Origin: an uncultured Clostridia bacterium
Lineage (GTDB): Bacteria > Bacillota > Clostridia > Oscillospirales > Acutalibacteraceae
Assembly (NCBI GenBank): GCA_947585965.1
Contig: CANPXK010000005.1
Span: 1-60,347, forward strand
DNA: 60,347 nucleotides
Direction of reading: 5' to 3'
Below are positions 1 through 60,347 of the stretch, piece after piece. Every line of letters begins with the position of its first letter. The first letter of the stretch is position 1. The position numbers and the translations under genes were made by a program. The notes below the pieces were generated by a model. That model saw only the letters and a list, made by a program, of their open reading frames with translations, searched no databases and was not told the origin of the DNA.

Positions 1-224
1 AGCTTTTAAACGCAGGTGAGGATTACGGAGAATTGGCAAATACAAGGGTTGAATTCGGCTATTTGTTTAATATACAGGGACATGGAATTGAAGCTTTACT
101 CAAAATTATCACAGATAAGACAACGGCATATTTTGCTGTACAGGGTGATGAGCTTATGAGGCTCGATTTTTCCGAAGAATTATTTCAGACTACGGTAGAC
201 GGTTTCATGGATTTTCATGGGTAA
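1..224 (+). CDS. C-terminal end of an unrecognised protein (truncated by the window edge)
   Basis: The frame is open from the left edge (reading [20 protein letters not shown] from base 3) to a TAA at 222-224, so the N-terminus lies outside the window. About 73 residues are visible. I do not recognise the family. The residues are mixed alpha/beta in character with no membrane segment and no Cys motif. A TTG at 33 could be read as a start, but the open frame continues upstream without a break and no good ribosome binding site precedes it. The stop overlaps the beginning of a glyoxalase-fold fragment in another frame, so this may be the end of a rearranged gene. Confidence 0.4.
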
Positions 225-373
225 ACCGAACAGGTTATATTCATATTGTATTAAGTGTCGGAAGTAAAGAAAAGGTTGATATTTTAACAGAACAACTGAA
301 AAATGCCGGATATGAAGTAATAAGCGGACCAAGAACAACAGGTGACGGATATATAACGGCTATCGGATATTAA
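224..373 (+). pseudogene. Fragment of a VOC (glyoxalase/dioxygenase) superfamily protein
   Basis: In the frame starting at 224 the translation reads [20 protein letters not shown], continuing through a [15 protein letters not shown] segment to a stop at 371-373. These are characteristic second-half motifs of small VOC-family proteins ([18 protein letters not shown] and [13 protein letters not shown]). The first half is missing, and the last strand, which normally carries the metal-binding Glu after DPEGN, is replaced by ITAIGY and a stop. There is no start codon or ribosome binding site. I read it as a decayed remnant joined to the preceding frame, not a working enzyme. Confidence 0.5.
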
Positions 374-387
374 GAAAATATTAAATT

Positions 388-421
388 AGGGAAAGGTCTG
401 CGTATCACACACCTTTCCCCT
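388..421. terminator. Hairpin between the VOC fragment and the LysM gene
   Basis: GGGAAAGGT (389-397) pairs with ACCTTTCCC (411-419) around a 13-nt loop. It lies just past the LysM gene's stop on the minus strand and after the VOC fragment on the plus strand, so it could stop transcription from both sides. T-rich tracts are short. Confidence 0.5.
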
Positions 422-425
422 TACG

Positions 426-1046
426 TTATCTGAGAATTAATACCTGTCCCGGATATATTAAATCGGGATTTATCAGCTTATTAAGATTTATGAGATCAAC
501 TACAGTAGTTCCAAAACGCCGGGCTATCTTCCATAGAGAATCACCGCTGCGTACCGTGTATTTATCAAGAGCGGACATATAATCCTTGCCCGGTATTCTG
601 AGTATCTGACCGGGTTCCAACGAATCGGGATTTGTTATACCGTTGAAATCCGCAAGAGCCTCCGGTGTTGTATTGTACATTCTTGCTATATCAAAAAGAT
701 TATCTCCCTTTTTTACGATATATATGTCATCTCCCCCATTATAAGGGAGCTTTATCACACGTCCGACTTCAAGCCTGTCCGGATTTCTTATACCGTTAAG
801 CTCTGCAAGCTTTTCTGCGGTTGTTCCCCACATTTTTGCTATATTATAAAGAGTGTCCCCCTTTTGTACCGTATATTCTGCCTTTTCACCGGACTTTGGT
901 GCAATACGAAGTATCTGACCCGCCTTTATATCGTTGATATCGGCAATCCCGTTATACCGTGCTATGGTATTAACGTCCGTGCCGAATTTTTTTGCTATTT
1001 TCTCAAGCGTATCGCCCGGTTCAACAACATATATTATATTTTCCAT
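426..1046 (-). CDS. Protein of four tandem LysM domains
   Basis: 206 residues consisting almost entirely of four LysM repeats, each about 45 residues: YVVEPGDTLEKIAKKFGT, YTVQKGDTLYNIAKMWGT, YIVKKGDNLFDIARMYNT and YTVRSGDSLWKIARRFGT, each closing with a PGQILRI-type end. LysM modules bind the N-acetylglucosamine backbone of peptidoglycan or chitin-like glycans. No signal peptide or catalytic domain is present, so it could be a spore-coat/cortex-associated protein of the SafA kind, a phage-derived module, or exported by another route. The start at 1046 has AGGAGGG ten bases upstream. The gene is divergent from the pseudouridine synthase gene. LysM identity is sure; the role is not. Confidence 0.85.
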   Translation of the reverse strand: MENIIYVVEPGDTLEKIAKKFGTDVNTIARYNGIADINDIKAGQILRIAPKSGEKAEYTVQKGDTLYNIAKMWGTTAEKLAELNGIRNPDRLEVGRVIKLPYNGGDDIYIVKKGDNLFDIARMYNTTPEALADFNGITNPDSLEPGQILRIPGKDYMSALDKYTVRSGDSLWKIARRFGTTVVDLINLNKLINPDLIYPGQVLILR

Positions 1047-1096
1047 AATTTACAATCCCTCCTATGATATAATATGCAAAAAAATGCAAACGGGAT

Positions 1097-1125
1097 TTGT
1101 CATTCGCTTAAAGATATGATAAAAT
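1097..1125 (+). promoter_or_regulatory. Sigma-A type promoter for the pseudouridine synthase gene
   Basis: TTGTCA (1097-1102), 17-nt spacer, TAAAAT (1120-1125), about 58 bases before the ATG at 1184. Seen by consensus match only. Confidence 0.55.
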
Positions 1126-1183
1126 AATTATAATAGTTTCAACGGATTCACATATATATGATCATATTATTGGAGGATAATGT

Positions 1184-1903
1184 ATGTCACTTCAGAGAAT
1201 AGATAAAATTCTTTCATCACAAAATATAGCAACAAGAAACGAAACAAAAAATTTGATAAGAAAAGGTCTTGTTAAGGTGAACAACTTAACAGTTCGCAGA
1301 CCTGATGAAAAATATGATCCCGAACAGTCAGAAATTTTTGTCGGCGGCAAAAAGCTTGAATACAAAAAGCATCTGTATATAATAATGAATAAACCGGCAG
1401 GTATTCTTTCAGCGAGTCGCGACAGTCGGGAAAAAACTGTGATAGACCTTTTATCCCCTGATTTGCAGCGTGACGGACTGTTTCCCGCAGGGCGTCTCGA
1501 CAAGGATACCGAGGGGCTGATACTGATAACGGATGACGGTGAGTTTGCCCACAAAATGCTTTCGCCGAAAAACCATGTTTATAAGCTGTATGAAGCGGAA
1601 TGCAACAGAGAGCTTACGCCCGTGGATGTAAGACGTTTTTCCGAAGGAATAACAACAGGCGGAATAAGCTTTTTGCCGGCAGAAATGAAGATCACGGGAA
1701 AAAATACTGCTCTTGTAGAAATATGCGAAGGCAAATTTCATCAGATCAAAAAAATGTTTCAAAGTGTCGGCGCGGAGGTGATTCATCTGAAAAGACTGCG
1801 GATAGGAGAATTTACCCTTGACGAGTCTTTATCTTTTGGTGAGTATAGAGAACTAAAAAATGAAGAAATTAAGATGTTTTTAAGTCGAAAGCATGGAATT
1901 TGA
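1184..1903 (+). CDS. rRNA pseudouridine synthase, RsuA/RluB/E/F family
   Basis: 239 residues, usual for the family. Residues 1-60 form an S4 RNA-binding domain (RIDKILSSQNIATRNETKNL). The synthase domain follows, with the catalytic motif GRLDKDTEGLILITDDGE, in which the Asp is the nucleophile that isomerises uridine to pseudouridine, and the family end motif EGKFHQIKKMF. The enzyme modifies a specific uridine of 16S or 23S rRNA. RsuA-type (16S) and RluB-type (23S) targets cannot be told apart from motifs alone. The ATG at 1184 follows TTGGAGGATAATGT, a strong ribosome binding site. It stands alone as a single-gene unit with its own promoter. Confidence 0.85.
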   Translation: MSLQRIDKILSSQNIATRNETKNLIRKGLVKVNNLTVRRPDEKYDPEQSEIFVGGKKLEYKKHLYIIMNKPAGILSASRDSREKTVIDLLSPDLQRDGLFPAGRLDKDTEGLILITDDGEFAHKMLSPKNHVYKLYEAECNRELTPVDVRRFSEGITTGGISFLPAEMKITGKNTALVEICEGKFHQIKKMFQSVGAEVIHLKRLRIGEFTLDESLSFGEYRELKNEEIKMFLSRKHGI

Positions 1904-1931
1904 ATAATTTTCGTATACATCATGCACAAAA

Positions 1932-1955
1932 AAAAGATATTTTTTTTGTATTATG
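1932..1955 (+). terminator. A/T-stem hairpin after the pseudouridine synthase gene
   Basis: An oligo-A tract and an oligo-T tract pair around GATA, giving a weak stem ending in a T run, 30-50 bases after the stop at 1903. The stem has almost no GC, so termination would be inefficient. Confidence 0.3.
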
Positions 1956-2127
1956 TAAATTATATCTAAAGACAAGAGCAATAATTTAGTAAAAAAAAGT
2001 ATTTTATTTTTCTTCAAAATCTGTTATAGTAATAGTGTTAAATTTTGTATTTAAAACTTCGTATTGGTGATAAGCGTATCAGGTGTTGAGATATGCACTT
2101 ACCGATATCGAACTCAGGAGGCAAATT

Positions 2128-3240
2128 ATGGCAAGTGTATCTTTAAGAAATGTTTACAAAATCTATGACGGAAATGTTACGGCTGTAAGTAATTTTAACC
2201 TTGAAATTGAAGATAAGGAGTTTATTATCTTCGTTGGTCCGTCAGGCTGCGGTAAGTCGACAACTCTTCGTATGATTGCAGGTCTGGAGGATATTTCAAA
2301 GGGTGAGCTTTATATAGGCGATGTTCTTGCAAACGATATTTCCCCTAAGGACAGAGATATAGCAATGGTTTTCCAGAACTATGCTCTTTATCCTCACATG
2401 ACGGTGTTTGACAATATGGCGTTCGGTCTTAAGCTGAGAAAGACTCCTGCTGATGAAATAAGACGTCGTGTTGAAGAGGCTGCGAGATCTCTTGATATAG
2501 CTCATCTCCTTGAGCGTAAGCCGAAGGCTCTTTCCGGTGGTCAGAGACAGCGTGTTGCCCTCGGTCGTGCTATTGTGCGTGACCCGAAGGTATTCCTCCT
2601 CGATGAGCCGCTCTCAAACCTTGATGCAAAGCTGAGAACCGCCATGAGAACCGAGATTTCCAAGCTTCATAAGAGACTTGGAACAACGTTTATTTATGTA
2701 ACACATGACCAGACAGAAGCTATGACGATGGCTGACCGTATCGTTGTTATGAAGGATGGCTTCATTCAGCAGGTTGATACCCCTCAGAACCTTTATGAAA
2801 GACCTTGTAACCAGTTCGTTGCAGGATTTATGGGTACACCTCAGATGAACTTCATAGATTCCAAGATAGTTCGTTCGGGAGATGAGTATGGCATTCAGTT
2901 TGGTCAGTATACAATTCCTCTTCCGGAATCAAAGAATAAGAAAAATGTTCTTTCACACTTTGTAGGGAAGGATGTTGTTCTGGGAATCCGTCCGGAGGAT
3001 ATTCACGATGAGCCCGAGTTCCTTGAGAAGGCTGAGGATGCCATAATCGAAGCCGGAGTTGAAATCACCGAGCTTATGGGTAATGAGATTTATCTGTATC
3101 TTACGATCGAAGGTACGTCCTGTGTTGCACGTGTTGACCCATCATCCGTTGCAGAAGCCGGTGAAACCGTTGAGGTTGCGTTTGATGTTGAGAAGATACA
3201 TATCTTCGATAAGGAGTCAGAGAGAACCATAACGAACTGA
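2128..3240 (+). CDS. ABC transporter ATPase of the multi-sugar (MsmK/UgpC) type, orphan
   Basis: 370 residues with all ABC ATPase motifs: Walker A GPSGCGKST, Q-loop MVFQNYALYPHMTVFDN, signature ALSGGQRQRVALGRA, Walker B VFLLDEPLSNLDAKLR and the switch His in YVTHDQTEAMTMAD. The C-terminal 130 residues form the MOBE/OB-type regulatory domain typical of carbohydrate importers (GIRPEDIHDEPEF). An upstream in-frame ATG at 2083 exists, but the ATG at 2128 follows CAGGAGGCAAATT and matches the family N-terminus (MASVSLRNVYKIYDG). No permease or binding-protein gene is nearby. In related bacteria such lone ATPases power several sugar importers encoded elsewhere; that is inference here. Confidence 0.88.
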   Translation: MASVSLRNVYKIYDGNVTAVSNFNLEIEDKEFIIFVGPSGCGKSTTLRMIAGLEDISKGELYIGDVLANDISPKDRDIAMVFQNYALYPHMTVFDNMAFGLKLRKTPADEIRRRVEEAARSLDIAHLLERKPKALSGGQRQRVALGRAIVRDPKVFLLDEPLSNLDAKLRTAMRTEISKLHKRLGTTFIYVTHDQTEAMTMADRIVVMKDGFIQQVDTPQNLYERPCNQFVAGFMGTPQMNFIDSKIVRSGDEYGIQFGQYTIPLPESKNKKNVLSHFVGKDVVLGIRPEDIHDEPEFLEKAEDAIIEAGVEITELMGNEIYLYLTIEGTSCVARVDPSSVAEAGETVEVAFDVEKIHIFDKESERTITN

Positions 3241-3257
3241 TCAATTAATATGAATAT

Positions 3258-3288
3258 AACCGGGCAGTCATTGAGATTGCCCGGTTTT
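3258..3288 (+). terminator. Rho-independent terminator of the sugar ABC ATPase gene
   Basis: AACCGGGCA (3258-3266) pairs with TGCCCGGTT (3278-3286), followed by TTTTCT, 18 bases after the stop. Confidence 0.8.
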
Positions 3289-3312
3289 CTGTATATACTA
3301 TCCTGTTTATAC

Positions 3313-3352
3313 ACCCGACCGCAACGTAAGAGAAATTACGTTACGGTCGGGT
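3313..3352. terminator. Long hairpin between converging ABC ATPase and spoVM operons
   Basis: 17-nt arms at 3313-3329 and 3336-3352 pair at 16 of 17 positions around a 6-nt loop. It lies downstream of spoVM on the minus strand and downstream of the plus-strand terminator. Between it and spoVM (3395-3440) is GC-rich inverted-repeat sequence resembling that near 44740-45530. The oligo-T at 3364-3370 (minus sense) may also serve termination of the long cluster. Confidence 0.45.
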
Positions 3353-3444
3353 CAATTACTAATCAAAAAAAGTATAAGTAACGGTGGAGTAACCCCCGCC
3401 CGTAAGGGCGGGGACGGACACCGGCGGCACGCCGGCGCCGGCGG

Positions 3445-3537
3445 TTATGTCGGCTGCTTGGGAAGTTTTTTGATTCCGAATACCTTCCTCAGAAAAAAAC
3501 CCCAGAATTTCGGATTGTCTACTACAACTATCTTCAT
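3445..3537 (-). CDS. spoVM: SpoVM-like sporulation peptide (30 residues)
   Basis: A 30-codon gene reads MKIVVVDNPKFWGFF followed by LRKVFGIKKLPKQPT. It matches the SpoVM pattern (Bacillus: MKFYTIKLPKFLGGIVRAML...): Lys2, a hydrophobic strand, Pro9-Lys10-Phe11, Gly13, a basic residue near 17 and Gly21, forming an amphipathic helix with a helix-breaking proline. SpoVM sits on the convex forespore membrane and anchors the coat ATPase SpoIVA. GGGAGG lies 8 bases before the ATG. Position is equally telling: in Bacillus spoVM directly follows thiN in the prkC-rsgA-thiN cluster, as it does here. Its 3' end runs into GC-rich repeat sequence. The competing 68-residue frame over the same bases is a shadow. 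Confidence 0.82.
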   Translation of the reverse strand: MKIVVVDNPKFWGFFLRKVFGIKKLPKQPT

Positions 3538-3589
3538 AATAACTACCTCCCGAAATAATTTCCATTTTCGCAGATAAGTATACGAAAAA

Positions 3590-3742
3590 TCAGCAATGTC
3601 TGCATTTGCCGCGCAGCGAAAATGATATGATAACCAATAAAATTGCTGTTATTGCGGCTATACAGCAGTCTGGCAGAACAAATCCCGCAAGAAGCCCCAA
3701 GCTGAAGCCCAGCATTTTTCCGTTTACAAAGCACCTTCTCAT
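3590..3742 (-). CDS. Small membrane protein between thiN and spoVM
   Basis: A 50-codon frame begins MRRCFVNGKMLGFSLGLLAG, has a hydrophobic stretch covering residues 11-42 broken by PDCC (24-27), and ends with a basic, Cys/His tail RGKCRHC. It is likely a one- or two-pass membrane peptide. The ribosome binding site is weak (GGGTTGAT before the ATG). It fills the gap between the thiN stop and spoVM and is on the same strand, so it would be co-transcribed. I do not recognise a family. A 63-residue frame over the same bases has no hydrophobic design and is less likely. Confidence 0.45.
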   Translation of the reverse strand: MRRCFVNGKMLGFSLGLLAGFVLPDCCIAAITAILLVIISFSLRGKCRHC

Positions 3743-3812
3743 ATCAATCAACCCGACCTTAAGCTTTGTTGTTTGCCTTACAATACCATAATATACCCGT
3801 CACCGAAAAATG

Positions 3813-4478
3813 TTACATTGCCTCAAGAATAATTATCGCACATCCTCTGTGGATATATACCTCCGCCGGATCATTGATAACCTTGTTGCTCACTCCGAGC
3901 GGAAAATCCGTTGTCATCTCCGTTTTATCCGCATTATATTCAAAGCCTGTCAGAGATACCGTACATTTTTCGCATCCGAAAGGAAATATTCCGAAACCAT
4001 AACCGGATTTATTTTGTATTGACAGATTATTTATTCCGGGCTTAGTATCCATGTCACCTGCGGAAGAATTTATAACATATATTTCATTTTTACTGTCAAT
4101 AATACGGGCAGGTATTTTTCTGTCTGCAATATATTTCAAGACGCAAAAATTTGCATAGGTGTGGTCAAGCCTTCCACCGGTTGCACCAACCAAAATGAAT
4201 TCATCGCATCCCCGCCTTATTCCCTCTTTAACGGCATAAAACATATCCGTATCATCTTTTCTTACAGGCAGAGAAATTATTTCGCTGCCACAGTTAAGCG
4301 GTCTTTCCGAGGAATCAAAATCTCCGACTATCAAATCGGGAACAACTCCAAGCATTTCGGCAAATTTATAGCCGCCGTCCGCACATATGATATAATCATC
4401 CTTGTGCATCAGGCGACTTATTGTTTCTATATTTGTTTCCGGGGACGAACCGATTAATATACATCTTCTTTTTAGCAT
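3813..4478 (-). CDS. thiN: Thiamine diphosphokinase
   Basis: Transfers diphosphate from ATP to thiamine to give thiamine diphosphate. 221 residues, usual length. Visible motifs: ADGG near residue 34, VGDFDS near 53, KDDTD (substrate/metal-binding acidic residues) near 75, and GATGGRLDHTYAN near 99, followed by a C-terminal beta domain with SLTGFEYN and GVSN. It lies 7 bases after rsgA and just before the small membrane ORF and spoVM, the order known from Bacillus. The rpe gene found between rsgA and thiN in Bacillus is absent. Confidence 0.93.
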   Translation of the reverse strand: MLKRRCILIGSSPETNIETISRLMHKDDYIICADGGYKFAEMLGVVPDLIVGDFDSSERPLNCGSEIISLPVRKDDTDMFYAVKEGIRRGCDEFILVGATGGRLDHTYANFCVLKYIADRKIPARIIDSKNEIYVINSSAGDMDTKPGINNLSIQNKSGYGFGIFPFGCEKCTVSLTGFEYNADKTEMTTDFPLGVSNKVINDPAEVYIHRGCAIIILEAM

Positions 4479-4485
4479 TTTGAAA

Positions 4486-5373
4486 TCACCGCTTATTCAT
4501 CCATTCGGGAATATTCTTTACCTCATCATACATCTGCTTATAGCTGTTGTGACGTGAAACAGGTATCCTGCCTTCATTTACAGCTTCAATAACCGCACAA
4601 CCCTTTTCGCATATATGTGCACAGCCCTTGAACATACAAGCACCCGCATATTCTCCAAATTCAGGAAAACAACCCGATATATCATCCTTACGTATAAGCT
4701 CATACCGCTCTATATCAACCGTCGAGAAACCGGGGGTGTCTGCAACATATCCCCCGCCAACCTTGTACAATTCGCTGTGACGGGTGGTGTGACGTCCCCT
4801 GCCGAGCTTATGACTTATCTCTGCGGTAGATATGCTAAGTTCCGGAAAAAGCGAATTGAGGAGCGAGGATTTTCCTACTCCCGTATTACCTGTAAAGGCG
4901 GATATCTTCCCCCTCATCAGCGAAGATATCTCTTCCTTATCGCTTCCGCTTTTTATACTGTATTCAAAGCATTTTATACCCACGGAATTGTATATTTTAA
5001 GAAGCTCCGATGTATCGGCAAGATCTGCCTTTGTAAAAACAATCACAGGCTCAATGCCCTTGCTTACGGCCACCGCAGAAATCTTATCAATAATCAGTGT
5101 GCTTGGCGACGGTTCGCAAACAGAGGATACAATAAAAAGCCTGTCAAGATTCGCTAAAGGAGGACGAATAAGGTAATTTTTTCTCGGAAGTATTTCCTCA
5201 ACATTTGCCTTTCCCTCGTCTATGACTGAAATCTCAACCATATCCCCGACAGACGGACTTATACCCTTTTTTCTGAATATCCCCCGTGCCTTACATTCAT
5301 ATACACAGTCAGCGGCTTCAACATAATAGAAACCGCTGACTGCTTTTACTATCAGTCCTGTCAATCTTTCCAT
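4486..5373 (-). CDS. rsgA: Ribosome small-subunit biogenesis GTPase RsgA
   Basis: 295 residues with the circularly permuted GTPase order typical of RsgA: an N-terminal OB fold (1-70), then G4 FTKAD, G1 GNTGVGKSS, G2/switch region GRGRHTT and G3 DTPGFS, and a C-terminal zinc-binding domain with CMFKGCAHICEKGC. It checks late 30S maturation at the decoding site and is released on GTP hydrolysis. It follows prkC by 10 bases. The pairing of prkC with rsgA is conserved across Firmicutes, and RsgA is a known PrkC substrate in Bacillus. Confidence 0.96.
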   Translation of the reverse strand: MERLTGLIVKAVSGFYYVEAADCVYECKARGIFRKKGISPSVGDMVEISVIDEGKANVEEILPRKNYLIRPPLANLDRLFIVSSVCEPSPSTLIIDKISAVAVSKGIEPVIVFTKADLADTSELLKIYNSVGIKCFEYSIKSGSDKEEISSLMRGKISAFTGNTGVGKSSLLNSLFPELSISTAEISHKLGRGRHTTRHSELYKVGGGYVADTPGFSTVDIERYELIRKDDISGCFPEFGEYAGACMFKGCAHICEKGCAVIEAVNEGRIPVSRHNSYKQMYDEVKNIPEWMNKR

Positions 5374-5383
5374 AATTCACCGT

Positions 5384-7966
5384 TCAGAAAATAAGCATAC
5401 CGTCAGGGTCAAACCTTGAAGTAGGTCTTCTTACCCCCATCTGAGCTGCTGTCATGGGACTTGACAAATCTGAGGACGCATCTGAACCTTCAAGCTTTGG
5501 AACAGTATCTATCTCATTCTTTGCCTGTTGTATATAATCATATATCTCTTCAACGGAAGTCGCAGCTTCGATTTTTACATCGTATTTATTGATAATTCCC
5601 TCAACCTTTGTCCAATTCTCATCAGTGTAGTAATTCGCATATCCGTAGGACTCAATCTCGGTATATGCACTCTGTCTGGTCTCTGCAAGCTCATCATCTG
5701 TTGAAGGCTCCGAAGACTCATCGGGTCCGACCGGTTCATCGGAAGGCTCGCTTGATTCTCCGCCCTGCTCGGAAATTAAAGCATCAATCTCAGCCTTTGC
5801 TTCCTCAAAAAGTGCATTGACCTCATCTTCACTTTCAGCCGCACTTATCCTGTCTGCATATTCATCCCTTATACTGTCAATTTCGGCACTCTCATTATCG
5901 CTTTCGTAATTATAAAGACTGTTTATAATTTCTTCCTTTATATCATCAAGCGACTCTGACCCTTCACTCGGCTCGGGATTACCCTGCTTTATCTCATACT
6001 TATCATTGATGTATGTCCTGTTTACATTTCCGGTAGTAAAATCGAAGATATATTCCGCATATCTCTCACCGTCAATCATAACAGTAACCGTTTTCCGGGT
6101 GGCATTTGCGTTATCGGCCTTAAGCTCAATATCAAAGTTGAAGCCATTTGCCGGACTGCCCGTTCTTTCATCAAACTTTGTACCATTGACATTGACTGTA
6201 ACTGTAATCTCGGCATATTCATCCTTGGGAAGATCATTGCCGATACTGTATTTGATGCTCTTAAGCTGCTTACTGCCGTCGCTTACCTGTATAGTAATAA
6301 GCGAGCCTTTTGTAAGCTTATTTCCTGCGAGCGGATCCGTTCCTACGACCTTACCATTTTCAAGTGAACTTGCAACATCCGCTTTCTGTGTAGTAAAGCC
6401 CTTTGATTCAAGCTCCGCCTTTGCCTTTTCATATGTCATGCCTTCAACACTCGGCAGATCTACCTTTTCAACGGCAGGTCCGTCACTCACAATCAGGGTA
6501 ACGGTCGTACCTATCTCCTGCTCCATTCCCTCCTGGGGCGAGCAGTCTATAACATAACCCTTAGCAACTTCAGCACTGTTTACCCTTGCTATATAGCAGT
6601 TGAAATATCTGTCTTCAAGCTTCTTGACAGCCTCCTGCTCGGTATAGTTTTTAACCTTGGGGATCTGCATGGTCGTGCTCTTACTGTTTATAACGAGCTT
6701 TATTGTCGCATTCTCCTTAACCTGCTTCGATCCCGCCTCAGGATCCTGCGAAAGCACAATATTCATGGGCTTATCCGCCTGATATTCGGCAGATATTTCA
6801 TATTTGAATTTATAGCTTTTATCAGCCTGTATCTCATCATACATCTGTCCTACAAACTGCGGAACATCAACATCCTTTGTTTCATTTGCCTTCATGCTGT
6901 TGCTGACAAGCATATAAATCATTATTCCTATGGCGGCAACGACCAAAACAGACATTACAGCCGTTACCCACTTTACAACCGTCTTTGACACGCTTCCGGT
7001 AAGCTCATCATAGCTGTCGTAATCATCATCATACGCGGACTCCGGAGAAGCCGAGGAAGTATTGTTTATGGAATCAACATATCTCGTGGGAGTTTCGTCT
7101 ACAAAATAACTATACCTGAACTTTATTGAAGGATTATGTCTGAATATCTCGATAGCCTCAAGCATTTCTCCTGCGGATGCATATCTCTGAGCAGGATCCT
7201 TCCTCATTGCCTTGAGAGTAATTTCTTCAATACCTTCCGGTATATTTTCGTTTATTTTACGGAGCGGCTCGGGGTCATTCTGCATTTGCATAATAGCGAC
7301 AGAAACCGCACTATCCGCTTCAAACGGGAGCTTTCCCGTAAGCATCTCGTAAAGCATTACACCGACCGCATATATATCCGCCTTGCCGTCAATGTTATCA
7401 TCGCCTCTTGCCTGCTCGGGTGCGATATAATGAACGGAGCCGATAGCTTTATCTGTCATTGTGCGTGTTACATTATCGGAAAAATGTGCTATACCGAAAT
7501 CCGTAACCTTTATTGTTCCGTCCTGAAGAAGCATTATATTCTGCGGCTTCATATCCCTGTGAACAATGCCCTTTTCATGTGCGTGCTGCATAGCCTGCAA
7601 TATCTGAACGGTAAAATGGACAGCTTCTTTCCATGGGATAACGTGCTGATGTTCAATATATTCTTTAAGGGTTATACCGTCAATGTACTCCATTACGATA
7701 TACTGTATCTTATCCCCGAAACTTACGTCATTTACCTTGACGATATTCGGGTGTGACAAAACAGCAATAGCCTTACTCTCATTTTTAAATCTCCTGATAA
7801 ATTCACTGTTATTTGAAAATTCATCCTTGAGAATCTTTATAGCCACTGTGGTATCGTCTATATTATCGTGTGCCTTATATACCATAGCCATACCGCCGAC
7901 ACCGATAAGCTCCTGTATTTCATACCGACCATCAAGCCTTTTACCTGTATATTTATCCTTATCCAT
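5384..7966 (-). CDS. prkC: Membrane Ser/Thr kinase with PASTA domains and an unusual C-terminal extension
   Basis: 860 residues, against about 650 for Bacillus PrkC. Residues 14-275 are a Hanks-type kinase (Gly-rich GVGGMAMVYKA, Lys44, HRDMKPQN with Asp138, DFG at 156-158, APEQARG). A single membrane helix lies at about 330-354. Three PASTA domains follow (about 366-429, 431-496, 500-565), which bind muropeptides/peptidoglycan outside the cell. Beyond them are a roughly 100-residue beta-rich segment and two related helical segments (about 672-735 and 762-825) separated by a Ser/Glu/Pro linker, ending in RFDPDGMLIF. The helical pair resembles FIVAR/albumin-binding-like bundles and may reach further into the wall. 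Ribosome binding site GGAGGG precedes the ATG. Confidence 0.95.
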   Translation of the reverse strand: MDKDKYTGKRLDGRYEIQELIGVGGMAMVYKAHDNIDDTTVAIKILKDEFSNNSEFIRRFKNESKAIAVLSHPNIVKVNDVSFGDKIQYIVMEYIDGITLKEYIEHQHVIPWKEAVHFTVQILQAMQHAHEKGIVHRDMKPQNIMLLQDGTIKVTDFGIAHFSDNVTRTMTDKAIGSVHYIAPEQARGDDNIDGKADIYAVGVMLYEMLTGKLPFEADSAVSVAIMQMQNDPEPLRKINENIPEGIEEITLKAMRKDPAQRYASAGEMLEAIEIFRHNPSIKFRYSYFVDETPTRYVDSINNTSSASPESAYDDDYDSYDELTGSVSKTVVKWVTAVMSVLVVAAIGIMIYMLVSNSMKANETKDVDVPQFVGQMYDEIQADKSYKFKYEISAEYQADKPMNIVLSQDPEAGSKQVKENATIKLVINSKSTTMQIPKVKNYTEQEAVKKLEDRYFNCYIARVNSAEVAKGYVIDCSPQEGMEQEIGTTVTLIVSDGPAVEKVDLPSVEGMTYEKAKAELESKGFTTQKADVASSLENGKVVGTDPLAGNKLTKGSLITIQVSDGSKQLKSIKYSIGNDLPKDEYAEITVTVNVNGTKFDERTGSPANGFNFDIELKADNANATRKTVTVMIDGERYAEYIFDFTTGNVNRTYINDKYEIKQGNPEPSEGSESLDDIKEEIINSLYNYESDNESAEIDSIRDEYADRISAAESEDEVNALFEEAKAEIDALISEQGGESSEPSDEPVGPDESSEPSTDDELAETRQSAYTEIESYGYANYYTDENWTKVEGIINKYDVKIEAATSVEEIYDYIQQAKNEIDTVPKLEGSDASSDLSSPMTAAQMGVRRPTSRFDPDGMLIF

Positions 7967-7989
7967 CTCTGAAATCCCTCCAAGCTTTA

Positions 7990-8718
7990 TTAATCCGCAA
8001 TAACGGCAACGGTAATATTATCACTGCCGCCGAGTTCTTTTGCAGTTTCTATCAGTTTGTCCGTCAATTCCTCGGATTTATATTCCCTTACAAATTCAAG
8101 CAGCCTGTCATCGGTTATATAATTCGACATTCCGTCCGTGCAGATGATCAGACTTGCACCGTCTTCAAATTCAACGGTATTGTAATCCGTCCTGAGTTCA
8201 GGCTCTGTGCCGAGAGCCCTTGTTATTATATTCCTTCTCGGGTGTTGTCTTGCCTGCTCTCGCGTTATCTGTCCTATGTCAACAAGCTGCTGCACAACGG
8301 AATGATCCGTTGTTACTTGACGCACACCCTCATCACTGCATATATATGCCCTGCTGTCGCCCGCATGAATTATATGTGCCCTTTTCTTTTTTACAACGGC
8401 ACAGACCACGGTTGTTCCCATACCGTCCAGTCCGGGAACATGAACTGCCATATCATAAACCGCCTTATTTGCATATTCAGCCGCAAGCTGCAGCAAATTG
8501 CGTATTTCATCAGGGGACATATCACTGTCATAGCCGCTTATTAATGATTCGGATATATTCTCTGCTGCCACACGGCTTGCTATACTTCCGCCATGTGCCC
8601 CTCCCATTCCGTCACAAACAACCGCCCATACGGCTCCGTCAGGAAAAGTACCCGTCAAGCAGTAATCCTGGTTTGAGCTTCTTTTCAAACCTACATCACT
8701 TTTTGAATATATCTCCAT
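7990..8718 (-). CDS. stp: PP2C-type Ser/Thr protein phosphatase (Stp/PrpC)
   Basis: 242 residues with the metal-binding motifs of bacterial PP2C phosphatases: VCDGMGGAHGGSIAS, GDSRAYICSDEG, ICTDGMSNYI and GSDNITVAVI. It removes phosphate from proteins phosphorylated by the adjacent PASTA kinase, and the two genes form the standard switch pair, separated here by 23 bases. The start at 8718 follows a purine-rich AGGGGGAGATC site. It belongs to the long minus-strand cluster. Confidence 0.95.
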   Translation of the reverse strand: MEIYSKSDVGLKRSSNQDYCLTGTFPDGAVWAVVCDGMGGAHGGSIASRVAAENISESLISGYDSDMSPDEIRNLLQLAAEYANKAVYDMAVHVPGLDGMGTTVVCAVVKKKRAHIIHAGDSRAYICSDEGVRQVTTDHSVVQQLVDIGQITREQARQHPRRNIITRALGTEPELRTDYNTVEFEDGASLIICTDGMSNYITDDRLLEFVREYKSEELTDKLIETAKELGGSDNITVAVIAD

Positions 8719-8774
8719 TTTGATCTCCCCCTTTATCCGTCAGCGGTATTCCACCTTTCATAAGAGCCATGACA

Positions 8775-9806
8775 TCAGGTATGCCCGGAAACATTCCGTC
8801 TCAACTGTCCGCATGAGGCATTAATATCGCTGCCGAGTGTTCTTCGCACCGTTGCGGTAATTCCCGACCTTGCCAGTACGCTTATGAAGGACTCTATTCT
8901 GTCCTTTTTGCTTTTTCTGTATCCTGTTCCCTTGACCGCATTAACAGGAATAAGATTGACATGGGCTATTATTCCCCTGAGTCTTTCTCCGAGCTCTGAG
9001 GCACAACTGTCACTGTCATTTACACCGTCTATCATCGCATACTCAAAGGATATTCTCCTCCCTGTCTGTCTGCAATAATAACGGCAGGCATCGAGCAGAC
9101 TTCCTATATCATATCTCCTGTTTATCGGCATAGTCCTGCTTCTTATTTCATCATTCGGTGCATGAAGTGACACCGAAAGCGTAAGCTGGAGCTTCAAATC
9201 AGCAAGCTCATATATCCTCGGCACTATCCCGCAGGTTGAAAGGGATATATGCCTCATCCCTATATTCATACCGTTCTTATCGGTGACAAGCCTTAAAAAC
9301 CGTATGACATTATCAAAATTATCAAGCGGCTCGCCCATTCCCATAAGAACGACATTGGATATACGTATGCTGTTATCCTTTTGTTCTGTTTGAAGCTGTG
9401 CTATCATTTCCGAGGCAGTCAAATTTCTTGAAAATCCGCTCTTTCCTGTTGCACAGAAAGTACAACCCATTTTACAACCGACCTGAGTGGATATACAGCT
9501 CGTGTATCCGTGGTGGTATCTCATAAGAACAGATTCAACACACTCCCCGTCAGCAAAGGAAAATAAATACTTCCTTGTATCATCATAAGACGAAATCAAC
9601 TTTTTTTCAATAGCCGCATAAGATATATAGCAGTTTTCACTAAGTTTTTGGCGTAATTTTTGAGAAATATTGGTCATTTTATCAAAGGAATTTACACCCC
9701 CATGCAGCCATTTAAAGATTTGCATTGCTCTGTACCCGGGTTCCCCGAGCTCACCGAGCATATCCTCAAGCTCACTCGGATACATGGATTTTATATCTGT
9801 CTGCAT
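8775..9806 (-). CDS. rlmN: 23S rRNA A2503 / tRNA A37 methyltransferase RlmN (radical SAM)
   Basis: Makes C2-methyladenosine in 23S rRNA and in some tRNAs by a radical SAM mechanism. 343 residues from the chosen start. The [4Fe-4S] cysteines are in CKMGCTFCATGKSGF, GMGEPLDN is present, and the resolving Cys is in the C-terminal GSDINASCGQLR. The frame also opens with GTG at 9815, overlapping the rsmB stop, but GAGGAAG lies only at the GTG itself and 8 bases before the ATG at 9806, so I take the ATG. The neighbours rsmB upstream and stp downstream are as in Bacillus. Confidence 0.95.
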   Translation of the reverse strand: MQTDIKSMYPSELEDMLGELGEPGYRAMQIFKWLHGGVNSFDKMTNISQKLRQKLSENCYISYAAIEKKLISSYDDTRKYLFSFADGECVESVLMRYHHGYTSCISTQVGCKMGCTFCATGKSGFSRNLTASEMIAQLQTEQKDNSIRISNVVLMGMGEPLDNFDNVIRFLRLVTDKNGMNIGMRHISLSTCGIVPRIYELADLKLQLTLSVSLHAPNDEIRSRTMPINRRYDIGSLLDACRYYCRQTGRRISFEYAMIDGVNDSDSCASELGERLRGIIAHVNLIPVNAVKGTGYRKSKKDRIESFISVLARSGITATVRRTLGSDINASCGQLRRNVSGHT

Positions 9807-9811
9807 ACAGG

Positions 9812-11143
9812 TCACTTCCTCTTTACTGCACCGATAAAGAAACCGTCCGTTCCGTTTATATGCGGAAACAATGTAAGCTCATTATCAGGCTCATCAATTC
9901 CTCTCGCAATGCCGGCGGGAACAGCAAGTGTATACGGCTCAAATTCATCATGCTCTTTGAGAAATTTTCGTATATTCATGCCGTTTTCGGCAGGATTGAG
10001 GGTGCAGGTCGAATATATCAATATGCCTCCTCTTTTAACAAAACAAGCACAATTACACAGTATAAGATACTGCAAATCGGGCAAACTGTCAAGTCCTAAA
10101 TCATTTTTATATCTGAGTTCCGGTTTTCTCCTTATTATTCCAAGACCCGAACACGGCACATCACAAAGAACCCTGTCCGCAATCGGAAAATCATTATATG
10201 TTGAGCTGTCGGCGGCAACGGTTCGTATAATATCAATTCCAAGCCTCTCCGCCCCTTGTCTTACAAGCCTCAGCCTGTTTTCATACATATCGCAGGAAAT
10301 AATATTTCCGATGTTCCCCATATGCTGGGCTATTGTAAAGGCTTTTCCTCCCGGTGCAGAGCAGGCATCAATAACAGTATTGCCCGGCTTTGCACTCAAT
10401 AATCGACAACAAAGCTGTGAAGCCGAATCCTGCACATGAAAAAGTCCCTCTGAGTACTGTCCGATATTTTCTATCGAACCTGTTTCTTTCAGCATAATAC
10501 AATCATCAATAATCCCTGAGGCTTCCGACCTGATATGTCTGCCGCGTAACGATAAAATCAACTTATTACTGTCTGTTTTCAGCGTATTTACTCTCGCCGC
10601 AATCGGCGGTCTGCCCTCAAGAGATGAAAGTATTCCCTCGGTTATATCATCTCCGTAGCTATCCCTCCACAGTTTAATTATATTTTCGGGGCAGGAATAT
10701 TTTATTGATAAATATTTGTTCTTACCTTTACGCCTGTTCGGAAGAGACAGCCCATCAGACCTTGAAGCACACCGCAGAACACCGTTTGCATAGCCCGAGG
10801 CATTGTAAAGGTTATTTTCTTTACATAACTTTACGCTTTCATTTACTGCTGCCGAAGGCGGCACACTGTCCATAAAAAACAACTGATAAAGCCCCATACG
10901 CAGTATTACGAGCATTTCCTTGTCAAGCTTATTTACAGGTTTTTCCGAAAATCGGGATAAATTATAATCAAGCAAAAGCTTTTTTTCAAGTACCCCGTAA
11001 AACAACACGGAAGTAAATGCCTTGTCACGCATATCCGATTTATTTTCGGAGAGTACTATATTGAGAGTTATATTTGAATATGCCTGTTCATTCTCAACAC
11101 GCATAAGAGCCTCAAATGCAAGCTGCCTTGACGATTTTGACAT
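9812..11143 (-). CDS. rsmB: 16S rRNA m5C967 methyltransferase RsmB
   Basis: 443 residues. The N-terminal 140 residues form a NusB-like RNA-binding domain (RQLAFEALMRVENEQAYSNI). The SAM-dependent methyltransferase follows, with ACSAPGGKAFTIAQ for SAM binding, DVPCSGLGIIRRKPEL with the TC/PC-type Cys, and YSTCTLNPAENG with the catalytic Cys. It methylates cytosine 967 of 16S rRNA. It starts 13 bases after fmt and its stop overlaps the possible GTG of rlmN, so translation is probably coupled. Confidence 0.95.
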   Translation of the reverse strand: MSKSSRQLAFEALMRVENEQAYSNITLNIVLSENKSDMRDKAFTSVLFYGVLEKKLLLDYNLSRFSEKPVNKLDKEMLVILRMGLYQLFFMDSVPPSAAVNESVKLCKENNLYNASGYANGVLRCASRSDGLSLPNRRKGKNKYLSIKYSCPENIIKLWRDSYGDDITEGILSSLEGRPPIAARVNTLKTDSNKLILSLRGRHIRSEASGIIDDCIMLKETGSIENIGQYSEGLFHVQDSASQLCCRLLSAKPGNTVIDACSAPGGKAFTIAQHMGNIGNIISCDMYENRLRLVRQGAERLGIDIIRTVAADSSTYNDFPIADRVLCDVPCSGLGIIRRKPELRYKNDLGLDSLPDLQYLILCNCACFVKRGGILIYSTCTLNPAENGMNIRKFLKEHDEFEPYTLAVPAGIARGIDEPDNELTLFPHINGTDGFFIGAVKRK

Positions 11144-11155
11144 TACCCGCTCTCC

Positions 11156-12079
11156 TTATGAAAATCTCAGGTTTTTCGGATTGCTTTCATGCAGTCCGTT
11201 TATAAATTCCTGTGCAGTCATTTTCCTTTTTCCCTCGGGCTGGATTTCAATTATCTCAATCGCACCCTCACCACAGGCTACAATCAGAGGATTCAGCGAA
11301 AGCACCTGTCCCGGCTCTCCGCTTTCCTTTGAAACAAGCGTCCTGTGAAGCTTAACCCTTTTACCGTTAATCTGTGCGGCTGCACCGGGCCACGAGTTAA
11401 GACCTCTTATACGGTTATGCACATCCCGTGCTTTTTCTGTAAAATCTATTACCGACATATCCTTTGTAAGCATTTTCGCATATGATGATTTACTGTCGTC
11501 CTGTTTTTCTCTTACAAGTGTACCCTCCAATGCGCAGTGTACTACCTTTACTATAAGCTCCGCCCCCGCCTGAGCGAGTCTGTCGTGAAGCTCATCAGCG
11601 GTTTCGTTTTCACCTATTTCAACCTCTGTTTTCATAAGCATATCGCCTGTATCGAGTCCGACATCCATATACATTGCCGTGACTCCGGTTTTAGTCCTAC
11701 CGTCAATTATCGCTGTCTGTATCGGTGAAGCACCTCTGTATTCGGGAAGAAGTGAAGCGTGTACATTTATACAGCCGTACTTGGGAAATTCAATTATTTC
11801 CTTTGGAAGTATCTGACCGTATGCGGCAACCACTATCATTTCCGGTTCAAGCTCCTTTAATATATCAAGAGCCTTACCGTCCCTCAGAGTGGTTGGCTGA
11901 TAAACCTTAAGAGCGTATCCGATTGCCGCCGCTTTTACGGGCGAAGGTGTCAGGGTAAGCTTTCTTCCCTTTGGTTTATCAGGCTGCGAAAATACCCCTG
12001 CAATTTCGTTTCCGTCATCCACAAGAGCCTTCAGGCACGGAACAGCAAAATCGGGAGTACCCATAAACACTATTTTCAT
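11156..12079 (-). CDS. fmt: Methionyl-tRNA formyltransferase
   Basis: Formylates initiator Met-tRNA using 10-formyltetrahydrofolate. 307 residues. The N-terminal catalytic domain shows GTPDFAVPCLKAL, the active-site segment NVHASLLPEYRGASPI (Asn and His) and the later Asp in DTGDML. The C-terminal OB-like tRNA-binding domain carries RGLNSWPGAA. It follows def, the next enzyme of the formyl-Met cycle, by 17 bases. Confidence 0.96.
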   Translation of the reverse strand: MKIVFMGTPDFAVPCLKALVDDGNEIAGVFSQPDKPKGRKLTLTPSPVKAAAIGYALKVYQPTTLRDGKALDILKELEPEMIVVAAYGQILPKEIIEFPKYGCINVHASLLPEYRGASPIQTAIIDGRTKTGVTAMYMDVGLDTGDMLMKTEVEIGENETADELHDRLAQAGAELIVKVVHCALEGTLVREKQDDSKSSYAKMLTKDMSVIDFTEKARDVHNRIRGLNSWPGAAAQINGKRVKLHRTLVSKESGEPGQVLSLNPLIVACGEGAIEIIEIQPEGKRKMTAQEFINGLHESNPKNLRFS

Positions 12080-12095
12080 ATTATCCCCCGTTCCC

Positions 12096-12563
12096 CTAAT
12101 CCTTAAGCTCCGAGGGGTCTATCTTTCTTATAACGTGTTCCTTAAAAAGAATACCGTCAAGATGGTCATTTTCATGGCATATTGCCTTTGCAAGAAGTCC
12201 CTCGGCATTGAGAGTGAATTTATCTCCGCACCTGTTATATGCAATTACTGTCACATACATAGGACGCACGGTTATACCAAATTCGCCCGGGCAGGAAAGA
12301 CATCCCTCGCTTCCCTCCTGTTTTCCCTTTGTCTTGACTATCTTCGGATTTATAAATTCCAGCTTTCCGTCGCCTATATCTATTACAAAAATCCTGCGAA
12401 GTATTCCCACCTGCGGTGCGGCAAGACCAACTCCCTCACCATTAATCATGGTTTCATACATATCATCGAGCAGCGTTGCAAGCTTTTCGTCAAACTTTTC
12501 TACCGGGCGGCATACCTTTGTCAGAATAGGGTCGCCCTCTTTTACAATATTTCTTAAAGCCAT
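12096..12563 (-). CDS. def: Peptide deformylase
   Basis: 155 residues. The three deformylase motifs are present: GEGVGLAAPQVG, EGCLSCPG with the metal-binding Cys, and CHENDHLDG with the metal-binding HExxH. It removes the formyl group from nascent proteins. A longer frame starts at 12575, but GGAGG immediately precedes the ATG at 12563 and MALRNIVKEGDPIL is the expected N-terminus. Located between priA and fmt. Confidence 0.95.
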   Translation of the reverse strand: MALRNIVKEGDPILTKVCRPVEKFDEKLATLLDDMYETMINGEGVGLAAPQVGILRRIFVIDIGDGKLEFINPKIVKTKGKQEGSEGCLSCPGEFGITVRPMYVTVIAYNRCGDKFTLNAEGLLAKAICHENDHLDGILFKEHVIRKIDPSELKD

Positions 12564-12610
12564 AACATCCTCCATGTTATCCGCACCGTACCGTGCATAA
12601 ATTTTTAATT

Positions 12611-15052
12611 CTATATAATGCTGTCGGGGTCAATATCGGCATATACGGAAACATCCGAATACTGTCTGTTATTTCCGAGTTCAATAAGAAGTCCCGACAT
12701 CATTTCACGAAATCTTTTACAGTTTTTGAATTTTATAATTATCCTGTACCGGTATTTGCCGCCGATTTTTGATATAGCAGCCGGTGACGGCCCCATAACA
12801 CGCAGCGGAAGCTCGGAATAAATTTCTTTTGCGACAGCCTTCAGTCTGTCCGTAAAATAATCCGCCGCATCATGCGTTTTTTGTCTGTCCTGCGATGAAA
12901 AGGCAACGACACCTATATCCGCAAAAGGCGGATACAGCATTGCACGTCTTAAAACGATTTCAGCCTTGAAAAATTCATCATAATTCTGTGCGGCGGCAAA
13001 TTCTATTATAGGGTTCTGCGGTTCATAGGTCTGAATTATCGCCCTGCCCTCAAGTCCGCCTCTGCCGGAGCGTCCTACAACCTGAGTAAGAAGTGAAAAC
13101 GTACGCTCATAGCTCCTGAAATCATCTCCATGCAGCATACTGTCCGCAGACAAAACCCCCACGAGCGTAACATTCGGGAAATCAAGACCCTTTGCTACCA
13201 TCTGTGTGCCAAGCATTATATCATACTCACCGTTACGGAAATCACCCAATTTTTTCTCATAAGCATATCTTTGCATGGTCGAATCCGTATCAAGCCGGAG
13301 TATACGGGCATCCGGGAAAAATCCCCTCAGTTCCTGCTCCGCCCTTTGCGTTCCCGCTCCCGAATATCTGAGCTTATCGGAACCGCAGGAAGGACATTTA
13401 TCGGGTGCGGGTATGCTGTATCCGCAGTAGTGACACATAAGTCTGTTATTTGCACTGTGAAATGTAAGTGATATCGAGCAGTTCGGACAGGATATCACCT
13501 CATTGCATGAGCGGCAGGCAACAAAAGTATTATGCCCCCTGCGGTTAAGAAGTATTATTGACTGGTGACCGTATTTCAGATTATCATCAATCGCTTCAAG
13601 CAGAACCGAGCTGTAGCCGGAATTATTCCCCTGCTCACGCTCTATATTCATATCCGCTGTTATGACGTGAGGCAGTCTTGCATTTCCGTAACGTCTGTCA
13701 AGTCTGCTCAGAAGATATCTTCCGTTCTGTGCATAGTAGCAGCTTTCCACCGATGGTGTCGCAGATGATAAAACAAGCGGACATTTATTGATAATGCACC
13801 TGTATTTTGCAAGCTCCCTTGCGTGGAATCTCGGTGTCGCAGATGATTTATAGCTGTACTCCTGCTCCTCATCCATAACTATAAGACCTATATTTTCCAT
13901 AGGTGCAAATATTGCCGAACGTGTTCCTACCGCAATATTCGCCTGACCGTTTTTAACCCTTTTCCATTCCTCAAGTCTTTTCCCAAGGGATAAACCGCTG
14001 TGGAATACGGCTATACGTTTTCCGTATCTTGCGGTAAACTTTGATAAAAGCTGCGGTGTCAGGGCAATTTCCGGAACCATGCATATTATTCCCCTGCCGT
14101 CCTCGTTTACTCTGTCGATAAGCTTCATAAAAACCGAGGTCTTTCCGCTTCCCGTTATTCCGTAAAGCAGTGAAACGGACGGCTTTCCGCTTTTATATTG
14201 CTTTAACAAATCATTGTAGGATTGTTCCTGCTGACTTGTAAGGATTATATTTTCCCTGACCGTTTCAGCTTCCGTTAAAGGTTCGGTTTTCGGCGGCTCG
14301 GCGTCAAAATATTCACATATCCCCCTTTTTACGAGATTATCCGGTACGGAAATACCGACCCCCGTAAAATAGCATATTTCCTTGACCGAAGCTTCACCCA
14401 CATCCGTCAGTACCCTGAGAACCTCCTCCTGTGAGGGGGTATATTTTCTCTCCGGTATTTCTCCCCTAAGCCTTATCATCCTTACGGTAACATCGGCAAT
14501 GCGTTTCTTTATCGTTTCGGTTTTATTTATTATTCCCTTCTCAACAAGGCAGTCAAGTATACCCTCGTCACTTATGGAAAGTGCCTTCAACAGCAAATCC
14601 TGTCTTACAGGCTTTCTTCGAGCAATCAGATATTCAACAACACCGATTTCCTCCGGACTGAGAAGAAAACCCGACATATCCGCATCTTTATCCGCACTAT
14701 AGCTGTATGTAAGCCTGACGGACAAGCCTGTCGGCAGCATAGCTTTAAATGCATCAAAATATGTGCAGTAGCAATGTTCCTTCATAAATTCACCGAGAGA
14801 CAGCAGCTCTGCCGACAATACGGGCTCCCTGTCTATAAGCTGAGATATTTCCTTCAGTCCCGATATATCCCCGGTTTCATAAAGATGCATTACAATTCCC
14901 TGCCTTAGTCCGTGTCCGAAGCTTACCTTAACACGGCAGCCCTCAAGGAGCCTTCCGGACATTTCTTCGGGAACAGCATAGCTGTAAAGTCTGTCATAGC
15001 TGTAGCCCGTTTTTTCAACAGCTACAGCAGCAGCTAAAAATTTCTCATTCAT
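12611..15052 (-). CDS. priA: Primosomal protein N' (replication restart helicase PriA)
   Basis: 813 residues. The order is an N-terminal DNA-binding domain, a winged-helix segment, helicase motifs (GITGSGKTSVFM Walker A, MDEEQ Walker B, SATPS), and a zinc-binding region with paired Cys clusters (CRSCNEVISCPNC and CHYCGYSIPAPDKCPSC), then the second helicase lobe with VGRSGRGG. It reloads the replicative helicase at stalled forks. Its start overlaps the rpoZ stop by 8 bases. In Bacillus coaBC lies between rpoZ and priA; it is missing here. Confidence 0.96.
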   Translation of the reverse strand: MNEKFLAAAVAVEKTGYSYDRLYSYAVPEEMSGRLLEGCRVKVSFGHGLRQGIVMHLYETGDISGLKEISQLIDREPVLSAELLSLGEFMKEHCYCTYFDAFKAMLPTGLSVRLTYSYSADKDADMSGFLLSPEEIGVVEYLIARRKPVRQDLLLKALSISDEGILDCLVEKGIINKTETIKKRIADVTVRMIRLRGEIPERKYTPSQEEVLRVLTDVGEASVKEICYFTGVGISVPDNLVKRGICEYFDAEPPKTEPLTEAETVRENIILTSQQEQSYNDLLKQYKSGKPSVSLLYGITGSGKTSVFMKLIDRVNEDGRGIICMVPEIALTPQLLSKFTARYGKRIAVFHSGLSLGKRLEEWKRVKNGQANIAVGTRSAIFAPMENIGLIVMDEEQEYSYKSSATPRFHARELAKYRCIINKCPLVLSSATPSVESCYYAQNGRYLLSRLDRRYGNARLPHVITADMNIEREQGNNSGYSSVLLEAIDDNLKYGHQSIILLNRRGHNTFVACRSCNEVISCPNCSISLTFHSANNRLMCHYCGYSIPAPDKCPSCGSDKLRYSGAGTQRAEQELRGFFPDARILRLDTDSTMQRYAYEKKLGDFRNGEYDIMLGTQMVAKGLDFPNVTLVGVLSADSMLHGDDFRSYERTFSLLTQVVGRSGRGGLEGRAIIQTYEPQNPIIEFAAAQNYDEFFKAEIVLRRAMLYPPFADIGVVAFSSQDRQKTHDAADYFTDRLKAVAKEIYSELPLRVMGPSPAAISKIGGKYRYRIIIKFKNCKRFREMMSGLLIELGNNRQYSDVSVYADIDPDSII

Positions 15053-15260
15053 TTATATCCGGTTCAAGAATTGAATATTTGTGATTTTCAAATTCCTCTA
15101 CTGCAACGATAACAGGCTTATCACATACTTTGCCCTTATCGTTCTGCATATCATCGGTTATCTCTCTTGCCCTTTTTGCAACGGCTATTGCAAGTGAATA
15201 TTTACTCATCTTACCCGCAAAAATATCATCTACCGAAGGTCTTGTATAATGTTCATACAT
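15045..15260 (-). CDS. rpoZ: RNA polymerase omega subunit
   Basis: 71 residues, typical of omega. It contains RPSVDDIFAGKMSKYSLAIAVAKRAREI, the conserved helix that wraps the C-terminal tail of beta-prime. It aids assembly and stability of RNA polymerase. It lies 24 bases after gmk and overlaps priA by 8 bases. Confidence 0.92.
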   Translation of the reverse strand: MYEHYTRPSVDDIFAGKMSKYSLAIAVAKRAREITDDMQNDKGKVCDKPVIVAVEEFENHKYSILEPDINE

Positions 15261-15284
15261 AATAAAAATCTCCCTTTCCTGATT

Positions 15285-15872
15285 TTATATGTCAAAGCTC
15301 AATCTTTGAGAGCTGAGCTTTTCCGCCGTTATTATTGCCTTTACATTTTCCACGCAGTCCTCAAGTGTATCATTTACAACCACGTAATCGTAATTCTTTG
15401 CAAGTGCAAGCTCTTCCTTTGCCCTTTTCATTCGTTTTTGTATGTTTTCCTCTGTTTCCGTTCCCCTGCCGCGGAGTCTTTTTTCAAGAATTTCCATAGA
15501 CGGCGGCATTATAAAAATACTTATACAGTCCGGCACTGAGTTCTTTACCTTTTCACAGCCCTGTACTTCTATCTCAAGGATTACATCCTTGCCTTCTTTC
15601 CGCCATTCTTCAACAGGTCTTTTGGGGGTGCCGTAATAATTTTCGAGATACTGTGCGTATTCTATAAAGCCGTTTTCGGATATCATTTTTTCAAATTGCT
15701 CACGCCCGTAAAAATAATATTCCCTTCCGTTCTCTTCCTTTCCTCTTGGTGCCCTTGTCGTCGCGGAAATTGAGAGACGTATATTTTCGTCCTTTACGAG
15801 CTTGGAAACAACAGTTCCCTTTCCCGCACCGGCAGGCCCCGAGATAACAAGCAAAAGTCCGCTATTTTTCAT
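15285..15872 (-). CDS. gmk: Guanylate kinase
   Basis: Phosphorylates GMP to GDP with ATP. 195 residues. P-loop [10 protein letters not shown] at 11-20, the GMP-binding segment [19 protein letters not shown] and the lid [16 protein letters not shown] are all present. Its start overlaps remA by 11 bases, indicating coupled translation. Confidence 0.96.
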
Positions 15873-16131
15873 TTCCTTCTTCCTCCTCGCCGCTGTCCGT
15901 GCCGCTTATTCTGTGTGCAAGTGTTTCAGCGGAAATTGCCGACAGCACAACATGGTTGCTGTCCGTTACGATAACCGATTTGGTTTTTCTCCCGCAGGTC
16001 GCATCAATAAGCATATGCCTTTCCCTTGCACTCTGCACAATTCTCTTGACGGGAGAAGCCTCCGGTGCAACTATAGTTATAACCCTTGCCGCCGAAAGCA
16101 TATTTCCGTAACCGATATTTATAAGCAGCAT
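15862..16131 (-). CDS. remA: RemA-like regulator (DUF370)
   Basis: 89 residues. The N-terminus [18 protein letters not shown], the [20 protein letters not shown] helix with conserved arginines, and [15 protein letters not shown] are hallmarks of RemA/DUF370. In Bacillus RemA is a ring-forming DNA-binding protein that activates biofilm and osmoprotection genes. The acidic tail [13 protein letters not shown] is longer than in the Bacillus protein. Position between yicC and gmk is conserved. The regulatory targets here are unknown. Confidence 0.9.
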
Positions 16132-16182
16132 ATGATCAACTCCAGTTATTATTATTGAGCATAACCCGGGAAAACTGATATA

Positions 16183-17061
16183 TTATTCGATATTCTGGAT
16201 TTGCTCTCTGATCTTTTCTATTTCAGATTTGATATCCACAACCTTATGTGCAAGCTCAGCATCGCTGATTTTGGAACCGATCGTATTTGCTTCCCTGTTC
16301 ATTTCCTGAACTATAAAGTCAAGCTTTCTTCCTATCGCTTCACTCCCCGAAAGCATACACTTAAGTTGGTCTATATGGCTCCTGAGCCTTACCGTCTCCT
16401 CGTCAACCGCTGTCTTGTCGGCAAAGATCGCAGCCTCAGTCAGTATTCTCTGAGGATCGGCGGTTCCGTCATCGAGTATCTCATTCAGTCTTGCAAACAG
16501 CTTATTTCGATATTCCTCGACCATCTGCGGATATCTCTGTTCTATACGGCACACCAATCCGATTATAGTATCACACCTTTCAAGCACATCTTCCTTAAGC
16601 TTTTCGCCTTCACGCTCACGCATTGCAACAAAAGCCTCAAGTGCCTGCTTACCTGCCTGCTCAACTATCTCACACAGCTTCTCCTCATCCTCCGGCGCCT
16701 TATGTACCGTAAAAATATCTCCGTATTTTGCGACAAGCGAAACCGTTATATCATCCGTCAGCCCATATTTATCTCGAAGCTCTCTCAACGCATTAATATA
16801 TCCTGCCGCAAGCGAATGGTTAAGACTTACCTCTGCGGCGACCTCATCATCTGCTTCTATTGATACAAAAACATCAATTTTTCCTCTTGTAACATATTCT
16901 GAAATCAGATTTTTTATCCTTTCCTCTATAAAGCCACAGCCTCTCGGTGTGCGGCACTGAAGCTCGAAAAACCTGTGATTTACGGACTTAATTTCAAATA
17001 CGATTCTTCTTCCCTCAACAACACCCTCAAATCTGCCATAGCCTGTCATACTTTTTATCAT
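16183..17061 (-). CDS. yicC: YicC-family endoribonuclease
   Basis: 292 residues from the chosen start. The N-terminal YicC motif MIKSMTGYGRFEG and the C-terminal DUF1732 region ending REANTIGSKISDAELAHKVVDIKSEIEKIREQIQN are both present. YicC proteins are RNases that act on structured RNAs. The frame extends back to 17124, but the family always starts at (M)IxSMTGYGR, so I use the ATG at 17061. It is the first gene of the yicC-to-spoVM cluster and two promoters lie upstream. Confidence 0.92.
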   Translation of the reverse strand: MIKSMTGYGRFEGVVEGRRIVFEIKSVNHRFFELQCRTPRGCGFIEERIKNLISEYVTRGKIDVFVSIEADDEVAAEVSLNHSLAAGYINALRELRDKYGLTDDITVSLVAKYGDIFTVHKAPEDEEKLCEIVEQAGKQALEAFVAMREREGEKLKEDVLERCDTIIGLVCRIEQRYPQMVEEYRNKLFARLNEILDDGTADPQRILTEAAIFADKTAVDEETVRLRSHIDQLKCMLSGSEAIGRKLDFIVQEMNREANTIGSKISDAELAHKVVDIKSEIEKIREQIQNIE

Positions 17062-17079
17062 AACAAACCATCTTTCACC

Positions 17080-17108
17080 ATTAAATTCAAGCATAATATG
17101 CCTGTCAA
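17080..17108 (-). promoter_or_regulatory. Proximal sigma-A type promoter of the yicC cluster
   Basis: On the minus strand TTGACA (17103-17108), 17-nt spacer, TTTAAT (17080-17085). It would start transcription about 10-15 bases before the yicC ATG. Confidence 0.5.
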
Positions 17109-17114
17109 CAATAT

Positions 17115-17144
17115 ATTTTACCAATTTTTAAGCCTGTTTGTCAA
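17115..17144 (-). promoter_or_regulatory. Distal sigma-A type promoter of the yicC cluster
   Basis: On the minus strand TTGACA (17139-17144), 18-nt spacer, TAAAAT (17115-17120). Together with the proximal site it makes a tandem promoter pair for a long housekeeping operon. Confidence 0.6.
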
Positions 17145-17761
17145 CCGCATATATATCACATATCAAGAGACACATTTTTATATGTGCTTCTGCTATATAT
17201 TTTAAGCTATCCTGTATTTATAAGGCTTATCCGAAATATTTACTTATTTCCCTCATACGTGCTTTCTGATCCACATGGAACGGACAACGTTTATTACTAT
17301 GTTTTTCATATTTTTACTAACAGGTATTTATCACTAATCCATTAAAATCTCAAAACAAAATAAAATGCAGGACATACCTGCAAGTTACTATAATAGGAAT
17401 ATAATGCTATTCTATTTATGAGAGGGTCGTTCATAAAAATTCAACTCGTTAAAAAACTCTGTTTTCAAAGGGACTTTTTTACGCTGAAGCGGCGAGTCGA
17501 TATAAAGATTGACATAGGGGTATCCCCGACAAATTGACAGCGAAAGCTCCCACAAAGACGGTGATAATTTAGTCGCATTTTATAATCATAATAACAACAG
17601 TTATCCCTTGAAGACATGATTTTTTGATATATCAGTCGAAAGGGACGGCAGATCAGAGGATTTGTACAGCTCATCATGGAGGAACTCTCTGAATTTATCT
17701 ATTTTTTTCTGTAACAAGTGCAAGAAGTTATGCCTTTTTTTATAAATTTTGTATTTTTTTG
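17145..17761. other. Non-coding stretch with no supported gene
   Basis: About 600 AT-rich bases with stops in all frames. The only frame over 60 codons (minus strand, 17465-17677) has no ribosome binding site, an odd Cys/Tyr-rich composition and no family resemblance. A small GCAGG/CCTGC hairpin lies near 17367-17381. The 15-mer GTTCATAAAAATTCA at 17429-17443 recurs at 55350-55364. It may be the worn remains of an inserted element, but I cannot identify one. Confidence 0.4.
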
Positions 17762-17790
17762 TTGAAAAAAATTTTTATGTGTAGTATAAT
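17762..17790 (+). promoter_or_regulatory. Sigma-A promoter of the CAP-domain lipoprotein gene
   Basis: TTGAAA (17762-17767), 17-nt spacer, TATAAT (17785-17790), about 90 bases before the ATG at 17881. Near-consensus. Confidence 0.75.
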
Positions 17791-17880
17791 CAAATTGAGA
17801 TTACATTATTTGAAAAATCGGAATGTTCTATTCCGACCAACATAATGTTCTTATCAAAATTAACAGAAAGGGTGTCCGGC

Positions 17881-19254
17881 ATGAAAAAAAAGAAAATTGT
17901 AATTATCGGTGCCATTGTTTTGGCAGCATCTGTCGGTATTGGCGGAGCATTGGTTGCCTGCAACGGCTCGGGGAGTGAAACGGGCAGTACAGAATCCAAG
18001 GTTGATGAAAGCACAGAAGGTTCTGTTGAAAGTGAAAAAGTGAGCGAGGAAACAAGCTCTCCCGAAAGCTCACAGAGTGAATCTTCGGCAGAAAGCAGTA
18101 AAGACAGCGATAAAAGCAAGCAGGAATCAAGCAAAACAGAGTCGAGCAAGCAGGAGTCAAGTAAAAAAGAAGCAAGTAAGCAGGAGTCGAGCAAGGTTGA
18201 AAGTTCAAAAGAGAGCAGTAAGCCAAGCAGTCCTGCACAAGTCCCCATCACTTCTCTATCTCTCCCGAAGTCATCGTTGCAGTTAAGGGTTGGGGAGAGT
18301 GTGTCATTAGAGCCTGGGGTAATGCCGTCCAATGCGACAGAGAGGTCGCTTGTAGCACATTACAGTAACAGCAACATAGCGTACTATGATGGTCACACGG
18401 TAACAGCGAATGGTGTAGGTAGTAGTACAGTAGGAATATCGACAGAGGATGGCAGGTATAGGGTTGACATAGAGGTCGTAGTAAGTGGAAATAGCGGAAA
18501 CAGTGGCAATAGTAGCAATAGTGGAAACACCTCAAAGCCGAGTGGAACACAGAATAGTGGGGGTAACAGTTCTAAGCAGAGTAGTAACACCTCAAAGCCA
18601 AGTAGCACACAGGATAATGGGGGTAGCAGTTCTAAGCCGAGTAGCACCTCAAAGCCGAGTAGTAACAATAGTTCAAAGCCGAGTAATAATTCTAAGCCGA
18701 GTGGTAACAGTACTCAATCTTCAACAGCTAAAAAATGGGTAGCAAGTGAACACGAAAAGGACAAGGTATACTCTACAGGCGGATATGAAATGTACGAGTG
18801 TCCTGAGATAGTGCAGTACATTAATTATTATAGACGACAAGCTGGTCTTAACGAAGTTAAATGGGATGGTTATACCGAAGAAAACGCAAAGGAGAGGCAA
18901 CAGTGGTTTGATGCACTACCTGAGGATGAGAAGGAGGAAATACGTATTGGAATACCAGAGGCTTTTGTTAATGGAGTATATAGTCCTAAAGAAGACATTA
19001 AAGATGCTACTTCGATCGAGAGAGACTCTCTTGAATACTGTATTGTAGAGCAAACATTAGCCCATGGAAATTTCTATAGTACTGGTACATCTAATTGTAA
19101 TCAAATAATTGCTGAGTATGATCCAAAGGGATGGATAGATAACTTTAAGAAATCCCCTCTGGGTCATTGGTCTATTATAATGAAAAAAAGTGCAGAGAGA
19201 GTATATGCAGTATATTCTATGGAACACGGGGTTTTGTGTATGCTAATATACTAA
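17881..19254 (+). CDS. Lipoprotein with Ser-rich linkers, an Ig-like (BIG2) domain and a CAP/SCP-like domain
   Basis: 457 residues. The ATG at 17881 follows AGAAAGGG and gives a clean lipoprotein signal: five basic residues, a hydrophobic core and lipobox LVAC with Cys27; an upstream in-frame ATG at 17845 would spoil it. Residues about 30-115 are Ser/Glu/Lys repeats (QESSK units). About 118-200 is a BIG2-like fold (ITSLSLPKSSLQLRVGESVS, then NGVGSSTVGISTEDG). A second Ser/Asn/Lys/Pro linker follows. The last 170 residues look like a divergent CAP domain (INYYRRQAGLNEVKWD, then GWIDNFKKSPLGHWSIIM). It is probably a membrane-anchored surface protein whose linkers cross the cell wall. The CAP function is unknown. 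Confidence 0.75.
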   Translation: MKKKKIVIIGAIVLAASVGIGGALVACNGSGSETGSTESKVDESTEGSVESEKVSEETSSPESSQSESSAESSKDSDKSKQESSKTESSKQESSKKEASKQESSKVESSKESSKPSSPAQVPITSLSLPKSSLQLRVGESVSLEPGVMPSNATERSLVAHYSNSNIAYYDGHTVTANGVGSSTVGISTEDGRYRVDIEVVVSGNSGNSGNSSNSGNTSKPSGTQNSGGNSSKQSSNTSKPSSTQDNGGSSSKPSSTSKPSSNNSSKPSNNSKPSGNSTQSSTAKKWVASEHEKDKVYSTGGYEMYECPEIVQYINYYRRQAGLNEVKWDGYTEENAKERQQWFDALPEDEKEEIRIGIPEAFVNGVYSPKEDIKDATSIERDSLEYCIVEQTLAHGNFYSTGTSNCNQIIAEYDPKGWIDNFKKSPLGHWSIIMKKSAERVYAVYSMEHGVLCMLIY

Positions 19255-19282
19255 TAGGATAAAAGTTAAAGAACATCAATGC

Positions 19283-19314
19283 ACCGATAGTGTACACTAT
19301 CGGTCTATTTTTTA
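19283..19314 (+). terminator. Terminator after the CAP lipoprotein gene
   Basis: A perfect 22-bp palindrome (ACCGATAGTGT and its complement, 19283-19304) followed by CTATTTTTTAT. Confidence 0.8.
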
Positions 19315-19455
19315 TGCCTGAGCATCTCACTACGACTGTCAAAATTTTCAGTTCAACATGAACAAACTAACGCTACCTGTTATTTAAAATAGGTACTTAA
19401 TTTTATAATATATAAAAAGAAACCTAAAAAATAGGTCAGGAAAGGCGGTAGTTCG

Positions 19456-20133
19456 ATGAAAAACTTTAAGAGAGTAGTATCAGTGTGTTTGTTATCGATG
19501 GTATTAGCATCATCAATGTCGTTATCGGCGATAGCGGTAGATGATGGTTCGGTACTTACTACTGAGTCGGAAGTAGGTGATAGTGGAGGTATACCCGAGG
19601 AAGAGCAGTCAACGGATTCTGAGGTCACAGATGTGTCTGAAACATCAGATGAAAACACTGAAAGTAGTGTTCTGACACATGATGAATCTGTGGATACATC
19701 TGAATTTTCAACAGAGGACAGTTCAACTGAATCAAGCGACCCAAGTGAATCAAGCGAACCAAGTGACACAAGCGAACCAAGTGACACAAGCGAACCAAGT
19801 GAACCAAGTGACCCAAGCAAACCAAGCGAACCAAGCGAAAAAGTAGATGACACCTCAAAGGAATCGTCACAGGACGAGGAGTCATCTAAGGGTGATGTAC
19901 AGCAAGTATACAACAGTATAAAGTTATCAATAGACTTTGGTTGTAGGGTATTAAGTAATACAAGTTCTGACGGTCGTATAGATTTTTCCAATGTTTCGAT
20001 GACACTTTTATCAGCGGATAAGAAAACAGTGATAAAAAGGTTCGACATAAAATCTATATTAGAAGAACAACCGATGGTTAGTACATATACACAGTCAGTC
20101 CAAGATAGTTTTTTACCCCAATTATGGGTCTGA
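19456..20133 (+). CDS. Secreted low-complexity protein with Ser/Glu/Pro repeats
   Basis: 225 residues. A signal peptide is clear (MKNFKRVVSVCLLSMVLASS, cleavage probably after SLSAIA). Residues about 26-150 are acidic Ser/Thr/Glu/Asp-rich, including SEPSD-type repeats encoded by an imperfect 18-bp tandem DNA repeat near 19740-19840. The last 75 residues (about 151-225) form an ordinary folded-looking segment, IKLSIDFGCRVLSNTSSDGR, ending QLWV. No wall-anchor motif follows, and the end may be cut short by a frame change after an oligo-T tract. The ribosome binding site is AGGAAAGGCGG. I do not recognise the family. Its composition is similar to the lipoprotein gene upstream. Confidence 0.7.
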   Translation: MKNFKRVVSVCLLSMVLASSMSLSAIAVDDGSVLTTESEVGDSGGIPEEEQSTDSEVTDVSETSDENTESSVLTHDESVDTSEFSTEDSSTESSDPSESSEPSDTSEPSDTSEPSEPSDPSKPSEPSEKVDDTSKESSQDEESSKGDVQQVYNSIKLSIDFGCRVLSNTSSDGRIDFSNVSMTLLSADKKTVIKRFDIKSILEEQPMVSTYTQSVQDSFLPQLWV

Positions 20134-20279
20134 TAAAAATTAAATTTATTTTTTAATATAATAAAATAAAAATAAATGTTAAAAATAATATAAAACAAAA
20201 TTATGTAATATATACTTAAAATTGATATAAAAAATTTTTTCCCATGTTCGTTTCGTAATTATCGGTAATAATAATTTTG
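20134..20279. other. Extremely AT-rich spacer before spoIVB
   Basis: Almost pure A/T from 20140 to 20240, with no frame and no clear hairpin. It may hold a sporulation-sigma promoter for spoIVB, but I cannot point to one with confidence. Confidence 0.4.
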
Positions 20280-20292
20280 AGGGGGTGAAATT

Positions 20293-21513
20293 ATCAGAAA
20301 ATTTTTTAAAACTCTGACGGCATATATTGCCGCTTTATCAATGCTTACCCTCGGTATCGGCAGTGCGGCCGCTTATCTCACTCCCGATGAGCTTTCTGTA
20401 AGTCCCGACAGTGAAATAAGCTTCTGCTCTTTTCCAATTTCCGTAAAATATGATACTGCCGATGCGGCATCGGATATTTCCGCCGAAAACACGACAAGTG
20501 CCAGAATCATGCTCTTCGGTTCGGTTCCCGTCAAAGAGGTAAACGTTAATTTTACTCAGAGAAAAAACGTAACACTCGGCGGTGAACCTTTCGGAATAAG
20601 GCTGTACACCGACGGACTTGTCGTTGCACAGACATCGGATGTTCCCACTGCGGGGGGAAATAAAAATCCTGCCGCCGATGCGGGAATTTGCAGCGGAGAT
20701 ATTATTACCTCGGTCGAGGGAAAAAAGCTTGAAACAAACGAACAGCTTATGGATATTGTTGAAACAAGCGGAGGAAATCCGATAAGTATAACCGGCTGCC
20801 GTGACGGAAAAAGCTATACGACAAAAATAACACCTGTTCGTGATGTTCAATTGAAAAGCTACCGCATAGGTCTTTGGGTGCGTGACAGTTGTGCCGGAAT
20901 AGGAACGGTAACCTTTACCGACAAGGAAACCGGCACATTCGCAGGGCTCGGTCATGGTATAAGCGACAGTGAAAGCGGAAGCATAATGCCTCTCTCCGAA
21001 GGGGATATTGTCTTTGCAAATATAGCCTCTGTCGAAAAAAGCACAGGCGGCTATCCCGGGTCGCTTTCAGGCTTTTTCACGGATAACCGTGCAATCGGCA
21101 GGATAAGTGCAAATGCGGAATGCGGAATTTTCGGAAAGCTGAATGGTGACGCTTTTTGTCAGGGAAAGGATATTCCCGTTGCATTCCGACAGGAGGTTGT
21201 CAGGGGTAAAGCACAGATATGCACAACCATTTCAGGAAATACTCCCGAATATTATGATATAGAAATAGAGGATATAAGTTATAATAATGTCAATATTACC
21301 AAAAATATGGTAATTAAAATAACGGATACGGAACTCCTTAAGAAAACAGGCGGTATCGTACAGGGTATGAGCGGAAGTCCGATTATCCAGAACGGAAGAC
21401 TTGTCGGAGCCGTTACTCATGTATTTATAAATGACCCTTCCCACGGATACGCTATTTTTGCGGAAAATATGACAGATTTCAACAACACTTTTGTACAAAA
21501 GGAAACAAATTAA
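20293..21513 (+). CDS. spoIVB: SpoIVB serine peptidase (S55, PDZ domain), probably a non-AUG start
   Basis: SpoIVB is secreted from the forespore and cleaves SpoIVFA to trigger pro-sigma-K processing. The PDZ region (about FGIRLYTDGLVV to TKITPV) is followed by the S55 peptidase domain with catalytic His in GLGHGISD and Ser in GMSGSPIIQNG. The first ATG in frame, 20341, would lack the basic n-region of a signal peptide. The frame upstream reads RKFFKTLTAYIAALSML, an ideal signal-peptide start, and GAGGGGGTG at 20280-20287 points to ATC at 20293 (or ATT at 20290). A true ATG mutated or miscalled is also possible. It lies directly before spo0A as in Bacillus. Confidence 0.9.
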   Translation: MRKFFKTLTAYIAALSMLTLGIGSAAAYLTPDELSVSPDSEISFCSFPISVKYDTADAASDISAENTTSARIMLFGSVPVKEVNVNFTQRKNVTLGGEPFGIRLYTDGLVVAQTSDVPTAGGNKNPAADAGICSGDIITSVEGKKLETNEQLMDIVETSGGNPISITGCRDGKSYTTKITPVRDVQLKSYRIGLWVRDSCAGIGTVTFTDKETGTFAGLGHGISDSESGSIMPLSEGDIVFANIASVEKSTGGYPGSLSGFFTDNRAIGRISANAECGIFGKLNGDAFCQGKDIPVAFRQEVVRGKAQICTTISGNTPEYYDIEIEDISYNNVNITKNMVIKITDTELLKKTGGIVQGMSGSPIIQNGRLVGAVTHVFINDPSHGYAIFAENMTDFNNTFVQKETN

Positions 21514-21575
21514 CAGCCGTAATTTTGGCAAATCAATAAAATTTTTAATTTTTAAAAAATCCCTCAAATAAACTC

Positions 21576-21604
21576 TTGCCAAATATGGTAAATTATGGTA
21601 ATAT
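21576..21604 (+). promoter_or_regulatory. Candidate promoter of spo0A
   Basis: TTGCCA (21576-21581), 17-nt spacer, TAATAT (21599-21604), 34 bases before the ATG. The direct repeat TATGGTAA occurs twice in the spacer. No clear 0A box (TGNCGAA) is seen. Confidence 0.4.
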
Positions 21605-21638
21605 AATATCATCAAAAAAATTAACGGGGGATTAAACC

Positions 21639-22421
21639 ATGAAAGATCAATTTAAAATTTTGATTACGGAAAAAGAAGAACAATTTGAATCGGAAAGACC
21701 GGAGCTTTTTAAGGAAAGAGGATTTATTCCGGAATTTTGTGCAAAAGACGGTATAAATGTTATGGAAAAAATAAAGGAATTTCAGCCGGATATTGTTTTG
21801 ATGGATATGTTTATGAGTAATATTGACGGCGTGGGTGTTATCCGTCAAGTCAGGAAAGAGAGCAATTCCGTCCAACCGGTATTTGTATTGATTTCCTGCT
21901 ATGACAGTCCAATGCTCGAACATGAGGCACTTTGTGCGGGGGCTGCATATTTCGTAATAAAGCCGTACCGCTGCGAGGATCTTCTTGAGCGTATTTCAGA
22001 TCTTCTGAGCTATTGTTCCTCCGGCAGCAATATAAAAGCAGACGGCGAAATTATCAGTATAGACAAGGAACTGGAAATAACCATCACGGATATCCTGCAC
22101 CAGATCGGTGTTCCCGCTCATATCAAGGGTTATCATTATCTCAGGGACTCTATCATGATGTGTGTAAACCGCCCCGAAATTATCAATGCTGTCACCAAGG
22201 AATTATATCCTTCCGTTGCCAAAAAATATGAGACAACCTCATCCCGTGTCGAACGTGCAATCCGTCACGCTATAGAGGTTGCCTGGGACAGAGGTGATGT
22301 GGATGTTCTCAATTCTTATTTCGGCTATACCATCCACAATGGCAGAGGCAAGCCTACAAACAGCGAATTTATTGCTATGATTTCCGACCGCCTGCGTCTG
22401 CATAACAAAAGAACAGCATAA
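21639..22421 (+). CDS. spo0A: Sporulation master regulator Spo0A
   Basis: 260 residues: receiver domain (1-125), hinge, and the Spo0A C-terminal DNA-binding domain (about 145-255) with [20 protein letters not shown] and the recognition-helix region [20 protein letters not shown]. The phosphoacceptor is Asp56 (IVLMDMFM), Ser86 replaces the conserved Thr, and Lys108 is kept (FVIKPY). The acidic pair that holds Mg2+ (Asp-Asp in Bacillus VADDN) appears as Glu11-Lys12 (LITEKEE), which is unusual. The residues 17-37 stretch [20 protein letters not shown] is also divergent. It decides entry into sporulation. It follows spoIVB by 125 bases and has its own promoter candidate. Confidence 0.95.
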
Positions 22422-22424
22422 TAG

Positions 22425-22459
22425 AGCAGCACTCTTGCTTTTTCGGCAGGAGTGCTGCT
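22425..22459 (+). terminator. Terminator of spo0A
   Basis: AGCAGCACTC (22425-22434) pairs perfectly with GAGTGCTGCT (22450-22459), right after the spo0A stop. Confidence 0.8.
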
Positions 22460-22554
22460 TAATATCTTTCCCCCCACCTCAAAGGCGGGAGCCTATCGCA
22501 ACCGCAGAGAAACATTTTCATATAATTTTCGAGATAAGCAATACGTTATTTTTT

Positions 22555-23019
22555 CTACAATGTATCTTGAAAATCTTTTACAGAATCTTTAACTGCAACC
22601 GCAATATTTTTTGAAACTTTGATTAAATCTTTTTGATAATTCCCTATTTTTTTCACTATTGTCGGATCATATATTGTCGCTAAGAGTAATTTACAGTTAT
22701 AGGAACGACATCTTTTTTTAGCAAAAATGATATCTACTATCCACCATATACCGAAACCGCCCCATGTACACAATTTTAATAATCCCTTTAATATCTCACC
22801 ATTTCCGAGATAAAAGTGATCCACTCCAAAAAAACCCGGAAAGATAGATAGTGCAAGTAAAGTTCCGGGTTTTTTAAAAGGAATACCACTCATAACAGAC
22901 TCAAATCCGGCAGATGCATTTCTTAAAGCTTCCCGGACCTGAGTTTCAGAATATTTGTCATTAGGAAATAAATATTCTCTGTTTTTATCCAGAAACATAA
23001 GTACCTTTTTTTCTTCCAT
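22555..23019 (-). CDS. TM2-domain membrane protein
   Basis: 154 residues. A cytosolic N-terminus (1-48) is followed by a TM2 domain: PGTLLALSIFPGFFGVDHFY, LGNGEILKGLLKLCTWGGFG and IWWIVDIIFAKKR, i.e. two membrane helices joined by the family's GxDxFYLG turn. The C-terminal 50 residues are soluble and amphipathic. TM2 proteins are widespread but poorly understood. Ribosome binding site GAGGTG precedes the ATG. It is the last gene of the JAMM/Cys-rich/TM2 minus-strand group. Confidence 0.8.
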   Translation of the reverse strand: MEEKKVLMFLDKNREYLFPNDKYSETQVREALRNASAGFESVMSGIPFKKPGTLLALSIFPGFFGVDHFYLGNGEILKGLLKLCTWGGFGIWWIVDIIFAKKRCRSYNCKLLLATIYDPTIVKKIGNYQKDLIKVSKNIAVAVKDSVKDFQDTL

Positions 23020-23133
23020 TGCAATTCACCTCATATGAAAAATAATTCATCGTTTACCTGTCATAATGGGATTTTAATGATACTAAAATAATATCATTTT
23101 TCAAAGCCTTGATTCAAAAACACAGTAATTATC

Positions 23134-23319
23134 TCATTCTTGTTTATACCAACCGCAGCCCTGTCTTTCCGACGGGTAGTAATGAGTGCCGTAGTGATTG
23201 CAATAACCTCTACCGTTGCTGTCTTTGTTTCTTGCCTCATAATACACACAATCCGAGCAATTGCCGCCACAGAATTTTCCCTGCGGGATTTTTACTGTTT
23301 TTTCAACTTTTGTTTTCAT
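23134..23319 (-). CDS. Small Cys-rich protein, probable metal-binding
   Basis: 61 residues with five cysteines: Cys17-x3-Cys21-x2-Cys24, Cys40 and Cys55, within FCGGNCSDCVYYEARN and GYCNHYGTHYYPSERQGCGW. The spacing and His/Tyr-rich segment suggest a zinc-ribbon-like knuckle. I know no named family. AAAGGTGAT lies about 9 bases before the ATG. It sits 16 bases after the JAMM gene, so the two are surely co-transcribed. Confidence 0.65.
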   Translation of the reverse strand: MKTKVEKTVKIPQGKFCGGNCSDCVYYEARNKDSNGRGYCNHYGTHYYPSERQGCGWYKQE

Positions 23320-23335
23320 TTTTAAATATCACCTT

Positions 23336-23764
23336 TCATTTTAATTTATTTATCAATTCTATACTTTCATGTGAAAGTATCAACTGATCATTTATAATTT
23401 CTGCTTTCCAAACTATCATTTCTTTATTCGGAAAAACAATAGGAAAATAAAGCATTTTTTGAGGTACAGCTTTTAAAATTTCTGTAATATACCTTTTATC
23501 AGCCTCGGAAAGCTCTCTTCCATACGGAAAATGTGTATGAAAAATTCCGCAAAACTCAATACCTGCGTTTATCCAGTTTTCTATTTTTCTATTTAACCGG
23601 TTAATATCCGGTACATATCGATCAGGAAAATCGTGATTAATTCCCTTATCAAATAAAAAATCTACTACTAAACCATTTTGACTGCCAAGTATTCCTCCTG
23701 TTTCCGGCGGAACATCAGGACAAGTACATAATATTTCGTTGAAAATCTCTCTCAGAAATTTCAA
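23336..23764 (-). CDS. JAMM/MPN-domain metallopeptidase (RadC/Rpn11-like JAB fold)
   Basis: 142 residues forming a single JAB domain. All zinc-site residues are visible: Glu21 in PETGGILG, then His76-x-His78, Ser86 and Asp89 in FHTHFPYGRELSEAD, an exact HxHx7Sx2D motif. Such proteins cleave isopeptide or peptide bonds near the C-terminus of ubiquitin-like or other small proteins. No E1, E2 or recognisable ubiquitin-like gene is nearby, so the substrate is unknown; the Cys-rich neighbour does not end in Gly-Gly. The start is a TTG at 23764 preceded by GGGGGAATCAAAGG. It is first gene of its operon, behind a perfect-spacing promoter. Confidence 0.85.
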   Translation of the reverse strand: MKFLREIFNEILCTCPDVPPETGGILGSQNGLVVDFLFDKGINHDFPDRYVPDINRLNRKIENWINAGIEFCGIFHTHFPYGRELSEADKRYITEILKAVPQKMLYFPIVFPNKEMIVWKAEIINDQLILSHESIELINKLK

Positions 23765-23870
23765 CCTTTGATTCCCCCAATTCGTATAAATACCTCATCT
23801 TTACAGTATAAAATATTTATTGAATCCAAAGTTAAGATGATTCCAAAATAAGATTGTCATCTTTAAATAT

Positions 23871-23899
23871 ATTATAATACTCATTTCGAGTTTTGTCAA
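23871..23899 (-). promoter_or_regulatory. Sigma-A promoter of the JAMM operon
   Basis: On the minus strand TTGACA (23894-23899), exactly 17 nt, TATAAT (23871-23876): a full-consensus promoter about 105 bases before the JAMM start. Repeated sequence elements overlap it. Confidence 0.8.
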
Positions 23900-23908
23900 C
23901 TCATTTCG
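23879..23908. promoter_or_regulatory. Paired 10-bp direct repeat: candidate operator of the XRE regulator
   Basis: ACTCATTTCG occurs at 23879-23888 and 23899-23908, a period of 20 bp, or two helical turns. One copy lies in the -10/-35 spacer of the JAMM promoter and the other abuts its -35. GAGTT/AACTC inverted arms lie in between. On the plus strand TTGTCA (23893-23898) with TATTTT 17 nt later could drive the XRE gene, so one operator could control both directions. Confidence 0.6.
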
Positions 23909-23966
23909 TAAATTTTATTTTAAATTTATTATGTTATATTTATTATTATCTTTGGGATGTGATAAC

Positions 23967-24299
23967 ATGGAATTTGGAAATAGACTCAAAATACTTATAG
24001 AGGAAAATAATATAACACAAAAAAATCTTGCGGCAAAATTAAATATTGCACCATCAACAATAAGCAGCTATGTTCAAAATACGCGTGAACCCGACTTTGA
24101 CACACTGAAAAAAATAGCATTATACTTTGATGTCAGTCTCGATTATCTTCTTGGTATGACACTTAAAAGCATGGATGAAGGTAAAGAGAGCGAATTGCTG
24201 CGTATTTTCCGCTCAATGACAAACGAGCAAAGGGAAATTTTTATTGAACAGGGAAAAGCTTTCCTAAAATCAAATGCCAAGCATAATAAATCTGATTAA
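23967..24299 (+). CDS. XRE-family HTH transcriptional regulator
   Basis: 110 residues. Residues 5-60 are a Cro/C1-type helix-turn-helix (GNRLKILIEENNITQKNLAA, then LNIAPSTISSYVQNTREPDF) and the region ends with YFDVSLDYLLGMT. The last 40 residues form a helical segment of the kind that dimerises (ELLRIFRSMTNEQREIFIEQ). I use the ATG at 23967, after GGGATGTGATAAC, because the earlier in-frame ATG at 23931 adds only hydrophobic residues and would shift the family start MEFGNRLK. It is divergent from the JAMM operon across a repeated operator and is probably its repressor. Confidence 0.85.
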   Translation: MEFGNRLKILIEENNITQKNLAAKLNIAPSTISSYVQNTREPDFDTLKKIALYFDVSLDYLLGMTLKSMDEGKESELLRIFRSMTNEQREIFIEQGKAFLKSNAKHNKSD

Positions 24300-24301
24300 T
24301 C

Positions 24302-24344
24302 AAAAAAAATGTAAGCCGTATACAACGGCTTACACGCTTTTTTT
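24302..24344. terminator. Bidirectional terminator between XRE and GNAT genes
   Basis: GTAAGCCGT (24311-24319) pairs with ACGGCTTAC (24325-24333), flanked by an A run on the left and a T run on the right, so it works for both converging genes. Confidence 0.85.
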
Positions 24345-24349
24345 GTATT

Positions 24350-24862
24350 TCAAATTTCTCCCCTAAGCACAGCATAAATCTCAGAGTCATATATTTTTCC
24401 GTTTTTGAATATCGCCTTTCGCAATGTTCCCTCATGTCGGAATCCTGCGGTTTCCAATGCAGTTCCCACCATTTTATGGGCAGATAACGGATGTGCACTT
24501 ATCCTGACAATATCAAACTTTTCAAATGCCTCCCTGCATATCCGGGCTATGACAGCCGAACCGATATTCTTCCCTCTGTACTGCCTTGCAAGCCAGACGG
24601 AAATTTCCGCGGATTTCTGAAAATCACCGCTTCCCAGTATAACATCCGCTCCGCCGATGGCATGACCATCAATAACAACTGCCCTGCATATCTGCTTTTC
24701 TTCACTGTTGAGTAACCTCTCCTTTATATACTCAAAGGCGAATGCGTTATCCATCGGGTACGGAAGATTTTCACACATATTTTCCGCAAGTTCAGGGTCA
24801 TCTGTTGCTTTCAAAAAATCATCAAGATAAGTAAGATCCCATTTTTTCAATTCAAATTCCAT
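24350..24862 (-). CDS. GNAT-family N-acetyltransferase (RimJ/RimL-like)
   Basis: 170 residues from the chosen start. GNAT features: strand and acetyl-CoA loop ISVWLARQYRGKNIGSAVIA (the R/Q-x-x-G-x-G/A motif appears as RQYRGKNIGSA), then FDIVRISAHPLSAHKMVGTA and LETAGFRHEGTLRKA, typical of the RimJ/L subgroup acting on amines or protein N-termini. The ATG at 24862 follows AAGAGGTGCAGAT; the longer frame from 24898 has no such site. The substrate is unknown. Confidence 0.82.
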   Translation of the reverse strand: MEFELKKWDLTYLDDFLKATDDPELAENMCENLPYPMDNAFAFEYIKERLLNSEEKQICRAVVIDGHAIGGADVILGSGDFQKSAEISVWLARQYRGKNIGSAVIARICREAFEKFDIVRISAHPLSAHKMVGTALETAGFRHEGTLRKAIFKNGKIYDSEIYAVLRGEI

Positions 24863-24964
24863 ATCTGCACCTCTTAACCAAAGCATCAGATACAGCATCT
24901 TGCAAAGCTAATTTTAAATTGCTGATACTAAAGCTGTAATCCGATAATTTGTTTCTTTTTGTAA

Positions 24965-24993
24965 TTGCATAAAATAAATTTATATGTTAAAAT
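24965..24993 (+). promoter_or_regulatory. Candidate sigma-A promoter of the carbohydrate-binding lipoprotein gene
   Basis: TTGCAT (24965-24970), 17-nt spacer, TAAAAT (24988-24993), giving a leader of roughly 200 bases before the ATG at 25201. A second possible -10 (TATAGTATAA) lies near 25022. Confidence 0.45.
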
Positions 24994-25200
24994 CTAATCA
25001 GATCCGATAACAGTCATGGGTATAGTATAACACAGACTTTTCAATAAAATCAAGCAAATTTATACAACACTCAGAAAATGCAAAAATTGCCTTTAAAAAA
25101 ATTAAGACTTAATTTACATTTGCTTTACAGCAAAAACATAATATATTTTTATCCGACCGTTATAATTATATCAAGAAAACTAAGAACGGGAGATACCGAT

Positions 25201-27204
25201 ATGAAAAACAAAAAATTCGGCAACCTTATGATTGCACTTTTATGTACGTCGCTTGCAAGCAGTCTCCTTATTTCCGGCTGCAATGATGCTGAAAAAAAGG
25301 ATACCTCCGAAACGTCCGCAAAAACGACCGATTCATCCGGCAGCAACAATGAAATCGTAGAACTTTCCTATAATGAAAGTACAGCAACTAAAATCACCCT
25401 TAACGGAGATTCGGCATCAGTGAGCGGAAAGGGTGCAAAAGCGGATAAAAGCACTGTAACAATTAATGATAAGGGTACATATATCGTAAGCGGCAATCTA
25501 AAAAACGGTCAGATTATTATTGATGCCGGAGAAAACGATACCGTCAATATCGTTTTGAATAATGCAGATATCCACTTTTCGGACGGTCCTGCCATATATG
25601 CCCCGAAATGCTCCGAAACCGTCATATCACTTGAAAAAGGAACGACCAACAGTATTTCCGATGAAGGAGTATATACAGGCTCGGACAGTGATGACAGTGA
25701 GGTTCCCAATGCCGCACTTTATATACAGGATAACCTCACCATCCTCGGCGGCGGTACGCTTAATGTTACAGCAGACAGAAATAACGGCATAACCGCAAAG
25801 GATACTCTCAATATAAAAAGCGGGACGATCAATGTAACCTCGGAACATCACGGAATATCCGGTAAGGATAATCTCAACGTAAGCGGAGGAAATATAACCG
25901 TAGAAAGCCGTGACGGTGACGGTATGCGTTCAAACTACAACAAAACCGAAGATGAAACAAAGGGAAATGTCAGCATAGAAAATGCGGCTATCAGCATTAA
26001 AGCCGCAAATGACGGTATACAGGCTGAAAGAGTACTTACCGTAAAAAGCGGTGATATCACAGTCACAACAGGAAGCGGCGCTTCGGATACGGCTTCATCG
26101 GCAAATTCCGACACAACCGACAGCATGAAAGCGCTCAAGGCGGGTACTGCCGTAAATATAGACGGCGGAAATATCACAGTGGACGCATATAACGATTCAG
26201 TACACAGCAACGGAGATATCACCGTAACAAACGGTACCATGACGCTTAAAAGCGGTGACGATGCATTCCATGCAGACAATACACTAAATATAAGCGGAGG
26301 AAACATAACCGTCGAGCAGTCACATGAAGGTCTTGAAGCGGATAATATCAATATTTCAGGCGGTACGGTAGATCTTACGGCGGATGATGACGGAGTAAAC
26401 TGCTCGGGCGGCAACGACTTCAGCGGTCTTGGAGGAATGGACGGCGGCCGCGGATTCGGACGAAAAATTCCTCAGAATTTTGAGCAAACCAACGATACTT
26501 CAGATACATCAACCGGTACTTTGAAAATAAGCGGAGGTACTATATATGTTAATGCACAGGGCGATGGTCTTGACAGCAACGGCAACCTCGATATTTCAGG
26601 AGGCACAGTTGTAATAAACGGAACAACACAAAGCGGAAACGGAATACTTGACCATGACGGAAGCTGTACTTTGTCAGGCGGTACTCTTATAGGTGCCGGT
26701 ACTTCCGATATGCTTGAAATGCCCTCCGCAAACGGTCAGAATATTGCAGCTGTACTTTTTGAACAAAATCAGTCCGCCGGAACATCCGTATATCTTACCG
26801 ACAACAGCGGAAAGGTTCTTGCCGCTATGTCTCCTGTCAAGGAATTCGGCTGCATTATATTCAGCACTGCCGATCTTAAAACAGGTGAAACCTATAAGGT
26901 ATATACAGGCGGCACAGTAACAGGCGACAATGTACAAGGATATTACACTAAGCCGGAGGTCACAGCGGAAGGAACGCTTTATTCCACCTTTACAATATCC
27001 GAAACTCTGACGTATGCCGATTCAAGCGGAAATACCACATACAGCGGCGGTAGGGGCAACTTCGGCGGCATGGGCGGCAGAGGAGGCTTCGGCGGCATGG
27101 GCGGACAACAGTCCGGTACAATGCCTGACACAACAGACGGTCAAATGCCTGCTCCACCACACGGTACGAACGGTAGGCAGCCTACCCTTCCCGGCGAAAT
27201 ATAA
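25201..27204 (+). CDS. Lipoprotein of the Cthe_2159-like carbohydrate-binding (DUF4353) family
   Basis: 667 residues. The frame opens at 25078, but the ATG at 25201 follows CGGGAGATACCGAT and starts a lipoprotein signal with lipobox LISGC (Cys27). The bulk is a parallel beta-helix made of repeated short turns such as LNISGGNITVEQ, NGDITVTNGTMTLKSGDDAF and DNINISGGTVDLTADDDGV, as in the Clostridium thermocellum cell-surface protein Cthe_2159, which binds acidic plant polysaccharide (polygalacturonate). A Gly/Met-rich patch (GGMGGRGGFGGMGG) and a Pro-rich tail end the protein. It is probably exposed on the cell surface and involved in plant-fibre contact. Confidence 0.82.
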   Translation: MKNKKFGNLMIALLCTSLASSLLISGCNDAEKKDTSETSAKTTDSSGSNNEIVELSYNESTATKITLNGDSASVSGKGAKADKSTVTINDKGTYIVSGNLKNGQIIIDAGENDTVNIVLNNADIHFSDGPAIYAPKCSETVISLEKGTTNSISDEGVYTGSDSDDSEVPNAALYIQDNLTILGGGTLNVTADRNNGITAKDTLNIKSGTINVTSEHHGISGKDNLNVSGGNITVESRDGDGMRSNYNKTEDETKGNVSIENAAISIKAANDGIQAERVLTVKSGDITVTTGSGASDTASSANSDTTDSMKALKAGTAVNIDGGNITVDAYNDSVHSNGDITVTNGTMTLKSGDDAFHADNTLNISGGNITVEQSHEGLEADNINISGGTVDLTADDDGVNCSGGNDFSGLGGMDGGRGFGRKIPQNFEQTNDTSDTSTGTLKISGGTIYVNAQGDGLDSNGNLDISGGTVVINGTTQSGNGILDHDGSCTLSGGTLIGAGTSDMLEMPSANGQNIAAVLFEQNQSAGTSVYLTDNSGKVLAAMSPVKEFGCIIFSTADLKTGETYKVYTGGTVTGDNVQGYYTKPEVTAEGTLYSTFTISETLTYADSSGNTTYSGGRGNFGGMGGRGGFGGMGGQQSGTMPDTTDGQMPAPPHGTNGRQPTLPGEI

Positions 27205-27240
27205 CAGAGTAGTTTGCAGTATAACAATCAGTCAATATAA

Positions 27241-27284
27241 AAAATGAGGGCTGTCACACTAAGTGATTTGCCCTCATTTTATTT
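27241..27284 (+). terminator. Terminator of the carbohydrate-binding lipoprotein gene
   Basis: AAAATGAGGGC (27241-27251) pairs with GCCCTCATTTT (27270-27280), followed by ATTTTA. It also serves as a stop for the converging DUF3592-like gene. Confidence 0.8.
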
Positions 27285-27304
27285 TAAATACGGTTATAAT
27301 TTAA

Positions 27305-27778
27305 TTACTCATTTGATTCGGAATAATACTTTTTCTTTAACCATTTTATTAATAAAAAAATAAGTATGTCAAAAACTATCATACCGAAAATACCGGTAAC
27401 TATGCCCTTATTTTCAAAATCCTCCGCTATTTCATGAGCGTTATCAGGATTGACTCTTATGGTTATCGTATCTCCCTCGCCTGCGTTATGAAACGATTCC
27501 AATTTTATTTCTGATGTGTATTCCTGCGAGTTATAGGTATATTCGATCGTGCCGTATCTCACAAACGAAGTTTTATTTGTTGAATTTTTCCTTCTGATTC
27601 CGTTTTCATCTCTAACGAAAACTGAGGTTATCTTAGCGTCCACACTTACATAATCCTTATCGGCAATCGTATCAGCAACCACTTTTATAACAAATATCAG
27701 TATAATAGCCAATACAACAGCAAACAAAACCCTTAATCCCATTAATACTTTCTTCGGTGATTTGATTCTAATAACCAT
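27305..27778 (-). CDS. DUF3592-like membrane protein
   Basis: 157 residues: a membrane helix at about 13-35 (VLFAVVLAIILIFVIKVVAD), an extracytoplasmic beta domain of about 85 residues with YGTIEYTYNSQEYTSEIKL and GEGDTITIRVNPDNAHEIAE, and a second helix at about 125-145. The beta domain with its (V)xVNPxNP-like turn matches DUF3592, a family of unknown function. It stands alone on the minus strand. Confidence 0.65.
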   Translation of the reverse strand: MVIRIKSPKKVLMGLRVLFAVVLAIILIFVIKVVADTIADKDYVSVDAKITSVFVRDENGIRRKNSTNKTSFVRYGTIEYTYNSQEYTSEIKLESFHNAGEGDTITIRVNPDNAHEIAEDFENKGIVTGIFGMIVFDILIFLLIKWLKKKYYSESNE

Positions 27779-27866
27779 ATTTCATATTCCTTTCCCAAAA
27801 ACGATTTTATCATCATGTAATACGCCCATTTTACATTGAGATCAGAATAATACGCAAATAGAGATC

Positions 27867-27899
27867 CATTCACATACTCAAAGTTCGAGTATGTGAATG
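27867..27899. terminator. Perfect 13-bp-stem hairpin downstream of leuS
   Basis: CATTCACATACTC (27867-27879) and its exact complement (27887-27899) with a 7-nt loop. It lies 73 bases after the leuS stop and could end the long operon, but there is no T run on either side, so an operator or RNA-protecting role is possible. Confidence 0.45.
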
Positions 27900-27971
27900 A
27901 TAATCAAATTTGTGCTATGCTGTCCCGTCCTTGTTTTCCGAAATATCGAATATGTCAGGCGACATCCATTA

Positions 27972-30383
27972 TTACTTTGCTACAATATTGACAAGCTTTC
28001 CCTTGACATAGATCTCTTTTACGATATTCTTTCCGTCAATAAAGCTCTGTACCTTTTCGCTCTGCTTAGCTTTCTCTATGGCTCCGGTCTGATCTATATC
28101 CGCGTCTACGGTTATCTTGTCACGAACCTTTCCGTTGACCTGTACAACTATCTCCACAGTAGATTCAATACATTTGCTCTCATCATATTCGGGCCACTTC
28201 TGCTGCGCCGCAAAACCGCTTCCGAGCCTGCCCTTTTCCCATACCTCCTCCGCTACATGAGGTGCAAACGGACTGAGAAGTATTGTAAATATCCTCAGTT
28301 CACCCTTTGTAACAGAGCCTGTATTATAAATTTCATTTATAAGCGTCATAAGAGCGGCAATCGCGGTATTGAATTTCAGTATCTCTATATCATCGCCGAC
28401 CTTTTTTATTGTCTTATTTATCGGTGTTTCAAGCTCCGGACGTATTCCCTCATCGTCAGTCATGACATTGAGGAAATTATAAAATCTCTCAACAAGACGG
28501 CGGCATCCCTTTATGCTGTCTGAACTCCACGGTGCGGCATTTTCAAAATCACCGAGGAACATTTCAAACAAACGCATTGTATCTGCTCCGTATTCCTCTA
28601 CTATTTCATCGGGATTAACAACATTTCCCCTTGCCTTTGACATCTTCTCTCCGTTTTCTCCGAGAATCATACCGTGGCTTGTTCTTTTTGCATACGGCTC
28701 GGGTGTGGGTACAACACCGATATCATACAAAAACTTATGCCAGAAACGGCTGTAAAGCAAATGAAGTGTCGTATGCTCCATACCGCCGTTATACCAGTCA
28801 ACAGGTGACCAATATTCAAGTGCTTCCTTTGAGGCAAGTGCTTTGTCGTTGTGCGGATCCATATATCTGAGGAAATACCACGAAGATCCCGCCCACTGCG
28901 GCATTGTATCCGTTTCCCTCTTGGCATCTGCGCCGCATTTCGGGCATTTTGTATTTACCCAATCTGTCATTTTCGCAAGCGGTGACTCTCCGGTATCGGT
29001 CGGCTCATATGATTCAACCTCCGGCAGCTCAAGCGGAAGCTCGCTCTCGTCAATGGCAACCGCACCGCAGCACGGACAATGCACAATCGGAATAGGCTCA
29101 CCCCAATAACGCTGACGTGCAAATACCCAGTCACGGAGCTTGTAATTAACCTTTGCCCTGCCTATGCCCTGTTCCTCAAGCTTTTCGGTTATTTTCTTCT
29201 TTGCATCCTCAACACTGAGTCCGTCAAGGTAATCGGAATTTGTAAGGATTCCCGTTGCGCAATCGGTAAATGCGGCTTTCTGTACATCCTCTCCGCCCTT
29301 TACTACTTCAATGATCGGAAGATTGAATTTCTTTGCAAAATCCCAGTCACGGGTATCATGTGCCGGAACAGCCATGATAGCACCTGTGCCGTAGGAAACA
29401 AGTACATAGTCGGAAATGAATATAGGTATCTGCTTTCCGTTTACGGGATTTATTGCTTCAACACCGTCTATCCTTACACCTGTTTTATCCTTTGCGACCT
29501 CCGTACGCTCAAAATCCGACTTTTTAGCTGCCTCCGCCTGATATTTGCGTACCTCGTCCATATTGGTTATGACATCCGAAAGCTTTTCTATAATCGGATG
29601 TTCGGGAGAAATAACCATATATGTTGCACCGAAAAGCGTATCGGGACGGGTCGTATAAACCGTAAGGGTATCGCCTGTTGTTGTCTTGAAATCAACCTCT
29701 GCGCCTGTGGAGCGGCCTATCCAGTTTCTCTGCTGAGCCTTTACTCTGTCGGGATAATCAACAAGGTCAAGGTCATTTATCAGTCTTTCCGCATATGCCG
29801 TAATTTTCAGCATCCACTGAGATTTTACCTTTCTTATAACCTCACTTCCGCAGCGTTCGCATACTCCGTCAACGACCTCTTCATTTGCAAGAACGCATTT
29901 ACAGCCTGTGCACCAGTTCACAGCCATTTCCTTTTTATATGCAAGACCGTGCTTGAAAAGCTGTAGGAATATCCACTGCGTCCATTTATAATAGGACGGG
30001 TCGGTCGTATTTATTTCCCTGCTCCAGTCAAAGGAAATACCGAGAGACTGAAGCTGATTTTTAAATCGTGCTACATTCTTCTTTGTAACCTCTTTCGGGT
30101 GTATATGATTTTTAATTGCAAAATTTTCGGTAGGAAGTCCGAAAGCATCCCAGCCTATCGGATAAAGAACATTATATCCCTGCATCCTGCGCTTTCTTGC
30201 TACTATGTCGAGTGCGGTATATGAACGCGGGTGTCCTACATGAAGTCCCTTTCCCGAAGGATAGGGAAATTCTATAAGAGCGTAATACTTAGGTCTTGTC
30301 GAATTTGCCTCGGCATGATAAATACCTGCATCCTCCCATTTTTTCTGCCATACCGGCTCGATTTTTTTGTGGTCGTATCTCAT
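27972..30383 (-). CDS. leuS: Leucyl-tRNA synthetase
   Basis: Charges tRNA-Leu. 803 residues, typical for bacteria. HIGH-type motif HVGH at 48-51 ([17 protein letters not shown]), zinc-type Cys pairs ([21 protein letters not shown]), the CP1 editing domain, and KMSKS-type motif [10 protein letters not shown]. The C-terminal anticodon-binding and tail domains are present. The start follows AAAGGAGAGGAC. It is the last gene of the block running down from trmFO. No T-box leader is visible before it; expression probably depends on the upstream operon. Confidence 0.97.
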
Positions 30384-30409
30384 TTCTGTCCTCTCCTTTA
30401 TATTACCAC

Positions 30410-30796
30410 TTACTTTGCTGTCGGGAACAGCATTTCAAGCGGCATTTCTTCAATATCAGATATATCGATTTTTTCTCCGTCCTGCCATAGACGTTCAAGG
30501 TCGTAATATTTACGTCCCTCGTCCGAAAATACATGAACAACAACATCAACATAATCAAGAAGTATCCATGAATCCGAGCGATAGCCCTCAATATGGCTCA
30601 CGCTTATTCCCTCATTGTCAAGTCTGTATTCAACCTCGTCTGCAAGTGCACGGACATGGGTATTTGATGTACCCGTTGCTACGACAAAATAGTCCGCAAT
30701 AGAGGAAATATCCCTAATTTTTATCACGCTTACGTCAAGACCCTTTAATCTGAGCAGTGCCTTGACAGCAAGTCTTGCTGTTTCCAAAGATGTCAT
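30410..30796 (-). CDS. rsfS: Ribosomal silencing factor RsfS
   Basis: 128 residues. Conserved features include [19 protein letters not shown], the [19 protein letters not shown] core and [28 protein letters not shown]. RsfS binds L14 and blocks subunit joining when nutrients are low. An ATG at 30808 overlaps the yqeK stop, but GAGGGTTAAA precedes the ATG at 30796, which is also the family's normal start. Partner of yqeK and nadD in the usual Firmicutes order. Confidence 0.94.
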
Positions 30797-30804
30797 TTTA
30801 ACCC

Positions 30805-31392
30805 TCATTTCTGTTTATTTTTTTCGTTTGACTTTATAAATGCCAATTCATTATATCCCTCAAAGGTATCCGGTGCAATGGTAAGCTTTCTTTCGGCAAG
30901 ATCCGCTATAGTAAATCCCATTCCCTCAAGGACTGCATTATCAAGCCCCCTGTCTGCGACCTTCCGCATTTTATCGACACCGTCATAATCCCTTTCCGCC
31001 GAGGTGAAATCGGCGACAAAGATAACCTTTTCAAGAAGGCTCATTCCTGCTCTTCCCGTAGTATGGTATCTTATCGCATTGATTATATCCTCATCATCAA
31101 TTCCAAGCTCCACCTGAATAAAAGCACTTCCCGATATCGCGTGCCAAAGCTTATGGCTTGTTCTTTCAAGCTCACTAAGCTCTATGCCTGCACGTGCAAT
31201 AAGCTCCATTTGCTCCTGCTCGGGGGTTTCCTTTGTCGCATCATGCAGTATTCCCGCTATCTCAGCCTTTTCTACATCCGCACCGTATTTTTCCGCAAGA
31301 CGCACAGCCTCTTTTGCAACGTTTTTTGAGTGCTTGAAGCGTGCACCCTTCATACGTCCGCTTATTATTTCCTCATAATCCTTAACAGTCAT
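30805..31392 (-). CDS. yqeK: YqeK-type HD-domain diadenosine tetraphosphatase
   Basis: 195 residues. The HD motif is visible as HSKNVAKEAVRLAE with GILHDATKE (metal-binding His-Asp), followed by HKLWHAISGS and AIRYHTTGRAGM. Bacillus YqeK cleaves Ap4A to ADP. The frame runs back to 31503, but the ATG at 31392 follows GGAAGTGATTTG and matches the family N-terminus MTVKDYEEII. About 100 bases separate it from the unknown gene upstream, which interrupts the usual nadD-yqeK pair. Confidence 0.93.
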   Translation of the reverse strand: MTVKDYEEIISGRMKGARFKHSKNVAKEAVRLAEKYGADVEKAEIAGILHDATKETPEQEQMELIARAGIELSELERTSHKLWHAISGSAFIQVELGIDDEDIINAIRYHTTGRAGMSLLEKVIFVADFTSAERDYDGVDKMRKVADRGLDNAVLEGMGFTIADLAERKLTIAPDTFEGYNELAFIKSNEKNKQK

Positions 31393-31492
31393 CAAATCAC
31401 TTCCGACAATCAACTTTTTATCAACACAAACTATTATACCAGTATATTCCGCCCGTTTCAAGCACAACGAAATTTTTTTAGTGCAGACCGAC

Positions 31493-32653
31493 CTATCTGA
31501 CATGGTAATTACTGCTCATGCCGAATGATAAACTCAAACATATTGAACTGAAATCATCAACATTTTCTCCGCTGTTACGCATCTGTTCAACAATATTACA
31601 TATTGAACTCATACTTACAAACGTCATGTAAATGCCGTTCGGTTCACTGAACAATCCGCTTTCCAGTACCCTGTAAATTGAATCCTTTATCATGCTGTAT
31701 GAATAAATCTGCGTTTTGTAAAATTCTTCTTTTAACACTCCGCTGCCATAATTTATGGCTACAATATCCTGCGAGCTTATTTCAAAAATATCTTCCGCAC
31801 AAATTTCGGGTATAAACAAATAAAGCTCATCCGAAAGGTCAGCATCCTTAACCAGTCTTTGGAGCCGCTGTAAATCATATACATCATAATCATTTTTCTT
31901 ATGGCACTCCTCCGCCAGCTTACAGGCAATAACCACCTTATCATAAATATCATTTTCGGTGTACGGGTACGGAATAGTTGTTTCCTCCTCCTGTTTCAGA
32001 ATAACAAACTGCTTTTCGGATTTAAACGATTTATTATTCCAGCCCTTTGCTATTTCCTCTACCGACTTGCCGAGTTCTTCACATTTAAGATTATTTATCC
32101 TGACTTCTCCCACCGTTTCTCCGGCACCGGTATTTGTGGCATATATCTTTACATAGCAAAGCTTCTGATTGCCTATTCTTTTTGCAATATCATCTTTGAG
32201 AATTTCCCAGTATTTGTAAGCACCCGAATCCTCCCTGTCTTCCTCTGAAGCCATTCCGCATATATTTCCGATATATGCCTTCCATTTATGAGTATTTCCA
32301 AGAAATTCACTTTCAAGACTTTCGGGATTCTCACCCGTGCAAAATTTTATCAAAGCATCCATAAGCCCGAACATAAAGCTTCCCTCTGCCATTCCCAGTG
32401 CAGCATTGGTATCCGAACCCATTCCCGTACATATCTCGGATATTCCCCTGTCCCACGAGGGAGAATCGACCTGATATCTGAGGGAAACTATTTTCTCACC
32501 CATGCTTAATATCTGTGGTTCCACACTGAAATCAAAATCAGGAATAACAAATTTATTTTTACTTCTGTAGGCTTTATATTCGCTAAAGTAACGTACATGG
32601 TTATCAATTATTTTATTAATAATTATACCATCGTTTTTATTTTTTCTCTCCAT
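31493..32653 (-). CDS. Unrecognised protein of about 386 residues between nadD and yqeK
   Basis: 386 residues from the ATG at 32653 (preceded by AGAAAGGAT); an ATG at 32674 is also possible. No signal peptide or membrane helix. Noticeable segments are IPDFDFSVEPQILSMGEKIVS, the Gly/Met-rich TGMGSDTNAALGMAEGSFMFGLMDALI, and VKIYATNTGAGETVGEVRINN. It reads like a soluble alpha/beta protein, possibly one of the DUF6348-like proteins, but I cannot confirm that. In most Firmicutes nadD and yqeK are adjacent, so this gene is an insertion in the operon. It lies 6 bases (27 from the chosen start) after nadD, so it is co-transcribed. Confidence 0.75.
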   Translation of the reverse strand: MERKNKNDGIIINKIIDNHVRYFSEYKAYRSKNKFVIPDFDFSVEPQILSMGEKIVSLRYQVDSPSWDRGISEICTGMGSDTNAALGMAEGSFMFGLMDALIKFCTGENPESLESEFLGNTHKWKAYIGNICGMASEEDREDSGAYKYWEILKDDIAKRIGNQKLCYVKIYATNTGAGETVGEVRINNLKCEELGKSVEEIAKGWNNKSFKSEKQFVILKQEEETTIPYPYTENDIYDKVVIACKLAEECHKKNDYDVYDLQRLQRLVKDADLSDELYLFIPEICAEDIFEISSQDIVAINYGSGVLKEEFYKTQIYSYSMIKDSIYRVLESGLFSEPNGIYMTFVSMSSICNIVEQMRNSGENVDDFSSICLSLSFGMSSNYHVR

Positions 32654-32679
32654 TATAATTTTATCCTTTCTCATTTATT

Positions 32680-33276
32680 TTACAGATACAGTCTGTTCTT
32701 CCTGATATAATTTTCCACTGCCTCCGGCACAAGACCGGATATGCTCCTGCCCTCTCTGATTTTTCGCCTTATCTCTGTTGAAGATACAGTCATGACGGAT
32801 ATATCAAGTATCTTGGTTTTTGCACCCTGTTCTTTCAGATATTCAGCCTGCTTATGCAGTGCTTCAATACTCTCACCCTCCCTCGGTACTGTGCAAATCA
32901 CGGCAAGTCGGAAAATTATTTCGGGATGCATCCATGTGTGAACAGACATAAACATATCCGCACCTGTAATAAGAAAAAACTCATCTTCCTCATACTTTTC
33001 CGACAATTCCTCAAGCGTTCTGTATGTGTAGCTTGCACCCTGCCTTTTTATCTCTATATCGCTTATTTCTGCTTTTTCGTTACCCTCAAAGGCAAGTCTG
33101 CACATTTCAAGCCTTTGCTCAGGCGTAACGGAATTATCCTTTTCCTTGAACGGTGAAACATACGCCGGAATTATAATCGCCCTGTCAAGTCCTGAGATAT
33201 CCGTAAAAGTATTAACAAGCTGTATGTGACCGTTATGAATGGGATTGAAGCTCCCACCGAATATTGCAGTTTTCAT
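32680..33276 (-). CDS. nadD: Nicotinate-nucleotide adenylyltransferase
   Basis: Makes deamido-NAD from nicotinate mononucleotide and ATP. 198 residues. Nucleotidyltransferase motif GGSFNPIHNGHI at 8-19 and the second motif SSTEIRRKIREG near the C-terminus are present. It follows yhbY by 32 bases, the order seen in Bacillus. Confidence 0.95.
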   Translation of the reverse strand: MKTAIFGGSFNPIHNGHIQLVNTFTDISGLDRAIIIPAYVSPFKEKDNSVTPEQRLEMCRLAFEGNEKAEISDIEIKRQGASYTYRTLEELSEKYEEDEFFLITGADMFMSVHTWMHPEIIFRLAVICTVPREGESIEALHKQAEYLKEQGAKTKILDISVMTVSSTEIRRKIREGRSISGLVPEAVENYIRKNRLYL

Positions 33277-33308
33277 AATCAGTAACCCCGGATAATTTTA
33301 ATATAAAA

Positions 33309-33623
33309 TCATTTTTTACGTTTTCCTTTTGCCGAGGGCAATTCTATCTTCGGTTCCTTTGTATTTCGTCTGAAAAGAACAAATTTTGAGCCGATAACCT
33401 GAACAACATCACTCTGTGTTTCGGCAGCAATCTGCTCCGCAGCTTCTCCCGGAGAAATATCCGCCGTTTCAAGGACCTTTCCCTTTATAAGCTCACGTGC
33501 GGTCAGGGCATCATCCGCCTGTTTTATTATCTGCTCACTCATTCCGCCCTTTCCGAGAATAAGTATTGTGTCTTCATTTGTTGCAAGCGAGCGCAAAAAC
33601 GCTCTTTGTTTACTTGTAAGCAT
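33309..33623 (-). CDS. yhbY: RNA-binding CRM-domain protein (YhbY/YqeI)
   Basis: 104 residues. It starts with the CRM motif MLTSKQRAFLRSLATNEDTI and has the GxxG-type loop LGKGGMSEQIIKQ, then ALTARELIKGKVLE and VVQVIGSKFVLFRRN. CRM proteins bind the pre-50S ribosome. A short basic tail (SAKGKRKK) ends it. It is 12 bases after the ITPase gene. Confidence 0.92.
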   Translation of the reverse strand: MLTSKQRAFLRSLATNEDTILILGKGGMSEQIIKQADDALTARELIKGKVLETADISPGEAAEQIAAETQSDVVQVIGSKFVLFRRNTKEPKIELPSAKGKRKK

Positions 33624-33635
33624 TTATTACTCCCC

Positions 33636-34226
33636 TTATTTTTCGCTGAATTTCTTTAAAAGCTGTTCACTAAGACTTCTGAGTGCTCTTCCTCTGTGAC
33701 TCATAGCATCCTTTTGATTATCCGTAAGCTCTGCAAAGGTTTTATTACCCTCCACAAAGAAAATCGGGTCATAGCCAAAGCCGTTTGTTCCCCTCGGAGC
33801 ATAGCCTATATAGCCATCACATTTGCCGAAAGCAAATATTTTCTCTCCATTTGGAAAACAACAGCATATCACACATTCAAAATGTGCACTTCTGTCTGTC
33901 TTTCCGGAATCTGCAAGCTCCTTTGTAAGCTTACCGATTTTTCCCTCATCGGTATCGGCATACCGTGCGGAATATACCCCCGGTCTGCCGCCGAGTGCAT
34001 CCACTGTCAGCCCCGAATCATCGGCAATTGCAGGCATACCCGTCTTTTTCATTGCAGCCGTTGCTTTGAGCTCCGCATTTTCCTTGAATGTTTCACCTGT
34101 TTCCTCAACATCGTCAAGCTCAATATTAAGCTCGGCTGCGGTTACGGCATTTATGCCGAGCGGCTTGAGCATTCTTCTCAGTTCTTCTATCTTTTTTTCA
34201 TTATTTGAGGCAATTACAAAAGTCAT
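33636..34226 (-). CDS. rdgB: XTP/dITP diphosphatase (RdgB/HAM1 family)
   Basis: 196 residues. It hydrolyses non-canonical purine nucleoside triphosphates. Motifs: IASNNEKKIEELRRML at the N-terminus, ADDSGLTVDALGGRPGVYSARYA, FGYDPIFFVEG and SHRGRALRSL. It sits between ftsY and yhbY, 45 bases after ftsY. Confidence 0.94.
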   Translation of the reverse strand: MTFVIASNNEKKIEELRRMLKPLGINAVTAAELNIELDDVEETGETFKENAELKATAAMKKTGMPAIADDSGLTVDALGGRPGVYSARYADTDEGKIGKLTKELADSGKTDRSAHFECVICCCFPNGEKIFAFGKCDGYIGYAPRGTNGFGYDPIFFVEGNKTFAELTDNQKDAMSHRGRALRSLSEQLLKKFSEK

Positions 34227-34270
34227 ATTATTTCCCTCTTTCCAAAAATATCCGTAAGCCTATTGACAGA

Positions 34271-35539
34271 TTAATCAGTATCTCCTTTTTTCCATCTCTC
34301 GAGCCAATCGTCATCATCATTCTGTCCTGTCGGCTCTGTGCTCCAATTATATTTCTGCTTTGCTCTGTTTCTTCTTTCCTCGGAACGTTTCTTCTGTTCT
34401 TCCTTTCTACGCTTCGCCTCGGCCTCAGCTTCCGCACGAGCCGCCTCCTTTTCTTCCTCTGTTTTCTCCCCTTTTTCAAGCTCGGCTTGCCTTTCCGCCT
34501 CTGCCTCTGCGTCAATCTGTGCCCATATATCGGCAGTTGCGGGTACGGATTTTTCTTCGGCGTTTTCTATATCTTCCTGTTTTGTCTCTTTCTCTTCGCG
34601 ACCTGCTTCCTCAATCGCTTCCTTCATATCATCATCACTGAACAATGCCCTTGCAAATTCTTTCGGGTCAAACGGCTGCAAATCATCAATCTGCTCTCCG
34701 ACTCCGATATATTTTACGGGAACATCAAGTTCCTCTCTTATTGCAAGAACAACGCCGCCCTTTGCCGTACCGTCAAGCTTTGTAAGTACTATACCGGTTA
34801 TTCCCGCAGCATTTTTAAATTCCTTCGTCTGATTAACAGCATTCTGTCCGGTTGTTGCATCAAGCACAAGAAGTACCTCTTTGGCGGCATCCGGAAGCTC
34901 TCTGTCTATAATTCTGTTGATTTTTGCAAGCTCGTCCATAAGATTCTTCTTATTGTGGAGTCTGCCCGCCGTATCAGCTATAATTATATCACTTCCCCTT
35001 GCCTTTGCAGAGGATATTGCGTCGAATACAACTGCCGCCGGATCCGAACCCTCATTCTGCCTTATAATATCCGCTCCGCTTCTGTCTGCCCAGATTTTAA
35101 GCTGATCTATTGCGGCGGCACGGAATGTATCGGCGGCGGCAAGAGTAACTCTCTTTCCCTCACGGACAAAACCCGCCGCAAGCTTGCCTATTGTTGTTGT
35201 TTTTCCGACACCGTTTACTCCTATTACAAGTATTATTGACGGTTTGGTGCTTATATCAAGCGTATTGCCGCCCTCAAGCATTTCGGTTATTACATCCTCA
35301 AGCAGTCTGCGTATTTCCGTCGGATCCGTTATACCCTCACTTTTAACACGCTTTCTTAGCTCGTCGCATATTTTTTCGGCAGTATACATACCGACGTCAC
35401 CCATTACAAGCAGCTCTTCAAGCTCCTCAAAAAGCTCATCGTCAATTTTTGTAAAGGACTTAAGAAGCTTGTCAATTTTCCCGAAAAGTGCATCACGGGT
35501 TTTTCTGAGTCCGTTTTTAATTTTTTCAAACAATCCCAT
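34271..35539 (-). CDS. ftsY: Signal recognition particle receptor FtsY with a C-terminal charged tail
   Basis: 422 residues. The NG domain occupies 1-300: N-domain MGLFEKIKNGLRKTRDALFG, G1 GVNGVGKTTT, DTAGRLHNKKNL, TKLDGTAKGG, and the closing PFDPKEFARALF where the protein normally ends. A further 122 residues follow, very rich in Glu/Lys/Arg/Ala (EEEKEAARAEAEAEAKRRKE), with a predicted long helix and an end DDDDWLERWKKGD. In E. coli an acidic domain is at the N-terminus instead. The ATG at 35539 follows GGAGGAATTGATT; the frame's earlier start at 35575 has no such site. SRP-dependent membrane targeting. Next to smc as in Bacillus. Confidence 0.95.
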   Translation of the reverse strand: MGLFEKIKNGLRKTRDALFGKIDKLLKSFTKIDDELFEELEELLVMGDVGMYTAEKICDELRKRVKSEGITDPTEIRRLLEDVITEMLEGGNTLDISTKPSIILVIGVNGVGKTTTIGKLAAGFVREGKRVTLAAADTFRAAAIDQLKIWADRSGADIIRQNEGSDPAAVVFDAISSAKARGSDIIIADTAGRLHNKKNLMDELAKINRIIDRELPDAAKEVLLVLDATTGQNAVNQTKEFKNAAGITGIVLTKLDGTAKGGVVLAIREELDVPVKYIGVGEQIDDLQPFDPKEFARALFSDDDMKEAIEEAGREEKETKQEDIENAEEKSVPATADIWAQIDAEAEAERQAELEKGEKTEEEKEAARAEAEAEAKRRKEEQKKRSEERRNRAKQKYNWSTEPTGQNDDDDWLERWKKGDTD

Positions 35540-35593
35540 AATCAATTCCTCCAATCCGATTCTTTCTGTACACAAAGGAAAGTATGCGGTATT

Positions 35594-38500
35594 TTATGCT
35601 TTCATTCCAAGCTTTTGTTCTATTTCGCTTGCCTTAAGCTCAAGAAGCTTTGATATTCCCTGATCCTGCATTGTAACACCATACAGAACATCAGCTTCCT
35701 CCATAGTACCACGTCTGTGGGTAATACATATAAACTGAGTTTTATCATTCATCCTGCGGAGATATTCCGCAAACCGGTATACATTAACATCATCAAGTGC
35801 GGCCTCTATCTCATCCATCACACAAAACGGTGCCGGTCTTACCTTCATTATGGCAAAATATAACGCTATTGCGACAAGCGCCTTTTCTCCTCCGGAAAGC
35901 AGTTCTATGTGCGACACTATTTTTCCCGGCGGTTCAACGGATATTTCTATTCCCGTGGTAAGGACATTTTCCGGATCCGATAATGAAAGAGACGCCTTTC
36001 CTCCTCCGAAAAGCTCTACAAAGGTTTCGGAAAAATTCTTATTTATCTGATTGAATCGGTCGATAAATATTTCCCTCATCTGCTTTGTAAGGTCGTTTAT
36101 AAGGTGCAGAAGTTCAGTTCTTGATTTTTCCACATCACCTATCTGAACGCTTAGAAATTCATAACGCTCACTTACCTCCTTATATTCCTCTATTGCGGAA
36201 ACATTGACAGTACCTAAGGACTTGATTTTCTGTTTAAGCTCGTTAAGTCTCCGCTGAGCCTTTGATGGGTCATCAATCTTAACCGCAGTTTCTTCAGCCT
36301 CACGTTTGGTAAGGTTATATTCCTCCCAAAGCTTATTTACCGTATCGTCATATTGCTTTTGAAGATTTACACGTCTTTCCTCGAGTCTTGCAATTTCACC
36401 GCTTACGGCTTCTCTTTCCGTCTGCTTTTCACGCTCTTTTTGCCTCAGCTGCACGGATTTCTGTTCAAACATAAGTTTCTCGGATGTAAAAGACTCAATC
36501 CCGCTTCTCTTATCTGAGGCAATTTTCTTAAGCTCATCAGCCTCATTTTCAAGTTTCTCTATTCTCTCCAGCAGTTCCTTGTTTTTTTCTCCGAGTGCAG
36601 TGATTTCCGCCTTATCCGAAATTATCCTGTCCTCAGCTGTATTTTTTCTTGAAAGTGCATTTTCTATCTCCGCCCCTGCGGCTGCTATATCTTTCTCGGT
36701 CGTAAGTATTCCAAGCTTTATCTGCTGCAGCCTTTCGCTGAGGTCTTCCCTTTTTTTCACAAGCTCATCCTTTGAGCCTGTAAGTGAGTTTGCCCTCTCC
36801 TCATTTTCGGAAATTTTCTTTTGGTAGGCATCAAGCTTATTTCTCGCTCTTTCCATTGCATTTGTAAGCTCATTCATTTTTGATACCGAGTTTTCTCTCT
36901 CTTTTTTAGCTTCCGCAAGAGCTGCCCTTGTAGAGTCAAGCTCGGTCTGTCTGCTCCTTATTTCGGCTTCAAGCTTTATCTTATCCCCCTGAGAGACCGA
37001 AAGCTGTTCGGACAGCTCACCTGACTTTTTCTCAAGCTGTGCAATAACCTCTGCTTCATCTTTAAGCCTTGCCGAAAGTCCGTCCGCCTGTTTTAAGGTC
37101 TGTGCAGACTGCTTTTTAAGCTTTTCTATTTCCCCGGTTCTGCCTAAAAGTCCCGCATTCTTCAAAAGTGAACCGCCCGTCAGGGAACCTCCCGCATTAA
37201 CCACCTGACCGTCAAGTGTTACTATACGGAAACGATATCCGTATTTTTTCGCAATATCCACTGCTTTATCGAGGTTATCCGCAACGACCGTTCTTCCGAG
37301 GAGATTCAAAAGTATGCCCCTGTAACAATCATCACAGGTACAAAGCTCTGCGGCAATACCTACAAAACCTTCACAGGCTTCAAGTCCCGATTCGTTCAGT
37401 TCTCTGCCCTTTATTGAGGACATAGGGAGAAATGTAGCTCGTCCCCCGTCATGCTGTTTCAGGTATGCTATAGCTCTTTTTGCATCGCTGTCATTTTCTG
37501 TTACGATATTCTGCATTGCCGCACCGAGTGCAATTTCTATTGCCGTATTATACTCGGGTCGGGTCTTTATTACTCTTGAAACGGGACCGCATATTCCGCT
37601 GAGTGTACCCTTTTTCGCCTCACGCATTATTATTTTGACACTGTGTGCAAAACCCTCAAGGTTTCTTTCCAGATCCTCCAGCATCCTTGCCTTTCCCAAT
37701 ATCTGCTGTGCGGACAGATACATCTTATCGGTCTTTTCCTTGAGTTCAGCATATTCTCCACGCCTTGCGGTTATTTTCTCCTGAATCTCATCCCTGTCCC
37801 TCAGAATATCCGCGGCATTGTTTTCGCAGTCCGTTTTCATTTCTCCATAATCGGAAATTATATTTTCAAGTGTTGCTATCTGTGAATTTTTTGCCTTTAT
37901 TGTATTTTCCAGTACTTCGGTACGCTCCGTAAGCTCGTTTATTGATGAGGATGAGGTCATATACTCAATTTTTGCATCCGATGCCTTTCCCGCAAGCTCG
38001 GCAAGCTCCGAATTTATCTGAGCAATTTTATCCGCCGAAGCACTTTCGCCTGTTTTCAGCTTTAAAAGCTCCTCTGTATATTTCTTTTCCTCAATCCTTT
38101 GCTGTGATAATGCAGTGTTAAGCTCCGCAGTTTTCTTATTTCTTTCTTCTATCTCATACTTAAGCTCTTCGCCGGATTTTGAAAGCTCCGCTATATCATT
38201 CCGTATTCTTTCCGCTGTTTCCTCATTATGTCTGATATCATTTCTGAGGACATTGGCTTCCGAACGCTTCTCTGAGGCTTTTTCCTCTTTTTCCGATATA
38301 CTTTGCCTCAGCTCCTCAATTTTCACCGTAAGACCGTTCTGTCTGCTGTAGCTTTCCTCTATTTCCTTTGCTATTGTCTCAATTGCACCTTCAATGTCAT
38401 TATACTGTGCATTTGCAACAGCAAGTTTATCTTCCTGCTCCCTTACCGCCGTCGCTGATTTATCCAGCGTACGCAGCCACAGAGCAATTTCAAGTCCGCG

Positions 38501-39166
38501 TTTTTCCTCATCATATGCTATAAACGACTTTGCCTTTTCGGATTGTATCCTCAACGGCTCAACCCTGCCCTCAAGCTCCGAAAGAATATCTCTGAGACGA
38601 ACAAGGTTTTCCTCCGCTTTCGCAAGTCTGCGTTCCGCTTCCGATTTTTTGTATCGGAATTTTGAAATACCTGCCGCTTCCTCAAAAATTTCTCTCCTGT
38701 CCTCACCCTTAGTTGCAACGACAGAATCAATCTTTCCCTGTCCTATCATGGAATATCCGTCGCGGCCCAGTCCGGTATCCATAAATAATTCATGTATATC
38801 CTGAAGCCTTACCGCCGTATTATTTATAAGATATTCACTGTTCCCCGAACGGTAATATCTTCTTGTTATTGCCACTTCGTCGCCGTCATATTGAAGCTGT
38901 CTGTCTCTATTTTCAAATGAAAGAGTTACCTGTGCATAGCCTGTCTTTTTTCTCTGCTTTGTTCCGTTAAAAATAACATCCTCCATTTTTGAACAGCGGA
39001 GCGTCTTAGCCGACTGCTCACCGAGCACCCAACGTATGGCATCGCTTATATTGCTCTTTCCGCTTCCGTTCGGACCGACTACTGCGGTAATTCCCTCGGT
39101 AAAATTCAATTTTGTCTTATCGGGAAAAGTTTTAAACCCCTGTAATTCCAATGCCTTTAATCGCAC
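35594..39166 (-). CDS. smc: Chromosome segregation protein SMC
   Basis: 1190 residues, full length. Walker A GPNGSGKSN at 32-40, two long coiled-coil arms, a hinge near 510-670 (GICGPVSRVIKTRPEYNTAI, then GGSLTGGSLLKNAGL), and the C-terminal signature LSGGEKALVAIALYFAI with Walker B FCVMDEIEAALDD. It forms the condensin complex with ScpAB and organises the chromosome. It lies 5 bases after the radical SAM gene and precedes ftsY. Confidence 0.97.
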   Translation of the reverse strand: MRLKALELQGFKTFPDKTKLNFTEGITAVVGPNGSGKSNISDAIRWVLGEQSAKTLRCSKMEDVIFNGTKQRKKTGYAQVTLSFENRDRQLQYDGDEVAITRRYYRSGNSEYLINNTAVRLQDIHELFMDTGLGRDGYSMIGQGKIDSVVATKGEDRREIFEEAAGISKFRYKKSEAERRLAKAEENLVRLRDILSELEGRVEPLRIQSEKAKSFIAYDEEKRGLEIALWLRTLDKSATAVREQEDKLAVANAQYNDIEGAIETIAKEIEESYSRQNGLTVKIEELRQSISEKEEKASEKRSEANVLRNDIRHNEETAERIRNDIAELSKSGEELKYEIEERNKKTAELNTALSQQRIEEKKYTEELLKLKTGESASADKIAQINSELAELAGKASDAKIEYMTSSSSINELTERTEVLENTIKAKNSQIATLENIISDYGEMKTDCENNAADILRDRDEIQEKITARRGEYAELKEKTDKMYLSAQQILGKARMLEDLERNLEGFAHSVKIIMREAKKGTLSGICGPVSRVIKTRPEYNTAIEIALGAAMQNIVTENDSDAKRAIAYLKQHDGGRATFLPMSSIKGRELNESGLEACEGFVGIAAELCTCDDCYRGILLNLLGRTVVADNLDKAVDIAKKYGYRFRIVTLDGQVVNAGGSLTGGSLLKNAGLLGRTGEIEKLKKQSAQTLKQADGLSARLKDEAEVIAQLEKKSGELSEQLSVSQGDKIKLEAEIRSRQTELDSTRAALAEAKKERENSVSKMNELTNAMERARNKLDAYQKKISENEERANSLTGSKDELVKKREDLSERLQQIKLGILTTEKDIAAAGAEIENALSRKNTAEDRIISDKAEITALGEKNKELLERIEKLENEADELKKIASDKRSGIESFTSEKLMFEQKSVQLRQKEREKQTEREAVSGEIARLEERRVNLQKQYDDTVNKLWEEYNLTKREAEETAVKIDDPSKAQRRLNELKQKIKSLGTVNVSAIEEYKEVSERYEFLSVQIGDVEKSRTELLHLINDLTKQMREIFIDRFNQINKNFSETFVELFGGGKASLSLSDPENVLTTGIEISVEPPGKIVSHIELLSGGEKALVAIALYFAIMKVRPAPFCVMDEIEAALDDVNVYRFAEYLRRMNDKTQFICITHRRGTMEEADVLYGVTMQDQGISKLLELKASEIEQKLGMKA

Positions 39167-39170
39167 TTTC

Positions 39171-40178
39171 TCACCCTATATCCTTAATTTTAATTTCATA
39201 CCTGCCGAGCAGGCTGTCCTGTTTCACCTTTGCGGTAATACCCATATCGGCAAGTGCCTTAATATTACTCCTGTTATTTCCTATAAATTTTGAAACGGAT
39301 GCGGGATTTACAAAAAACTCAATTGTCCCGCCTGTAATTTTATTTTCATTAAGAAGCTCTACCGCATTATCGTACATTATTCTGCTCTCACAAAGCTCGC
39401 GGAATGACGGATGAAATGCCCCTCCTATCATTCCCTCACGCAGACTCGGACTGTCATGCAGCCCGAGACGGATAACGGAAATATTTTTTTCCTCAAAGTA
39501 AAGCAGTAATTCCGCACAGAGGTCAACTGCTGATTCAAGCTCCTGCGGCTTATACATACCGCTCATATACAAATCATACAGTTCCGTATTTTTCATAACC
39601 ACGGTAGGGTATATACGCATTGTTGTCGGTTTCAGTTCTGCAAGCTTTTCTGCCGTTGCAATATCCGTATTCCTGTCGCTGCCGTAAAGCCCTGTCATCA
39701 TCTGCAAGCCAAGCTCAAAATCATATTCATGTATAAGCCCGGATGCCGTTAATACATCCCCCACAGTATGTCCCCGCTTATTCAGCATAAGCACCCTGTC
39801 ATCCATACTTTGTGCTCCAAGCTCTATTGATGTAACACCGCTCTCTTTCAGGATATCCAGAATTTCCCTGTTGATTGCATCGGGACGTGTAGACAGCCTT
39901 ATGCCGTAAAACTCACCGCTTTTTACAAACGGTGATGCAGCACTCAGAAGCTCTTTCATATACTCCCTGTCAATTGCCGTAAAGCTCCCGCCGAAAAACG
40001 CAATCTCTGCATTCCGGGTTTTCTCTCCAAGACTTCTGCGGGCAATCTCTACAGCTTCAAGCACATCATTACCATGCGGCTGACTGCTCTGTCCCGTTAT
40101 CCTTTTCTGATTACAGAATGTACATTGATGGGGACAGCCGTTATGCGGCACAAATATCGCAACATTTGAATGTTTCAG
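39171..40178 (-). CDS. Radical SAM protein (Elp3-like) with a probable CTG start
   Basis: About 335 residues. The cluster motif is CPHQCTFCNQKRITG (CxxxCxxC), followed by FFGGSFTAID and an Elp3/coproporphyrinogen-oxidase-like core (RLSTRPDAINREIL, ELGAQSMDD). The conventional GTG at 40151 has no ribosome binding site and would cut off KHSNVAIFV, which is conserved in this family (MKHxNIPIFIPHxGCP). AGAGGTG precedes a CTG at 40178 by 7 bases, so I take CTG as the start. Its substrate is unknown. It stands between rnc and smc, where clostridial genomes often carry such a gene. Confidence 0.8.
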   Translation of the reverse strand: MKHSNVAIFVPHNGCPHQCTFCNQKRITGQSSQPHGNDVLEAVEIARRSLGEKTRNAEIAFFGGSFTAIDREYMKELLSAASPFVKSGEFYGIRLSTRPDAINREILDILKESGVTSIELGAQSMDDRVLMLNKRGHTVGDVLTASGLIHEYDFELGLQMMTGLYGSDRNTDIATAEKLAELKPTTMRIYPTVVMKNTELYDLYMSGMYKPQELESAVDLCAELLLYFEEKNISVIRLGLHDSPSLREGMIGGAFHPSFRELCESRIMYDNAVELLNENKITGGTIEFFVNPASVSKFIGNNRSNIKALADMGITAKVKQDSLLGRYEIKIKDIG

Positions 40179-40218
40179 ACCTTTTCACCTCTTTTAACAG
40201 GCAATGCAAAACGTTATG

Positions 40219-40893
40219 TCAATATCCCATAAGCTTCAATGCTTCTCTTGCCGCCTGCTGCTCCGCTTCTTTTTTACTTCTTCCGCCACCTTTGCCTATA
40301 ACATTGTTGTTAAGGTGTACCTCAACGGAAAAATGCTTATCATGGTCGGGACCTTCCTCACCCACAAGGACATATTCAAGATGCTCCTCCGGATTTTTCT
40401 GAATTATTTCCTGTAGTGTAGTTTTATAATCCTTAAAAGCTTTCGGCTTCTGATTTTTTATTTCAGGTTCAACGAACCTCAGAATGAATTTTCTTGCTTC
40501 ATTCATTCCGCCATCAAGGTAAATTGATGCAATTATCGCCTCGAAGGCATCCGCAAGAATTGAGGGTCTTTCGTGACCCTTGAGGTTTCTTTCACCCTTT
40601 GAAAGTCTTAAGTAATTACCGACGCCAAGCTCCGCCGAAAAGCGGCAAAGACTTTTTTCACATACCAAGGATGCACGCAGCTTACTTAAATCACCTTCGG
40701 GAAGCTTCGGGCAATTTCTGTAAATATAATCCGATACAACTATACTCAGAACGGAATCACCGAGGAATTCAAGACGTTCGTTGCTTTTTGCCCCGTTCCT
40801 TGCCTCATTTGCATAGGATGAATGTGTCAGAGCATTTTCAAGATATGATATATTCTTATAGGTATATCCTATTGCTTTTTCAAGTTCTTTCAT
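40219..40893 (-). CDS. rnc: Ribonuclease III
   Basis: 224 residues. The RNase III signature NERLEFLGDSVLSIVVSDYIY with the catalytic acidic residues, the second acidic cluster ADAFEAIIASIYLDGG and a C-terminal dsRNA-binding domain (YKTTLQEIIQKNPE, then GGRSKKEAEQQAAREALK) are all present. It processes rRNA and other duplex RNA. It follows plsX by 3 bases; acpP, usually between them in Firmicutes, is absent. Confidence 0.96.
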   Translation of the reverse strand: MKELEKAIGYTYKNISYLENALTHSSYANEARNGAKSNERLEFLGDSVLSIVVSDYIYRNCPKLPEGDLSKLRASLVCEKSLCRFSAELGVGNYLRLSKGERNLKGHERPSILADAFEAIIASIYLDGGMNEARKFILRFVEPEIKNQKPKAFKDYKTTLQEIIQKNPEEHLEYVLVGEEGPDHDKHFSVEVHLNNNVIGKGGGRSKKEAEQQAAREALKLMGY

Positions 40894-40896
40894 TTC

Positions 40897-41904
40897 TTAC
40901 TCCTCTTTTATTTTAATTTCCGAAATCTTCTTTTCCATTATCTCTATTGCTCCCGAAGAAGCAAAATCCGCCGCCGCTCTTATTACGGCTGAAACGGCGA
41001 CATCATTGGCACTTCCGTGTGTTTTAAGCACGGGCTTTCTTACACCCATAACAACCGCTCCGCCGTATCGGTTATAGTCAAAATATTTCTTAAGCTCGTT
41101 CATCTCTTTCTTTACAAGAAGTGCAGCAAGCTTTGTACGCAAATTCTTATAGAATACTCCTTTTATTTTTCCGAAAAGCTCCTTTGCGGCACCCTCATAC
41201 ATCTTGGCTATTATATTTCCCGTAAAACCGTCCGCAACAACAACATCCGCAATACCACCCGGAATATCCCTTGCCTCTATGTTTCCGATAAAATTGATAT
41301 CTGTCTCTCTGAGCAGCTTGAATGCTTCATGCCTGAGAGCATCACCCTTATGATCCTCTGTTCCGACATTCGCAAGACCTACCCTCGGATTTTTAACCCC
41401 AAGAATACTTTCCATATATACAGAACCCATTATACCGTATTTTCTCAGAGTTTCGGCCATGACATTGACATAAGCCCCTCCGTCTATAAGTATAAACGGT
41501 CCCTTTGAGGTAGGCATTATCGGTGCAAAGGCTATACGCTCTATACCGTTTATTTCCTTGACATATCGGTGTGAGCCTAAAACCAACGCTCCGCTGTTTC
41601 CCGCACTTACAAATGCATCCGCTTTTCCGTCCGCCACAAGACGGAGTCCCTCTGCCATAGAGCTGTTCTTCTTTCCCTTGAATACCTCTCTCGGGTCGTC
41701 TTCCATAGTTATCGCACTTTCCGCATCAAATATATCAAATGCAGAAATATCAAGTCCGTTATTTTCTGCACATTTTTCTATTTCGGCTTTATTTCCGACC
41801 ATCGCAACTTCCGCATCAGAATTTTCCTTTAATGAAAGAATACATCCCTTGATAATCTCAAGAGGTGCATTATCTCCTCCGAACGCATCAACCAATATTT
41901 TCAC
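40897..41904 (-). CDS. plsX: Phosphate acyltransferase PlsX
   Basis: 335 residues. It makes acyl-phosphate from acyl-ACP for the first step of phospholipid synthesis. MKILVDAFGGDNAPLEIIKG is the family N-terminus, and FVSAGNSGALV and the ADVVVADGFTGNIIAKMYEG segment are conserved. The start is GTG at 41904 with AAGGGG upstream. No fabD, fabG or acpP genes follow, unlike Bacillus. Confidence 0.95.
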   Translation of the reverse strand: MKILVDAFGGDNAPLEIIKGCILSLKENSDAEVAMVGNKAEIEKCAENNGLDISAFDIFDAESAITMEDDPREVFKGKKNSSMAEGLRLVADGKADAFVSAGNSGALVLGSHRYVKEINGIERIAFAPIMPTSKGPFILIDGGAYVNVMAETLRKYGIMGSVYMESILGVKNPRVGLANVGTEDHKGDALRHEAFKLLRETDINFIGNIEARDIPGGIADVVVADGFTGNIIAKMYEGAAKELFGKIKGVFYKNLRTKLAALLVKKEMNELKKYFDYNRYGGAVVMGVRKPVLKTHGSANDVAVSAVIRAAADFASSGAIEIMEKKISEIKIKEE

Positions 41905-41945
41905 AAAACCAACCCCTTAATATAAAACTCCTGCAAAATACCCGA

Positions 41946-43253
41946 TTATATATTTTTAAGTATACTGTTAAGACATTCAATTGACCTTTTTGCATATTCC
42001 CCCGCTCTTTCTTTCTTATCCCTTATATGTTTTTCAAGCGGAGGAAGTATCCCTGTATTTGCACCCATCGGTTGAAAATCCTTTGCCTGAGAATTTGCTA
42101 TATAATCACTCAATGCACCTATCATCGTTTCCCTCGGAAGAATTACTGATTCTCTTTTTTCTATCCGTCTTACCGCATTTATTCCGGCAACAAGACCCGA
42201 AGCTGCCGATTCCATATACCCTTCAACCCCTGTCATCTGACCGGCAAAAAACATATCAGGATTTTCCCTCACCGAAAAATCCGCATTGAGTATTCTCGGA
42301 GAATCAAGAAATGTATTCCTGTGCATCACACCGTAGCGGACATATTCCGCATTTTTCAGCGCCGGTATCATACCAAAAACTCTTTTCTGTTCGGGAAATT
42401 TAAGATTTGTCTGGAAGCCCACGAGGTTATACATACTTTTTTCCGAATTTTCCGTTCTGAGCTGCAAAACCGCCCACGGTCTGTGTCCCGTCCTCGGGTC
42501 ACGCAGACCTACAGGCTTCATCGGTCCGAAACGCAGTGTATCAAGCCCTCTTTGTGCAAGTATTTCAACCGGCATACATCCCTCATAAACCTTTGGATTC
42601 ATAACATCAACATCATGTCTCGGCGCCCTTTCGGCAGTCACCAGAGCGGCATGGAACAACTCATACTGTTCCTTATTCATGGGACAGTTAATATATGCAT
42701 CGTCCCCTCCCCTGTCATATCGTGAAGCTGTGAATGCATTATCCATATCTATGCTTTCCGCTGTTATCACCGGTGCGGCAGCATCAAAAAAATGAAGTTC
42801 TCCGCCGAAAAGTTTATTTATTTTTTCCGCAAGAGTATCACTTGTAAGCGGGCCTGTCGCAACAACTGTAACGGCATCCGCGGGAAGTTCTGTAACTTCA
42901 CATTCTGTAACCCTGATAAGCGGGTGATTTTTAATTTTTTCCGTAACTCCCTTAGAAAACATATCCCTGTCGACAGCAAGTGCACCACCTGCGGGAACAG
43001 TACATCTGTCGGCAACGCTCATCAGCAATGAGCCGAGCATACGCATTTCATGCTTCAAAAGACCTGCCGCACTTTCAATTCTCGCTGCTTTCAGGGAGTT
43101 TGAGCATACAAGCTCACAGAAATTATCACTTTTATGTGCCGGTGTTTTCTTATGCGGCTTCATTTCATAGAGCCGCACATTAATTCCTCTTTCAGCAATC
43201 TGCCATGCGGCCTCACAGCCTGCAAGACCTGCACCGAAGACATTTATATACAT
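41946..43253 (-). CDS. trmFO: tRNA m5U54 methyltransferase (folate-dependent) TrmFO
   Basis: 435 residues. FAD-binding motif VFGAGLAGCEAAWQIAERG at the N-terminus, the folate/FAD motif YEMKPHKKTPAHKSDNFCEL, VCSNSLKA with the catalytic Cys, and GGALAVDR. It methylates U54 of tRNA using methylenetetrahydrofolate. It is the first gene of the trmFO-to-leuS block and has its own promoter. Confidence 0.96.
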   Translation of the reverse strand: MYINVFGAGLAGCEAAWQIAERGINVRLYEMKPHKKTPAHKSDNFCELVCSNSLKAARIESAAGLLKHEMRMLGSLLMSVADRCTVPAGGALAVDRDMFSKGVTEKIKNHPLIRVTECEVTELPADAVTVVATGPLTSDTLAEKINKLFGGELHFFDAAAPVITAESIDMDNAFTASRYDRGGDDAYINCPMNKEQYELFHAALVTAERAPRHDVDVMNPKVYEGCMPVEILAQRGLDTLRFGPMKPVGLRDPRTGHRPWAVLQLRTENSEKSMYNLVGFQTNLKFPEQKRVFGMIPALKNAEYVRYGVMHRNTFLDSPRILNADFSVRENPDMFFAGQMTGVEGYMESAASGLVAGINAVRRIEKRESVILPRETMIGALSDYIANSQAKDFQPMGANTGILPPLEKHIRDKKERAGEYAKRSIECLNSILKNI

Positions 43254-43294
43254 TCTGACACCTCAAATTATAAATCAAAAATATACTCCCTTTG

Positions 43295-43323
43295 ATTTTA
43301 GCACAATTTACCGATAATATCAA
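43295..43323 (-). promoter_or_regulatory. Sigma-A promoter of the trmFO operon
   Basis: On the minus strand TTGATA (43318-43323), 17-nt spacer, TAAAAT (43295-43300), about 40 bases before the trmFO ATG. Confidence 0.7.
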
Positions 43324-43376
43324 TAAGCAAAAATCATATTATGACACATATTGTATGATAAATATATACCGGACAA

Positions 43377-43405
43377 TTGACACGCAATATTTTTTTTGAT
43401 AAAAT
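43377..43405 (+). promoter_or_regulatory. Sigma-A promoter of the SLAP-like secreted protein gene
   Basis: TTGACA (43377-43382), 17-nt spacer, TAAAAT (43400-43405), about 76 bases before the ATG at 43482. It is divergent from the trmFO promoter. Confidence 0.75.
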
Positions 43406-43481
43406 TTAGTTAAAGACCATGCTTTCTTCGGACGGAAGTCCTCCCCCTATGATTACATTTACACAGGACAGGGTGTTATTA

Positions 43482-44462
43482 ATGGACATAAAATTCAAAT
43501 TCCTCAGCCTGCTTTGTGCTGTTTCACTTCTGATACCCCTTATTTTTTCAGAAGCCCGCAGTAATGCGGATATATTTGATAAAAGCACAACAAGCGGCTC
43601 ATATTCATACACCGGCAAAACATCTGTTACTGCTGTCCCTGTTGGGGACTCACAGCAATCGGGCAATCTGAGTTATACTCCCCGATATGATTACGATACC
43701 CGAAGCAGCAGATTTCATTATCTTAATGCCGACAATATAATGATAAATAAAAATAATGTTACAGTCTCTCCTGTAGAAATGTACAGTGATTTTACGGATG
43801 GTTCTGACTATCGCAGGCAGTTTTATGTTCACTGTCGGATTTATAACGGATATGACTATGAAATTTCAGATATAACAGTTGACTGGATGGAAATACATTC
43901 AGGTGATACATCAATTTTATATAAATCAAATATAAAATGCGAGAATCTTACCATACAACCCCATCAGAGTGCCATATATACCTTTACTTTCGATTATGTT
44001 GATATTCCCTACTCCGTAGACCTGAGTGATATTGAGTATGAAATATACTCTCATGCCGATGTCAACAGAGCCGAAGAGGAATCGGAAAACGAAGCACCAA
44101 TATGCGATTACCTCACTCCGGATCCTCGGAATATCTACATCAACAACTCAAAATCCAATTCCGACAATTCAATAAATCTGTCCGTTAAAAAAGCATATTA
44201 TAAGGATGATGAGCTGATTTTAGACTGTAGTATGTATAACGGTTATAATTTTGATTTAAATAATATCCGTTTGAACTGGGCAAATCTCTATTCAAACGGC
44301 GAACTTATCGCACAAGGTAATATCGGAATAATTTATGAGGACAATATAAAAGAACACGGAAGTGTAAGTTGTACAATCAAGTTTGACTATGATTTGCTTG
44401 TTCGATATAATGCTGAACTCATCGAGCCGTATTTCAAATACTACTATTCATACAGCTATTAA
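43482..44462 (+). CDS. Secreted protein with two SLAP-like repeats
   Basis: 326 residues. The ATG at 43482 (after AGGGTGTTATTA) gives a signal peptide, MDIKFKFLSLLCAVSLLIPL; the frame's earlier ATG at 43419 does not. Two copies of a roughly 70-residue unit are visible: RIYNGYDYEISDITVDWMEI ending YTFTFDYVDI, and SMYNGYNFDLNNIRLNWANL ending CTIKFDYDLL. The pattern (xYNGY-aromatic, a middle strand, TF-x-FD) resembles SLAP domains of S-layer assembly proteins. No anchor motif follows, so it may be released or bound non-covalently to the wall. Confidence 0.65.
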   Translation: MDIKFKFLSLLCAVSLLIPLIFSEARSNADIFDKSTTSGSYSYTGKTSVTAVPVGDSQQSGNLSYTPRYDYDTRSSRFHYLNADNIMINKNNVTVSPVEMYSDFTDGSDYRRQFYVHCRIYNGYDYEISDITVDWMEIHSGDTSILYKSNIKCENLTIQPHQSAIYTFTFDYVDIPYSVDLSDIEYEIYSHADVNRAEEESENEAPICDYLTPDPRNIYINNSKSNSDNSINLSVKKAYYKDDELILDCSMYNGYNFDLNNIRLNWANLYSNGELIAQGNIGIIYEDNIKEHGSVSCTIKFDYDLLVRYNAELIEPYFKYYYSYSY

Positions 44463-44488
44463 AATAAAGTAAAGCAGACTTTAAACGG

Positions 44489-44519
44489 CAGAGGGCGTAT
44501 CCCCCTGATACGCCCTCTG
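44489..44519 (+). terminator. Hairpin terminator after the SLAP-like gene
   Basis: CAGAGGGCGTATC (44489-44501) pairs perfectly with GATACGCCCTCTG (44507-44519) around a 5-nt loop. There is little T run. Confidence 0.65.
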
Positions 44520-44769
44520 AATATTAAGAAAGAAATAAACCGTTCACTCCAAAACGGATATATCCGAACTGACTTGTTTTCCTTTGATGGTTATATTATA
44601 TTATTCAATAAAGAACAGAAAATGGCTCAAAAGTAAACAATCTGTTAAGAAAATCATACAAAAAAATGGCGGGATGACAGATATATCCTAAAAATAGTCC
44701 GATTAATAAAAATTTTGGCACTTTTGGGTACTTATTGAACAGGCGTGGCGGGGGAACCCCCGCGGGCAA

Positions 44770-45530
44770 TTCGCGGGGTCGCTCACTGCGTTCGCTTTGT
44801 TTATGTTGGAGGGTAGTCTGTTCCCGCGATAGGTAGTTTGCCTGTCGGAATGCGTAAGAAAGTGTCGAGAGCGGCTCTTGCGTGCCGCTCTGCATCTAAA
44901 AATGACAAACTCATCTCTCGTTCATCGTGTAAACTAACGGTCGAACCATAGATTAATTCGCCTGAGTAAATTAATTACGGATTGACAGTGCCGGCACGGC
45001 ACCGGCGGCGTGCCGCCGCTGTCATGTTCGCGGGGCCGCTCACTGCGTTCGCTTTGTTCATGTTGGAGGGTAGTCTGTTCCCGCGATAGGTAGTTTGCCT
45101 GTCGGAATGCGTAAGAAAGTGTCGAGAGCGGCTCTAGCGTGCCGCTCCGCATCTAAAAATGACAAACTCATCTCTCGTTCATCGTGTAAACTAACGGTCG
45201 AACCATAGATTAATTCGCCTGAGTAAATTAATTACGGATTGACAGTGCCGGCACGGCACCGGCGGCGTGCCGCCGCTGTCATGTTCGCGGGGTCGCTCAC
45301 TGCGTTCGCTTTGTTTATGTTGGAGGGCAGTCTGTTCCCGCGATAGGTAGTTGACGGAATGCGTAAGAAAATGTCGAGAGCGGCTCTTGCGTGCCGCTCC
45401 GCATCTAAAAATGACAAACTCATCTCTCGTTCATCGTGTAAACTAACGGTCGAGCCATAGATTAATTTGCCTGAGTAAAATAGTTACGAACTGACAGCGG
45501 CGGCACGCCGCCGGCACGCCGCGACTTTTT
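44770..45530. repeat. 257-bp unit repeated three times in tandem
   Basis: Units begin at TTCGCGGGG at 44770, 45027 and 45284, each exactly 257 bp apart. Copies 1 and 2 are nearly identical; copy 3 has a small deletion near 45350 and diverges at its end (about 45500). Each contains GC-rich inverted repeats (GAGCGGC/GCCGCTC, and a GACAG...CTGTC arm around CCGGCGGCGTGCCGCCG). Short frames on the minus strand here are shadows: they share the repeat, lack ribosome binding sites, and end at different points. Function unknown. Confidence 0.8.
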
Positions 45531-45531
45531 C

Positions 45532-45560
45532 TTGACATTATGAAATTACAGTGATATACT
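45532..45560 (+). promoter_or_regulatory. Consensus sigma-A promoter before the structured element
   Basis: TTGACA (45532-45537), exactly 17 nt, TATACT (45555-45560). Transcription would begin near 45567 and run through the hairpin-rich element towards glyA. Confidence 0.75.
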
Positions 45561-45864
45561 AAAATCAGGTGAAATTGAAATAAGCCTGTATTACAATAGA
45601 GCGATAACCAAGCCGTAATACAGAGAATTACGAAAGGAGAACGGATTAGAGGTAATCATTCCTCTATGATAAGGGATTCTGACAAATTGACCTCTTTTTC
45701 CCGTAATCAGTCGGGATGTAAAATGTGCCAAGCAAGACGATAGCAAGCAAATTTGTCATAACCGTGGGACACATGGGATTAGCTCGTCGATACTGTACAG
45801 ACTACTGTACTTGAGCGAGAAGCCCCCGCCTCTAAGCGAAGCGCAGGCGGCGGGAGTATGTCAC
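45549..45864 (+). mobile_element. Structured non-autonomous element, possibly IS200/IS605-derived (orphan omega-RNA-like)
   Basis: About 316 bp without a gene. It starts after TTAC and ends with TCAC, cleavage-site types used by IS200/IS605 elements. Hairpins lie near both ends: CTGTATTAC/GTAATACAG (45586-45594 with 45615-45623), TAGAGG/CCTCTA (45647-45652 with 45661-45666), GTACAG/CTGTAC (45795-45800 with 45805-45810) and a GC-rich CCCGCCT...AGGCGGCGGG stem (45825-45854) next to the right end, like the right ends of TnpB elements. The flanks form imperfect inverted repeats (45545-45559 with 45856-45870). No TnpA or TnpB frame is present. A free-standing structured RNA is the alternative. Confidence 0.4.
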
Positions 45865-45915
45865 TACAATAGAGTATAATTATACCAGAATACACGTTGA
45901 AAGAGGTAAAAACCG

Positions 45916-47169
45916 ATGTATAATGATTTAATGGACAGTATAGGCCTTGTAGGAAAATATGACAGTGTAATATCCACCGCCATGACGAATGAGCTTAAAA
46001 GGCAGCAGCAGAATCTTGAGCTTATCGCTTCGGAAAATATAGTTTCTCCGGCGGTAATGGCTGCTATGGGTTCGGTTCTGACTAATAAATATGCAGAGGG
46101 ATACCCGGGAAAAAGATATTACGGCGGCTGTCAGTATGTTGATATTGTAGAACAGGTAGCCATAGACCGTGCCTGCGTGCTCTTTGGCTCCAAGTTTGCA
46201 AATGTACAGCCCCACTCCGGGGCACAGGCTAATACGGCAGTATATTTTTCGGTGCTCAAGCCCGGTGATACCGTAATGGGAATGACCCTTTCCGAGGGAG
46301 GACATCTTACTCATGGCTCACCCGTAAATATTTCGGGAAAATACTATAACTTTGTTTCCTACGGAGTAGATCCGGTAACGCATAGAATTGATTACGATAA
46401 GGTATATGAAATTGCAATGGAAAACAAACCGAGACTTATCGTCTGCGGTGCATCGGCTTATCCGAGAATTATAGATTTCAAGCGTTTCAGAGAGATTGCA
46501 GACGAATGCGGAGCATACCTGATGGTCGATATGGCCCATATTGCAGGACTTGTCGCCGCAGGTGTACACCCGAGTCCCGTTCCCTATGCTCATTTCACAA
46601 CAACAACCACACACAAGACGCTGAGAGGTCCGAGAGGCGGCATGATTCTTACAAATGACGAGGAGCTTGCAAAGGGAATAAACAAGGCTGTTTTCCCCGG
46701 AACACAGGGCGGTCCGCTTATGCACATCATAGCCGCAAAGGCGGTATGCTTCGGCGAGGCTCTTAAACCCGAGTTCAGAACCTACGGCGAAAATATAGTA
46801 AAAAATGCACAGGCTCTTGCACAGGGACTTATAAACAGAGGAAACAAGCTTGTTTCGGGCGGTACGGACAATCATGTTATGCTTCTTGACCTTACAGGCA
46901 GTGAGGTTACGGGCAAGGAGCTTGAGCAGCGACTTGATGCTGTACGCATAACCGCCAACAAGAATACCGTGCCTAACGAAAAGAGAAGTCCGTTCGTAAC
47001 AAGCGGCGTTCGTCTTGGTACACCCGCAGTTACAACAAGAGGTCTTGGTGTTGCCGAGATGGATAAGATTGCGGAATACATAACGCTTGCACTCAATGAT
47101 TTTGAAAACAGTGCCGATTCCATAAGAGCAGGTGTTGATGAGATCTGCAAAAACTTCCCGCTTTATTAA
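45916..47169 (+). CDS. glyA: Serine hydroxymethyltransferase
   Basis: Interconverts serine and glycine with tetrahydrofolate, feeding one-carbon units. 417 residues. [34 protein letters not shown], and the PLP-lysine motif [14 protein letters not shown] are visible. GAAAGAGG lies 12 bases upstream. A possible -10 (TATAAT, about 45875) directly precedes the gene but has no clear -35, so expression may depend on the promoter before the structured element. Confidence 0.97.
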
Positions 47170-47188
47170 AAAAATATTTTATAAGATT

Positions 47189-47225
47189 CGGCTGTCGTAC
47201 GAGATTATCACTTGTGCGGCAGCCG
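47189..47225 (+). terminator. Terminator of glyA
   Basis: CGGCTGTCGTAC (47189-47200) pairs with GTGCGGCAGCCG (47214-47225), followed by a T-rich tract. Confidence 0.7.
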
Positions 47226-47259
47226 TAAATATTTTTATATCAATTTTCTTAGAAAAATT

Positions 47260-47285
47260 TGTAACAAAATAATCCCTGCCGCATC
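47260..47285 (+). promoter_or_regulatory. Candidate ECF-type autoregulated promoter
   Basis: TGTAAC (47260-47265), 16 nt, CATC (47282-47285), resembling the AAC-type -35 used by ECF sigma factors. It would give a very short leader. Weak evidence. Confidence 0.3.
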
Positions 47286-47305
47286 ATATTATCGGAGGTG
47301 ATAAA

Positions 47306-47794
47306 GTGCTGTCTGAAGAATTATACCGGGAAAACTATAATATAGTATTCGGCTATTTGTTCCGTCTGTGCAGAAACCATAGTATAGCCGAGGAACTTAC
47401 AGCGGAAACATTTCTTAAGGCTTTCTCTGAATTTTCATCATATAAGGGAGGAGGAAAAATTTCTACCTGGATATGTCAGATTGCAAAAAATGAATACCTG
47501 CAATATATCCGAAAACAAAAACATACGGAAAATACGGATGATTTTGAAAATCTTCCCGATGACAGCAGTATTGCGGATATCATTCAGGATAAATCCATGG
47601 CGCTTGAAATACATAAATTGCTGCATAACCTTGAGGAACCGTACAAGGAGGTTTTTATACTCAGAGTTTTTGCAGAATTAAGCTTCAGGGATATTTCCGT
47701 AATCATGGAAAAAACGGAAACATGGGCAAGAGTTACATACTACCGTGCGAAGGTAAGAATTCTGGAAGGATTAGGTGAGAAAAATGATAAATGA
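47306..47794 (+). CDS. ECF-type RNA polymerase sigma factor
   Basis: 162 residues with regions 2 and 4 only. Region 2: NIVFGYLFRLCRNHSIAEEL followed by TAETFLKAFSEFSSYKGGGK and WICQIAKNEYLQYIRK. Region 4: YKEVFILRVFAELSFRDISV followed by IMEKTETWARVTYYRAKVRI. The start is GTG at 47306, five bases after GGAGGTG. It overlaps the anti-sigma gene by 11 bases. The signal it answers to is unknown. Confidence 0.92.
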   Translation: MLSEELYRENYNIVFGYLFRLCRNHSIAEELTAETFLKAFSEFSSYKGGGKISTWICQIAKNEYLQYIRKQKHTENTDDFENLPDDSSIADIIQDKSMALEIHKLLHNLEEPYKEVFILRVFAELSFRDISVIMEKTETWARVTYYRAKVRILEGLGEKNDK

Positions 47795-48431
47795 CTGTAA
47801 TATTGCAAGAGATCTTATACCACAATACATTGAAAACCTTTTGAGTGACGGGTCGAGAGAATTCGTTGATACGCATTGCTCCGAATGTCCGGATTGCAAG
47901 AAAATATTGGATACCGCCATGGTGGATATTCAAACCAAAAACGAAAAAAGACAGGAAGAAATTTGGAGTGAGATAGCTAAAAAACAAAAAAGAAAAAAAA
48001 TTATGATTAAATCAGTAATAATATCCGCATCAGTCCTGCTTGTAATTACGGCAATATTTATATGTACTTTCATACTAAAAGGAAATACATGGTTTGTTAG
48101 TATGAATTTGAGTCAGGCGGACGGATATAAAACAAAAGCAGAATTATCGTCTGAAATAAACCATCCCGGTAAAGACGAGGTTAATGCGGCATCACAGGCG
48201 GTAATAAAGTATTTTCAGAACAATTTCGGCGGAAGCATATTGCTTAGTCTGAAATATAACGAGGAATTAACCTCTGCTAATATGCCAAGTATTGTTTTTG
48301 AAGGCGATTATTTTATGTTGCAGGAACCTGTAGCCGGAGATATGAATAGAATGAAAAACAACTGGCACTGGTATGTCGAGTATAACAAGACAACCGAAGA
48401 ATGGCAAATTATCGGCAGCGGATACGATTAA
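47784..48431 (+). CDS. Membrane anti-sigma factor with a zinc-finger (zf-HC2) domain
   Basis: 215 residues from ATG 47784 (AGGTGAGAAAA upstream; a GTG at 47775 is also open). The N-terminus MINDCNIARDLIPQYIENLL followed by DTHCSECPDCKKIL has the His-x3-Cys-x2-Cys zinc motif of ZAS anti-sigma factors. A membrane helix lies at about 75-97 (VIISASVLLVITAIFICTFI), and the outer domain of about 115 residues would sense the signal. It overlaps the sigma gene, which is normal for cognate pairs. Confidence 0.85.
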   Translation: MINDCNIARDLIPQYIENLLSDGSREFVDTHCSECPDCKKILDTAMVDIQTKNEKRQEEIWSEIAKKQKRKKIMIKSVIISASVLLVITAIFICTFILKGNTWFVSMNLSQADGYKTKAELSSEINHPGKDEVNAASQAVIKYFQNNFGGSILLSLKYNEELTSANMPSIVFEGDYFMLQEPVAGDMNRMKNNWHWYVEYNKTTEEWQIIGSGYD

Positions 48432-48436
48432 TATCT

Positions 48437-48487
48437 AAAAAACGGAACAGGTCTACAGGTGTTATACTGTAATCCGTTCCGTTTTTT
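48437..48487. terminator. Bidirectional terminator after the anti-sigma gene
   Basis: AAAAAACGGAAC (48437-48448) pairs with GTTCCGTTTTTT (48476-48487), with an A run on one side and a T run on the other. It serves the anti-sigma gene and the converging paralog operon. Confidence 0.8.
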
Positions 48488-48513
48488 ATTTTAAATTAGT
48501 ATGAAATAAATCA

Positions 48514-49455
48514 CTAAAGTATATTTTTGGATATAGTAAGCGGTCGTGTATACTTTCTTTTGAGAAAATATATTATGCCTATAATTATCATAACGGCGGT
48601 GCCCACCGCAAGCTCAATTATAATCGAACGGAGATAACCAAAATCCGCAAAGCTTGCATTGGTTATCTGTATAGCCTCCGTTACGGCTATTCCGCCGCCC
48701 TCGTTCTCAATAAGTATGGCGGTTCCGGCTATAAGTGCCGCATATTCTGCGGCAAGGAAAACCAAAAACGAAATAATCTCGCATATCACCGCACTCAGCC
48801 TTGTTGCCCTCTTTCCCGTAACGACAAATCCGGCAAAGCACAATAATACAACAACACCGCCAAATATGCCGTAAAGTGAAATAAACTGATAAAGAAGTAT
48901 GTATATTGATGCTCCGAAAAGAGCACCGAAAACCGCCCCCGCTATTCCGGCGGGCATATTCTGTTTTTTCTTCTCAAACATATCTCGCCTTTTTGCATAT
49001 TGCCGCCTTTTTCTGACAATACACCTGTCGCATATAGGCACAAGGTTACGCCCGACAACATATAAGCCGGTTTTTTTGTTTCTTGAGCAAACACCGCATA
49101 TTGGTGTAAGTAAATCGCTTTTGCACAATTCCATTATAAATTTTGCAACCGACTTAAGATTTTCTCTGTCTATTTCCGAATCAACGGTCATCTTAACGGA
49201 CAGAATTATTTTTTTATTCTTATATACAGCTTTTGTTATAAAACTCTTATTTTCCGCTGCAAAGCTCTTAAGTTTTCCTGAAACAGCACCAATATCGCCC
49301 GCAGCAGAATTGAGGGAAAGCAAATATCTTTTTTCCTTGCTGTTAAATTCTATCATCGTATGAAAACCCTCATAGCTGTTAAAAGCCGTTTGTGATTTAC
49401 TGTTGTAACGGTAGCCTATCGTTATGAGAAATTCACGAAATTCACTTTCCGTCAA
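48514..49455 (-). CDS. Zinc-ribbon membrane protein, paralog 2
   Basis: 313 residues. An N-terminal soluble domain (1-115) is followed by a zinc ribbon (CGVCSRNKKTGLYVVGRNLV and PICDRC: two CxxC pairs), a basic stretch, and four to five membrane helices (AGIAGAVFGALFGASIYILL, FGGVVVLLCFAGFVVTG, AVICEIISFLVFLAAEYAAL, IIIELAVGTAVMIIIGIIYFL). Same architecture as its upstream neighbour, 31 bases away. I know no function for this family; domain order suggests a membrane sensor or transporter-associated protein. Confidence 0.75.
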   Translation of the reverse strand: MTESEFREFLITIGYRYNSKSQTAFNSYEGFHTMIEFNSKEKRYLLSLNSAAGDIGAVSGKLKSFAAENKSFITKAVYKNKKIILSVKMTVDSEIDRENLKSVAKFIMELCKSDLLTPICGVCSRNKKTGLYVVGRNLVPICDRCIVRKRRQYAKRRDMFEKKKQNMPAGIAGAVFGALFGASIYILLYQFISLYGIFGGVVVLLCFAGFVVTGKRATRLSAVICEIISFLVFLAAEYAALIAGTAILIENEGGGIAVTEAIQITNASFADFGYLRSIIIELAVGTAVMIIIGIIYFLKRKYTRPLTISKNIL

Positions 49456-49487
49456 TATATCACCACCTCAAAAAGTGTAAGAAATAA

Positions 49488-50426
49488 TTATGTCAATTTT
49501 ACAGAGCGATTTTTTACTTTACTTTCCTTTATTAAAGCTATTGCCGATGCTATTGATGTTGCAGCAAAGGTGATAATGCCGAAAATATTATTATATATCA
49601 AAGTTCCGGTGTACTCTGAATCCTGCATAAAGTACGGTATAAGGTCAAGTGCATCACGGAATGTCACAGAAATTCCTTCCGCTGTCAAGGCATTGTACAT
49701 ATCTATACCGGCAGCAATATACATTCCCATGAAAAGGAAAATAAAGGAAATAATTATTGACAAAACAATACCGGCGGTGGAAATCTTTTTTCCCAACCAT
49801 TTAAAGCCCATTACTCCTCCGAAACCGGCTACTAATCCGGCCATCCATCCTATTCTGCCCATTACGGAGAACAAAATCCATATCAAAGCTCCGCATATTC
49901 CGCCAAGTATGGCTCCGAGAACACCCATAGGATAATTCATCCGTATCGAGGAATCCGATAAAATATTTTCCACTACATTGTTTTGCAGTGTGCCGTAACA
50001 TCCGGTACACAAGGCAGATACATTATTTTCAATGGAATATACATCGACATCACCATACCTGCCGCAGACTGAACAGCACGGAGTACATTCAAACTGATTT
50101 ACGCAGTACATAATAAAATTTACAGCATCATTTACGCCCGGAGTAATATCCGAGGTAATCTGATAGCATATATGTATCTGTTTTCCCTCAAAAAAAGCGG
50201 TTTTCAGCATATTCTGTCTTTGAGAAGCAAATTGATGGAGTGCGGTTCTCAGGGGGTCAATCATGCCATCCTTGGCAGGTCTGCAGGCAGCAGTTACATT
50301 ATACTCTTTGGAAGCCGGATTTACCCGTACTATAAATGCAATGTTATTTATTTTCCTGTATGCCACAGCTGTAACGTCATCATATCCGAATCCCATCCCC
50401 TGAAGCTGCTCTCTATACTTAGCCAT
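49488..50426 (-). CDS. Zinc-ribbon membrane protein, paralog 1
   Basis: 312 residues, laid out like paralog 2: N-terminal domain (1-115, starting MAKYREQLQGMGFGYDDVTA), zinc ribbon (CSVCGRYGDVDVYSIENNVS and ALCTGC), then membrane helices (MGVLGAILGGICGALIWILF, MAGLVAGFGGVMGFKWLG, GIVLSIIISFIFLFMGMYIA, FGIITFAATSIASAIALIKE). ATGGAGGTAAAATT precedes the start. The two genes arose by tandem duplication and have since diverged a good deal in sequence. Function unknown. Confidence 0.75.
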   Translation of the reverse strand: MAKYREQLQGMGFGYDDVTAVAYRKINNIAFIVRVNPASKEYNVTAACRPAKDGMIDPLRTALHQFASQRQNMLKTAFFEGKQIHICYQITSDITPGVNDAVNFIMYCVNQFECTPCCSVCGRYGDVDVYSIENNVSALCTGCYGTLQNNVVENILSDSSIRMNYPMGVLGAILGGICGALIWILFSVMGRIGWMAGLVAGFGGVMGFKWLGKKISTAGIVLSIIISFIFLFMGMYIAAGIDMYNALTAEGISVTFRDALDLIPYFMQDSEYTGTLIYNNIFGIITFAATSIASAIALIKESKVKNRSVKLT

Positions 50427-50514
50427 AATTTTACCTCCATCTGTTTTAATATATCGTTATAATTCATATCTGCAACGTTTCTTACGATAAATCCGCTATC
50501 GGTTATAACCTAAA

Positions 50515-50545
50515 ATAAAGGGGTATAGAAAATTCATATACCCCT
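50515..50545 (-). terminator. Terminator of malQ-glgP
   Basis: GGGGTATA (50520-50527) and TATACCCC (50537-50544) form a stem; on the minus strand it is followed by TTTATTTT, about 30 bases after the stop of the fusion gene. Confidence 0.75.
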
Positions 50546-50575
50546 TTATTCGTGTTGTTTATTTTTCTTACCGGC

Positions 50576-53500
50576 TTATTTGGATTTTACTTTCCAAAGC
50601 TCGGAAGCATACTCGAGTATTGTACGGTCGGAAGAGAACTTACCGCAGTTTGCAGTATTCTTAAGACACTTATAACCGAATGCTCTTCTGTCCTTGTATT
50701 CGTTGTTTACTCTGATCTTCGTTTCAATATACTCGGGAAGATCTCTGAGTATGAAGTAATGGTCGGGCTTATGCCAGCTTGCACCCTTGAGTAGAGAATC
50801 GTGAAGTTCCTTGAATGAGCCTTCGCCCTTCTTTCCGCCGTCTGTGAAACGACCGTCTATAAGGGTATCAATAACTCTCTTAATTTCCTCGTTCTCCTCA
50901 TAAATCTTCTCGGGATCATAATTTTCTTTAAGCTCGTTAATTTCCTCAACTCTTGCACCGAAGATATATTCATTTTCTTCGCCCGCACATTCAGCTATTT
51001 CAATATTAGCACCATCATAGGTACCTATTGTAACCGCACCGTTAGCCATAAACTTCATGTTTGAAGTACCTGAAGCCTCTGTGCCGGCTGTTGAGATCTG
51101 CTCGTGAATATCTGCTGCCGGAATAATTTTCTCAGCATAGGATACATTGTAGTTTGCTACGAATACGACCCTCATCTTCTGATTTACTTCGGGGTCATTA
51201 TTTACAAGATTAGCAATCTCGTTAATATACTTGATAACAGCCTTAGCTCTTGCATAGCCGGGAGCTGCCTTTGCACCGAAGATAAATGCAGTCGGTGTGA
51301 AATTCGGAAGCTTGCCCTCTTTAATGCGGAAGTACAGTGCCATGATTGAGAAAGCATTCATAAGCTGTCTTTTGTACTCATGCAGACGCTTAACCTGGAT
51401 ATCGAACATGAAGGAAGGATCAATGTAAACATGATCGTGCTTCTGAATGAAATCGGAAAGCTCTCTCTTTTTGATATACTTAATCTCATTGAACTTATCA
51501 ATGGTTTTTTCATTGATATGATCCTCAAGCTTCTTGAGCTCGTCAAGGTTGCGTATCCATTTCTTACCGATAAGATCCGTAATAAACTCGGAATACTCGG
51601 GGTTGCAAAGTGCAAGCCAGCGACGCTGTGTTACACCATTCGTCTTATTCTGGAAACGCTCCGGATAAAGCTCATACCACTCCTTGAGGGTTTCATCCTT
51701 AAGAATCTGAGTATGGATAGCAGCAACACCGTTTACATAGCTTGATACATATGTAGCCATACGAGCCATGTGTACAACATGACCGTCGTCTATTCTCATA
51801 TTGTCAATCTTTTCCTGCTCAACGCCCTTATTCTTAAGCTCCGAAAGAAGTCTGTCGTTGATTTTTACGATTATATCATATACATCGGGGAGGATGCTTG
51901 TCATAAGCTTGATATCCCACTTTTCAAGAGCCTCCTGCATAACAGTATGGTTAGTATACGCAAAGGTTCTCTGAGCAATATCAAATGCGGTATCAAAGCT
52001 GAGACCGTCATTCTGGAGCAGTCTGATAAGCTCGGGGATTGAAATTGTGGGGTGGGTATCATTGAGCTGTATAGCTGTTTCAACGGGGAACTGTGAATAA
52101 TCGTTTCCGTGTCTTCTCTTATATCTCTTGATAATATCCTGAAGTGAAGCGGAGGAGAAGAAATACTGCTGCTTGAGTCTGAGCACCTTTCCTTCATAGC
52201 TGTTATCGTTCGGATAAAGAACCTTTGAGATATTCTCTGCATCATTCTTTTCCTTGACAGCCTCATCATACTTGCTGTCATTGAACTCAAGGAAATTGAA
52301 GTTATTGACAGCCTCTGCCTCCCACAGACGGAGAGTATTGATATTATCCGTACCATATCCGATTATAGCCATATCATATGGCACAGCTCTTACTGTCTGA
52401 TCGGCAAAGTTGATTGTAACGGTATCCTCCGTTCTTCTTACACACCACGGGTCTCCGAAACGCTGCCAATCATCGGCAACCTCAACCTGGAAGCCGTCAA
52501 TTATTTCCTGCTTGAACAGACCATACTTATAGCGTATTCCATAGCCGTCAAGCGGTACATCATGTGTAGCTGCGGAATCAAGGAAACAGGCGGCAAGTCT
52601 GCCAAGACCTCCGTTTCCGAGAGCGGCATCGTCGATTTCCTCAAACACATTGATATCTACACCTTTATCGGCGAGAAGTTTTGTTGTCTGCTCCAGAACT
52701 CCCATATTGTACAGGTTGTTGTAAACCATACGACCCATAAGGAATTCTGCCGACAGATAATAGGCTCTTCTCTGATTTGCATGATTTCTCTTGCTTTCAG
52801 CCCATCTCTCCGAGATATCGCCCATGATTGCCTTGCCGAGTGCATCGTGAAGCTCTGCGGGTGAAAGCTCTCCGAGTTCTTTGCAATACTCGTTCTTTGC
52901 TGTAAGCACGAGGTTGTCGATAATGGCATTTTTCTTCATTTTTTTGTCATCCTCCAGCCTTCTGTAATTTTTGGACAAATTATAAAGTTTCTTCGCAAGT
53001 TTAGGAGTTGCGGCTCCTTTTTTCATTCTCCAGGTCCAGTTTCCGCCGAGGGTTGACGGTATGTTTATTCTTGCCTCGGATCCGAGCCCGAGGATATCCT
53101 GCATCTGAACTATTGCATAATCGCTCACGCTTGAATAAGCCGTGCGGATAAAGCCCCAGTTATACCCCTCTGTTTTATCAAGGCGACAATATTCTTCGGC
53201 AAATGCAACATCCTTTTCGGATGCCTGACTGAGCCAACCCATAATGGTATCGTTGTCATGCGTACCCGTATAGCATACGCTGTTACTGGTATAATTATGG
53301 GGAAGATAATTGCTGTCTTCCTTGGAATCGAATGCAAATTCAAGAATTTTCATACCCGGATACCCGGATTCCTCAAGAAGCTTCTTTACGCCCGGTGTCT
53401 GAAGACCGAGATCCTCCGCAATAATCGGAATATCTCCCAGACGCTGCTTCATTTTTTCAAAGAATCTCATCTTGGGACCGTCTATCCACTCGCCCTTGAC

Positions 53501-54433
53501 GGCATCCTTTGCGCCATAGGGTATAGCATAGAACTGATCGAATGCTCTGAAGTGGTCTATACGGGTAACATCAAACATTCTTGCTGCACCGGCTATTCTT
53601 CTTATCCACCAGTCAAAGCCTGTTTCCTCAAGATAGATCCAGTCATAAAGGGGATTTCCCCAAAGCTGTCCCGTTTCCGAGAAATAATCCGGCGGGCAGC
53701 CCGCAACGCAAACAGGTTTGCGTTCATCATCGAGCCAGAACACATCGGGATTTGCCCATGTATCGGCACTGTCCATTGCCACATATATAGGCATATCTCC
53801 GAACAGCTTTATACCGTTATCATTGGCATATTCCTTGAGCTCAGCCCATTGCTTATAGAACATGAACTGTGTCCATTTCCAGAACATCACGTCCTCATAA
53901 AGCAACCTGAGATAGTAATCTATTGTATCGGGATTGCGGTATTTGATAAGTGGATCGGGCCATTCCGTCCATGCCTTATCGTCAAAGAATTTCTTGACCG
54001 ACATATACAAGGCGTAATCTGTCAGCCAACTGTTCTCATCCCTCATAAAATCCCAGAATTCCTGCTGATTTTTCTGCTTGAAAGCCTCATAAGCCTGTCT
54101 GAGAACATCAAATCTCACATTGTATATTCTTTCATAATCAATATACTGAGCATTTGAACCCCAATCAATCTTTTTCAGCTCTTCACGAGTCAGCAAGCCG
54201 TCTTCGCAAAGCAGGTCAAGGTCTATCATATACGGATTTCCCGCATATGTTGAAAACGACTGATACGGCGAATCACCGTAGCTTGTCGGACCTACCGGCA
54301 GCAGCTGCCAGTACGTCTGACCCGAAGCCTTGAGAAAGTCAATAAACTCATAGGCTGCCTTGCCCATTGTGCCTATTCCGTAAGGAGAAGGCAATGAAGT
54401 TATCGGCATTAATATGCCTGCACTTCTTGGCAT
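50576..54433 (-). CDS. Fusion of 4-alpha-glucanotransferase (MalQ) and glycogen phosphorylase (GlgP)
   Basis: 1285 residues in one open frame. Residues 1-492 are a complete amylomaltase (GH77) with catalytic Asp293 (RIDHFRAF), Glu340 (AEDLG) and Asp395 (THDNDT), the same numbers as in Thermus aquaticus MalQ. Residues 499-1285 are a complete GT35 phosphorylase starting MKKNAIIDNLVLTAKNEYC, with GNGGLGRLAACFLDS, HEYKRQLMN and the PLP lysine K1127 in EASGTSNMKFMANG. MalQ disproportionates malto-oligosaccharides and GlgP releases glucose-1-phosphate. Only LEDDKK separates them, and within that joint GGAGG (52951-52955) lies 11 bases before an in-frame ATG (52937-52939), so separate GlgP could also be made. 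See findings. Confidence 0.93.
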   Translation of the reverse strand: MPRSAGILMPITSLPSPYGIGTMGKAAYEFIDFLKASGQTYWQLLPVGPTSYGDSPYQSFSTYAGNPYMIDLDLLCEDGLLTREELKKIDWGSNAQYIDYERIYNVRFDVLRQAYEAFKQKNQQEFWDFMRDENSWLTDYALYMSVKKFFDDKAWTEWPDPLIKYRNPDTIDYYLRLLYEDVMFWKWTQFMFYKQWAELKEYANDNGIKLFGDMPIYVAMDSADTWANPDVFWLDDERKPVCVAGCPPDYFSETGQLWGNPLYDWIYLEETGFDWWIRRIAGAARMFDVTRIDHFRAFDQFYAIPYGAKDAVKGEWIDGPKMRFFEKMKQRLGDIPIIAEDLGLQTPGVKKLLEESGYPGMKILEFAFDSKEDSNYLPHNYTSNSVCYTGTHDNDTIMGWLSQASEKDVAFAEEYCRLDKTEGYNWGFIRTAYSSVSDYAIVQMQDILGLGSEARINIPSTLGGNWTWRMKKGAATPKLAKKLYNLSKNYRRLEDDKKMKKNAIIDNLVLTAKNEYCKELGELSPAELHDALGKAIMGDISERWAESKRNHANQRRAYYLSAEFLMGRMVYNNLYNMGVLEQTTKLLADKGVDINVFEEIDDAALGNGGLGRLAACFLDSAATHDVPLDGYGIRYKYGLFKQEIIDGFQVEVADDWQRFGDPWCVRRTEDTVTINFADQTVRAVPYDMAIIGYGTDNINTLRLWEAEAVNNFNFLEFNDSKYDEAVKEKNDAENISKVLYPNDNSYEGKVLRLKQQYFFSSASLQDIIKRYKRRHGNDYSQFPVETAIQLNDTHPTISIPELIRLLQNDGLSFDTAFDIAQRTFAYTNHTVMQEALEKWDIKLMTSILPDVYDIIVKINDRLLSELKNKGVEQEKIDNMRIDDGHVVHMARMATYVSSYVNGVAAIHTQILKDETLKEWYELYPERFQNKTNGVTQRRWLALCNPEYSEFITDLIGKKWIRNLDELKKLEDHINEKTIDKFNEIKYIKKRELSDFIQKHDHVYIDPSFMFDIQVKRLHEYKRQLMNAFSIMALYFRIKEGKLPNFTPTAFIFGAKAAPGYARAKAVIKYINEIANLVNNDPEVNQKMRVVFVANYNVSYAEKIIPAADIHEQISTAGTEASGTSNMKFMANGAVTIGTYDGANIEIAECAGEENEYIFGARVEEINELKENYDPEKIYEENEEIKRVIDTLIDGRFTDGGKKGEGSFKELHDSLLKGASWHKPDHYFILRDLPEYIETKIRVNNEYKDRRAFGYKCLKNTANCGKFSSDRTILEYASELWKVKSK

Positions 54434-54525
54434 AGATAAATCATCTCCGTTCTATTATATTATATTATTCTGCTTTTTTCCATCTACAGTTTGCATTTTA
54501 CTCATACTTTTTACATTCGTCATAT

Positions 54526-54554
54526 ATTTTATCATAAAATTTAAATATAATCAA
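54526..54554 (-). promoter_or_regulatory. Sigma-A promoter of malQ-glgP
   Basis: On the minus strand TTGATT (54549-54554), 17-nt spacer, TAAAAT (54526-54531), giving a leader of about 85 bases. Confidence 0.6.
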
Positions 54555-54688
54555 TACTTTTGCACAATTTTTTAATGCAAAAAAGCAAAAAAACTTACAC
54601 TTTCTTTTTTCTTACTTATTTTCCACATAAAAACCTGCCCGTAAATCCGACCGTAATACTAAAACAATCGGGACAAGCATAGACTATA

Positions 54689-55177
54689 TTACAGAAGCTC
54701 AGCAATATCCTTCGCAATTCTGATTGCATTAACAGAAGCAAGCTCTCTTATCCTATTTCTGTCATTTTTTCCGTTTTCGGAAAAATTGAATTTATATGCC
54801 ATGCTTTCCTTTGCCGCGACTCCTATATACACAAGCCCCACAGGCTTTTCATCGCTCCCTCCTCCCGGACCTGCAATACCTGTGGTTGATATCCCTATAT
54901 CCGCTTTGGAAATTCGTTTTATTCCCTCCGCCATCTCGATGGCAGTCTGCTCGCTGTATTCCGTATATTTATCAAGTGTTTCCCGTGATACTCCCAAGAG
55001 CTCATGCTTTATCCGGTTTGAATAAGAGCATACCCCACATTCTATAACCTCTGAAGCTCCCGGTATACCGGTAATAATCTCGGATATCATTCCTCCTGTC
55101 AGGCTTTCGGCAGAGGCAATTTTTAACCCCTTACCTTTCAACAGGTCAACGAGCTGCTTACTTATTTTTTCTTCCAT
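54689..55177 (-). CDS. pncC: Nicotinamide-nucleotide amidohydrolase (PncC, CinA C-terminal domain only)
   Basis: 162 residues from the chosen ATG (GGAGGTTATGTT upstream; the frame extends to 55234). CinA-C motifs: SAESLTGGMISEIITGIPGAS, GVCSYSNRIKHELLGV, TTGIAGPGGGSDEKPVGLVYIG. The enzyme deamidates NMN to nicotinate mononucleotide, recycling it for NAD synthesis. The N-terminal COG1058 half found in CinA is absent, as in E. coli YgaD. Confidence 0.9.
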   Translation of the reverse strand: MEEKISKQLVDLLKGKGLKIASAESLTGGMISEIITGIPGASEVIECGVCSYSNRIKHELLGVSRETLDKYTEYSEQTAIEMAEGIKRISKADIGISTTGIAGPGGGSDEKPVGLVYIGVAAKESMAYKFNFSENGKNDRNRIRELASVNAIRIAKDIAELL

Positions 55178-55381
55178 AACATAACCTCCATTTATATATG
55201 TACTTATTTTATCATTTATTGACCAAAAACACAATAATTTTGTTATAAATAACGAAATTAATTATTCCGGTGCATAGATATTCGGTTGTTAATAATTTGT
55301 TAATAATTTAATTTTAAAATTTATATCAGGACGGATTTACGAAACGGCTGTTCATAAAAATTCAGAAACGGAGGTATCCCC

Positions 55382-55903
55382 ATGCTAAGAAATTTATCAT
55401 TCGATGATACTATACTTATAAACATAATACTTGCAGCCATATGGCATTTTGTTACTTATGTCCTGTGCATATATATTGATACCGGGTTCTTCGATGCCTC
55501 CAAAAAATACTACCGGTCAAGAAAATGGGAAAATGACGGAAAAATATATAACGATGTCCTTAAAATAAACCGCTGGAAAGATCTTCTGCCGCAATATGTC
55601 GGAAAGGACGGCTTTTCCAAAAGTCATCTCACGGATGTATCTGTTGAATACCTTGATGAATTTATAATGGAAACCTGCCGCGGAGAATGGAATCATGCCA
55701 TGAATTGTCTGTTTGCAGTTGTTCTCTTTGCAATAAACAGCTTTCCCACAGCGGTTATACTGACTCTGCTGTTGCTTGTAGGTAATGCCCCGTTTGTAAT
55801 TATACAGAGATATAACAGATTCAGACTTCAGAAGCTTCGCAGAATGATTATACGCAGAACCGAGAGAAATCGGGAAAGAGAAATCTCCGGTGTTACCGTA
55901 TAA
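55382..55903 (+). CDS. CrtO-like membrane protein (glycosyl-4,4'-diaponeurosporenoate acyltransferase family)
   Basis: 173 residues. Two hydrophobic segments flank a soluble core: INIILAAIWHFVTYVLCIYI near the N-terminus and a long segment near 105-140 (MNCLFAVVLFAINSFPTAVILTLLLLV, part). The core carries NRWKDLLPQYVG and FIMETCRGEWNHA, the conserved signature of the CrtO family. Named for the last step of staphyloxanthin synthesis, but most such proteins occur without carotenoid genes and their role is unknown. GGAGGTATCCCC precedes the ATG. Confidence 0.75.
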   Translation: MLRNLSFDDTILINIILAAIWHFVTYVLCIYIDTGFFDASKKYYRSRKWENDGKIYNDVLKINRWKDLLPQYVGKDGFSKSHLTDVSVEYLDEFIMETCRGEWNHAMNCLFAVVLFAINSFPTAVILTLLLLVGNAPFVIIQRYNRFRLQKLRRMIIRRTERNREREISGVTV

Positions 55904-55925
55904 CAGTGCAGAAAAAGGTAAAGCT

Positions 55926-56657
55926 ATGGATTGGTTTTTTGCGGAAAATATTGGAGAAGAGGGCAGCCTGTACCTTATCACGGGTGAGGATGCCGTACAT
56001 ATTACAAAATCCCTCAGAATGTCGGTAGGCGAGGTTATAACACTTTGCGGAAATGACAAAAAGGAGCGCCTTTGCAGAATTGAGCGTATCAATGCGGAGG
56101 GCGTACTTGTGAAGGTATGCTCCTCAGAAGAATGTATGCACGAACCTGATATTGAAGTTACATTATATTTTGCCCTGACAAAGGGAGATAAACCCGAAAC
56201 CGTGATACAAAAATCAATAGAGTTAGGTGTATGCAGAATCGCGCCTGTTCTTACGGACAGGTGTATCTCACGACCCGATGATAAATCTGCACAAAAAAAA
56301 CTTTTGCGATATCGGAAAATTGCTTTGCAGGCAGCTATGCAGTCAAGACGGGGAATTATACCTGAGGTGTATCCCATTGTTGAACTCGGAAAAATCACGG
56401 AAGAGCTTGCGGAATATGATAAGGTAATATTATTTTACGAGGGCGGCGGAAAGCCTTTGAGGGAGCTTATATCCGAAAATGATAAAAAAATAGCCGTATT
56501 TATCGGTCCCGAGGGTGGTTTCGGCGAGAACGAGGTCGCTTTTTTGACAGAAAACGGAGCTGTACCTTCAACACTCGGCAAAAGGATTTTAAGGGCGGAA
56601 ACCGCACCTGTTGCGGCTCTTGCGGCAATCATGTTCCATACGGGAAATCTTGAATAA
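55926..56657 (+). CDS. rsmE: 16S rRNA m3U1498 methyltransferase RsmE
   Basis: 243 residues. The N-terminal PUA-like domain has MDWFFAENIGEEGSLYLITG and AVHITKSLRMSVGE. The SPOUT methyltransferase shows YFALTKGDKPETVIQKSIEL, IGPEGGFGENE and the knot region LGKRILRAETAPVAAL. It methylates U1498 of 16S rRNA. The ATG at 55926 has AAAAGG upstream and is the family start; an in-frame ATG at 55890 lies inside the preceding gene. Confidence 0.94.
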   Translation: MDWFFAENIGEEGSLYLITGEDAVHITKSLRMSVGEVITLCGNDKKERLCRIERINAEGVLVKVCSSEECMHEPDIEVTLYFALTKGDKPETVIQKSIELGVCRIAPVLTDRCISRPDDKSAQKKLLRYRKIALQAAMQSRRGIIPEVYPIVELGKITEELAEYDKVILFYEGGGKPLRELISENDKKIAVFIGPEGGFGENEVAFLTENGAVPSTLGKRILRAETAPVAALAAIMFHTGNLE

Positions 56658-56673
56658 TGAGGAGACTAAAGAA

Positions 56674-57381
56674 ATGATAGGAATAATCGGAGCAATGGAT
56701 AGTGAAACGGACGGACTCATAAAAAAAATGGAAAATCCGCGGGAAAGAATTATAAGCTCGATTAAATTTACATCAGGAAAAATCTTCGGAACAGACTGCG
56801 TCATAGCAAAATGCGGAATAGGAAAGGTCAATGCGGCAGTATGCACACAAACCATGATACTTGAATACAGCCCCGACAAAATCATAAACAGCGGTATCGC
56901 CGGAAGTACATCGGATAAAACACATATAGGCAGCGTAGTAATTGCCGAAAACGTAGTTCAGCATGATTTTGACACCACCGTTATCGGCGACGAGCTTGCG
57001 ACACTTTTTCTTCCCGATGATACAAGCGTAAAATATATTCCGTGTGATGAAGAGCTTTTCGCTGAGCTTAAGCAGACCTGCTCAGGACTTGCAGATATAG
57101 ATTTTACTACCGGAACGGTTGCAACAGGCGACCAATTCATAGGCACAAGGGAAAAACGCTTTGAGATAAATGAAGCCCTCGGAGCTATCGCCTGCGAAAT
57201 GGAGGGAGGAAGTATAGGTCAGGTATGTTACCTGAATAAAATTCCATTCTGCATACTTCGCTCAATTTCAGATGACAGTACAAGTGACGAAAGTGCTGAA
57301 GTTGAATATAATACCTTTGCACAATCTGCATCGGAAAAGGCAATAGAGATAATTACAGCCTACATAAAGAGGATATCATGA
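56674..57381 (+). CDS. mtnN: 5'-methylthioadenosine/S-adenosylhomocysteine nucleosidase
   Basis: 235 residues. Family motifs: MIGIIGAMDSETDGLIKKME with the catalytic-site Glu11, CGIGKVNAAVCTQ, INSGIAGS, ACEMEGGSIGQVCY and RSISDDST with the catalytic Asp. It splits adenine from MTA and SAH for methionine and SAM recycling. The start at 56674 follows GAGGAGACTAAAGAA; the longer frame overlaps rsmE. It ends overlapping the HAD gene by 4 bases. Confidence 0.93.
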   Translation: MIGIIGAMDSETDGLIKKMENPRERIISSIKFTSGKIFGTDCVIAKCGIGKVNAAVCTQTMILEYSPDKIINSGIAGSTSDKTHIGSVVIAENVVQHDFDTTVIGDELATLFLPDDTSVKYIPCDEELFAELKQTCSGLADIDFTTGTVATGDQFIGTREKRFEINEALGAIACEMEGGSIGQVCYLNKIPFCILRSISDDSTSDESAEVEYNTFAQSASEKAIEIITAYIKRIS

Positions 57382-58031
57382 TGACAAACTTCAAGGGTAT
57401 AATATTTGACATGGACGGTGTAATCTTTGATTCCGAAAGATTATACCTTGAGTGCTGCATGGAAGCTGCCGCTATATTCGGTATTGATGATATGGAAAAC
57501 ACCTGTATGTCCTGCATAGGTCTGAACACCGAAAGAACTCTTGCGAGATTTTCCGAGGTTTACGGAGAAGATTTTCCCGTCAATGACTTCTGGAAAGAGG
57601 CAACCTCACGATTTGCACAAAAGGTTCAAAACAACCTTCTGCCTGTAAAAAAGGGTGCGAGAGAACTTCTTGAATATCTTAAAAACAATAATGTACCCGT
57701 TGCCCTTGCTTCATCTACAATAACCGGTCGGGTGCGAAGCGAGCTTGCCGCAGCGGGACTTATTAATTATTTTGATGTCATAGTCGGCGGAGATATGGTA
57801 GACAAAAGCAAACCCGAGCCGGATATTTTTCTTTATGCTGCGGATAAACTGAAAATCCCCGCAAAGAACTGCTGTATAATCGAGGACAGCTTTAACGGTG
57901 TGCGTGCCGCACACGCTTCAGGGGCATTTGTCATTATGGTTCCCGACCTTATTCAACCTACGGAGGAGATCGCCCTGCTTGCCGATATGATCCTCCCATC
58001 ACTTGCCGATGTCGGAAAATACTTGAAATAA
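57378..58031 (+). CDS. HAD-superfamily hydrolase (beta-phosphoglucomutase-like)
   Basis: 217 residues. HAD motif I FDMDGVIFDSE with the two catalytic Asp, motif II VALASST, motif III DKSKPEPDIF and motif IV IEDSFNGVRAA. The four-helix cap after motif I is of the beta-phosphoglucomutase/phosphoglycolate type. The substrate cannot be told from sequence. ATG overlaps the nucleosidase stop, so the two are translationally coupled. Confidence 0.85.
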   Translation: MMTNFKGIIFDMDGVIFDSERLYLECCMEAAAIFGIDDMENTCMSCIGLNTERTLARFSEVYGEDFPVNDFWKEATSRFAQKVQNNLLPVKKGARELLEYLKNNNVPVALASSTITGRVRSELAAAGLINYFDVIVGGDMVDKSKPEPDIFLYAADKLKIPAKNCCIIEDSFNGVRAAHASGAFVIMVPDLIQPTEEIALLADMILPSLADVGKYLK

Positions 58032-58040
58032 TTACATAAT

Positions 58041-58075
58041 ATCGCAGACCGCCGATGTCTGCGATTTATTTTTTA
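58041..58075 (+). terminator. Terminator after the HAD gene
   Basis: ATCGCAGAC (58041-58049) pairs with GTCTGCGAT (58057-58065), followed by TTATTTTTTAT. Confidence 0.85.
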
Positions 58076-58140
58076 TATATCATAGCCTGAAATCCATCCC
58101 CGAAAATACCTCAAAACAATTATATACAGTTTTAAAAATA

Positions 58141-58169
58141 TTGACAAAACGGAAAAAACTGTTTATACT
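58141..58169 (+). promoter_or_regulatory. Consensus sigma-A promoter of the ABC transporter gene
   Basis: TTGACA (58141-58146), exactly 17 nt, TATACT (58164-58169), about 55 bases before the ATG at 58228. Confidence 0.8.
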
Positions 58170-58227
58170 GCTAATGTAATATAAAGGACGGATTTTAATC
58201 ACCGTTCGATAAAGGAGAATCATAAAT

Positions 58228-60347
58228 ATGCTGCAACTGAAAAAAATTAAAAAGGAATATCATACTGGTGACCTTACTCAGACAGCACTTGATGAAGTAA
58301 GCCTCAACTTCAGGGATAATGAATTTGTCGCAATACTCGGTCCAAGCGGCTCAGGTAAAACGACCCTGCTCAATATTGTCGGGGGGCTTGACAGATATGA
58401 CAGCGGCGACCTCATCATCAACGGAACATCCACCAAGAAGTATCGGGACAGGGATTGGGATGCATACCGCAATCATACGATAGGCTTTGTATTTCAGAGC
58501 TATAACCTTATCCCCCATCAGAATATCCTTTCAAATGTGGAGCTTGCACTGACAATTTCCGGCATATCTAAATCGGAAAGGAGAAAACGTGCAAAGGAAG
58601 CACTTGAAAAGGTCGGTCTTATCGAACATATACATAAACGTCCGAATCAGCTTTCCGGAGGACAGATGCAGCGTGTCGCCATTGCAAGAGCACTGGTAAA
58701 CGACCCCGATATTCTTCTTGCCGATGAGCCTACGGGTGCCCTTGATTCGGAAACAAGCGTACAGGTCATGGATATGCTCAAAGAAGTGGCAAAGGACAGG
58801 CTTGTTATCATGGTTACGCATAATCCCGAACTCGCGGAGCAATACTCCACAAGAATTGTAAGGCTCAAGGACGGTAGGATAATCTCAGACAGCGATCCGT
58901 TTGATATAAAGACCGATAAGGAAGAAAAGCCCCAACATAAGAAAATGGGAAAAACCTCCATGTCATTCTTTACCTCCCTTGCCCTCAGCTTTAACAACCT
59001 CAGAACCAAAAAAGGCAGAACCATTCTTACAGCCTTTGCGGGATCAATAGGAATAATCGGAATTGCACTTATATTATCACTTTCAAACGGTGTCAATACA
59101 TATATAACAGATATACAGCGTGATGCCATGTCTTCATATCCGATCAAAATTGATGCACAAAGCGTTGATCTTTCCGCTCTTATGGAAACAACAGCCGATA
59201 TTGATGATGAAGAAATAAACCACAAAAAAGATGCCGTATACTCAAACAGTATCAGCCTTGACAGCTTTTCAAGCTTTACATCAAGTATTACAACAAATAA
59301 CCTTACCGATTTCAAGAAATATCTTGATAATCCCAAAAGCAAAATTCATGACTATATAGAAGAAAACGGCATAGTATACAGCTATGACACCGCATTTGAT
59401 GTATTCAGCTACGATAAGGACGGGGTCATTGTAAATCTTGACGGAAGCACTCTTAACCAAGAATTGGCGGATTCCCTCGGTGTGAGTGCAACCGGCGGAA
59501 CAAACAGCATGAGCAGCCTGTCATTTATGACTCCAAACAAGAATAAGAATATATCTCAGATACTGCCCGGCAAGAACGGTGATACCGTAAGTAAATCAAT
59601 AAAAGATAATTATGATTTGGTTTACGGCAAATATCCCGAAAAGTATAACGAGGTCGTTCTTGTACTTAATAAGAATAATGAAATTCTCCTGACCGCATTC
59701 TATGAAATGGGTATTCTCCCCTCAGACGAATACAAAGATTTTCTTAAGAGAATGGGCGACGGTGAAAAAATTGAATTTGACACCGAAAAGCTGAGCTACA
59801 AGGACATCTGTAAAACACAACTTTATCTTCTCCCCGCAAGCGATTATTATACCGAAAACGAAAACGGGATCTACAGCAAATCCGAGAGCAATGCGGAAAT
59901 TGATGCTCTTATAAAGAACAAAGCAATAAAGCTGAAATTCACGGGTGTTATCCGTCCCAACGAGGATTGCGATGCCGAACTTATATCCACACCTATAGGC
60001 TATACAAATAAGCTTACTGATTATCTTATAAAATACGCCGAAAAAAGTGATGTTGTCAAGGAGCAGAAAAAAAATAAGGATATAAATATTTTAACAGGAA
60101 TGAGCTTTAATCCGGAATCGGATGACGAAAAAATACAGGATGTAAAGAATTTCTTTTCCAAAATGGGTATATCGGATAAGGCAAAATTAATGAAAACGCT
60201 GTCCTCGGTCGATTCTCAGAATATACAAGCTTCACAGACATCCCAGCTTCCTCAGGATATGCAGACTCCTCAGACATCCCAGCTTCCTCAGGATATGCAG
60301 ACTCCTCAGACATCCCAGCTTCCTCAGGATATGCAGACTCCTCAGAC
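58228..60347 (+). CDS. MacB-type ABC transporter, ATPase fused to an FtsX-like permease (right end cut)
   Basis: The frame is open from ATG 58228 (AAAGGAG upstream) to the window edge, 706 residues so far. Residues 1-220 are the ATPase: Walker A GPSGSGKTT, signature LSGGQMQRVAIARALV, Walker B ILLADEPTGALD, switch MVTHN. The first membrane helix lies at about 270-290 (RTILTAFAGSIGIIGIALIL), followed by a large extracytoplasmic domain; the remaining helices lie beyond the window. Proteins of this kind export or extract lipids, peptides and antibiotics. Residues 670-706 are a 12-residue repeat, QTSQLPQDMQTP. The C-terminus is not visible. Confidence 0.9.
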   Translation, partial: MLQLKKIKKEYHTGDLTQTALDEVSLNFRDNEFVAILGPSGSGKTTLLNIVGGLDRYDSGDLIINGTSTKKYRDRDWDAYRNHTIGFVFQSYNLIPHQNILSNVELALTISGISKSERRKRAKEALEKVGLIEHIHKRPNQLSGGQMQRVAIARALVNDPDILLADEPTGALDSETSVQVMDMLKEVAKDRLVIMVTHNPELAEQYSTRIVRLKDGRIISDSDPFDIKTDKEEKPQHKKMGKTSMSFFTSLALSFNNLRTKKGRTILTAFAGSIGIIGIALILSLSNGVNTYITDIQRDAMSSYPIKIDAQSVDLSALMETTADIDDEEINHKKDAVYSNSISLDSFSSFTSSITTNNLTDFKKYLDNPKSKIHDYIEENGIVYSYDTAFDVFSYDKDGVIVNLDGSTLNQELADSLGVSATGGTNSMSSLSFMTPNKNKNISQILPGKNGDTVSKSIKDNYDLVYGKYPEKYNEVVLVLNKNNEILLTAFYEMGILPSDEYKDFLKRMGDGEKIEFDTEKLSYKDICKTQLYLLPASDYYTENENGIYSKSESNAEIDALIKNKAIKLKFTGVIRPNEDCDAELISTPIGYTNKLTDYLIKYAEKSDVVKEQKKNKDINILTGMSFNPESDDEKIQDVKNFFSKMGISDKAKLMKTLSSVDSQNIQASQTSQLPQDMQTPQTSQLPQDMQTPQTSQLPQDMQTPQ
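60235..60347 (+). repeat. 36-bp coding tandem repeat in the ABC transporter
   Basis: Three full units (60235-60270, 60271-60306, 60307-60342), identical to the eye, and the start of a fourth at the window edge. The unit is in frame and encodes QTSQLPQDMQTP. Confidence 0.9.

Follow-up and report, generated by a model that had tools for sequence, protein, structure and literature searches.

In a group of gut bacteria, two enzymes of starch-sugar metabolism, the 4-alpha-glucanotransferase MalQ and the phosphorylase GlgP, are joined in one long protein, and the start signal at the joint between them is conserved. The fused gene lies in a stretch of 60,347 nucleotides, here called the window, and probably yields both the fusion and free GlgP via an internal start that was kept when the two genes merged. 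This reading builds on the fusion and where it occurs, on a linker that is homologous with the old ribosome-binding site, and on the synonymous constraint on the internal Shine-Dalgarno (SD) sequence, all of which are established by the comparisons below.

A single frame encodes a full MalQ joined to a full GlgP (Table 1). In Pfam, Glyco_hydro_77 (PF02446) matches residues 9-474 with E 2.4e-184 over profile positions 1-463 of 465, and Phosphorylase (PF00343) matches residues 588-1282 with E 3.9e-290 over profile positions 2-713 of 713; in NCBIfam, TIGR02093 scores the GlgP part with 1027 bits against a cut-off of 553. The MalQ half contains RIDHFR (residues 291-296), AEDLG (339-343) and GTHDNDT (390-396), which we take to be the catalytic Asp/Glu/Asp motifs of GH77, and the GlgP half contains EASGTSNMKFMANG at residues 1119-1132, matching EASGTxNMK, presumably the PLP-lysine motif of GT35 phosphorylases. 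Full-length domains and catalytic-site motifs are thus present for both families, in line with the original prediction that both halves are complete with their catalytic residues. The MalQ half is also the single GH77 match in the whole assembly (E up to 0.001).

Table 1. Features of the fused gene and its joint (positions in the window)
Feature	Position	Strand	Remarks
Fused malQ-glgP open reading frame	50576..54433	-	1285 codons plus stop, opens at ATG; same fusion across the genus
GH77 domain (MalQ, 4-alpha-glucanotransferase), residues 9-474	53012..54409	-	Pfam match
GlgP part (GT35 phosphorylase), residues 499-1285	50579..52939	-	equals the predicted free product of 787 residues
Linker LEDDKK, residues 493-498	52940..52957	-	former SD and spacer, now translated; pLDDT <50 at 495-501
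Internal SD core GGAGG	52951..52955	-	anti-SD duplex -11.5 kcal/mol; synonymous constraint
Internal ATG, codon 499, former glgP start	52937..52939	-	Met in 48/48 sequences; matches glgP start in unfused sisters
GGAG of the SD preceding the main (malQ) start	54445..54448	-	

The genome is a draft of 196 contigs, which favours the suspicion that an assembly or sequencing indel merged two separate genes. However, the joint lies on a contig in 32 of the 36 same-genus genomes (it is uncovered in G008, G010, G020 and G029) and is read through without a stop in all 32; the open frames were verified for 29 of them, and the summary table is the sole source for G013, G015 and G027. Because every same-genus genome covering the joint lacks a stop there, the artefact was discarded, and with other genera and two other families also fused we regard its probability as negligible. 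The window gene is therefore not the sole fused case, which would have told against a genuine fusion.

Outside the genus, fusions in the same order occur in a further seven genera of this family and in two other families, one genus in each. Open-frame lengths from the genome search ran through stops; several apparent fusions, e.g. L115-L121, L123-L125, L178, L179, L190 and L191, turned out to be two genes each. At 11 loci malQ and glgP stand in frame and are parted by one stop, from which nothing is drawn because the tblastn-ranked list may favour same-frame neighbours. In the unfused sister genera (seven loci, L167-L173) the glgP SD is located inside the malQ tail, with the glgP ATG right behind or overlapping; it reads exactly TGGAGGA in six of these loci and TGGAAGA in one. 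Because the glgP SD of these relatives lies in the last codons of malQ, the linker of the fused protein is a translated former ribosome-binding site, so that fused and unfused relatives together illustrate the path from an operon pair to a fused gene.

Judging from the unfused sisters, the fusing step was probably an insertion of one or two bases in the spacer, which would bring malQ into the glgP frame. The ancestor would have had adjacent or overlapping genes, with malQ ending in R-L-E-D/E and a stop. Hence the proposed merger of adjacent genes with retention of the old glgP start stands, and the SD in the malQ tail of the sisters adds to it; the supposed loss of the malQ stop is refined, as the stop was presumably put out of frame rather than mutated. 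The AU test rejects a single origin of the fusion without reversal (p 9.5e-5 with 13 fused rows, 0.006 without L144), but recurrent fusion and fusion combined with splitting cannot be told apart.

The joint itself was described correctly from the outset: GGAGG is found 11 bases 5' of the in-frame ATG499, with seven A adjoining. Residue 499 is Met in all 48 aligned sequences of the genus and sister genera, while the adjacent linker residues change; those following R-L differ from genus to genus. CTG or TTG and the ATG are 18 nt apart in the rows of the genus (without L008) and in the fusions of g29, g40, g450 and g403, and ATGA persists at the joint of the fused gene. The spacing between SD and ATG is 11 nt in the window gene versus 9-10 nt in the six unfused sisters with GGAGG. 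Of 5000 synonymous shuffles, 33% contained one or more GGAGG located 5-13 nt upstream of an ATG in frame, and 11.7% had one at codon 499. In a single sequence such an SD with its ATG at the joint is therefore unremarkable, and it becomes significant only by cross-species comparison.

This comparison was made with synonymous diversity, which bears on the view that the cell makes the 1285-residue protein alone and that SD and ATG persist as a relic, either by chance or through protein constraint on the linker. In the 48 sequences the minimum of about 1000 windows falls in codons 486-496 at each of four window sizes. In 34 sequences more than 5% apart, synonymous diversity along the whole gene is lowest at the joint, and the minimum falls on the SD and not on the A-run; the 9-codon window 488-496 reaches 0.26 of expectation, and none of 2000 permutations was as low. 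The last result held in all three nested sets (35, 34 and 27 sequences). Protein constraint fails as an explanation because the constraint acts on synonymous codon choice, and a chance relic fits poorly with Met499 persisting while its neighbours vary. On the other side, the fused lineages L144 and L182 have no internal SD (L144 also lacks the ATG, and the L182 frame is additionally broken inside GlgP), the site is not unusual in a lone sequence, and clade B (six sequences) has its lowest window elsewhere and not significantly so (342 of 2000 permutations), its members L018 and L019 having an altered SD. We consider the relic improbable: internal SD and start codon are conserved beyond what the protein requires, with clade B alone not significant, and selection appears to maintain the old ribosome-binding site.

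The synonymous constraint indicates a function of the nucleic acid without saying which. The internal SD could act as an elongation pause that gives MalQ time to fold before GlgP emerges; its location at the domain boundary and the constraint being strongest on the surrounding codons would fit. But a pause leaves unexplained why the ATG is invariant and its spacing fixed, why synonymous diversity is low past the ATG (codons 503, 504 and 506) and why little RNA structure is predicted around the joint ATG, and it appears somewhat less probable still than the relic. Moreover, slippage on the A-run could move some ribosomes into the reading frame that holds the old overlapping TGA and release free MalQ, as the seven A with an SD upstream and the retained ATGA might suggest. 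Against this, most relatives have AAA AAG before the ATG (codon 498 is AAG in 33 and AAA in 7 of the Lys rows), and codons 497-498 lack synonymous constraint (0.34 against 0.32; 0.29 against 0.32); slippage as a conserved function was discarded for this lack of constraint and is very unlikely. The proposal that the cell makes both the fusion and free GlgP is rated as probable, based on the constraint.

Predicted pairing points in the same direction for the window gene. A standard anti-SD was assumed because the draft genome gave no match for the 16S 3' tail. Among the 46 in-frame ATG, GTG and TTG codons, SD pairing is strongest at the internal ATG (-11.5 kcal/mol, compared with -6.9 for the next-best in-frame codon and -11.0 for the main start). 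The joint Met is the best-pairing Met in 19 of 25 fused genes; in the other six (L018, L020, L021, L122, L144 and L182) another Met pairs better or the joint site is absent. Two fusions in other families, L122 and L128, also have an SD-like stretch ahead of the ATG (-12.5 each). A promoter scan listed no coding-strand promoter-like site within 900 bases upstream of the joint ATG, and the scan is uninformative because its 16 sites compare with 11.0 (sd 4.0) in shuffles. Counted against two products are the signal loss in L144 and L182, clade B, the six pairing exceptions, the longer spacing and the 11.7% of shuffles.

If two products are made, initiation at the main ATG would give the MalQ-GlgP fusion, and ribosomes binding at the kept internal SD would give free GlgP of 787 residues. 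MalQ would then be present solely in tethered form, extending short maltodextrins, and the phosphorylase, both tethered and free, would turn the longer chains into glucose-1-phosphate. Fused and free GlgP may mix in dimers, and tethering may aid flux. The idea of a direct handover between the active sites found no support: AlphaFold, run on residues 1-1200 of 1285 as a single monomeric chain, gave a mean pLDDT of 84.6, a pTM of 0.58 and a linker with pLDDT <50 (residues 495-501), which predicts two domains on a disordered tether without fixed arrangement.

More tentatively, and with the odds somewhat against it, the joint might be a reversible hinge at which indels of one or two spacer bases toggle a lineage between separate genes and a fused gene with two products, as may have happened several times in the order. 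Such toggling would cost no phosphorylase because the glgP ribosome-binding site doubles as interdomain linker. It is conceivable, too, that the pair occurs in three states, namely coupled genes, a fusion with free GlgP beside it, and the fusion alone (L144), which, if true, would provide a natural series on the benefit of linking a metabolon covalently. In any case, comparing fused, split and signal-free relatives offers a direct way to test what tethering and additional free phosphorylase are worth.

Several known systems resemble parts of this arrangement. Fusions of alpha-glucan enzymes such as GlgB-MalQ in Neisseria and TreS-Pep2/Mak are described in excerpts of PMC11046441, and NCBIfam includes GlgX/4-alpha-glucanotransferase models; these also fuse MalQ or neighbouring pathway steps, but with partner domains different from MalQ-GlgP. 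A MalQ-GlgP fusion was absent from the 12 mentions of fusion, fused or bifunctional in the excerpted PMC11046441 and from the 14 NCBIfam models hit, and none was among the papers listed by searches of open-licence PMC for this fusion, the plant complex and internal starts. Tandem operons are known from Streptococcus mutans (malQ-glgP) and S. pneumoniae (malMP) (excerpt of PMC4451989). They hold the identical gene pair, unfused as in the sister genera here, and give two proteins from two genes, in contrast to a fused protein with an internal start. Cas11b, an internal in-frame product of cas8b (excerpt of PMC11899642), likewise combines a long protein with a second product from an internal Met of one open frame; it was demonstrated experimentally, whereas our case is deduced, and the internal start here corresponds to the point where a stand-alone gene begins in relatives. 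The closest functional parallel is the plastidial Pho1-Dpe1 complexes of plants, in which GT35 and GH77 are also physically coupled. According to excerpts of PMC5417683, maltotriose and maltotetraose are substrates of the sweet-potato complex but not of free Pho1, and the complex increases the turnover of Dpe1 with maltotetraose. A rice Pho1-Dpe1 complex is cited in PMC12892837, whose excerpted text states that a high-resolution structure of the complex is not yet determined; the PDB entries 9lpw, 9lpz and 9m80 contain both chain types, GT35 and GH77, by their chain names only. The plant enzymes form a non-covalent complex of two proteins, whereas here a single frame encodes one polypeptide, probably accompanied by free phosphorylase. 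As a bacterial covalent counterpart of the plant complex, the fusion supports the notion that amylomaltase and phosphorylase function well in close association.

The window carries one open frame of 1285 codons (50576-54433, minus strand), in which Pfam, with NCBIfam in agreement, finds a GH77 domain followed by a phosphorylase domain. The protein carries the catalytic-site motifs of both families, with functional roles that we take to be those usual for these enzymes, and the original prediction of two whole domains in one polypeptide is borne out. The MalQ part can be aligned to solved amylomaltases through residue 488, and residue 530 pairs with residue 35 of the solved bacterial phosphorylase 2c4m, so that a GlgP start near residue 499 corresponds to the usual N-terminus. 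The GGAGG, the in-frame ATG and the A-run at the joint were likewise recovered where they had been predicted. The fusion is the sole GH77 match in the draft genome, and a separate second phosphorylase, 44% identical, is encoded elsewhere. We consider it fairly likely that the locus is a fused, probably two-product gene, giving the complete fusion and a free GlgP of 787 residues.

Features of the fused gene and its neighbours in the window
Feature	Position	Strand	Remark
Sigma-70-like factor overlapping zf-HC2 protein	47306-48431	plus	
Paralogous protein, ~312 residues	48514-49455	minus	adjacent to the next
Paralogous protein, ~312 residues	49488-50426	minus	adjacent to the previous
GGAGG	52951-52955	minus	11 bases ahead of ATG
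Internal ATG	52939-52937	minus	adjoins a run of seven A
GH77 domain	residues 9-474		Pfam, near-complete
Phosphorylase domain	residues 588-1282		Pfam, complete

Among the neighbouring genes, the sigma-70-like and zf-HC2 genes are likely an ECF sigma/anti-sigma pair. The two paralogues are 25% identical across 265 columns (E 6e-20) and have no Pfam match at 0.01; by eye, both contain CxxC motifs in pairs and what look like membrane segments.

An assembly or sequencing indel at the joint is ruled out, because the frame reads through in all 32 same-genus genomes (of 36) in which the joint lies on a matched contig, i.e. all except G008, G010, G020 and G029; the ORF check covers the 29 that gave loci, and G013, G015 and G027 are judged at table level. 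The fusion is not a lone case. Among named loci, 38 of 79 were tagged as fused by script, many of them being the same contigs as the genus genomes, so that the two sets overlap. The fused ones among the named loci come from drafts, either metagenome-assembled or uncultured, and often bear a rumen or gut label; the nearest (L032) matches at 97% in its best segment. Frame breaks within GlgP, 3' of the joint, occur in five single metagenome assemblies (L025, L026, L029, L069, L193) and reflect either sequencing error or decay. In the family sample of 200 genomes, 62 gave a match at E <=1e-200, and 12 genomes from 8 genera were fused by ORF check, including G906, whose contig ends soon past the joint, and G897, whose frame is broken inside GlgP; G891 begins inside GlgP and was left out of the call. 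Four further genomes with seemingly long open frames (G868, G931, G946, G962) proved on inspection to have two genes each. Outside the family, G372 and G420 are also fused among the matches listed for the order sample (394 genomes), which reach down to E 1.5e-189. No further fusions appeared in the class (391 genomes, threshold 1e-300) or phylum (398 genomes, 1e-250) samples at these strict cut-offs, which weaker matches could escape. In L114, L146, L147, L150 and L151 the GlgP part has a short insert close to residue 871 of the window protein, at which the matches split.

The linker can be compared with the closest unfused genera, in which malQ ends in R-L-E-D/E (R-M-E-D in L168) with the stop directly following or at most three residues later, and its tail codons double as the glgP Shine-Dalgarno (SD). 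Among these seven loci (L167-L173), TGGAGGA is exact in six, with 9-10 nt from GGAGG to ATG, and reads TGGAAGA in one; the glgP-frame ATG, taken as the first fitting one although further ATGs lie deeper, falls within a few bases of the malQ stop or overlaps it as ATGA. Fused genes of the window genus, g29, g40, g450 and g403 retain CTG/TTG-GAG with 18 nt from the Leu codon to the ATG, except that GGG replaces GAG in L018 and L019; the row of L008 is empty in the spacing table, and its protein has the same linker. By eye, unfused L169 (ATGA overlap) and fused L111 are alignable across the joint with few substitutions, the L111 spacer having one base more. From this pair and the unfused tails, the fusing step was likely an insertion of one or two bases in the spacer. 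The predicted merger of two adjacent genes with a retained glgP start therefore stands, and the malQ stop was probably put out of frame rather than lost.

Changes of the fused state were counted on two trees, both computed under LG+G4 and no mixture model. The GlgP tree (59 rows, quick search) requires at least six changes of the fused state, five of them forced by starred branches, and the concatenated tree (30 rows) needs four, three of them forced. A single clade of the 13 fused family rows is rejected (p 9.5e-5), also when L144 is removed (12 rows, p 0.006), and in the GlgP tree the fusions L122 and L128, from other families, are placed outside the main group. Repeated fusion would account for these changes, and so would fusion plus splitting, since a retained internal start would make splitting no harder than fusing.

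With the standard anti-SD, assumed because the 16S tail is missing from the draft, SD pairing is strongest at the internal ATG (-11.5) among 46 in-frame ATG/GTG/TTG codons of the window gene (next-best -6.9; main start -11.0), and equally good pairing occurs at 0.6% of its 3795 positions. The joint Met pairs best in 19 of 25 fused genes, not in L018, L020, L021 and L122; L144 and L182 lack an SD-bearing Met there and were scored on a Met deeper in GlgP. For the remaining 23 genes, the share of background positions as unstructured as the joint does not exceed 29%, and it is 10% or less in 16 of them. Among 5000 synonymous shuffles of the window gene, 33% yield such an SD and ATG somewhere and 11.7% at codon 499, and the window sequence alone makes no case for selection on the internal start. 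Across species, sequence comparison argues that it is kept by selection. In 48 sequences from the genus and a sister genus, partly incomplete, the windows of lowest synonymous diversity (5, 7, 9 and 11 codons, about 1000 each) fall within codons 486-496. The 9-codon window (codons 488-496) retains 0.26 of the expected diversity in 34 sequences more than 5% apart, 0.28 in all 35 full-length sequences and 0.13 in clade A (27 sequences), each with 0/2000 permutations reaching the value; in clade B (6 sequences) the minimum lies elsewhere and is not significant (342/2000). Constrained positions include the SD codons and extend past the ATG (codons 503, 504, 506), the A-run (codons 497-498) being passed over, and Met is found at residue 499 in 48/48 sequences. 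The joint of L144 (G896) reads GTT GAA GAG GAT AAG ATA, the gene being fused with the old glgP SD and ATG both gone; judged by its codons, it is a natural fusion-only case.

In established enzymology, disproportionation of short maltodextrins by MalQ yields glucose and longer chains; phosphorylase converts longer chains to glucose-1-phosphate and stalls on short ones. Fusion would impose proximity on the two enzymes, while the internal starts would add free GlgP, hence phosphorylase in excess of MalQ, and fused and free GlgP may meet in mixed dimers. The AlphaFold model (single chain, residues 1-1200, the last 85 residues and the dimer being outside it) has a mean pLDDT of 84.6 and a pTM of 0.58, with pLDDT below 50 at linker residues 495-501 and five other short stretches. 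The prediction is in keeping with a flexible tether rather than a built-in channel, and lends no support to the originally proposed handover between active sites.

No MalQ-GlgP fusion was found in searches of the open-licence PMC literature. A single text there (PMC4451989) has the phrase "malQ-glgP", denoting the S. mutans operon; a 2024 review (PMC11046441) mentions GlgB-MalQ and TreS-Pep2 fusions, and none of the 12 passages containing fusion, fused or bifunctional, in the 300,000 of its 445,374 characters covered, concerns MalQ-GlgP. A plant parallel exists: in sweet potato, maltotriose and maltotetraose are used by the Pho1-Dpe1 complex but not by free Pho1 (PMC5417683). The rice complex is described as 1:1, with no structure yet solved, in PMC12892837, though PDB entries 9lpw, 9lpz and 9m80 name both chain types. 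A second product from an internal start is a known principle, as PMC11899642 describes for Cas11b, of which the predicted free GlgP would be the counterpart in the window gene.
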